Position numbers and translations under genes: made by a program
The notes under the pieces: generated by a model
What the model saw: the letters and a program-made list of their open reading frames with translations, nothing else
What the model was told of the DNA's origin: nothing
The model's database searches: none
Shown here: positions 1-41,989 of the stretch, piece after piece
Layout of the letters: each line of letters starts with the position of its first letter
How positions within the stretch are numbered: position 1 is the stretch's first letter
Assembly: GCA_937967455.1 (NCBI GenBank)
Contig: CALCJK010000015.1
Location: 1-41,989 of the forward strand
Source of the DNA: an uncultured bacterium
GTDB lineage: Bacteria > Bacteroidota > Ignavibacteria > UBA10030 > BY39
Length of the DNA: 41,989 bases
Direction of reading: 5' to 3'

Positions 1-211
1 ACGTCTCTGGAGAGACGCGCGACGTGAAGCGATAGCGACAACCGAGGACGCGACAGAGGAGCAATTGCCGCTGTCGCCAGGCCGGTCAGACCAGCAGGCG
101 CGACCGCCTGGTTTTTTGTCGCCCGTCGCGGGCACCTTCACAACTGAATCGTGACGCGCAAGTCACTTCGGGCTCCCGGCGGGCGTCGCCGTCGTGCGAC
201 GCACCGCCCAC
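1..211. other. GC-rich sequence upstream of 16S, possibly chimeric
   Basis: Counting by hand, the first 180 bases are about 64% G+C, while the protein-coding part of the window is strongly AT-rich. I find no convincing coding frame. A small hairpin, CAGGCG (95-100) with CGCCTG (105-110), is followed by a T run (112-117) and resembles an intrinsic terminator. The stretch has no copy of the boxA-like element seen twice in the spacers, and no visible complement to the sequence just after 16S, although the 23S gene has a long flanking stem. It ends exactly at the universally conserved 16S 5' end, a common place for assemblies to join two organisms. A native leader of unusual composition cannot be excluded. 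Confidence 0.5.
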
Positions 212-1781
<1,570 letters not shown>

Positions 1782-1782
1782 A

Positions 1783-1811
1783 GTCATACTCAAACGTAAG
1801 TTTGAGATGAC
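1783..1811 (+). other. Hairpin just after 16S
   Basis: GTCAT (1783-1787) pairs with ATGAC (1807-1811), and CTCAAAC (1789-1795) pairs with GTTTGAG (1800-1806). One A is bulged and the loop is a GTAA (GNRA-type) tetraloop. It lies 8 nt after the 16S 3' end and has no T tract, so it looks like an RNA processing or folding element rather than a terminator. Confidence 0.5.
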
Positions 1812-1869
1812 AACTTCGAGAACCTCAAAACTAATTTGATTTGCGGCATACACACTATTAATTTTAATT

Positions 1870-1880
1870 TGTTCTTTTAA
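1870..1880 (+). promoter_or_regulatory. boxA-like antitermination element, copy 1
   Basis: TGTTCTTTTAA matches 10 of 11 bases of the element in front of 23S (2659-2669). Both resemble the boxA sequence bound by NusB/NusE in rRNA operons. This copy lies after 16S and about 35 nt before the start codon of the spacer protein gene. That placement would fit cotranscription of the protein gene with the rRNA. Confidence 0.45.
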
Positions 1881-1914
1881 ATAAATAAAAATTATAACTT
1901 TGGAGGGTTATAAG

Positions 1915-2433
1915 ATGAAAAAGAATTCAATGTGTTCTTTGTGGTTTTTGTTAATTACTATGTTTTTGTACTCATTTAATTGTTCTGTAGGGCAAACGAC
2001 CAAAAATATAGAACCAGAAACTGCGATATTGAGTGTTTCAGAGCAACAAGAGGAAAACTTTAATAAATTTGTGCAATTTTTAGATAATCAAGAATCTTTA
2101 AAGTTGGTCGGTGAAAATCTGAAAAGTGTTTATGAAAAAGTTTTTGTTGCGATGAAACAAAATGATTATAAAGAATATATTATTAACAAAGAAATTTTGG
2201 ATAAAGAATTTGCTAATTTAAATGAAAACCAGAGAAACACAATATTGGAATTTTTTCATACACTAACTCCAATAGAATTAAATGAAAAAGAAATCCCGGC
2301 AAATTCTTGTAAAGTTAGTTGTTTATTTGGTTCATGTGAAATAACATGCCCAGATGGATCTAAACCCAAGTGTAGATGTGAGTGGTACGGTGCACCAGAT
2401 TGTGGTTGTGAACCGTTTAGTCTAAATAAATAA
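1915..2433 (+). CDS. Small secreted Cys-rich protein encoded inside the rRNA operon
   Basis: A 172-residue protein encoded between 16S and tRNA-Ile. I chose ATG 1915 because GGAGGG (1902-1907) is a good ribosome binding site 7 nt upstream; an in-frame TTG at 1900 lies before that site. The N-terminus (Lys-Lys, a hydrophobic stretch to about residue 24, then SVGQ) is a signal peptide, probably cleaved near the GQ. The middle (about 30-125) is charged and probably helical. The last ~40 residues hold eight cysteines spaced C-x3-C-x4-C-x3-C-x7-C-x-C-x7-C-x-C, suggesting a disulfide-bonded or metal-binding knot after export. I do not recognise the family and assign no function. Base composition is AT-rich like the rest of the genome. 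Its position implies transcription from the rRNA promoter unless it has its own. Confidence 0.8.
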   Translation: MKKNSMCSLWFLLITMFLYSFNCSVGQTTKNIEPETAILSVSEQQEENFNKFVQFLDNQESLKLVGENLKSVYEKVFVAMKQNDYKEYIINKEILDKEFANLNENQRNTILEFFHTLTPIELNEKEIPANSCKVSCLFGSCEITCPDGSKPKCRCEWYGAPDCGCEPFSLNK

Positions 2434-2464
2434 TCTTATATTAGAAATTCGCATGTATATAAGG

Positions 2465-2538
2465 GGGCCTGTAGCTCAGGTGGTGAGAGCGCACGCCTGA
2501 TAAGCGTGAGGTCGGTGGTTCAACTCCACCCAGGCCCA
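2465..2538 (+). tRNA. ileT: tRNA-Ile (GAU)
   Basis: A complete 74-nt cloverleaf. The acceptor GGGCCTG pairs with CAGGCCC, the anticodon stem CACGC/GCGTG carries the loop CTGATAA with anticodon GAT, and the T arm is GGTGG-TTCAACT-CCACC. The discriminator is A and CCA is not encoded. Ile followed by Ala is the classic spacer tRNA pair of bacterial rRNA operons. Confidence 0.97.
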
Positions 2539-2571
2539 CATTATCAGGGGTGCGATAACCCACTGAACTAT

Positions 2572-2644
2572 GGGGCTATAGCTCAATTGGGAGAGCGCCT
2601 GGTTTGCAACCAGGAGGTTACCGGTTCGATCCCGGTTAGCTCCA
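2572..2644 (+). tRNA. alaT: tRNA-Ala (UGC)
   Basis: A complete 73-nt cloverleaf. The acceptor GGGGCTA pairs with TAGCTCC, the anticodon stem CCTGG/CCAGG carries the loop TTTGCAA with anticodon TGC, and the T arm is ACCGG-TTCGATC-CCGGT. It lies 33 nt after tRNA-Ile. Confidence 0.97.
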
Positions 2645-2658
2645 CAAAATAAATAAAG

Positions 2659-2669
2659 TGTTCTTTGAA
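2659..2669 (+). promoter_or_regulatory. boxA-like antitermination element, copy 2
   Basis: TGTTCTTTGAA lies 14 nt after tRNA-Ala and about 200 nt before 23S, the usual place for a spacer boxA. It is nearly identical to the copy at 1870-1880. Confidence 0.5.
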
Positions 2670-2865
2670 AAATGAGAAGAGAAAATCTACTTTGAATGTG
2701 AGTAGTTGTCTGTGTTTGCTTTCTCAAAAGTAAACCGCCAGATGAACAAAAGCAATAGAAGTAGACCTCAAAAGTCCAAATTATTCACAAGAGCAAAACT
2801 TGTCAGAAGTCTGCTTGATGTAGAACTGATAGGTTTAGAATATCTGTGGATCAATAAAGATTTTT
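2670..2865 (+). other. Left half of the 23S processing stem
   Basis: This spacer pairs with sequence after 23S in three nested blocks. 2670-2682 is a perfect 13-bp match to 5975-5987. 2800-2818 pairs over 19 bp with 5932-5950 using two G-U pairs, and this continues outward to 2785 with small bulges. From 2848 the spacer pairs with sequence up to 5906, running into helix 1 of 23S. Long double-stranded stems of this kind are the RNase III substrate that frees pre-23S. The stem also shows that the two 23S flanks belong together. Confidence 0.75.
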
Positions 2866-5889
<3,024 letters not shown>

Positions 5890-5999
5890 AGTATTTTTAT
5901 TGATCCCTTTCTTTCTTACCTGTTACACTACTCAAGCAGACTTTTGATAAGTTTGTTACTTGTGATTTTTTGACTCTCTTCTCATTTCGATTTTTAATT
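5890..5999 (+). other. Right half of the 23S processing stem and 23S-5S spacer
   Basis: This 110-nt spacer carries the complements of the pre-23S leader: to 5906 (helix 1 extension), 5932-5965 (long stem with 2785-2818) and 5975-5987 (13 bp with 2670-2682). No tRNA or ORF is present. Confidence 0.7.
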
Positions 6000-6115
<116 letters not shown>

Positions 6116-6126
6116 ATTTATTTTTT

Positions 6127-6159
6127 AAACCCGTTTCATTCCGAAACGGGTTTTTTTTT
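6127..6159 (+). terminator. Intrinsic terminator of the rRNA operon
   Basis: AAACCCGTTTC (6127-6137) and GAAACGGGTTT (6143-6153) form an 11-bp stem with a 5-nt loop. A run of T follows to 6159. It lies 11 nt after 5S and is the clearest terminator in the window. Confidence 0.92.
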
Positions 6160-6202
6160 AGTATTGATTTTAATCTTTTTTTTTGATATTTTAAATAATA
6201 AT

Positions 6203-7057
6203 ATGCATATTGACTTAGTTAAAATTAAAAGACAAACCGAAATTCTGGGGCTTGTCCTTGACTCAAATTCTAAGTTCGATACTTTTGACCTTGCAGAATT
6301 ATTCGGCTGCGACGAAATTACCATTAAAAGAGACCTCTCTGAACTTAGAAAAAATGGTATCGATATTCATTCAAGAAAAAATAAAGGCGTTATAGTTGAA
6401 TCCAATTTACCTACTCAAAAAATTAAAGAAACGATCTTACAATATCTCGGTTTCTGTGTCGCTAATTCACATTTAGATAAAGCTACAAATTTGATCGTTA
6501 CAAAACTTAACCATAAAGCCTTATCTAATATTGTTACAATTCAACGCTGCATCGAAAAAAAATGTAAAATCATTATTAATTACGAAAAAACTGAATTAAT
6601 TAAAGAAAATAATTTAATATTATCTCCATTGTTAATCTTTAAGGCAGATAACTATTGGCGCTTACTAGGTGTACACGAAAACACTTTTCGTCAGTTTATT
6701 ATCAATAAAATTAATTCCGTAAAAGCAACTACAGAAAAATTCCACCCTGTTTCAAAAAATGAAATAGAAGAATTATTTAAGAATTCTTTCAGGAGTTGGA
6801 TAGGTAAGGATCGATATAATGTTAAAATAAAATTTTCTAAAAAATGGGCTGATCGTTTAAAACCAAATCTATTAATGGAAAGCCAAAAAATAAATGAAAA
6901 TACTGACGGCTCGATTATTATCGAAACTACTGTAAATTCTTTAAATGAAATAGCTGCCTGGGTGGTTAGCCGTGGTTACGGTGTTAAAGTATTACATCCA
7001 CCAGAATTGAAAAAACTTGTGATTCAACTCGCAAAAGATGCCCTTAAAAATTATTAA
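6203..7057 (+). CDS. WYL-domain transcriptional regulator
   Basis: A 284-residue DNA-binding regulator of the YafY/PafC-like WYL family. I chose ATG 6203; the frame is open further up to TTG 6164, but that codon lies almost at the rRNA terminator and no ribosome binding site supports it. Residues 1-60 form a DeoR/HTH_11-type winged helix, with a recognition segment around DEITIKRDLSELRKNGI. The WYL-like domain covers about 115-190, with the signature reduced to NYWRLLG. The C-terminal WCX-type extension ends in SRGYGVKVLHPPELKK. WYL domains in this family sense ligands, often nucleic acids or nucleotides, in stress responses; the ligand here is unknown. It stands alone after the rRNA operon, 42 nt before a T9SS cargo gene, so no target can be named from context. 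Confidence 0.85.
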   Translation: MHIDLVKIKRQTEILGLVLDSNSKFDTFDLAELFGCDEITIKRDLSELRKNGIDIHSRKNKGVIVESNLPTQKIKETILQYLGFCVANSHLDKATNLIVTKLNHKALSNIVTIQRCIEKKCKIIINYEKTELIKENNLILSPLLIFKADNYWRLLGVHENTFRQFIINKINSVKATTEKFHPVSKNEIEELFKNSFRSWIGKDRYNVKIKFSKKWADRLKPNLLMESQKINENTDGSIIIETTVNSLNEIAAWVVSRGYGVKVLHPPELKKLVIQLAKDALKNY

Positions 7058-7099
7058 ATTATTTTGCGTATATTTAAGTAAATTAATTGGTGAAAATTT

Positions 7100-10000
7100 A
7101 TGAAAAAAATATTTAACTATACAAATGCTTTTATATTCATTATAATTTTTTCAAACATATCTGTATCTCAAGTTTCACAGCAGTGGTTAGCCAAATATAG
7201 TCACAAATCCAGCTCTGAGGATCTAATTTATTTTCTTGAAACTGATAACTCAAGAAATATTTATGTCGCCGGCTTAAGTAATTCAAAATTTTTTGTCGCT
7301 AAATATAATCCGTATGGAGAAAAAAACTGGTCTAATATATATTATGAAAATCTGGATGAAGATGATTTCCTGGGTGGTTTGAAAGTAGACGGACAGGGAA
7401 ATGTATATATTACCGCAAATGTCCTGGGTGTGGATACAACATATGACATAATTACTATTAAATATAACAGTTCAGGTGTTCAACAGTGGTTAGCAAGATT
7501 TAAAGGTACAAGAACAGAAGAAACTTCAGTAGGAATTGCTGTTGATTCTCGAGGCAATGTATATGTGGCTGGATATCAATATAATACTATAACAAAAAAT
7601 GATTTTATTCTATTAAAGTATAATTCTAACGGTACACTGCAGTGGATGAGAAGGGAAAATGGGATTGGTAACGATGACGATTTTGCAAGTTCTATAGTTA
7701 TTGATGCAAATAATAATATTTTCGTTACTGGTCAAAGTTATAATCCAAATTCATTTATTGATTTTATGACAATTAAGTTTGATTCTACGGGTTTCACTCA
7801 TTGGAAAGTTTATTACGATGGTACTGGTTTCGACGAAGATATACCTGTTACTATGAGCTTAGATAATTTTAATAATATTTATGTACTTGGTTCAAGTTAT
7901 GGAGACACAACAGATATTGATTTCGTAGTAGTCAAATATAACAATTCCGGAAATCGACAATGGGTAGCTCGATATAATTCAACGAATAATATGGAAGATA
8001 TTCCAACGGCTTTTAAAGTCACAAATGCCGGTGCTGTGTATATGACTGGTTATTCATACGATTTTTTAAGTTCATACGACTATTTAACTGTAAAGGTTAA
8101 TACAAGCGGGAATGTAGAATGGGCAAAAAAATATAATGGTAGTGGTGATTATGACGACTTTGCCTATGGAATCACTACGGATCCGTCTGAGAATGTTTAT
8201 ATAACAGGCTCAGCTTCAAATATTTATGGAAATTTTGAGATTAACACAATTAAATACAATGCATTTGGTGTACAACAATGGGTACTCCCTTACACAATCT
8301 CCAATGAGTTCCCTGCTGAAGCCGTTGGATTAAAATTAGACAATTTAGGTGGTTTAGTTATTGCAGGGTTTGCATTCACTCTACAAAATGCAAATGATGG
8401 TGTGATTTTAAAATACAATACAACTGGAGCTTTACAGTGGTCTACAAATATAAATTTCTTCGACGATGAGTCATTTGAGGATTACCCTTATGATATAAAA
8501 GTTGATAATTCTGGTAGTTTGTATGTGGTCGGAACTAGTTATGATAATGGAACCTTGTATGATTTTATTACTATAAAATATAGTAATACTGGAAATATAT
8601 TATGGAGTGCGCGATATGATGGTGATTATCACGATAATGATGAAGCAATCTCATTAGGAATTGACAAACAGAAAAATGTTTATGTAACAGGAAGAAGTTA
8701 TTCAAATAACTCTGATGATAATATAGTAACGCTGAAATATGGTGAAACAGGGAATTTGTTATGGCAAGCTAAATTCAATGGTCTTGCAGATAGTGTAGAT
8801 CGACCAGTGAAATTATTAATTGACTCCCTTTCTAATGTCTTTATAGTTGGTTATAGCTTTGCAACCACAGGAAATTATGATATAGTGACTATTAAATATA
8901 ATTCTCAGGGTCAACATCTATGGACAGGATATTTTAATGGAGTAGAAAATTTAGATGATTTCCCCACAGCTGCATGTTTAGATAAAAATGGTAATATATT
9001 TATTGCAGGGCAAGTATCTAATCATTCGGGGAAGTTTGATGCTGCTCTGATTAAATATAACTCTGCTGGTACATTGGAATGGGTTAAATATTACAATGGA
9101 CCCTCGAACGATAACGACGTCCCAACTTCCATCGCAACTGATACACTTGGTAATGTTGTTGTGAGTATTGCGAGTAATAACCCCGGCACTGGGGTGGATA
9201 TTGTTTTAATTAAATACAACTCATCCGGAATACAAAGCTGGATTCAAACATATAATAACTCATCAAATGGATTTGATTATCCAAAAAAAATAAGTATCAT
9301 TCCTAGTGGTGAAATTTATGTTGGGGCATGGTCTGAAAATGGATCTTCATTTGTTGATATGTTATTATTAAAGTATTCAGCAAATGGAGTAAAACTGTGG
9401 GAAGCAAAGTATAACGGAATTTATAATGACTATGATTATCTTGAGGATTTATACGTGGACCCATGGGGTAATTCCTATGTCTCTGGAACAGTTGAAAATC
9501 CAACTGGAAAAAATAATTATGTCACTTTAAAATACAATTCAAGTGGAGTTATGCAATGGAATGTTTACTATTACGATTCTTACAGCAGCTCAGGTGAAGT
9601 TATGGCCATTGCAGTTGATGACTTAGGCAATATATTTATCACGGGAGTCGAGTATGATTCGCTTGATTATTCAGATATTGTTACAATTATGTACAAACAA
9701 TCAACATATATCTCAGGCAGTGTATTCTTTGATGTGAACAATAATGGCGTGAAAGATCTTACTGATCTCCCTCTGGCTGGCTGGAAAGTAATGATAACGG
9801 GTACCAAAAAGGATTCGGTTATAACAGATTCAAGTGGAAGATATGTTTTTCAAAATGTACCTTTTGGATTTTATTATGTAAATCAAGTTTTGAAATCCGG
9901 ATGGACTCAAACAATGCCTTCGAGCAGTTATTCTACTTATATAAATTCAGGTAACCTAAGTGGTGTATTTGATTTTGGTAATTATTCACCTGATGCCGTT

Positions 10001-11116
10001 GGTTATCAGGTGGAAGGTAGATGGAATCTAATGTCGGTCCCATTAAGAGTAAATGATCGAAGGAAATCTACATTATTTGGTAGCGCTGTGTCTTCGGCTT
10101 TCGCTTTTGATAATGGTTATGTAGCAAAAGACACATTAAGTTATATGCAAGGATTTTGGCTAAAATTTTCAGTACCACATACCATATGGATCGCTGGTAA
10201 CAAATTTGATGAAGACAGCGTTGAAGTAAAAACTGGTTGGAATTTGATTGGTAATATAAGCTATCCTGTAAGTATTTCATCTGTTCAAACTTTTCCAAAT
10301 GGAATAATTACTTCTGCATTTTATGGATATAAGAACGGTTATGCTATAAGTGACTCACTACGACCTGCTCAAGGTTATTGGGTTAAGGTAAATCAAAATG
10401 GTAAGTTAAAGATTAAAAGAAATTTAGTCTTTAACAAAAATGGATCCACTAATGATATTTTTAGCAGGTTTAACAAATTGTACATAAGTGACAATGAAGG
10501 TAATTTCCAGACTTTATATTTTACAAATGTAGATTGTGAGGAATACATTAATGAATATTTCTCAGCGCCGCCATTACCCCCATCAAGTATTTTTGATGTT
10601 AGGTTTAGTAATAATAATTATTTATTAACACGAAAAGATTATGAAAATGTGAAAATTGTTATTAGAAATGCGACTTATCCAATGAAGATTTCTTGGGATA
10701 ATATGGAAGATTTAAAATATGAAATATTTGATGATTCAAAATCTTTTATTTCAATGTTAGAAGGTAAAAATGGGACAATAAAAATAGATCAAATTCAAGG
10801 GAATGTGTTAAATCTAAATGTATATGATTTGGATAAGCTGAAATCGCTTCCAGAAAAGTTCTTTTTACATCCAAATTATCCCAATCCATTTAATGCAAGT
10901 ACTTTGGTAAAATTTGAATTACCCAAACCTGGTTTTGTTACAATCAAAGTCTTCAATCCTCTCGGTGAAGAGATAGCTACATTAGTAAATGGATATAAAC
11001 AAGAAGGTTATCATACCGCTTTGTTTGATGCATCAAAATTACCTTCTGGAATTTATTTCTGCAAAATGGCTACATCAGAATATACAAATGTTATAAAACT
11101 TATATTAATCAAGTAA
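7100..11116 (+). CDS. Large T9SS-secreted beta-propeller (SBBP repeat) protein
   Basis: A 1,338-residue exported protein. It has a signal peptide at 1-23 (ending ISVSQ). About fourteen to fifteen SBBP-type repeats of roughly 57 residues follow up to about 865, each with a core like VDSRGNVYVAGYQYN and a strand like IKYNSSGVQQW; such repeats build beta-propellers. A SdrD_B/Cna-B-like module comes next (about 868-975, with DVNNNGVKD). Then comes a GWNLIS...GYWVKV module (about 966-1115), also found in the next gene, and a T9SS type-A sorting domain (about 1255-1338) starting at NYPNPFN and ending in GIYFCKM...IKLILIK. The T9SS domain directs passage through the outer membrane and attachment at, or release from, the surface. 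The ligand or role is unknown. A weak ribosome binding site precedes ATG 7100. The M28 peptidase follows after 57 nt. Confidence 0.88.
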   Translation: MKKIFNYTNAFIFIIIFSNISVSQVSQQWLAKYSHKSSSEDLIYFLETDNSRNIYVAGLSNSKFFVAKYNPYGEKNWSNIYYENLDEDDFLGGLKVDGQGNVYITANVLGVDTTYDIITIKYNSSGVQQWLARFKGTRTEETSVGIAVDSRGNVYVAGYQYNTITKNDFILLKYNSNGTLQWMRRENGIGNDDDFASSIVIDANNNIFVTGQSYNPNSFIDFMTIKFDSTGFTHWKVYYDGTGFDEDIPVTMSLDNFNNIYVLGSSYGDTTDIDFVVVKYNNSGNRQWVARYNSTNNMEDIPTAFKVTNAGAVYMTGYSYDFLSSYDYLTVKVNTSGNVEWAKKYNGSGDYDDFAYGITTDPSENVYITGSASNIYGNFEINTIKYNAFGVQQWVLPYTISNEFPAEAVGLKLDNLGGLVIAGFAFTLQNANDGVILKYNTTGALQWSTNINFFDDESFEDYPYDIKVDNSGSLYVVGTSYDNGTLYDFITIKYSNTGNILWSARYDGDYHDNDEAISLGIDKQKNVYVTGRSYSNNSDDNIVTLKYGETGNLLWQAKFNGLADSVDRPVKLLIDSLSNVFIVGYSFATTGNYDIVTIKYNSQGQHLWTGYFNGVENLDDFPTAACLDKNGNIFIAGQVSNHSGKFDAALIKYNSAGTLEWVKYYNGPSNDNDVPTSIATDTLGNVVVSIASNNPGTGVDIVLIKYNSSGIQSWIQTYNNSSNGFDYPKKISIIPSGEIYVGAWSENGSSFVDMLLLKYSANGVKLWEAKYNGIYNDYDYLEDLYVDPWGNSYVSGTVENPTGKNNYVTLKYNSSGVMQWNVYYYDSYSSSGEVMAIAVDDLGNIFITGVEYDSLDYSDIVTIMYKQSTYISGSVFFDVNNNGVKDLTDLPLAGWKVMITGTKKDSVITDSSGRYVFQNVPFGFYYVNQVLKSGWTQTMPSSSYSTYINSGNLSGVFDFGNYSPDAVGYQVEGRWNLMSVPLRVNDRRKSTLFGSAVSSAFAFDNGYVAKDTLSYMQGFWLKFSVPHTIWIAGNKFDEDSVEVKTGWNLIGNISYPVSISSVQTFPNGIITSAFYGYKNGYAISDSLRPAQGYWVKVNQNGKLKIKRNLVFNKNGSTNDIFSRFNKLYISDNEGNFQTLYFTNVDCEEYINEYFSAPPLPPSSIFDVRFSNNNYLLTRKDYENVKIVIRNATYPMKISWDNMEDLKYEIFDDSKSFISMLEGKNGTIKIDQIQGNVLNLNVYDLDKLKSLPEKFFLHPNYPNPFNASTLVKFELPKPGFVTIKVFNPLGEEIATLVNGYKQEGYHTALFDASKLPSGIYFCKMATSEYTNVIKLILIK

Positions 11117-11173
11117 TTAAATTAGCTGTTCATCAATTTCTAAAGTTCTTTTCTAAGTATAAAGGCTAAATGA

Positions 11174-13393
11174 ATGAAACACATTATTATGATCTTTTTA
11201 TTACTGGTTTGTATTCATGGTTTGATTTACAGCCAGTATTCATTAATGCAACAGATTGGAAATGAAGTATCATTAGACAGTTTAAAATTGTATATTCGAC
11301 AACTATCAGGTGATACAAGTTGTATAATTGGTGGTTCATCTTATACTATCACATCTAGATATAAAACGCAGCCAGGAAATCAAAAAGCTGCAGAATACAT
11401 TTATGAAAAATTCAGTTCTTTCGGTTTAACTGCTACTTATGAAAATTTCAGTTCGACAGGGAATAATGTAATAGGGACAAAAGTTGGTTCAGTTTATCCA
11501 AATAGATATTATATTGTATCATCTCATTATGATGACCTGCCTGGGAGTTCTAATGCGCCAGGTGCTGATGATAATGCTAGCGGTACTGCTGCAGTAATCG
11601 AGTGTGCTAGAGTGCTATCTAAATATAACTTGTACTATACTGTAAAATTTATCACATTTGATGAAGAGGAACAGGGCCTTGTCGGAAGTAATTATTATGC
11701 AACTCAGGCAAGAAACAGAGGTGATTCGATCCTTGGTGTAATAAATCTGGATATGATTGGTTACGATAGTAATGATGATAAATTGATAACTGTATACACT
11801 TCGAATATTTCGAATACAAATCAAATCGCAAATGATTTTATCGAAAATATTTATCTATATAATATTGATTTAATACCTGTGCTGATTAATATGCAAGCCA
11901 GTAGCGACCAGCAATCTTTTCTCAACAAAAATTATGGTGCAATTCTGGTAATCGAAGATGATGAATTTGATTTTAATCCATATTACCATACATCAAACGA
12001 CAGGTTTCAATATATTAATCAGGATTATTTTTATAAATTAGCAAAATCTGCAATAATATCAATAGCAAAATACGCTCTAAACTTAAAAATTCAATTTACC
12101 CATAATCCCTTATCCTCAAAGAATTTAAGTTCACCCGATACTATCAATGTGAATATACAGAGCAGCTCTGGCGTTGGAAATGGTAATGCACAACCACGCT
12201 TATATTATCGTGTCAGTACTGGAGAAAGTTTTGGAGATTTTATTTCAATAGTAGATCAAGATGGTCCATCAGGGCAACTATACCAATTTATTATACCGCC
12301 ACAAGCTTTGGGCTCGATTGTGGAGTATTATATTGCAGCTCAGGACATTGATGGAAAAATAACAGAAACTTTACCTACTGGTGGAAGTGGTATTAATCCA
12401 CCAGGTACAATTCCACCGCAAAGATTTTTCCGCTATTACATTGGTAACCAGACTATAATTTTTTCTGATAACTATTCAAATAACTCACATTGGACTTCGA
12501 GTTCTTTATGGGGTTTGACAAATATTAGTTTTGTATCCGCACCTTATTCAATGACTGATTCACCTGGTGGAAATTACCCAGATAATGCGACTAATATATT
12601 GACTCTTAAGGATACAATTCTAATACCCGATCAACTCGGATGTTTGCTAAAATTTTCTGCAAAATGGAACCTAGAGTTAGGTTACGATTACGTACAGGTA
12701 ATGGCAACTACTAATAACGGAATTAGCTGGACAGCTTTATCAGGGAAATACACTATAAATAGTTTCGGAACATTCCAACCAATAAATCAACCCGTGTATA
12801 ATGGGATACAAAATTCCTGGATCAATGAAGTAATCGATATCAGTCAACTACAAAATAAAAATATTCAATTAAGATTTTATTTTAGAAGTGATGGTTCTAC
12901 TACGGCAGATGGATTTTATATTGATGATATACAAATTATATCATTTGCTAAAAGTTCACAACAATATACCGCAACTGTTAATGTAAATGCTGGTTGGAAT
13001 CTTATTTCCCTACCTATTAATGTAGTCGATAACAGAAAAATTATTTTGTTTCCTGACGCAACTTCAAGTGCTTTTAAATACGATAATGGATATCTTCAAT
13101 CAGATAGCATCTACAGTGGGGTGGGATACTGGTTGAAATTTCCATCAACCGGATCATACAATTTTAATGGATTAGAAATGGATAGTATCGTCCTAAATGT
13201 TAGGACTGGTTGGAATTTAATTGGAAGCATAAATCGTACAGTAGATGTGAATAATATTGTAACAGTTCCAGAAAATATTTTGAATAGTAGTTTCTATGGA
13301 TACGAAAATGCTTATTTGTCTGTTACTACGATTTTACCGGGTAAAGCTTATTGGATAAAAGTTAATCAGGATGGACAAATTATTTTAAAGTAG
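11174..13393 (+). CDS. Secreted M28-family zinc metallopeptidase with accessory domains
   Basis: A 739-residue exported peptidase. The signal peptide covers about 1-20 (LIYSQ). The M28 catalytic domain (about 60-310) keeps the metal ligands and base: H118 in SSHYDD, D132 in GADDNASG, E165-E166 in DEEEQGLVGS, D193 in NLDMIGYD and H272 in YHTSND. This predicts a co-catalytic two-zinc aminopeptidase or carboxypeptidase. A beta-sandwich resembling immune-inhibitor-A/MAM modules lies at about 430-590 and ends in GFYIDDIQI. The last ~135 residues are the GWNLIS...YWIKVNQ module shared with the upstream protein. No T9SS sorting domain follows, so surface delivery by T9SS is unproven and the protein may have lost its tail. 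It lies 57 nt after the beta-propeller gene, probably in the same transcript, and converges on the PorQ-like gene. Confidence 0.9.
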   Translation: MKHIIMIFLLLVCIHGLIYSQYSLMQQIGNEVSLDSLKLYIRQLSGDTSCIIGGSSYTITSRYKTQPGNQKAAEYIYEKFSSFGLTATYENFSSTGNNVIGTKVGSVYPNRYYIVSSHYDDLPGSSNAPGADDNASGTAAVIECARVLSKYNLYYTVKFITFDEEEQGLVGSNYYATQARNRGDSILGVINLDMIGYDSNDDKLITVYTSNISNTNQIANDFIENIYLYNIDLIPVLINMQASSDQQSFLNKNYGAILVIEDDEFDFNPYYHTSNDRFQYINQDYFYKLAKSAIISIAKYALNLKIQFTHNPLSSKNLSSPDTINVNIQSSSGVGNGNAQPRLYYRVSTGESFGDFISIVDQDGPSGQLYQFIIPPQALGSIVEYYIAAQDIDGKITETLPTGGSGINPPGTIPPQRFFRYYIGNQTIIFSDNYSNNSHWTSSSLWGLTNISFVSAPYSMTDSPGGNYPDNATNILTLKDTILIPDQLGCLLKFSAKWNLELGYDYVQVMATTNNGISWTALSGKYTINSFGTFQPINQPVYNGIQNSWINEVIDISQLQNKNIQLRFYFRSDGSTTADGFYIDDIQIISFAKSSQQYTATVNVNAGWNLISLPINVVDNRKIILFPDATSSAFKYDNGYLQSDSIYSGVGYWLKFPSTGSYNFNGLEMDSIVLNVRTGWNLIGSINRTVDVNNIVTVPENILNSSFYGYENAYLSVTTILPGKAYWIKVNQDGQIILK

Positions 13394-13394
13394 A

Positions 13395-14330
13395 TTAATC
13401 AAAAAGCAAACCTAAAGTTACTCTGTGAAAGCCACCTGCTTTCCCCAGTGAATTATAAGCGTAATCAAGTTTATATTGTTCGTGTTTCAATCCTAATCCA
13501 ATAGAGAATCCAGCTAAACCTGCAGTGTTACCTATTTTTAAATCCTGTCGTTTATCATTATTATATCCAAACCTGAAAAACAAATTTGGACTAATTGTGA
13601 ATTCTCCACCTAAGTTAAATGCTCTGAAATGTGATATAAATTCCTTACGAGAAGTAAATAATTTGCTAATACTGAAATTTAGAACAAGGGGTAAATGTTC
13701 TGGTTTAAGTGTTGTACCAATTATTAAATCGAGTGGTAGGTTCTCTCTTGTGTGAATATACGGATCTATTTGTGTCCCAAGGTTCGTTAAACTTACGGCA
13801 AGATAAAATTTTTCTGGTGTGATTGTATATAAAGCACCCAGATCAATAGCGATTGCAGATGAGGAATATTTATCAATGTTAGAATATATGAATTTTAGTG
13901 TTGTGCCATAAGAGATATTTTTATATAAAATATTTCCATATGCCACCGAAATAGATACATCATTTGCAGAAAAACTTCCTAAAACATCTCCAAACTCATT
14001 TCTTTTTTCAAACTCACCGTAATTTGTGTAGATAACCCCAGCTCCAATATATCCGAAATCTTCGATAAATTTAGCATAACTTAAATGACCTGAGTTGATG
14101 TCCAGTAAATGTTTGAAGTAACCGAAGGATACTTGTTGACTTAAAACTCGTATTATAGATGCTGGATTATAGAAAATAATGTTTGGATCATCTGCAAGAA
14201 TAACAGTATTACCACCTAAAGCAGCAGATCGCGCACTCACATCATTTGATAAGAATGTAAATGTTTTGTTTCCTATTGCAAGTAAATTTGTAGATATAAG
14301 AATTATTAATAAGGTGATTTTTATTTTCAT
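13395..14330 (-). CDS. porQ: PorQ-like outer-membrane protein (PorV/PorQ family, T9SS)
   Basis: A 311-residue predicted outer-membrane beta-barrel of the FadL-like PorV/PorQ family. The signal peptide covers about 1-19. The family signature follows: FLSNDVSARSAALGGNTVIL, then a DDP...FYNPASI segment. Alternating beta-strands run to the end, and the protein closes with FHRVTLGLLFD, as PorQ proteins usually do. In characterised T9SS, PorV is the shuttle barrel that hands cargo to PorU, and PorQ is a related component that affects secretion. It lies convergent with, and one base from, the M28 gene, next to a T9SS cargo protein, which fits the assignment. Whether it is PorQ itself or another paralogue cannot be settled by eye. 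Confidence 0.75.
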   Translation of the reverse strand: MKIKITLLIILISTNLLAIGNKTFTFLSNDVSARSAALGGNTVILADDPNIIFYNPASIIRVLSQQVSFGYFKHLLDINSGHLSYAKFIEDFGYIGAGVIYTNYGEFEKRNEFGDVLGSFSANDVSISVAYGNILYKNISYGTTLKFIYSNIDKYSSSAIAIDLGALYTITPEKFYLAVSLTNLGTQIDPYIHTRENLPLDLIIGTTLKPEHLPLVLNFSISKLFTSRKEFISHFRAFNLGGEFTISPNLFFRFGYNNDKRQDLKIGNTAGLAGFSIGLGLKHEQYKLDYAYNSLGKAGGFHRVTLGLLFD

Positions 14331-14470
14331 TTTATTATTTCTATTATTGAATATAATTTAACAAAATAGTATCTCAAAACAAAATTAAAGAGGTTTATAT
14401 TTAAGATATTTGTATTTGATAATTTTAAATATCTTTTTTAATTTGATTAAAAAATTGGAAGTTATAGTTT

Positions 14471-16219
14471 ATGAAAAAGCATCTATTAAACTTTCTGATT
14501 ATTTTATTTTTTCACACATCGGTTTTAACTCAACCTGCTTCAATTCAGCTAAAATCTCAGGATGTTGTAAAATCTAAAAGTAAAGAGGTAATAAGATTAA
14601 AGAGTAACGAATTTAAATTTCAAAGACTGAAACCAATTGCATTTTATCAATTTTCTTATAATGATTTCAAGATAAAGTCCAGCGACATTATCAAATTAAA
14701 AAATGGTAAAACTATTAAAGCTGAAAAATTTTTGCAAGAAGTAAATGAAATTGAAAAGAAACTGAACGAATGGGGATATTCGCTTAGGGATGAGAGAAAT
14801 GAAGTAATAATTGCGGAACTAAATTTTCCATATGATCTTGTTGAGCAACAGAGTAAATTGTTAAAGATTTCAGATGAAAAAATTTTAAATGAAGATATTA
14901 AGATTACACCATGTGGGGTTATATCTGATTCAGAGTTGAAATCGGCAATTAAATCTGGAACCCCTCAGGAACCCTGGCCTATTAAACATCAAAAAAATTG
15001 GTATATGACATTTGGAGATGAGAATTTTGGTATAGATATAAATTCAAATTTTAATTTGAGTGCTGAGGAAAAAAGTAATTTACTAAATGCTTCTGCAGTT
15101 TCAAATATTGAGGTGAATATTAAGATTTTTAATGAAAGCATACCAGCAATTAATTTAGAGGATAGGATATTTAATAAACCTTTTCAAGATAAATTGACCA
15201 TGTATATATTGAACAATAGAGTTATTAATGATAATTTTAATACAAGTGCCGATAAAAATTATTACAAAAATTTTTACTGGGCTACAGATGTTGATTTTTC
15301 GCTTGGTCCCTTTGATGTTTCTGGTACTTTCAATATTAATGGTGGAGTGGGTATAATTAAAAAATTTAATTCTAATAACTTAAAATTGGAAGACAAACTG
15401 TCGCCTTATGTAAATTTAGATTTTTATGGAAAATTAAATGTTGGGTTTGAAATAATTGAAGCTGGTATCGATGGTAAAATTAAATTCATCAATGATACTT
15501 TGTCGTTAATGAGAGAGCTTGAACTCAAGCAACCTGATATCGGAGGTGGGTACTTTTGCTATAGTACTATAGCAAATAATAAAATGTTGGAAGCTCTTAA
15601 AGGCAAAATTTATGCATATTTAGAAGTAGATTACCTGATAGGATCGAAAAAATTTATTCTGGTGTTTTATAAAAACGAAAATGGATTCAGTTTTAACAAT
15701 AATATTTTTTCTCTAAATGTTAATCAACCTGCAAGAAGAGATAGAGAATTGTATCTGGAAATATTAAGGATAAATGGTATAACTAATTATACAGCAAGAA
15801 ACGAAAAGAATGATGTTATTCCATTAAGCTTTGAAGTGTGTGTTGATGCAGGGGGGCAAAGTTTTAATGAAAATATTTCTGATTGGAATAATGATGGTAT
15901 TATTGACACACCTCTAAAGTTTAAAATCCCATTACTAAGTTCATTAACTTTACCAATAAAAATTGCCATAAAGGAGAAATATAAAATTGGCAAGTTAAAT
16001 TTTGAGAGTTGGCTTGATCTAATAAAAGGTGAAATTAGGGATATCGAATTGTGCTACAATCCTATCTCAAGAAAGTTATTTGGTGCAATTGAAGGAAAAG
16101 AAGAACAGGAGATTATTTTAACTGGTGATGCGAATTATTTTGGTGAGAGAAACCACTCAATTAAATTTAAGTTAATTCCACATATGCAATTCAAATCTGC
16201 ACCGGCAAGGGCAAAGTGA
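14471..16219 (+). CDS. Large secreted protein of unknown function
   Basis: A 582-residue protein with a clear signal peptide (1-20, ending SVLTQ). I recognise no domain. Residues 20-60 are rich in Lys, Ser and Gln with a loosely repeated LKS/KSK pattern. Residues 70-130 look helical (VNEIEKKLNEWGYSLRDE). Most of the rest (about 230-580) alternates polar and hydrophobic residues as in beta-rich exported proteins, with Gly-rich strands near FDVSGTFNINGGVG and an acidic DWNNDGIID segment. There is no T9SS sorting domain, so periplasmic or outer-membrane retention is possible. It is transcribed divergently from the PorQ-like gene and ends 5 nt from the convergent DUF255 gene. Confidence 0.75.
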   Translation: MKKHLLNFLIILFFHTSVLTQPASIQLKSQDVVKSKSKEVIRLKSNEFKFQRLKPIAFYQFSYNDFKIKSSDIIKLKNGKTIKAEKFLQEVNEIEKKLNEWGYSLRDERNEVIIAELNFPYDLVEQQSKLLKISDEKILNEDIKITPCGVISDSELKSAIKSGTPQEPWPIKHQKNWYMTFGDENFGIDINSNFNLSAEEKSNLLNASAVSNIEVNIKIFNESIPAINLEDRIFNKPFQDKLTMYILNNRVINDNFNTSADKNYYKNFYWATDVDFSLGPFDVSGTFNINGGVGIIKKFNSNNLKLEDKLSPYVNLDFYGKLNVGFEIIEAGIDGKIKFINDTLSLMRELELKQPDIGGGYFCYSTIANNKMLEALKGKIYAYLEVDYLIGSKKFILVFYKNENGFSFNNNIFSLNVNQPARRDRELYLEILRINGITNYTARNEKNDVIPLSFEVCVDAGGQSFNENISDWNNDGIIDTPLKFKIPLLSSLTLPIKIAIKEKYKIGKLNFESWLDLIKGEIRDIELCYNPISRKLFGAIEGKEEQEIILTGDANYFGERNHSIKFKLIPHMQFKSAPARAK

Positions 16220-16224
16220 ATTTG

Positions 16225-18273
16225 TTAAAGATTTTTCTCAATTTCTTCAAGTGAATTTATAGGTAATTTACATGTGAAGTTTTGACAAATATATACCGTC
16301 GGTTTATTTTGAATTTCTACCATTTCCTTAACATAAGGAGCAAGCTTGATTAAATTTGTTCCAGCAGATTTTAATATAATTATTCTGTTAGGATTATATT
16401 TTTTATTGATAACTTTCAGAATCTTTTCTGTTTCGTTTCTTTCACCCACAATTACAATTTCCTGTGGTGAAGATATCGAGTACATATAGGATGTTAATAG
16501 CATCGAATAATAATATGGGTTTGAATTCACTTCATCTGCACATGCTCTCAACAATTGCTGTGAGAGTTTAAAATAATCATTGTTACCAGTTATGTGATAC
16601 AATCGTAAGAGGTTATAAAGCGAAATTGAGTTGCCGGAAGGTGTTGCATTATCATGGAAAACTTTAGGTCTAATGATTAAATCATTATTTGAATTTTGAG
16701 ATGTAAAGTAAAACCCAAAATTAACTTTATCCCAGAAGTATTGTATCTGAATGTCCTGAAATTCTATAGCTTTTTCTAAATATTTTACTTCTAAGTTTGA
16801 TTGATATAATTCTAGAAGCCCCCAAATAAAATATGAATAATCATCTAAATTTCCACCAATTCCAGTTTCTTTCTCACGATATCTATGATATAAGATGCCA
16901 TTTTTATTCAACATATTGGTCAGTATGAATTCAGTCGCTGAAACTGCTGAATGTAGGTATTTATCTGCATTAAATACTCTGTATCCTAAAGCGAGTGCTG
17001 CAATCATTAATCCATTCCAATCTGTAAGGATTTTATCATCCTTAATAGGTGGAACTCTTTTTTTTCTATATTCAAATAATAGCTTGCGCATTTTTTCAAT
17101 TTCGGTTAATGATAAATCTTCGTCTAGATTAATCTCTTCCAATGTTTTTTTCAGATATATAATGTTTTCACCTGGGTTATGTAGTTGGCTTTGAAAATTG
17201 CCATTTTCGGTTATGTTGTAAATATTTATAAATTTATTTGCATCTGGTCCTAAAATTTCTTTGACTTCGCTATATTTCCAGAGATAAAACTTTCCTTCAA
17301 CACCCTCACTATCAGCATCTTCTGCTGAGTAAAATGCGCCTTCTGGACTGGTCATATCCCTGAGTATGTAATCAAAAATTTCTTCCGCAGTTTTTCGGTA
17401 TAACTCATTTTTAGTTATTTGGTACAGCTCAATATACATAATTGAAAGTAATGCCTGATCGTATAACATTTTTTCAAAATGAGGAACCAGCCATTTTTCA
17501 TCCGTCGAATATCTATGAAAGCCAAACCCTATGTGGTCATAAATTCCACCCAGTCTCATTTTTGTTGCTGAATATTCTACCATTTCCAGAGCAAGTTTAT
17601 TACCAGTATTATGGTAATATCGAAGGAGGAATATGTAATTGTGTGGTGTTGGGAATTTAGGGCTTTCGCCAAAACCACCGTTTATATTATCGTATCGGTT
17701 TCTAAATGTGTTAAAAGCGTTATGTATAACCTCTTGTTCAAATTTTTCTGTTGTAGATATGTTTTTAGATGTATCCTTTATTATTTGAAAAATCTTCTCT
17801 GAAGATTCGAGAATAGATTTATTATCATTCTGCCAGAGCTCTACTATTTTTAATAGAAGCTCTTTAAGCCCAATTCTTCCGTATTTGTTTTCTTTTGGGA
17901 AATATGTGCCAGCATAAAATGGTTTTTTGTCAGGTGTCATAAAAATTGTTAAGGGCCAACCACCTGAGCCTGTAAGCATCATACAGAAATTCATATATAT
18001 CATATCTACATCAGGTCTCTCTTCGCGGTCTACCTTTATAGAAACAAAATGTTCGTTCAAAATTTTTGCAATCTCTTCATCTTCAAAACTTTCTTTTTCC
18101 ATAACATGACACCAGTGACAGGTAGAATAACCAATTGAAAGAAAAATTGGTCTGTTATAGGTACGTGCCTTTAAAAATGCTTCATCACTCCAGGGATACC
18201 AATTTACTGGATTGTAAGCATGTTGAAGTAGGTAAGGGCTCTTTTCATTTATAAGTTTGTTTGCTTTTTTCAT
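16225..18273 (-). CDS. DUF255 thioredoxin-fold protein (YyaL / SPATA20 family)
   Basis: A 682-residue, full-length member of the widely conserved YyaL/spermatogenesis-associated-protein-20 family. The N-terminal thioredoxin-like domain (about 1-165) has the family opening ([20 protein letters not shown]) and the redox pair C52-H-W-C55 in STCHWCHVM, then DREERPDVD. The C-terminal two thirds form an (alpha/alpha)6-barrel glycosidase-like region, with motifs [28 protein letters not shown] and [14 protein letters not shown]. The biochemical role of the family is not established. No signal peptide is seen, so it is probably cytoplasmic. It appears monocistronic, 123 nt after the stop of the membrane HExxH gene on the same strand. 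Confidence 0.93.
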
Positions 18274-18396
18274 TTGAGTTCTAGTAAGATTTTTATTTTA
18301 AAGTAAGATATTTTTCAATGTTTTCCCAATGCAGGAATCTGAATTTCATTATTTTATAACTGTTCCTCCTCATAGTTATCTAATTTTAAGAATTAT

Positions 18397-18942
18397 TTAT
18401 TTCTTTATTATAGGTCTAAACAAAAAATGATTTGTTTTAACCTGATAAGCTGGGAAAACTTTTTGTATAATTATTTCCCTGTTTATTAATAAAAGTATAA
18501 AGAAGAATATCTGAATGAAAATCTGATTTATATTAAATCCTGCTGAAACTCCACCAATATCGCCGCCATATATAAAAGGTCCTATAGAAAGATTAAAAGC
18601 ATCAAATAATAGGAAAAACGTAGTTAGATAAAAGAATAGTGATTTTAAAAATTTTGGTGTTTGGTTTAAATTTTTTCTTAAATAAAATAAAACATAACCA
18701 ATAATGATTGTAATAATATTGGGAAGCCCTGATATAATTCCCCATTTTAACCCCTCCCGGTCTGGAATAGGAGTTTTGTAGATTACTTCTGGCCATAATA
18801 GGTTGTAAGTAAAGGCGCCAAACTCACTAAAATGATAAGCAGCCAGCATATGGATTCCTTCATGAATAAATATAAATACAAGATAGGATAAAATAAATGC
18901 AATATAGTTATGCATGAATCTCTCCATTTTTAAGTTAAACAT
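18397..18942 (-). CDS. Membrane-embedded HExxH putative metalloprotease (DUF3267-like)
   Basis: A 181-residue integral membrane protein with about four or five hydrophobic segments. The first contains HEGIH, an HExxH zinc motif inside a membrane helix, as in site-2-protease-like families. A later helix followed by FDAFNLSIGPFIYGGD could supply the third, acidic ligand. The overall shape matches the DUF3267/putative zincin family, whose substrates are unknown. In-frame Met codons at residues 6 and 10 are alternative starts; no strong ribosome binding site decides between them. It is divergent from pcm across a 134-bp AT-rich gap. Confidence 0.7.
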   Translation of the reverse strand: MFNLKMERFMHNYIAFILSYLVFIFIHEGIHMLAAYHFSEFGAFTYNLLWPEVIYKTPIPDREGLKWGIISGLPNIITIIIGYVLFYLRKNLNQTPKFLKSLFFYLTTFFLLFDAFNLSIGPFIYGGDIGGVSAGFNINQIFIQIFFFILLLINREIIIQKVFPAYQVKTNHFLFRPIIKK

Positions 18943-19076
18943 AAATTTTCTTTAAAATATAATATATTTTAAGATGTCTACGAATTATCTAAGTTTATGT
19001 TGCATTTTATTTATATGATTTGGTTTTTATGTAATGATGAATTTAATTTATATCAAAGAAAGCAGGAGTTGATATT

Positions 19077-19781
19077 ATGAATGTCCAATTAATTTGGTTT
19101 TTGATTGGGTTATGCCAGATAATTTATAGTAATGAAATTCAAGTTCAAGATGAATATTCGAAGCAAAGATTTGATATGGTGAAATATCAAATTCAGGAGA
19201 GGGGAATCCATGATACTACGGTATTAAAAGCAATGCTTAAAGTACAACGTCACAGATTCGTTAGTGAAAAGTATCATCACCAAGCATATGCCGATCATCC
19301 TTTGCCGATTGGATATGGGCAAACCATATCGCAACCATACATAGTTGCATTAATGACTGAATTGGTTGAGTTGAAAAAAGGAAAGAAAGTCCTTGAAATT
19401 GGAACGGGTTCAGGCTATCAAGCAGCTGTTTGTGCCGAAATTACAGATTCAGTTTTTACAATTGAAATAATTAAGGAACTTGCAGAGTCGGCTATCGAAC
19501 GATTAGAAAAACTTGGGTATACGAAGGTTAAAGTTAAAAATGCTGATGGATATTATGGATGGAAGGAATACGCCCCCTTTGATGCAATAATTGTTACTGC
19601 AGCAGCAGAACATATTCCACCGCCATTAATTGAACAGTTAAGTGAAAATGGTAAAATTGTAATTCCTGTCGGACATCCATACCAGGTTCAAAACCTGATG
19701 CTTGTAGAAAAGAAAAAAGGTAAAGTGTCTACCAAAAATATTATACCTGTTAGATTTGTCCCGCTAACAAGGGGTAGATAA
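19077..19781 (+). CDS. pcm: Protein-L-isoaspartate O-methyltransferase, apparently exported
   Basis: A 234-residue PIMT, which uses S-adenosylmethionine to methylate isoaspartyl residues so they can revert to aspartate. Family motifs are the opening MVKYQIQERGI...VLKAM (about 35-53), PIGYGQTISQPYIVALM (77-93) and the SAM-binding VLEIGTGSGYQ (105-115); DAIIVTAAAEHIP comes later. The start is well supported, with AGGAG about 10 nt before ATG 19077. That makes residues 1-19 a hydrophobic stretch ending YSNE that looks like a signal peptide or anchor, unusual for a SAM-dependent enzyme. Its stop codon overlaps the start of the next gene by one base (TAATG), implying translational coupling. Confidence 0.92.
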   Translation: MNVQLIWFLIGLCQIIYSNEIQVQDEYSKQRFDMVKYQIQERGIHDTTVLKAMLKVQRHRFVSEKYHHQAYADHPLPIGYGQTISQPYIVALMTELVELKKGKKVLEIGTGSGYQAAVCAEITDSVFTIEIIKELAESAIERLEKLGYTKVKVKNADGYYGWKEYAPFDAIIVTAAAEHIPPPLIEQLSENGKIVIPVGHPYQVQNLMLVEKKKGKVSTKNIIPVRFVPLTRGR

Positions 19782-22159
19782 TGAAAAGGTTGTTCTGGAT
19801 TATTGGCATTACATCATTTTCAATAATTGCTTTTCAGTTAGCGTTGATGAGATATCTTTCTATTATTCATTTTTATCATTACGCTTATATGATTATAAGT
19901 GTTGCGTTATTAGGTTTTGGTGCTGGTGGTATTATGTTATTTCTAATCAGAGATTTTTTCTTAAGAAACTATAGTTATATTTTATTCTTTGCGTCTGTAA
20001 TTCTTTTCGTTTTGATTTTGTATTCAACAAGTATTGTTAATAAGTTTTCGTTTGATCCTTTCTTTGTAATCTGGGACCACAAAGAATATGTAAACATATT
20101 ATTATTTTACTTTACGATTTTTCTTCCTTTCTTTTTTGCTGCGATAATTTTATGCTTATCGTTTATGAAATATCCAGAAATTGTAAATAAATTATATTTT
20201 TTAAATTTGATTGGTTCAGCTATTGGTGGAGTAGGGATTGTTTTAATTATGTTTCTTTTTAAACCATTTTACTTAAATGTTATTATAGCCTCAAGCTTGT
20301 TGATAAATATTGTATTATGTGTATCCCTGTTAGAAAATAAATCTTTACCCTTCTCATTATTCGGCATTTGTTTATTTTTGTTAATTTTTAATCTTATTAA
20401 ATTTCCAATCAAGCCAAAATTTTCAGACTATAAAACCCTTAGTAAAACATTAAAATTGCCTGAAGCTAATATTGTTTCTGAAATGTTCAGTCCTGAAGGA
20501 TGGATTGTTTCTGTTTTCAGTCCAGCTTTGCGTTTCGCTCCTGGATTAAGTTTAACCTATAATGGTGATATACCCGCTCAAGTTGGTGTGTTCAATGATG
20601 GGGATGGAATCGGTACAATTTTTCACGATACTTTACAAAATGTTGATTTTTTAAAAAAGTCGACGCTTTCGTTACCGTATTTATTTCAAGTTAATGAAGT
20701 TCTAATTGTTGGAACTGGAACTGGAACAGAAATAATTCGCGCTATAAGAAATTCTGCGGGTAGTATTATTGGTATTGAAGTAAATTCATTATTAGTTGAA
20801 ATTGCCAGTGAATTTTTGAAAAGTTATTTACCTGATGATTCACATAAAAGATTTAAAATTCTTAACAAAGAAGTTAGGTCTTTCATTAAGCAAACCGAAA
20901 AAAGCTTTGATTTAATTTTTTACCCGTTAATGGAAGGATTTTCTTCATCTGCTGCGGGATATTATTCATTGTTTGAAAATTATCTGCTCACAGTTGAATC
21001 AATCTCAGACGCAATTCAAAAAATAAATGAGAATGGATTTTTATGTATGAATGTATGGACGAATTATCCACCGCGGCATGCAATAAAATTATTTGCTCTT
21101 GTTGTTGATAGTTTTAAAAAGAATGATATTGACCCTCAGTATAACATTTTGGCAATCAGGAGCTGGAATACGGTTACTTTGCTTGCTAAAAAATCCTCTT
21201 TTATAAGGGAAGAAATTGAATTAGTAAAGAATTTCTGTAATGAGAACTATTTTGATTTAATTTATTATCCTGGAATTCAAGATCAAGAATCTAATATTTA
21301 TAACATTTTAGAGGAAGATTATTATTATGAATCCTTCAAAAAAATTTTTTCTACTGGAAGAGATAGATTTGAAAGAGAATATTTTTTCAATATTAAAACT
21401 CCAACTGATGATCAACCATATTTTTCAAACTTTATAAAAGCAAAAAACTTTTTATCACTTCTATCTGAATATGGAATGGAAAATTTACCATTATATGAAT
21501 GGGGGTATCTTTTGCTTTTACTGGCTTTTATACAAATATTTTTATTAAGTGGATTTTTTATTATAGCTCCGGTATTTTTTATCACCAAATATAATGTAAA
21601 TTTAAACACAAAAATTAAAGTCCTTTTATATTTCGGTGGAATTGGTTTGGGTTTTATGTTTATTGAAATATTATTGATACAAAAATTTATACTTTTTTTG
21701 GGTCATCCTATTTATTCTGTATCAATGGTAATAAGCTCAATTTTATTATTTGCAGGAATAGGAAGTTTGTACTCGTTGAAGATTATTTCATTTGGATATC
21801 TGAGAATAAAAACTATAGCGATTTGTTTAATTTTATTAACTGTTGTTTATTATTTTGGGCTACCTCAAATATTTAACTTATTGGAAAGTTTATCAGTGAT
21901 AAATAAATATTTATTGTCGTTTTTAACTATTGCACCTCTTGCATTTATGATGGGAATATTTTTCCCCGCTGGTATTAAAAATTTATCACAGAACTATAAG
22001 AATTTGATTCCATTGGCTTGGGGAGTTAATGGTGTGGTTTCTGTAATTGCATCAGTTTTAGCTCCAATTCTTGCTATTGAAGTGGGATTTAGATATGTAA
22101 TGTTAATTGCTTGTGTATCGTATAGCATAATTATTTTTATTGACGCAAGATTCAAATAA
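19781..22159 (+). CDS. Polytopic membrane protein with spermidine-synthase-like domain
   Basis: A 792-residue protein. About six to seven membrane helices (1-205) precede a soluble Rossmann-like domain (about 225-560), and a second block of about seven helices follows (575-790). The middle domain has VLIVGTGTGTE and then GIEVNSLLVEIA, like the nucleotide-binding part of spermidine/spermine synthases. The acidic segment that normally follows (DxxDP-type) reads FYPLMEGFSSSAAGYYSL instead, so aminopropyl transfer is doubtful. Related fused membrane 'spermidine synthase-like' proteins are common in bacteria and mostly uncharacterised. It overlaps pcm by one base, so the two products probably act together or are made in fixed ratio. 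Confidence 0.8.
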   Translation: MKRLFWIIGITSFSIIAFQLALMRYLSIIHFYHYAYMIISVALLGFGAGGIMLFLIRDFFLRNYSYILFFASVILFVLILYSTSIVNKFSFDPFFVIWDHKEYVNILLFYFTIFLPFFFAAIILCLSFMKYPEIVNKLYFLNLIGSAIGGVGIVLIMFLFKPFYLNVIIASSLLINIVLCVSLLENKSLPFSLFGICLFLLIFNLIKFPIKPKFSDYKTLSKTLKLPEANIVSEMFSPEGWIVSVFSPALRFAPGLSLTYNGDIPAQVGVFNDGDGIGTIFHDTLQNVDFLKKSTLSLPYLFQVNEVLIVGTGTGTEIIRAIRNSAGSIIGIEVNSLLVEIASEFLKSYLPDDSHKRFKILNKEVRSFIKQTEKSFDLIFYPLMEGFSSSAAGYYSLFENYLLTVESISDAIQKINENGFLCMNVWTNYPPRHAIKLFALVVDSFKKNDIDPQYNILAIRSWNTVTLLAKKSSFIREEIELVKNFCNENYFDLIYYPGIQDQESNIYNILEEDYYYESFKKIFSTGRDRFEREYFFNIKTPTDDQPYFSNFIKAKNFLSLLSEYGMENLPLYEWGYLLLLLAFIQIFLLSGFFIIAPVFFITKYNVNLNTKIKVLLYFGGIGLGFMFIEILLIQKFILFLGHPIYSVSMVISSILLFAGIGSLYSLKIISFGYLRIKTIAICLILLTVVYYFGLPQIFNLLESLSVINKYLLSFLTIAPLAFMMGIFFPAGIKNLSQNYKNLIPLAWGVNGVVSVIASVLAPILAIEVGFRYVMLIACVSYSIIIFIDARFK

Positions 22160-22202
22160 ATTATGTTTTTGATTTGATGTTGAGATGTTCTGTTTATTAT
22201 GG

Positions 22203-22562
22203 TTACCATAATTCTGTATCAGGCCATTTAAATTTAAATCCTAATGGTAAATAATATTCATTGTATAGCCATTCTAAATCATCTTCCCAATCTTTTATTG
22301 CTTGTTCTATGTTGTGTTTTGATTTTCTTTTTGCATTTTTACAGAATGTTGCAATTGAGTATGCTAATTTTTTTAATCTTTGTGTGGATTTGGGTTCCCC
22401 CCATTCTTTTAAATATTCCTGTGGAAGATTGTATATTGATGGTAAGTTATTTTTAAATACGTTTGATAGTAATATAATACGTTTATTTTTAGGAAGCCCA
22501 GTTTTGCCAACATGGTATCCTACATAATATAATAAACCCTTTTCTAAAAGGGTGCTTGCCAA
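22203..22562 (-). pseudogene. Probable gene fragment or small unknown protein
   Basis: A frame of 119 codons, helix-rich and basic in the middle (FCKNAKRKSK), ending with a WEDDLEWLYNEYY...FKWP segment. It looks like a real protein sequence and not a shadow of another gene. From memory, this arrangement resembles a small helical module found at the C-terminus of larger bacterial proteins; I cannot name the family. The only available start is TTG 22562, and the GGAGG that precedes it touches it with no spacing, so initiation there is poor. An in-frame stop lies a few codons upstream. This suggests the 5' end was lost. An alternative is a genuine small gene with a weak start. It lies between the membrane protein gene and nuoA on the opposite strand. 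Confidence 0.45.
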
Positions 22563-22680
22563 CCTCCGGCACCTTATTTATTAAAAAAAATTGCAATTAA
22601 TTTTAAATTTTTCTATATTTATCGAGTTTTATATGCCAATTTTTATTTAAATTTTACAAAAATCAAATTGGAATTATTGA

Positions 22681-23094
22681 ATGTTAACTGATTTTGGTAG
22701 AGTGTTGTTGTTTTTTATTATAGCCGGAGTTTTTGTAGCAGCTGGACTTTTTGTCGCTTATTTACTTAGACCTAAAAAATGGTATCCCGAAAAATTAACT
22801 ACATATGAGTGTGGTGAGGAGCCTGTAGGTTCATCTTGGATTAAATATAATATTAGATTTTATGTTGTTGCACTTGTGTTTTTAATTTTTGAAGTTGAAA
22901 CTGTTTTTCTTTTCCCCTGGGCTGTAGTGTTTCAAAATTTAGGACTATTTGCTTTCATAGAAATGGCAATTTTTCTCATCATTCTACTGGTTGGTTATGC
23001 TTATGTGTGGGTAAATGGAGATCTTGATTGGGATAAACCTGAACCTCATATACCTTCATTAAAACTACAACAAAAAGATGTTACTGTTTTATGA
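22681..23094 (+). CDS. nuoA: NADH-quinone oxidoreductase subunit A
   Basis: A 137-residue small membrane subunit of complex I with three transmembrane helices. It has the conserved loop YECGEEPVGSSWIKYNIRFY (42-61), which contains the quinone-gate cysteine, followed by LIFEVETVFLFPWA. First gene of an eleven-gene nuo operon; the sequence upstream is very AT-rich with no clear ribosome binding site. Confidence 0.96.
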   Translation: MLTDFGRVLLFFIIAGVFVAAGLFVAYLLRPKKWYPEKLTTYECGEEPVGSSWIKYNIRFYVVALVFLIFEVETVFLFPWAVVFQNLGLFAFIEMAIFLIILLVGYAYVWVNGDLDWDKPEPHIPSLKLQQKDVTVL

Positions 23095-23133
23095 AACATT
23101 TCTTGAATAAATCGATTATAAAGGAAAATTATA

Positions 23134-23625
23134 ATGGGATTATTAGATAAAAGATTTGAAAGCGAAAATATAGTTATAACAACAATGGACGATCTACTTA
23201 ACTGGGCAAGATTGTCATCATTGTGGTTTATGCAATTCGGACTTGCTTGTTGTGCTATAGAAATGATGGCGACTGGTGCATCTCATTACGATCTTGATCG
23301 ATTTGGTGTAATGCCTCGTGCTACCCCGCGTCAAGCTGATGTTATGATAGTCGCCGGCACAGTTACAATTAAAATGGCAGAAAGAGTAAAACGACTTTAT
23401 GATCAGATGGCAGAACCAAGATATGTTATCTCGATGGGGAGTTGTTCAAATTGCGGTGGTCCTTATTGGGAACATGGTTATCATGTTTTGAAAGGTGTGG
23501 ATCGAGTTATTCCAGTTGATGTATATGTGCCTGGTTGTCCTCCACGCCCTGAGGCTTTACTCGAAGGAATTCTTAAACTTCAAGAAAAAATCAGAAAACA
23601 TAGTTTGGTGGAAAAAAAGGTATAA
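23134..23625 (+). CDS. nuoB: NADH-quinone oxidoreductase subunit B
   Basis: A 163-residue subunit holding the terminal N2 [4Fe-4S] cluster that hands electrons to quinone. The ligands are visible: the adjacent C39-C40 in [11 protein letters not shown]104 in MGSCSNCGG and C135 in VPGCPPRPE. It lies 39 nt after nuoA; nuoC begins 4 nt after its stop. Confidence 0.97.
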
Positions 23626-23629
23626 ATTT

Positions 23630-24109
23630 ATGAATCCATTAGAAATTTTGGAAAAGATAAAAACTAAATTTCCTGAAGCCATACTTGAGGCAAAAGTTGA
23701 AGGAGTTCTCGAGCCATTTGCAAAAATTAAAACGGAATTTATCAAAGATGTATGCCAGTTTATGCGAGATGAGCCTGAGTTGAACTTTGATTATTTAATG
23801 TGTTTAAGCGGGATGGATTATGGTAAGGGTTTATTAGGAGTTGTTTATAATTTGAACTCAATTAAGTTCAAGCATAAATTTACATTAAAGGTAGAAGTAA
23901 GTTTGGATTCGCCAAATGTGCCATCAGTTGAATCTATCTGGAAGACTGCCAACTGGCACGAGCGCGAGGCATATGATATGTTTGGTATAAATTTTATAGA
24001 TCATCCGGATTTAAGAAGAATGCTACTTCCTGAAGATTGGGATGGCCATCCGCTTCGAAAAGATTACCAGGTGCAAGAATTTTATCATGGAATGAAAGTG
24101 CCATATTAA
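23630..24109 (+). CDS. nuoC: NADH-quinone oxidoreductase subunit C
   Basis: A 159-residue '30 kDa' subunit of the peripheral arm. I chose ATG 23630, just after the nuoB stop; the frame stays open upstream only through overlap with nuoB. The family signature [22 protein letters not shown] and the ending LRKDYQV are present. It is a separate gene from nuoD, not the CD fusion found in enterobacteria and Bacteroides. Confidence 0.95.
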
Positions 24110-24110
24110 T

Positions 24111-25259
24111 ATGAATACAATAATTGAAACTAAACAAGTAAGAGATTTAAGAACGGAAGAAATGGTTGTGCAGATGGGTCCACAACACCCATCGACACAT
24201 GGTGTTCTGCGACTTGAGGTTACAACTGAAGGTGAAGTAGTAAAAGATGTAAAACCAATTATTGGATATCTTCATAGATGTTTTGAAAAACACTGTGAAC
24301 AGATGACGAATTACCAACAGGTAATTCCTTATGTAGATCGGATGGATTATGTAGCTGCAATGTCGATGGAGTGGAGTTATGTGCTTGGAATGGAAAGAAT
24401 GCTTGGAATTCAGGTGCCTGAAAGGGTTGAATATATTCGAGTTATAATGGCTGAACTGCAAAGAATTGCTTCACACATTATTGCAATTGGAACTTATGGT
24501 TTGGATCTTGGAGCTTTTACTCCTTTCCTCTATCTATTCCGCGATCGTGAAATGATACTGGATATTTTTGAGCGAACCTGCGGGGCTCGATTGCTTTATA
24601 ATTATTTCTGGATTGGAGGATTATCGCACGACATTCCACCTGAATTTGTAGATAAAGTTCGTGAATTTGTGAAGCAGTTCAAAAATACGATTGTGGAAGT
24701 AAATAACCTCTTATCATACAATGAAATTTTCATAAAGCGTACTGCTAATATTGGTATACTCCCGGCTGATGTAGCAATAAATTATGCAACATCTGGGCCT
24801 GTGCTTCGTGGCTCTGGAGTAAATTGGGATTTAAGAAGAGACGATCCTTATAGTATTTATGACCGATTTGAATGGGAAGTTCAGGTTGGGAAAGGTGAAA
24901 TGGGCACGGTCGGCGATTGCTGGGATCGATATATGGTCCGTTGTAGAGAAATGGAACAAAGTCTGAAAATTATAGAACAGGCAGTTGAACAAATTCCACC
25001 AGGTGATGTGCAGTCTGCTATACCCAAAAGAATCAGGCCCAATCCTGGAGACATTTACGTTCGTACAGAAGCACCACGCGGTGAATTGGGTTTTTATATT
25101 GTAAGCGATGGTACAAATTCACCTTATCGAGTTAAAGGTCGTTCATCCTGTTTTGTAAATTTGTCGGTACTTCCAGAAATATCAAGAGGTTATATGATAG
25201 CAGATTTAATTGCCATACTTGGAAGCATAGATATTGTTTTAGGTGAAATAGATAGATAA
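24111..25259 (+). CDS. nuoD: NADH-quinone oxidoreductase subunit D
   Basis: A 382-residue '49 kDa' subunit, which forms the quinone-binding cavity together with NuoB. It has GPQHPSTHG (23-31), whose His lines the quinone site, and then [11 protein letters not shown] and CWDRYMVR. It ends [19 protein letters not shown], the usual C-terminus. It starts 1 nt after the nuoC stop, so translation is probably coupled. Confidence 0.97.
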
Positions 25260-25285
25260 AAATTTTAATAATCTGATATAAAGAA

Positions 25286-26305
25286 ATGGAAAAATTTTTA
25301 ATTGATATCTTTGGTAAAGAAATTGCCGCATATATAATAATTGCAATTATACCGTTGATCTTCATTGTTCCATATGCCCTTTTTGCAGTTTGGCTTGAAC
25401 GGAAAGTTTCTGCACATATGCAGGATCGACTGGGCCCAATGTATACAGGTGGATGGCATGGTTGGGCGCAAACAATTGCTGATATTGTCAAGTTACTGCA
25501 GAAAGAAGACATTGTACCAGCTGCTGCCGATAAAAAATTACATTTACTTGCTCCATATGTTGTTTTTATTGGTTCTTATGCTGCCTTTGCTGCAATTCCT
25601 TTCAGTAGTGAATATATTGGAAGCCATCTAAATCTTGGAATTTTTTATATTATCGCTGTTTCATCGCTTGTGGTTGTTGGTTTGTTGATGGCGGGCTGGT
25701 CTTCAAATAACAAGTGGTCGCTATTTGGTGCAATGCGCTCTGCAGCACAAATTGTAAGCTACGAGATTCCTACTGCTTTATCATTACTTGCTGTTGTTAT
25801 GATCGCAGGTACTTTGAATTTACAGGAAATTAACAGGATGCAGAGCGGTTGGTTCTGGAACTGGTTTGTATTCGCAAAGTTTCCATTTGTGTTTATTGCA
25901 TTTTTAATTTATTTTGTTGCTTCGCTGGCTGAAGTGAATCGTACCCCTTTCGATATTCCTGAAGCTGAATCAGAACTTGTTGCTGGATATCATACTGAAT
26001 ATACTGGAATGAAATTCGCAATGTTTTTCCTTGCTGAATATGCAAATATGTTTGCAGTCTCTGCAATTGCCTCAGCAGTTTTTCTCGGTGGATGGAACAG
26101 TCCTTTTGGAGACTTTATGAGTGGACCAATCTGGGGAGTTTTCTGGTTCGTGGCTAAAGGAATGTTTTTCATCTTTGTACAAATGTGGTTGAGATGGACA
26201 CTCCCAAGAACTCGTGTAGATCAACTAATGTATGTTTCCTGGAAAGTTCTCACACCCTTTGCATTTTTTTGTATTTTCGCTATCGGTATTTGGCTAATGT
26301 TATAA
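25286..26305 (+). CDS. nuoH: NADH-quinone oxidoreductase subunit H
   Basis: A 339-residue membrane subunit with about eight helices that connects the quinone site to the proton-pumping arm. Conserved segments are [16 protein letters not shown] (36-51) and the acidic loop [15 protein letters not shown] (216-230). It directly follows nuoD; the nuoE, nuoF and nuoG genes that sit here in many operons are missing. Confidence 0.97.
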
Positions 26306-26312
26306 AAATTGA

Positions 26313-26891
26313 ATGAATAAAATGAAAAAATATTTTTTAGATATATTTAAAGCTATCTGGACAGTTTTGGTGGGAATGAAAATTACATTCAAACATCTCT
26401 TCGTTCCTGCTGTCACAATTCAATATCCTGATGTTAAATTAGAATTACCAGAACGAGCAAGAAACAGATTGTATGTTAATATGGATGATTGTATTGGATG
26501 CTTACAATGTGCTAATGCCTGTCCAGTTGATTGCATAGATATCGAAACAGTTAAATCGTTACCAACTGAAGATTTGGGATTAACTTCAAAAGGGACTAAG
26601 AAACGTTTATATGTAACTAAATTTACAATCGACATAGCAAAATGCTGTTACTGCGGATTGTGCGTCCCGCCTTGCCCAACAGAGTGTATATTTATGACTG
26701 ATAAATATGAATTTTCTGAATATAATCGTCACAATTTGATATACAATTTTAGTACAATGACTGAACAGGAGATAGCTGAAGTTAAAGCACGTGCGGCTGA
26801 AGCTGAAAAAGAAGCAGCTGCGAAAAAAGCTGCAACTAAACCTGTAGCTCCTGCTACTACTAACCCCGAAACAAAAAAGAGCGAAAATTAA
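26313..26891 (+). CDS. nuoI: NADH-quinone oxidoreductase subunit I
   Basis: A 192-residue ferredoxin-like subunit with two [4Fe-4S] clusters (N6a/N6b). The ligands are C60-x2-C63-x2-C66-x3-C70 and C111-x2-C114-x2-C117-x3-C121; each set also has a cysteine four residues on (C74, C125), which belongs to the other cluster. Residues from about 150 onward form an Ala/Lys/Glu-rich, low-complexity tail beyond the usual fold. ATG 26322 is an alternative start three codons in. It lies 7 nt after nuoH. Confidence 0.96.
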   Translation: MNKMKKYFLDIFKAIWTVLVGMKITFKHLFVPAVTIQYPDVKLELPERARNRLYVNMDDCIGCLQCANACPVDCIDIETVKSLPTEDLGLTSKGTKKRLYVTKFTIDIAKCCYCGLCVPPCPTECIFMTDKYEFSEYNRHNLIYNFSTMTEQEIAEVKARAAEAEKEAAAKKAATKPVAPATTNPETKKSEN

Positions 26892-26893
26892 AT

Positions 26894-27412
26894 ATGCAAA
26901 TGTTAGATTTAATTTTTTATGTGTTCGCATTATTGATCATTTTTTCTGCAAGTGTAGTCGTTTTTGCTAAAAATATTATCTACTCCGCATTTGCCTTGTT
27001 GTTCACTTTCTTCGGCGTAGCAGCTATTTACGTTTTGTTAACAGCAGATTTTTTAGCAGTTACGCAACTTCTGATTTATGTAGGTGGAATTTTAGTCCTG
27101 ATGTTATTTGGTGTAATGCTCACTCATAAGCTAATAAGCGTAGATATTGCAGTAAAACCAATGCGTATACTTCCTGCTACAATAATTATAGCGATGATAG
27201 CAGGAACTTTGATCGGGATTTTCACAACGACACAATGGAAGAGTGTAGAAAGTTTTAATGGTAATCAAATTAAGACAACCACTAATCTGATTGGTGAAGC
27301 CTTTTTAACTGCTTATCTTTTACCTTTTGAAGTTGCATCTGTTGTCTTATTAGTTGCTTTAATTGGAGCAGCTTTACTTGCAAGAAGAGAAAAACCTAAA
27401 AATAATGTATAG
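26894..27412 (+). CDS. nuoJ: NADH-quinone oxidoreductase subunit J
   Basis: A 172-residue membrane subunit with about five helices. The third helix region TQLLIYVGGILVLMLFGVML contains the pi-bulge signature of NuoJ/ND6. The start lies 2 nt after the nuoI stop. The ending AALLARREKP is typical. Confidence 0.95.
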   Translation: MQMLDLIFYVFALLIIFSASVVVFAKNIIYSAFALLFTFFGVAAIYVLLTADFLAVTQLLIYVGGILVLMLFGVMLTHKLISVDIAVKPMRILPATIIIAMIAGTLIGIFTTTQWKSVESFNGNQIKTTTNLIGEAFLTAYLLPFEVASVVLLVALIGAALLARREKPKNNV

Positions 27413-27420
27413 AAGGAACT

Positions 27421-27732
27421 ATGTTTAGTGTTGGATTAACTCATTATTTAGTTTTAAGCGCGATTTTGTTTTCATTGGGATTGTTCGGAGTTGTTACTCG
27501 AAGAAACGCAATCCTAGTTTTAATGGGTATTGAATTAATTTTAAATTCGGCAAACATAAATTTTATTGCATTTTCCCATTATGGAAAATTAAATATTGAT
27601 GGACAACTTGCTGCAGTTTTTGTAATTATACTTGCAGCAGCTGAAGCAGCAGTAGCTCTGGCAATTGTCTTGAATATTTATAAAACATTCCAAACTGTAA
27701 ATGTTGATGAAATAAATAAATTGAAAGAGTAA
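27421..27732 (+). CDS. nuoK: NADH-quinone oxidoreductase subunit K
   Basis: A 103-residue membrane subunit with three helices. It carries the conserved intramembrane glutamates in LMGIELILNSANINFIAF and VIILAAAEAAVALAIVL. It has the usual length and lies 8 nt after nuoJ and before nuoL. Confidence 0.96.
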   Translation: MFSVGLTHYLVLSAILFSLGLFGVVTRRNAILVLMGIELILNSANINFIAFSHYGKLNIDGQLAAVFVIILAAAEAAVALAIVLNIYKTFQTVNVDEINKLKE

Positions 27733-27740
27733 CCAGATAT

Positions 27741-30008
27741 ATGAACCAGGATTTGCTTGTAATATTATCAATAAGTAATCTTTTAATTCCGTTATTATCA
27801 TTTTTGATTCTAATATTTTTTGGCAAGCGATTACCCCGTGGTGGCGATTCAATTGCAACTACTTTGCTCTTTATAGTTCTTGGATCATCATTTTATGTGA
27901 TGTTCCAGAAACTTATGAATTTCCCAGATGAAGCAATTCAAGCATCTTTCAAATGGGTTTCATTTGGAAATGTCCCTTTTATAGGTCAACTTGATATACA
28001 TCTCGGTATCGTATTAGATAATCTATCTGTGATTATGTTAACTGTTGTTGCGATTGTAAGCTCGCTAGTTCATCTTTTTTCAATCGGATATATGAAAGAT
28101 GATGTTCGCTATTCCAGATATTTTGCATTTTTAGGTTTCTTTACTTTTTCAATGTCTGTAATTGTTCTTACCAATAACTTTTTTACAATGTATGTTGGAT
28201 GGGAACTTGTTGGTATAAGCTCTTATTTGTTAATTGGACATTGGTATGAAAAAAAATCTGCTTCGGATGCAGCTATTAAAGCATTTATTGTGAACAGGAT
28301 TGGTGACCTGGGAATGTTTGCAGGAGTGATGATAATTTTCTTTACATTTAAAACTTTCAGTTTTGACCAAATATTCAACGCGATTTCTTCCGGAAATATT
28401 CCAATGGGAAGCGAAAACTGGTTAACTGCAGCTGGAATATTGATATTCTGTGGTGCAATCGGTAAATCAGCTCAATTTCCGCTACATGTCTGGTTGCCTG
28501 ATGCAATGGAAGGTCCAACACCAGTAAGTGCACTGATTCATGCTGCTACTATGGTTGCAGCTGGTGTTTATTTGGTAGCTAGGGTATTTGTTATGTTTAC
28601 CGCCGATGCATTGGTTTTCATTGCATACATCGGTGCAATTACTGCATTTATCTCTGCAACAATTGCAATTGCACAAAACGATATAAAAAAAGTTTTAGCA
28701 TATTCTACAATCTCACAACTTGGTTATATGATAATGGGACTTGGTGTTGGTGCGTACACTGCTGGATTCTTCCATCTTACAACACATGCAATGTTTAAAG
28801 CTGGTTTGTTCCTTGGTTCTGGTTCTGTTATACATGCAATGCATCATGCACTACATCATCAGCATGATCATCAAACGGATCCGCAGGATATTAGAAATAT
28901 GGGGGGATTAAGACAAAAAATGCCTGTAACATTCTGGACCTTTTTGATTTTTACACTTGCAATCTCTGGTGTACCTTTTACTTCAGGGTTTTTAAGCAAG
29001 GATTCTATACTTGCAGGTACACTTGCATTTGGTAATTTAACGGGTCATTATCTAATTCCAATTATAGGATTTTTCGTTGCAGGACTTACAGCATTTTATA
29101 TGTTTCGCTTGGTGATAATAACTTTTTTAGGTGAGCATAAAGATAATAACCGAATTGTGTTAATCCATGAATCACCTGCTGTTATGACAATACCACTTAT
29201 AATATTCGCAGTATTATCATTCTTTGCTTTCTACTCACTTAATCCATTCGATGCAGCAGAAGGATGGATTTATAAAGTTTTACCGCGACCTGATTCGGTT
29301 GTGCCATTAGCATCTAAAGCCGCTAGTAGTGATGTGTTTAATGAAGCACTTCATCATGCTCATTATCCTGCTATGTTTTTGTCACTTATTATTGCTGGTC
29401 TTGGAATATTATTTGCTTATATTACATATCATTGGAGAAAGATTGATGCTGATAAAGTTGCTGAGAAATTTAAACCAGTTTATCAGTTTTTACTTAACAA
29501 ATGGTATTTTGATGAGTTGTATGGTAAAATTTTCGTTGCTGGAACACATGCAACAACAAGAATTTTGAGATGGTTCGATAATAACATAATAGATGGATTT
29601 GTAAATAATGTTGGTCATTGGACTGTTGCAATCACACTTGGTTATAAAGAACAATGGAAATATAAGACTTTAAGTAGTACTGTTTATTTGACCGTTGCAA
29701 TTATTACTTCAGTTCTTGTTACTTTTTTCTCTGCATCCTCACTCTGGCCTGCAGCTTCATCAATAATTAATTATCTGTTTGCAATTATAATCGGAATAAT
29801 AGCAGGTTCGCTCACATTTTTTGGTTTCTGGGCTGGTGCTGGCGGATTCGATAAATATATAGTAGATGGACTTGTAAATGGTGTGGCTTATCTCTCAGGT
29901 TTCTTTGGTTTGGTATTCAGAAAGTTTCAAACTGGAAAAATACAAACTTACCTCATTTTCGTCCTGTTTGGATTTATAGTCTTATACTTTATATTCAGAT
30001 TTTTATAA
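27741..30008 (+). CDS. nuoL: NADH-quinone oxidoreductase subunit L
   Basis: A 755-residue antiporter-like subunit at the distal end of the membrane arm. Signatures are VGWELVGISSYLLIGHWYE with the key TM5 Glu, KSAQFPLHVWLPDAMEGPTP starting at K242 and NDIKKVLAYSTISQLGYM. It is longer than the E. coli protein (about 613). The extra part is C-terminal to the antiporter core, which includes the lateral helix that clamps NuoM and NuoN. A His-rich loop (HAMHHALHHQHDH) follows the core. Confidence 0.97.
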   Translation: MNQDLLVILSISNLLIPLLSFLILIFFGKRLPRGGDSIATTLLFIVLGSSFYVMFQKLMNFPDEAIQASFKWVSFGNVPFIGQLDIHLGIVLDNLSVIMLTVVAIVSSLVHLFSIGYMKDDVRYSRYFAFLGFFTFSMSVIVLTNNFFTMYVGWELVGISSYLLIGHWYEKKSASDAAIKAFIVNRIGDLGMFAGVMIIFFTFKTFSFDQIFNAISSGNIPMGSENWLTAAGILIFCGAIGKSAQFPLHVWLPDAMEGPTPVSALIHAATMVAAGVYLVARVFVMFTADALVFIAYIGAITAFISATIAIAQNDIKKVLAYSTISQLGYMIMGLGVGAYTAGFFHLTTHAMFKAGLFLGSGSVIHAMHHALHHQHDHQTDPQDIRNMGGLRQKMPVTFWTFLIFTLAISGVPFTSGFLSKDSILAGTLAFGNLTGHYLIPIIGFFVAGLTAFYMFRLVIITFLGEHKDNNRIVLIHESPAVMTIPLIIFAVLSFFAFYSLNPFDAAEGWIYKVLPRPDSVVPLASKAASSDVFNEALHHAHYPAMFLSLIIAGLGILFAYITYHWRKIDADKVAEKFKPVYQFLLNKWYFDELYGKIFVAGTHATTRILRWFDNNIIDGFVNNVGHWTVAITLGYKEQWKYKTLSSTVYLTVAIITSVLVTFFSASSLWPAASSIINYLFAIIIGIIAGSLTFFGFWAGAGGFDKYIVDGLVNGVAYLSGFFGLVFRKFQTGKIQTYLIFVLFGFIVLYFIFRFL

Positions 30009-30053
30009 ATATTTTGAAAATTAATTAAAAAATTATGGAGTAGACAAGATTCA

Positions 30054-31658
30054 ATGGAACTAGAATTTTTAAATATCGGGATTTTAAGCTGGATAACTTT
30101 TCTTCCAATTATTGGAATGATAATAGTTTTAATTCTTCCAAAAACCAACTGGAATTCTATTAGATGGACTTCAGCGCTATTTACGGGAATACAGGTTATC
30201 CTTGCAGTCATTATTTTTATTAATTACAATAGAACACTCCCTGGAGTGAATGATATCAATTCATTTCAGTTTGTTGAAAAAGTAAATTGGATAACAGTCC
30301 AGAGTTTTCCTTGGGTTGGAAAGATCGATATAGATTACTTCGTTGGTATTGATGGATTGAGTGTCGCAATGGTTTTATTAACTGCGTTGATTTCTTTTAT
30401 TGCGGTCTTTGCTTCTTGGAATATCGATAAAGCAGTTAAAGGATACTTTGCACTTTTATTACTTCTTGATACTGGTATGATGGGGGTATTTGTTGCACTG
30501 GATTTCTTTCTCTTTTATGTGTTCTGGGAAGTTATGTTGTTACCGATGTATTTCTTGATTGGAATATGGGGAGGTCCTCGACGCGAATATGCTGCAATTA
30601 AGTTCTTCCTTTACACACTATTTGGTAGTGTGTTAATGTTGCTTGTTATGTTAGCTCTGTATTTCAGTGTAACATATGTTGACCCACAAACCGGGGAGAA
30701 AGTACATACATTTAATATGCTTTTAATGATGAATCCAGCTCATTATGAACCTAATTCGCTGTTAGCAGGTCTACATACCTTCTGGAGATACATTGCTTAC
30801 ATTGGTTTGTTTATTGGGTTTGCAATTAAAGTTCCGATATTTCCGTTCCATACCTGGCTTCCAGATGCACACGTAGAAGCACCTACTGCGATTAGTGTAA
30901 TCCTAGCTGGAGTTTTGTTAAAAATGGGAACTTATGGATTGTTAAGAATATCATATCCAATGTTTCCGGACGCAATGGTATACTTCGCTGTCCCACTTGC
31001 AATTTTAGGATTTATAAACATAGTTTATGGTGCAATGGTTGCAATGGCTCAAACCGACTTTAAAAAGCTTATTGCTTATTCGAGTATAAGTCATATGGGG
31101 ATTGTTATACTTGGTATGTCGGCACTAAATACGCAGGGTGTTACAGGTGCTATAATGCAGATGTTCAATCATGGAACGATTACAGCAATGTTGTTCTTAA
31201 TTGTTGGTGTGATCTATGATCGAGCACACACAAGAGGATTGAATGAATTTGGTGGGCTTGCTAACCAAATGCCTAAATATACCGGTGTTGTTACTGTTGC
31301 ATTTTTTGCTGCACTGGGTTTACCAGGTTTAAGCGGATTCATTAGTGAAGCTTTTGCGTTTCTCGGAGCATTCCAAGTTCATAGATGGATTACAATTGCT
31401 TCTACACTTGGAATAGTTCTAACAGCTGCTTATATGTTGTGGACTTTACAAAGGGTCTTCCTGGGCACACTACCAGAAAAATGGAAAACATTACCCGACA
31501 TAAACGGAAGAGAATTATTCACACTTGTTCCACTTGCAATAATTGTAATTATACTGGGTATTTATCCAAGTCCATTGATTGATCTAATGAACTCTTCGGT
31601 CAACCATCTTGTCGAGTTTGTTAGTAATGGTGCCGGAATGTCGATGCCAAAACCATAA
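30054..31658 (+). CDS. nuoM: NADH-quinone oxidoreductase subunit M
   Basis: A 534-residue antiporter-like proton-pumping subunit. It has FWEVMLLPMYFLIGIWGG, with the channel Glu near residue 159. VPIFPFHTWLPDAHVEAPTA starts near 262, and TDFKKLIAYSSISHMG follows. It lies 45 nt after nuoL. The length is normal for the family. Confidence 0.97.
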   Translation: MELEFLNIGILSWITFLPIIGMIIVLILPKTNWNSIRWTSALFTGIQVILAVIIFINYNRTLPGVNDINSFQFVEKVNWITVQSFPWVGKIDIDYFVGIDGLSVAMVLLTALISFIAVFASWNIDKAVKGYFALLLLLDTGMMGVFVALDFFLFYVFWEVMLLPMYFLIGIWGGPRREYAAIKFFLYTLFGSVLMLLVMLALYFSVTYVDPQTGEKVHTFNMLLMMNPAHYEPNSLLAGLHTFWRYIAYIGLFIGFAIKVPIFPFHTWLPDAHVEAPTAISVILAGVLLKMGTYGLLRISYPMFPDAMVYFAVPLAILGFINIVYGAMVAMAQTDFKKLIAYSSISHMGIVILGMSALNTQGVTGAIMQMFNHGTITAMLFLIVGVIYDRAHTRGLNEFGGLANQMPKYTGVVTVAFFAALGLPGLSGFISEAFAFLGAFQVHRWITIASTLGIVLTAAYMLWTLQRVFLGTLPEKWKTLPDINGRELFTLVPLAIIVIILGIYPSPLIDLMNSSVNHLVEFVSNGAGMSMPKP

Positions 31659-31690
31659 AATTCATTATATAAATTAAGAGACTTTAACTT

Positions 31691-33187
31691 ATGTTGCAGC
31701 AAATAATTGATAGTGTAAGAATATTTCAACCTGAAATTACATTGACTCTGGTTGCCTGCGTTGTTATAATCCTTGATCTGGTTTTTAAAAATCGTCCAAG
31801 AATGCTGGCGATCACTTTATTAATAGGATTTTTTATCACAGGTTATTACCTAATACAACAAATGACAGGTATGACAGTTTCTGCTTTTGGCAATATGTTC
31901 TTGATAGATCCATATTCCATTTTCTTCAGGTTGCTTATACTTTTAACATCTATATTTATTGTTGTATTCTCGTTAATGTCTGCTGAATTATATAATGGAA
32001 AAAGAAAACTTGGTGAGTATTATGTATTTATTACGACTGCTACTTTAGGAATGTTCCTAATGACTGGAGCGGGTAATCTTCTTATGATGTATCTTGCGAT
32101 CGAGTTGACCTCGATAAGTTCCTATATACTTGCAGGTTATAAGAAAGAAGTTCCTGATTCAAACGAAGCCTCGCTGAAGTATATAATATATGGTGCAGTA
32201 TCTTCGGGGATGATGTTATATGGAATATCAATAATTTATGGATTAACTGGATCACTTGATTTTTATAATATAAATACAGCTTTTCAAACCGGAGAAGTAA
32301 ATTTCTTGGCATTGGTAGCTGCAAACGTTCTTATGATTGTGGGTTTTGGTTTTAAGATCTCAGCAGTACCATTTCATTTCTGGACACCTGATGTATACGA
32401 AGGTGCACCAATTACAATTACTGCATTTCTTTCTGTTGCATCTAAAGCTGCGGGTTTTGCAATTTTTATGAGATACTTCTTTACAGCATATTACGATCCA
32501 GTTACTGCGGCTTTGAGTGGGACATTAGCTACGCTCTCTGGCTTTGATTGGAACATTATTATTGCTGTGATATCTGTAGCAACAATGACTATCGGAAATT
32601 TTATAGCATTATGGCAAACAAATTTAAAACGACTACTTGCTTATTCAAGTATTGCACACGCAGGTTATATGTTGATGGGTGTTGTAGTATTGAGTAGTGA
32701 AGGTGTAGCCGCAGTTCTTATTTACTTCGCTGTTTATCTTTTTATGAATCTTGGTGCTTTCTTTATTGTGATGTTGATAGCCGATAAAATTGGAAGTGAG
32801 GATATTGAATCTTATAAAGGACTTGGATACAAGGCTCCGTTTATGGCTGTTTCACTTTCTATATTCTTAATTTCGTTAACGGGTTTACCACCAACTGCGG
32901 GTTTTATAGGTAAGTTATACTTATTTGCTGCACTCATAAATCACCAGTGGATTTGGTTGGCTATAATTGGCGTGTTAAATAGCGTTGTATCATTATACTA
33001 TTATGTAAAAGTCTTTAGAAATATGTTCCTTCGAAATATAGATGAGGAACATGAACAACTTAAATTCAATCCCATACAAGTTATAATTACAATATTACTT
33101 GTCGCTCCAACTTTAATACTGGGATTATATTTTAGTCCATTAGTAAATTTAGCACAAGCGTCGGTAAATATTCTTGGATTGAAATAA
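31691..33187 (+). CDS. nuoN: NADH-quinone oxidoreductase subunit N
   Basis: A 498-residue antiporter-like subunit. It has LAIELTSISSYILAGYKK with the TM5 Glu, KISAVPFHFWTPDVYEGAP near 220, and NLKRLLAYSSIAHAGYM. Last gene of the nuo operon; the 22-nt gap to the convergent coaX gene holds no obvious terminator. Confidence 0.97.
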   Translation: MLQQIIDSVRIFQPEITLTLVACVVIILDLVFKNRPRMLAITLLIGFFITGYYLIQQMTGMTVSAFGNMFLIDPYSIFFRLLILLTSIFIVVFSLMSAELYNGKRKLGEYYVFITTATLGMFLMTGAGNLLMMYLAIELTSISSYILAGYKKEVPDSNEASLKYIIYGAVSSGMMLYGISIIYGLTGSLDFYNINTAFQTGEVNFLALVAANVLMIVGFGFKISAVPFHFWTPDVYEGAPITITAFLSVASKAAGFAIFMRYFFTAYYDPVTAALSGTLATLSGFDWNIIIAVISVATMTIGNFIALWQTNLKRLLAYSSIAHAGYMLMGVVVLSSEGVAAVLIYFAVYLFMNLGAFFIVMLIADKIGSEDIESYKGLGYKAPFMAVSLSIFLISLTGLPPTAGFIGKLYLFAALINHQWIWLAIIGVLNSVVSLYYYVKVFRNMFLRNIDEEHEQLKFNPIQVIITILLVAPTLILGLYFSPLVNLAQASVNILGLK

Positions 33188-33209
33188 TTTTGTTATAAAC
33201 TAAATGTGC

Positions 33210-33974
33210 TTATTTATTCATATCGTAAATTAATTTAGCTCCCTCAAGTACAAGTGATGGTTCACAGTGTAATTTTAGTTTACTTTCCATACATATTATT
33301 TTTGAGTATCCACCTGTAACGATTAATTTAGCTTTAGTTCCGAGTTCTTTTTCGATTCTTTTTATTATCCCTTCCATTGCGTCAAGAGCACCATAAAGAA
33401 TACCTGATTGCATGCTCTCGCTTGTATTTTTACCTATAATGTGTTTCGGAAACTTTAATTCGATCTTTGGTAACTGAGCAGCACGCCTGTGGAGCTCTCC
33501 ACCAGCTGTCTCAATACCTGGGGCAATTACTCCACCAAGGTACTCTCCCTTTTTGGAGATCACATCGAAAGTTGTAGCTGTACCAAAATCCACAATTATT
33601 GAAGGTCCACCATATTTTTTAAATGCAGCAACAGCATTACATAATCTGTCAGCACCAACCATTCTTGGATTATCATACTTGATCTTAATACCAAGTTTTA
33701 AATCTGATGATATAATGATAGGCTTTGTATTAAAGTACTTTATTGAAAGTAATCTGTATATATTTGTAAAATTTGGCACGACAGAAGAAATTACCACACC
33801 ATTAATATCCCTTGGTGATATACTGATTTGATCAAAAAGTAATTTAACAACTAAAAAGCTTTCGTCCTCGGTTCTGGTAATGCTACTCGATAATCTCCAG
33901 TGTGATAAAAGCCTGTCATCTTTAAATACTCCTATAACAATGTTCGTATTGCCGATATCTATTGCTAATAACAT
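33210..33974 (-). CDS. coaX: Type III pantothenate kinase
   Basis: A 254-residue ASKHA-fold kinase that phosphorylates pantothenate, the first step of coenzyme A synthesis. It has the phosphate-binding AIDIGNTN (4-11), NPRMVGADRLCNA (102-114) and IVDFGTATTFD (127-137), and then GGVIAPGI. It is of the standard length. It lies 5 nt downstream of birA on the same strand, an association seen in many bacteria, so the two are probably one operon. Confidence 0.96.
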   Translation of the reverse strand: MLLAIDIGNTNIVIGVFKDDRLLSHWRLSSSITRTEDESFLVVKLLFDQISISPRDINGVVISSVVPNFTNIYRLLSIKYFNTKPIIISSDLKLGIKIKYDNPRMVGADRLCNAVAAFKKYGGPSIIVDFGTATTFDVISKKGEYLGGVIAPGIETAGGELHRRAAQLPKIELKFPKHIIGKNTSESMQSGILYGALDAMEGIIKRIEKELGTKAKLIVTGGYSKIICMESKLKLHCEPSLVLEGAKLIYDMNK

Positions 33975-33979
33975 AAATT

Positions 33980-34756
33980 TTAACCTTCATTGTTTATTAT
34001 TATTTCACCCGATAATATTTTCATCTCTTGATTGTTTGAATTTACGATTAAACAACCATTATCGGATAATCCTAATGCAACACCTTTGTATTTTTTACCA
34101 TTATAATCAAATGTTATTGATTTACCAAAATGATTACACCTTTTTTTCCAGTCATCAATGTAATAAGAGTAATCATTATAAATTAATTTATTGTACATTT
34201 TATCTAATGAATTTAATATTTGAGATAGTAATGATTCTCTATCATATTCTTTTCCTGTTTCTAAATAAAGTGATGTAGCAGTATATTCAATTTCCTTATC
34301 AAAATGAGTTTGGTTAACATTAATGCCAATACCGATTATTAATTTTAATAATTCATTATCGAAAGAAGTTTCAATTAGTATTCCGCCTAATTTTTTATTG
34401 TTGAGAACCAAATCGTTTGGCCATTTTGTATTTATGTGAATATTGGTAATGTTTTCTATTGCGATACAAATTGCCGAAGCAGTAATAATTGGAAGAGGTG
34501 TAATTTCAAAATTTAAATTTTGAGATGTTAATAATATTGAAAAAGTTAAATTTTTCTTAGGTTGGGTGTACCATATGCGGTTATATCTGCCTCTTCCCTT
34601 GAACTGTTCTTCAGCAATTACTACTAGACCATCAGTATAATTATGTTTCTCTAAATTTTTTAAAAAATTGTTTGTTGAATCAATTCGCTCGAAATATAAA
34701 ATTTTTTTACCGATGTACTGAGTGTTTAATTGATATTGAATTTTATTTATATCCAT
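33980..34756 (-). CDS. birA: Biotin--[acetyl-CoA-carboxylase] ligase
   Basis: A 258-residue enzyme that makes biotinyl-AMP and biotinylates the carboxylase carrier protein. Motifs are the biotin/ATP loop GRGRYNRIW (54-62), KWPND (111-115) and KKLGGILIE (121-129). The C-terminal SH3-like domain covers about 205-258. It lacks the N-terminal winged helix of the E. coli protein, so it is a monofunctional ligase and not the biotin-operon repressor. Confidence 0.95.
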   Translation of the reverse strand: MDINKIQYQLNTQYIGKKILYFERIDSTNNFLKNLEKHNYTDGLVVIAEEQFKGRGRYNRIWYTQPKKNLTFSILLTSQNLNFEITPLPIITASAICIAIENITNIHINTKWPNDLVLNNKKLGGILIETSFDNELLKLIIGIGINVNQTHFDKEIEYTATSLYLETGKEYDRESLLSQILNSLDKMYNKLIYNDYSYYIDDWKKRCNHFGKSITFDYNGKKYKGVALGLSDNGCLIVNSNNQEMKILSGEIIINNEG

Positions 34757-34859
34757 TTGTGTTCAAATTTAATCAAATCAAAAAGAAAATACAAGTAAAT
34801 GAAATTTTTTCATAAATAACTGACAAAATTCGGCAAGGATTGAAAAATCAGACATAAAT

Positions 34860-34874
34860 CTGACAGTATGTCAG
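34860..34874. promoter_or_regulatory. Palindrome CTGACA-GTA-TGTCAG upstream of hsp20
   Basis: A perfect 6-bp inverted repeat with a 3-bp centre. Related half-sites occur just upstream (CTGACA near 34820; TCAGA 34848-34852 facing TCTGA 34859-34863). It is a candidate regulator-binding site between the divergent birA and hsp20 genes. Its role is inferred from position only. Confidence 0.4.
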
Positions 34875-34910
34875 TTCAAAAGATTTTTATGAATATTAAA
34901 GTGAAAATTC

Positions 34911-34939
34911 TATAACTTATTAAAAAATAATAAGTTATA
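34911..34939. repeat. 12-bp inverted repeat upstream of hsp20
   Basis: TATAACTTATTA (34911-34922) and TAATAAGTTATA (34928-34939) are perfect complements around five A. It lies about 30 bp upstream of the candidate sigma-54 promoter. It could be an operator or activator site, or a small hairpin. It is AT-rich, so chance is not negligible. Confidence 0.45.
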
Positions 34940-34966
34940 TGTTAGATGTGTATAAAATATTAGTTC

Positions 34967-34982
34967 TGGCATAATGCTTGTG
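34967..34982 (+). promoter_or_regulatory. Possible sigma-54 (-24/-12) promoter for hsp20
   Basis: TGGCAT-N5-TTGTG compares with the consensus TGGCAC-N5-TTGCA. The GG pair and the following GT are separated by the correct 10 nt, but the -12 GC is GT here. Transcription would start about 40 nt before the hsp20 start codon. Palindromes upstream suit an activator-dependent promoter. Confidence 0.35.
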
Positions 34983-35035
34983 TAAAATAATGGCAGATTA
35001 TTAAATAAGTAAAACAAAAGAAAGGAGTGATAGAT

Positions 35036-35464
35036 ATGACATTAATAAAATTTTCACCGTTCAGAGAGCTTGAAGCTTTCGAGAACCAAATTCAAAGAAT
35101 GTTTAGTGATTTCCCATTTTCTCGCAGATCAAGTGGTTCATTTATACCGGCAATTGATATGCACGAGGATGACAAAAACCTCTACATAACCGCTGAATTA
35201 CCAGGAATCGAAAAAGATGACATAAAAATTTCTTTACATAACGATGTCCTGACTATCAGTGGTGAAAGGAAGAGAGAAGAAAAGAAAGAAAACGAAAATT
35301 ACTACCATCTTGAAATGTGCTACGGTGCATTTAACCGCTCAATAACTCTTCCTGTAGAGGTTGATACAGAAAAAGTTGAAGCGAGTTTTAAAAATGGCAT
35401 CCTCAAGATTCAATTGCCGAAATCGAACCCAAAAGATATCTCAAAGACAATTGAAATTAAGTAA
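35036..35464 (+). CDS. hsp20: Small heat shock protein, Hsp20/alpha-crystallin family
   Basis: A 142-residue ATP-independent holdase chaperone. I chose ATG 35036 because AAAGGAG (35021-35027) lies 8 nt upstream; an in-frame GTG at 35027 overlaps that site. The alpha-crystallin domain covers about 35-130, with AIDMHEDDKNLYITAELPGI early. The A-x-x-x-N-G-I-L motif follows (ASFKNGILKIQLPK), and the C-terminal IEIK replaces the I-x-I tail. It is the first gene of a chaperone cluster with dnaK and clpB. Confidence 0.95.
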   Translation: MTLIKFSPFRELEAFENQIQRMFSDFPFSRRSSGSFIPAIDMHEDDKNLYITAELPGIEKDDIKISLHNDVLTISGERKREEKKENENYYHLEMCYGAFNRSITLPVEVDTEKVEASFKNGILKIQLPKSNPKDISKTIEIK

Positions 35465-35485
35465 TTAAAAAATAATTAACCAAGA

Positions 35486-35517
35486 AGAGTTAGGAAGCAA
35501 TAAAACTTCCTAACTCT
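35486..35517 (+). terminator. Strong hairpin between hsp20 and dnaK
   Basis: AGAGTTAGGAAG (35486-35497) and CTTCCTAACTCT (35506-35517) form a perfect 12-bp stem with an 8-nt loop, 22 nt after the hsp20 stop. The sequence after it (ATATTATTATG) is AT-rich but not a T run. It may be a weak terminator or an mRNA-stabilising or processing hairpin that sets hsp20 above dnaK. Confidence 0.55.
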
Positions 35518-35564
35518 ATATTATTATGTACACATATGTATAACAAATTATAAGGATTAAAAAA

Positions 35565-37481
35565 ATGGCTGGAAAAATAATAGGAATTGATTTAGGTACT
35601 ACCAATTCCGTAGTAGCAGTAATGGAAGGTAAAGATCCGGTTGTTATTGCTAATGCTGAGGGTTCAAGAACTACACCTTCAGTAGTTGCATTTACAAAAA
35701 CTGGAGAGCGTCTAGTGGGTCAGGCTGCCAAACGACAGGCAGTTACTAACTCTCAAAATACTGTATTTTCAATCAAAAGATTTATGGGCAGGTTTTATGA
35801 TGAAGTAACTGAGGAAATGAAACTTGTTCCATATAAAGTAATCAGAGGAGATAATAACACAGCACGCGTTCAGATTGGCGATAGAGTTTATTCACCTCCT
35901 GAAATAAGCGCAATGATTTTACAAAAGATGAAGCAAACTGCTGAGGATTACCTTGGACAGAAAGTAACAGATGCTGTAATTACAGTGCCTGCATATTTTA
36001 ATGATGCACAAAGGCAAGCAACAAAAGAAGCAGGTGAAATTGCTGGACTGAATGTCAGGCGTATAATCAACGAACCAACAGCAGCTGCGCTTGCTTACGG
36101 ATTAGATAAAAAACATAAAGATCTAAAAGTAGCTGTTTTTGATTTAGGTGGTGGAACATTTGATATCTCAATTCTTGAATTAGGTGATGGAGTTTTTGAA
36201 GTAAAATCAACCAATGGTGATACCCATCTTGGTGGAGATAACTTCGATCAACGACTTGTTGATTATCTTGCTGAGGAATTTAAAAAACAAGAGGGTATCG
36301 ACTTAAGAAAAGATCCAATGGCGCTTCAGAGATTGAGAGAGGCTGCTGAAAAAGCAAAAATGGAATTATCCCAATTAATGCAAACAGAGATCAATTTACC
36401 TTTCATTACCGCCACTGCTGAAGGACCTAAACATCTGAATATGACAATTACAAGAGCAAAATTTGAACAACTCGTTGAAGATTTAGTCCAGCGCTGCATA
36501 CCACCAGTTGAAAAAGCACTCAAAGATGCAGGACTCTCTCCGAACCAGATAGACGAAGTTATATTGGTCGGCGGTATGACTCGAGTACCAAGAGTTCAAC
36601 AGCTTGTAAAAGAAATATTTGGTAAAGAAGGTCATAAAGGTGTTAATCCCGACGAAGTAGTTGCAGTTGGTGCTGCTATTCAGGGTGGTGTTTTAAGTGG
36701 TGATGTGACAGATGTTCTATTACTTGATGTTACACCTCTTTCGCTTGGAATTGAAACACTCGGTGGAGTTATGACTGTTTTAATCCCTGCAAACACAACA
36801 ATACCAACTCGCAAGAGTGAAATATTCTCCACTGCATCCGATAACCAAACATCTGTGGAAGTTCATGTGTTGCAGGGTGAACGACCAATGGCTATCGACA
36901 ACAGGACACTTGGAAGATTTCATCTCGATGGAATTCCACCAGCACCAAGAGGCGTTCCTCAGATAGAAGTAACTTTTGATATTGATGCAAATGGTATCTT
37001 ACATGTTACTGCCAAAGATAAAGCTACAAACAAAGAGCAGAGTATCCGCATTACTTCTTCAAGTGGATTAACTAAAGAAGAAATAGAGAAAATGAAAGCT
37101 GATGCCGCAGCTCATGCTGCTGAGGATAAACGAAAGAAAGAAGAAGTAGATATAAAAAATCAAGCTGATAATTTGGTATTCCAGACACGTAAACAATTAA
37201 AAGATTTAGCTGATAAGATACCATCTGATCTGAAAACAAAAGTTGAGTCAGCTGCTGATGCTCTCGATACTGCTATTAAAGGTGGTAACATTAACGAGAT
37301 AAAGAGAAAAATGGAAGATCTGAATAATGCCTGGAATGAAGCTTCACAAAGGATGTATGAATCAGTAAAAAGTCAACCTGGTGGTGGATTTAAAGCAGAA
37401 GCTCAAACTCAACCTGGAACAGAGCCCAAAAAAGATAAACCAGTTGAAGATGCAGATTTTGAAGTTGTAGATGATAAATAA
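35565..37481 (+). CDS. dnaK: Chaperone protein DnaK (Hsp70)
   Basis: A 638-residue, full-length Hsp70. The nucleotide-binding domain (about 1-385) opens with [18 protein letters not shown] and includes [34 protein letters not shown] and [13 protein letters not shown]. The linker [15 protein letters not shown] leads to the substrate-binding domain and a helical lid. The tail ends in [10 protein letters not shown], the usual acidic ending. GrpE and DnaJ are not encoded here. clpB follows after 28 nt, so the two probably share a transcript, matching their joint role in protein disaggregation. Confidence 0.98.
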
Positions 37482-37509
37482 GAATAACAAATATGGAACA
37501 TAATTGCCT

Positions 37510-40170
37510 ATGAATTTTCAGAAATTCACAATAAAATCTCAGGAAGCAGTTCAAGCTGCACAGGAAATAGCAGCAAGTTATAGTAATCAAGCTATTGAGC
37601 CTGAACATCTCCTTGCTGCATTAATTCAGGATACTGATGGTGTTGTTTATTCAATTCTCCAAAAAATCGGAACTAATTTGAAATATATCCAGATTAAAGT
37701 TAATGAAGCTATCGAAAAACTTCCTAAGGTATCTGGTGCTGGTGTTGGTAACCAGTATATAAGTCAGAATCTCATTCAACTGTTCGACAATGCAATGAAG
37801 GAAGCTTCGCAACTGAAAGATGAATACATTAGTACAGAGCATTTATTACTTGGTTTGCTCGAAACCAAACAATCTAATGCAGCTAAAATTTTACAGGCGC
37901 AGGGTGTAACAAAAGAAGCTATTTATAAAGCATTGAAGGACATACGGGGAACACAGCGCGTTACTGACCAAACACCAGAAGAGAAATATCAAGCACTTCA
38001 AAGATTTGGAAGAGATTTGAATGAACTTGCCCGTAAAGGGAAACTTGATCCGGTGATTGGTAGAGATGAAGAAATAAGGCGCGTATTGCAAGTGCTTTCT
38101 CGCAGAACAAAAAATAACCCGGTACTAATTGGTGAGCCTGGTGTTGGAAAAACAGCAATTGCAGAAGGCATAGCTTCAAGAATTGTTCAGGGCGATGTTC
38201 CAGAAAATTTAAAAACAAAAAGAATTATAGCTCTCGATATGGGTGCTCTGGTTGCAGGTACAAGCTTCAGAGGTCAGTTTGAAGAACGACTTAAAGCTGT
38301 ATTAAAAGAAGTTACAGAGTCGAACGGTGAAATAATTTTATTTATTGATGAGCTTCATACCCTCGTAGGTGCAGGCGCTGCTCAAGGTGCTGTAGATGCT
38401 GCTAATATGCTAAAGCCTGCTCTTGCAAAAGGTGAATTAAGAGCGATTGGTGCAACCACGATTGATGAATATAGAAAATATATAGAAAAAGATGCAGCTC
38501 TTGAAAGACGCTTCCAGCCCGTCTTAATAGATGAGCCATCTGTTGAAGAAACAATTTCTATATTGCGTGGGTTAAAAGAGCGGTATGAAGTTCATCATGG
38601 TGTTAGAATTACTGATGGAGCACTTATAAGTGCAGCTGAACTTAGTCACCGATATATTACTGATAGATTTTTACCAGATAAAGCAATCGACCTTGTGGAT
38701 GAAGCTGCTTCAAGGTTAAGAATTGAAATTGATTCCATGCCAGAAGAGCTTGACGAAGTTGAAAGAAAAATAAAGCAGCTTGAAATTGAGCGAGAAGCTA
38801 TTAAACGTGAGCTGATTGATTATAAAAGTGAAACTCAGAAGGAAAGTATTGAAGAAAGATTAAATTTATTAGAAAAAGAACTTGCTGATCTCAACGATAA
38901 GCGCAACGAATTAAAAGCTCACTGGCAGAATGAGAAAGAATTGATTCAATCAATTCGAAAGATGAAAGAAGAAATTAAAAACGCAAAACAAGAGATTGAA
39001 GAAAAAGAACGTGAAGGTGATTTAGCAAAAGTTGCGGAGCTCAAATATGGTGTGATTACAACGCTTGAGAAAGAATTAAAATTAGCAACCCAGAAATTGC
39101 AAGAGATACAGAAAGATAGAAAAATGTTGCGTGAGGAAGTTGATTCAGAAGATATTGCCCAGGTTGTGGCAAAATGGACAGGAATTCCTGTAACACGACT
39201 TGTAGAAAGCGAACGATACAAATTGTTACATCTTGAAGATAGATTGCATCGAAGGGTAGTTGGACAGGATGAAGCCGTTCGCGCAGTTAGCGAAGCTATT
39301 AGAAGGAGTCGCGCCGGTTTGCAAGATGAAAAACGTCCAATTGGGTCATTCATTTTCCTTGGCACAACAGGTGTTGGTAAAACTGAACTTGCAAGAGCAC
39401 TGGCTGAAGTACTCTTTAACGACGAAAATGCATTGATTAGAATTGATATGAGCGAATATATGGAAAAATTTTCTGTTTCCCGACTGATTGGTGCTCCTCC
39501 AGGATATGTTGGTTATGAAGAAGGTGGACAACTCACAGAGGCTGTCCGTCGTAGACCATACTCAGTGGTGTTGCTCGATGAGATAGAAAAAGCTCATCCT
39601 GAAGTTTTTGACTTGTTATTACAGTTACTTGACGACGGAAGATTAACTGATAGTAAAGGCAAAACTGTAAATTTCAAAAATACAATTATAATTATGACCT
39701 CAAACATTGGTACACCACTTATTCAAGACAATATGCATCTGTTAAACAGTGAAAAAAGGGATGAGATATTTGGTCAGCTAAAAGCACGCTTGTTCGATTT
39801 ACTCCGACAAACAATTCGTCCTGAATTTTTAAATAGGATTGACGATATTATTTTATTTAAACCTCTTTCGATAGATGATATCCGTAAGATTGTGGATATA
39901 CAACTTGCTCGAGTCGAATATATGCTACAGAAAAATGATATTAAACTGGTTGTTACAGATGAAGCAAAGGACTGGTTGGCTAAATTAGGTTATGATCCAA
40001 GTTTTGGTGCACGTCCATTAAAGCGAACAATACAAAAATACATAGTAAATAGCTTATCTGAAGGTATACTGTCTAATAAATTTTCACCAGGCGATACGAT
40101 CCGTGTAGGACTCGACAGGCGTGGATTAATCGAATTTACAAAAATAAATCCTGAGGTAATCGAGGTATAA
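37510..40170 (+). CDS. clpB: Disaggregase ClpB (Hsp100, AAA+)
   Basis: An 886-residue hexameric ATPase that threads aggregated proteins in cooperation with DnaK. I chose ATG 37510; the frame is open to a TTG two codons earlier. The N-terminal Clp repeat domain covers about 1-145. The first AAA+ module has Walker A GEPGVGKT at 208-215, with Walker [13 protein letters not shown]. The coiled-coil M domain (about 410-530) separates ClpB from ClpA and ClpC. The second AAA+ module has GTTGVGKT at 618-625 and Walker [15 protein letters not shown]. No IGF/L loop for ClpP binding is visible. It follows dnaK. Confidence 0.98.
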
Positions 40171-40252
40171 TTTTAGGTCTAGGTTTTTTATTTATATAAG
40201 AAGTGTTTTTAATGAAATCTAAATTTAAAACTTAAGTTGAATTAAATGAACC

Positions 40253-41005
40253 TTATACCCTTGCTGTATGCGGATAATTATAAAATTCACAAATACGCCA
40301 GATATTCTGACATGGAAACTTGTTTTCGTATAGTGCCTTACCAATAATCACTGAATCTATACCTTGATCCTTTAACTCTTGAATTTTTAATAAATCTTCA
40401 ACAGTAGTAATTCCTCCAGTGTAAGTGATTTTCATTCCGCTATGCTTTGCGAAATCTGCTATCCCATCAAAATTTGGTTTAACATTTTCTCCATCAACTA
40501 TAACATCCCTATAAATTAAACGTGTAAATCCTAAATATCGTGCATTTTGTATTACATTTTCCTTTCGTATATCTTGATTTTTAAAAGTTACATTTGAAAT
40601 AAATTGGTTATTTTGAATAGATATACCAATGGCAACACGGTTGCTTCCAAATCGTTTTAAGATTTGTACTGCTACTGTTGGTTTGTCAAGAAATGTCGAA
40701 CCTATTAAGATTCTATGTACTCCTGCATCAAAAGCTTTTTCAGCTTGTTCCAAACTTCTTATTCCACCACCCAATTCTATAGGTATATCCAGAATACTAA
40801 TGATCTCCTTTACAATATCAATATTTTTTAGTTCACCAGTTTCTATTCCATCAACATCCGTGATGTGTAACGATTTTGCATTTTCGCGTCTCCAGATTTT
40901 TGCCATCTCAACAGGATCGTCGGAACATACTGTTCCATCTAAATATTTTATTCTGTAAACACATTTGCCTTTTTTGATTCTGAGTGCAGGTACAACGAGT
41001 ATCAT
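40253..41005 (-). CDS. HisA-family TIM barrel lacking both catalytic aspartates
   Basis: A 250-residue (beta/alpha)8-barrel related to HisA/HisF. Family segments are present: TDVDGIETGE (about 49-58), IELGGGIRS, RILIGSTF and ITYTGGITTVEDL, which build the two phosphate sites of ProFAR isomerase. However, the first catalytic Asp (PAIDL in HisA) is Arg9 in VVPALRIKKG. The second (Asp in LDARDG) aligns with Ser129 in AIGISIQNN. The isomerase reaction is therefore unlikely. No other his gene lies nearby; the gene converges on clpB. It may act on a related phosphoribosyl compound or be a non-enzymatic homologue. The family call is secure; the function is unknown. Confidence 0.75.
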   Translation of the reverse strand: MILVVPALRIKKGKCVYRIKYLDGTVCSDDPVEMAKIWRRENAKSLHITDVDGIETGELKNIDIVKEIISILDIPIELGGGIRSLEQAEKAFDAGVHRILIGSTFLDKPTVAVQILKRFGSNRVAIGISIQNNQFISNVTFKNQDIRKENVIQNARYLGFTRLIYRDVIVDGENVKPNFDGIADFAKHSGMKITYTGGITTVEDLLKIQELKDQGIDSVIIGKALYENKFPCQNIWRICEFYNYPHTARV

Positions 41006-41370
41006 AGAGTTTAATTATCCATTTTGACTTAATATAACAATTTTGTTGAGTTTTTGAAAATGTAGAATCCATAATTGTGCTTCCAATGCAAGTTAAACCT
41101 CTCTCTAAAAAATAATAACTGTTATGTTATTTACACGTAATTCGGCAGCAAACATATTACCTGGTCGACAAATGATCGGATACAAATTTCAGAGTATAGG
41201 TATGCCATGTATTTCGACTGCGTATCTATGGTGTTCTGTCGGGTATTTTAACACAAACCATGCTTAAATTATAGGGCAGGGCTTTTTGTTTTATTCTGCA
41301 AAAATAAGCCGTTTTAATGGATTAAAGGAAAACTTTTATAACAAAAATTAAAATTTTTTTAAAAAAACAA
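41006..41370. other. Intergenic region with a GC-richer patch
   Basis: There is no convincing gene here. Most of it is extremely AT-rich, but about 41130-41260 is near 40% G+C (by hand count of one 60-base line) against 7% in the line at 41341. A 47-codon frame (41124-41267) has no ribosome binding site and no recognisable product. The patch may be a remnant of a lost gene or mobile element, or an unrecognised RNA. Confidence 0.4.
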
Positions 41371-41399
41371 TTGACTTTAATTATTTTATTTTTTATAAT
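41371..41399 (+). promoter_or_regulatory. Near-consensus sigma-70 promoter
   Basis: TTGACT (41371-41376) and TATAAT (41394-41399) are separated by exactly 17 bp, with AT-rich DNA above. Transcription would start near 41406 and read through the small ORF, the terminator and the secreted-protein gene. It is the best such match I noticed in the window. Confidence 0.7.
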
Positions 41400-41447
41400 T
41401 ACTAAAGATAATTAACTTTACACAATAAAAATTTGTGAGGCTTAAAG

Positions 41448-41594
41448 ATGTGTAAAAGAATATTTATTCAGGCATATTGGTATACTGCCCCCCCACGAAG
41501 AAAATTCTGCACAAAGTTTTTAGAGGTTGTAAAATTTTTCATACAAAAACATCCGCCAGAGTTAATTAACAACAAAGGCGGATTTTTTATTTGA
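41448..41594 (+). CDS. Possible 48-codon leader peptide ORF
   Basis: A frame from ATG 41448 to TGA 41592-41594, coding for a basic, aromatic-rich 48-residue peptide (near the middle, YWYTAPPRRKF). GAGG (41437-41440) lies 7 nt before the ATG, a good ribosome binding site. The last dozen codons run through the intrinsic terminator. The stop codon overlaps the GAGGAG that serves the next gene. It may be a leader peptide that couples translation to readthrough. Alternatively the transcript is a small RNA and the ORF is accidental. Confidence 0.35.
   Translation: MCKRIFIQAYWYTAPPRRKFCTKFLEVVKFFIQKHPPELINNKGGFFI
41551..41588 (+). terminator. Intrinsic terminator or attenuator before the last gene
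   Basis: ATCCGCC (41551-41557) pairs with GGCGGAT (41577-41583) over a 19-nt loop containing the self-complementary GTTAATTAAC. The stem runs into a T run to 41588. It lies between a strong promoter and the next start codon (18 nt downstream), so it would either end a ~180-nt RNA or control readthrough. Confidence 0.7.
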
Positions 41595-41605
41595 GGAGTT
41601 GAGCT

Positions 41606-41989
41606 ATGATTAAAATAATATTTACAATAATTCTAATTATATTTTCATCTATTACTTTTTCCCAACAATGGGAACTCATCGGTCCACCTGGTGGACGTGT
41701 ATATCATGTTGCTGTAGATCCAAAAAATCCATTGATTGTATATTCAAGTGTCTATGCTGGCTCAGATATAATTTTTAGAACAAAAGATGGTGGTATAACA
41801 ACTAAATTACTAGATATTAATTCTTATGGTGTTTTAATTAATCCCTATAATACAAATATAATTTATTCTGGTATCAGTAAAAGTACCGATTATGGAGAGA
41901 CCTGGCAGCGTATTCAATGGCCTGTTGATGTTATTAATCCTGTTAATACAAATCATGTTTACGGTATTTCCGCTTCACCTGATCGTATT
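41606..41989 (+). CDS. Secreted beta-propeller (sortilin/BNR-like) protein, 5' part only
   Basis: The frame is open from ATG 41606 to the window end (128 codons) and the gene continues beyond. GAGGAG (41593-41598) is a good ribosome binding site. Residues 1-20 form a signal peptide ending TFSQ. The mature part starts WELIGPPGGRVYHVAVDPKNP, and the blade-like segments IIFRTKDGGIT and STDYGETWQRI follow. These resemble Asp-box/BNR repeats of sortilin-type propellers, common in T9SS cargo of this group. A sorting domain, if present, would lie outside the window. Confidence 0.8.
   Translation, partial: MIKIIFTIILIIFSSITFSQQWELIGPPGGRVYHVAVDPKNPLIVYSSVYAGSDIIFRTKDGGITTKLLDINSYGVLINPYNTNIIYSGISKSTDYGETWQRIQWPVDVINPVNTNHVYGISASPDRI

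Follow-up and report, generated by a model that had tools for sequence, protein, structure and literature searches.

Position of the spacer gene in the rRNA operon

Ribosomal RNA operons are thought of as protein-free, selfish inserts aside. The locus studied here raises the question of whether an ORF found between a 16S rRNA gene and a tRNA-Ile gene is a real gene, and how it would be expressed from such a place. It lies in the window, by which we mean the whole stretch of 41,989 nt analysed, and the window is the first part of contig G000:C15 in an Ignavibacteria genome of 2.55 Mb in 39 contigs. All features described below are on the forward strand. The 16S (212-1775; RF00177), 23S (2866-5890) and 5S (6000-6116) rRNA genes were located with Rfam, the first two matching the full models, and tRNA-Ile(GAT) (2465-2539) and tRNA-Ala(TGC) (2572-2645) were found by both Rfam and ARAGORN. 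An ORF with an ATG start, encoding a 172-aa protein, occupies positions 1915-2433, which confirms the 172-codon gene that the first-pass annotation had placed between the 16S and tRNA-Ile. The 16S 3'-end pattern has a single match in this genome, and the assembly of its congener BY39 also contains only one such end, so each of the two probably has a single rRNA operon.

The length of the ORF exceeds what chance produced in our controls: among 5000 first-order random sequences with the composition of the spacer, read on either strand, the longest ORF had 153 codons (median of 53). Seven nucleotides ahead of the ATG at 1915 there is a Shine-Dalgarno-like GGAGGG (1902-1907), and to that extent the ribosome binding site reported earlier stands. 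Its description as a good one is weakened, since the hairpin holding this motif is weak and not above that of shuffled sequences, and the BY39 gene shows no clear counterpart at the same distance. A bias towards ribosomal-protein codon usage does not set even the ribosomal proteins apart in this genome, and codon usage is therefore uninformative on the expression of the gene.

Conservation and selection within the genus

The genus has a second species, represented by the MAG "Ignavibacteriae bacterium BY39" (G001), which encodes a 56%-identical protein in the same place and orientation, between 16S and tRNA-Ile on a 197 kb contig. The two species are 99% identical in the 16S and the start of the spacer and 83% in the next gene downstream (by its sequence, a regulator of the WYL type), against 56-58% in the spacer gene, which is thus fast-evolving. 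Neither copy contains a frameshift. The dN/dS between them is 0.19 (0.28/1.47), below 1 as the first-pass annotation had proposed to check among homologues, and the third codon position holds 81 of the 159 differences (p = 3.5e-6). The most constrained part is the cysteine-rich end, with a dN/dS of about 0.07. Judged by this comparison, together with its homologues and the AlphaFold2 model of its product, the spacer ORF is a real gene under purifying selection, kept at the same place in a second species.

Predicted protein

The protein has a hydrophobic N-terminus with a putative signal peptide at about residues 1-27, ending near SVGQ (judged by eye), followed by a helical domain (36-118) and an eight-cysteine beta domain (131-167). 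AlphaFold2 returned a confident two-domain prediction (mean pLDDT of 83.5), with helices in 43-114 and four strands in 131-167, and the four strands were kept when the C-terminal domain was modelled alone (pLDDT of 81). Eight cysteines are present in the window protein and seven in that of BY39, a set that would fit a disulfide-bonded exported domain; this is probably a small cysteine-rich protein that is exported.

No sequence match of weight was found in Pfam, NCBIfam or PDB for any family member searched. Foldseek gave no match at an E-value of 0.001, either with the whole model or with the cysteine domain alone. With VIA-align, the best match to the whole model was helical and middling (Z of 5.3), and the cysteine domain alone had none. 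The matches listed fall mostly on the helical part, so the protein may yet have a known fold. Two further secreted proteins, L120 (G233) and L126 (G118), carry a similar cysteine-rich motif first and the helical part second. The reversed-order candidate of G233 scored 10.6 bits, where the best of 400 shuffles reached 6.5, and both proteins are possible permuted relatives of the family, which we offer as a lead only.

Probable transcription and processing of the spacer

The genuine 16S leader lies at the end of another contig, C10; this contig and window positions 219-358 overlap perfectly. Upstream of it, a TTGACT-17-TATATT promoter followed by a boxA can be read by eye. From the 16S to the ATG, a scan for sigma-70-type sites found none, and no terminator was found between the spacer gene and tRNA-Ile. 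As tRNA-Ile, tRNA-Ala and the 23S are all downstream, RNA polymerase must cross the spacer gene.

Folding the C10 leader with the trailer places the 3' strand of the pre-16S leader-trailer helix, the RNase III processing stem, at 1811-1858, with GGCATACACACTAT (1845-1858) pairing with ATAGTGTGTATGGCC in the leader. In G353, a distant genome with a relative of the gene in its spacer (see below), the corresponding helix stops just before the insert. The helices of both lineages fold without including the gene, which in each case is therefore located between the processing helix and tRNA-Ile, a placement that harms neither. In E. coli, this processing helix is essential (PMC10250234).

A boxA-like element, TGTTCTTTTAA, is indeed present ahead of the gene at 1870-1880, as had been noted, and a second boxA, GTGTTCTTTGAAA, precedes the 23S at 2658-2670. 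The first cannot be credited to the gene: of the 46 gene-free spacers, 19 have a similar element, among them that of the sister genus G002, and the element is thus native to the spacer. In the G353 spacer, no boxA-like element was found.

We consider it rather probable that this is a functional gene in the sole rRNA operon, cotranscribed with the pre-rRNA and released by RNase III and RNase P, whose product is exported by Sec. The gene would have been inserted in the ancestor of the genus, into the internal spacer of its only rRNA operon, in the stretch outside both the pre-16S leader-trailer helix and tRNA-Ile. It would then be transcribed within the pre-rRNA from the rRNA promoter. A cut by RNase P at tRNA-Ile (2464/2465), a processing step carried over from E. 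coli, would create the 3' end of the mRNA. Its 5' side would come from cleavage of the pre-16S helix by RNase III around 1845-1858, a step also carried over from E. coli (PMC10250234). With no recognisable promoter or terminator separating the gene from the rRNA transcript, the two enzymes should release a single-gene mRNA of roughly 600 nt, so the rRNA transcript itself may be the source of the protein. Once translated, the pre-protein would be exported through Sec, and the mature protein, in the envelope or outside, would combine the helical domain with the eight-cysteine beta domain, the latter held by disulfide bonds. We infer co-transcription, processing, translation and export, as well as rRNA-level transcription as the reason for the place.

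It is unlikely, though deserving of serious weight, that the real gene has instead its own spacer promoter of a type outside our scan (for instance the Bacteroidota-type TTTG/TAnnTTTG), in which case its expression would not be tied to rRNA synthesis. Positions 1776-1914 are AT-rich with TTTG-like words, and the family genes outside rRNA operons must use other promoters. However, this interval has no sigma-70-like site, the window and BY39 differ by 13 nt in the distance from the processing arm to boxA, which would break a spaced promoter, and rRNA transcription passes through the gene regardless, to reach the tRNAs and the 23S. Co-transcription with the pre-rRNA can also be extended to a bolder proposal, which we regard as tentative and could well be wrong: a family of envelope proteins would be repeatedly placed in the rRNA operon, its output locked to rRNA synthesis and growth rate with the rRNA-processing enzymes serving as mRNA processors, and homologous recombination in the conserved rRNA flanks may transfer the gene between distantly related species.

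Distribution of the family and of spacer insertions

Within the class, 49 spacers could be read through from the 3' end of the 16S to tRNA-Ile. The gap measures 60-239 nt and lacks a gene in 46 of them, in agreement with the earlier expectation that such spacers are usually gene-free; the exceptions are the window (689 nt), BY39 (701 nt) and G353. The sister genus G002, from the same family as the window genome, has a gap of 130 nt, and a profile search throughout the order (98 genomes) recovered the spacer gene only in the two members of the window genus. In the sequence read after the 16S of L040, L041 and L042 (G115, G106 and G142, family f15) and L073 (G013), there is no tRNA or 23S, and the rRNA genes of these four genomes are possibly unlinked.

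A profile search of the whole class (391 genomes) found the protein family in 9 genomes, with E-values below 1e-32. Its members have a signal peptide, a helical domain and a C-terminal CxxxC/CxxxCP/KPKCxC/CE beta domain (alignment A2 and the model), except for the G140 copy, which lacks the N-terminus (L017:8841-9206) and precedes a tRNA-Arg by 62 nt on the same strand. Outside rRNA operons, members occupy ordinary genomic places. In G217 (L084), the family gene is upstream of rimP-nusA-infB, and in G221 (L085) it is beside rimP, these neighbors being recognised from translated ORFs without a profile. In both genomes a small secreted protein follows, with a signal peptide very similar to that of the family gene.

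The third gene-bearing spacer belongs to G353, of the distant family f30 (60% G+C), where a 300 kb contig has the family copy between the 16S (7530-9061 of L086) and tRNA-Ile (9691), followed by the 23S and 5S. Its closest relatives are in genus g79 (64% identity to G217), and only about 33% identity is shared with the window protein. In the family tree, the two spacer groups fall in separate clades with support of 95/96, in a tree of few sequences with some long branches. The congener G315 (16S identity of 96.5%) has an empty spacer of 74 nt, and with 45% G+C in a genome of 60%, the G353 gene looks like a recent arrival. As the G353 copy is of a different clade and the spacer of its congener is empty, the family has, on this phylogenetic evidence, entered the 16S/tRNA-Ile spacer at least twice. 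A second family copy in the same genome, L101 (G353:C2:131298-131621), is decayed, with a broken frame and a stop codon, and the neighboring gene is of the same type as in the congener G303.

Alternatively, the family could be mobile or often transferred, with the neighborhoods of RNA genes as safe harbors, the spacer bringing no benefit and the protein being made weakly or not at all. We find this quite improbable. The family is patchy in distribution, the G353 gene is low in G+C for its genome and resembles genus g79, a truncated copy stands before the tRNA-Arg of G140 and a decayed one persists in G353, and there is a precedent in S23p of Coxiella, whose decaying gene probably goes untranslated (PMC4990558). 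Against it, purifying selection acts across a deep split with both genes of the genus free of frameshifts, no recombinase gene lies between 16S and 23S, and no family member was found among the viral contigs, plasmids and phages searched. An ancestral placement in the class, lost or moved afterwards in nearly all lineages, would account for the common place in two distant lineages, but it is very improbable given the predominance of empty spacers, the atypical G+C of the G353 gene beside its empty congener, and the bootstrap trees, 0 of 200 of which united the spacer members in a single clade. An assembly or binning artefact is hardly conceivable: window positions 1-218 are a foreign, GC-rich chimeric end (67% vs 33%), but the arrangement recurs on the long contigs of two further genomes and the spacer flanks of the window and BY39 align closely.

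Comparison with known systems

With the gene as part of the pre-rRNA, every ribosome of the organism would derive from RNA in which a protein gene under selection is embedded, and a distant lineage has a relative of that gene at the corresponding position. If the gene is expressed, the output of a protein would here be naturally coupled to rRNA synthesis, with the rRNA spacer as a landing site for genes. It would also break the assumption, made in long-amplicon surveys, that nothing but tRNAs is found in 16S-23S spacers. In the literature on protein genes in bacterial 16S-23S spacers, where our search covered few subscription papers, we found no matching case.

Homing endonuclease genes in rRNA introns are protein genes cotranscribed with rRNA. 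The window gene differs in lying in a spacer, with neither an intron nor an endonuclease motif, and we ruled out this identity because no such Pfam profile was found and the gene is outside the full-model 16S and 23S. Borrelia, too, has a protein gene between 16S and 23S near tRNA-Ile: its long rrs-rrl spacer spans several kb and contains ordinary housekeeping genes. There, mag is next to trnI, with the mag-trnI spacer between them (PMC9229790). In the window, by contrast, one small gene stands among processing signals in an otherwise compact operon.

S23p is encoded in 23S intervening sequences of the rRNA operons of Coxiella, Leptospira and Xanthomonas, and resembles our case as a patchily distributed gene for a helical protein inside an rRNA operon, in RNA removed by RNase III (PMC4990558). 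A gene set in a 23S intervening sequence is ruled out here, since 1915-2433 is outside the 23S. Among the Pfam and NCBIfam matches listed for 8 family members there is no S23p, and the window protein has nothing at the cut-off. S23p is a four-helix protein whose gene lies in a 23S loop and is decaying in Coxiella, whereas the window gene, in the 16S/tRNA-Ile spacer, encodes a secreted-type, cysteine-rich protein and is under purifying selection. The first-pass annotation was thus too strong in suggesting a new kind of arrangement, as protein genes in rRNA operons are known from both S23p (PMC4990558) and Borrelia mag (PMC9229790). New here is the presence, between 16S and tRNA-Ile, of a selected gene whose product is of the secreted type, and the arrival of one family at this place at least twice.
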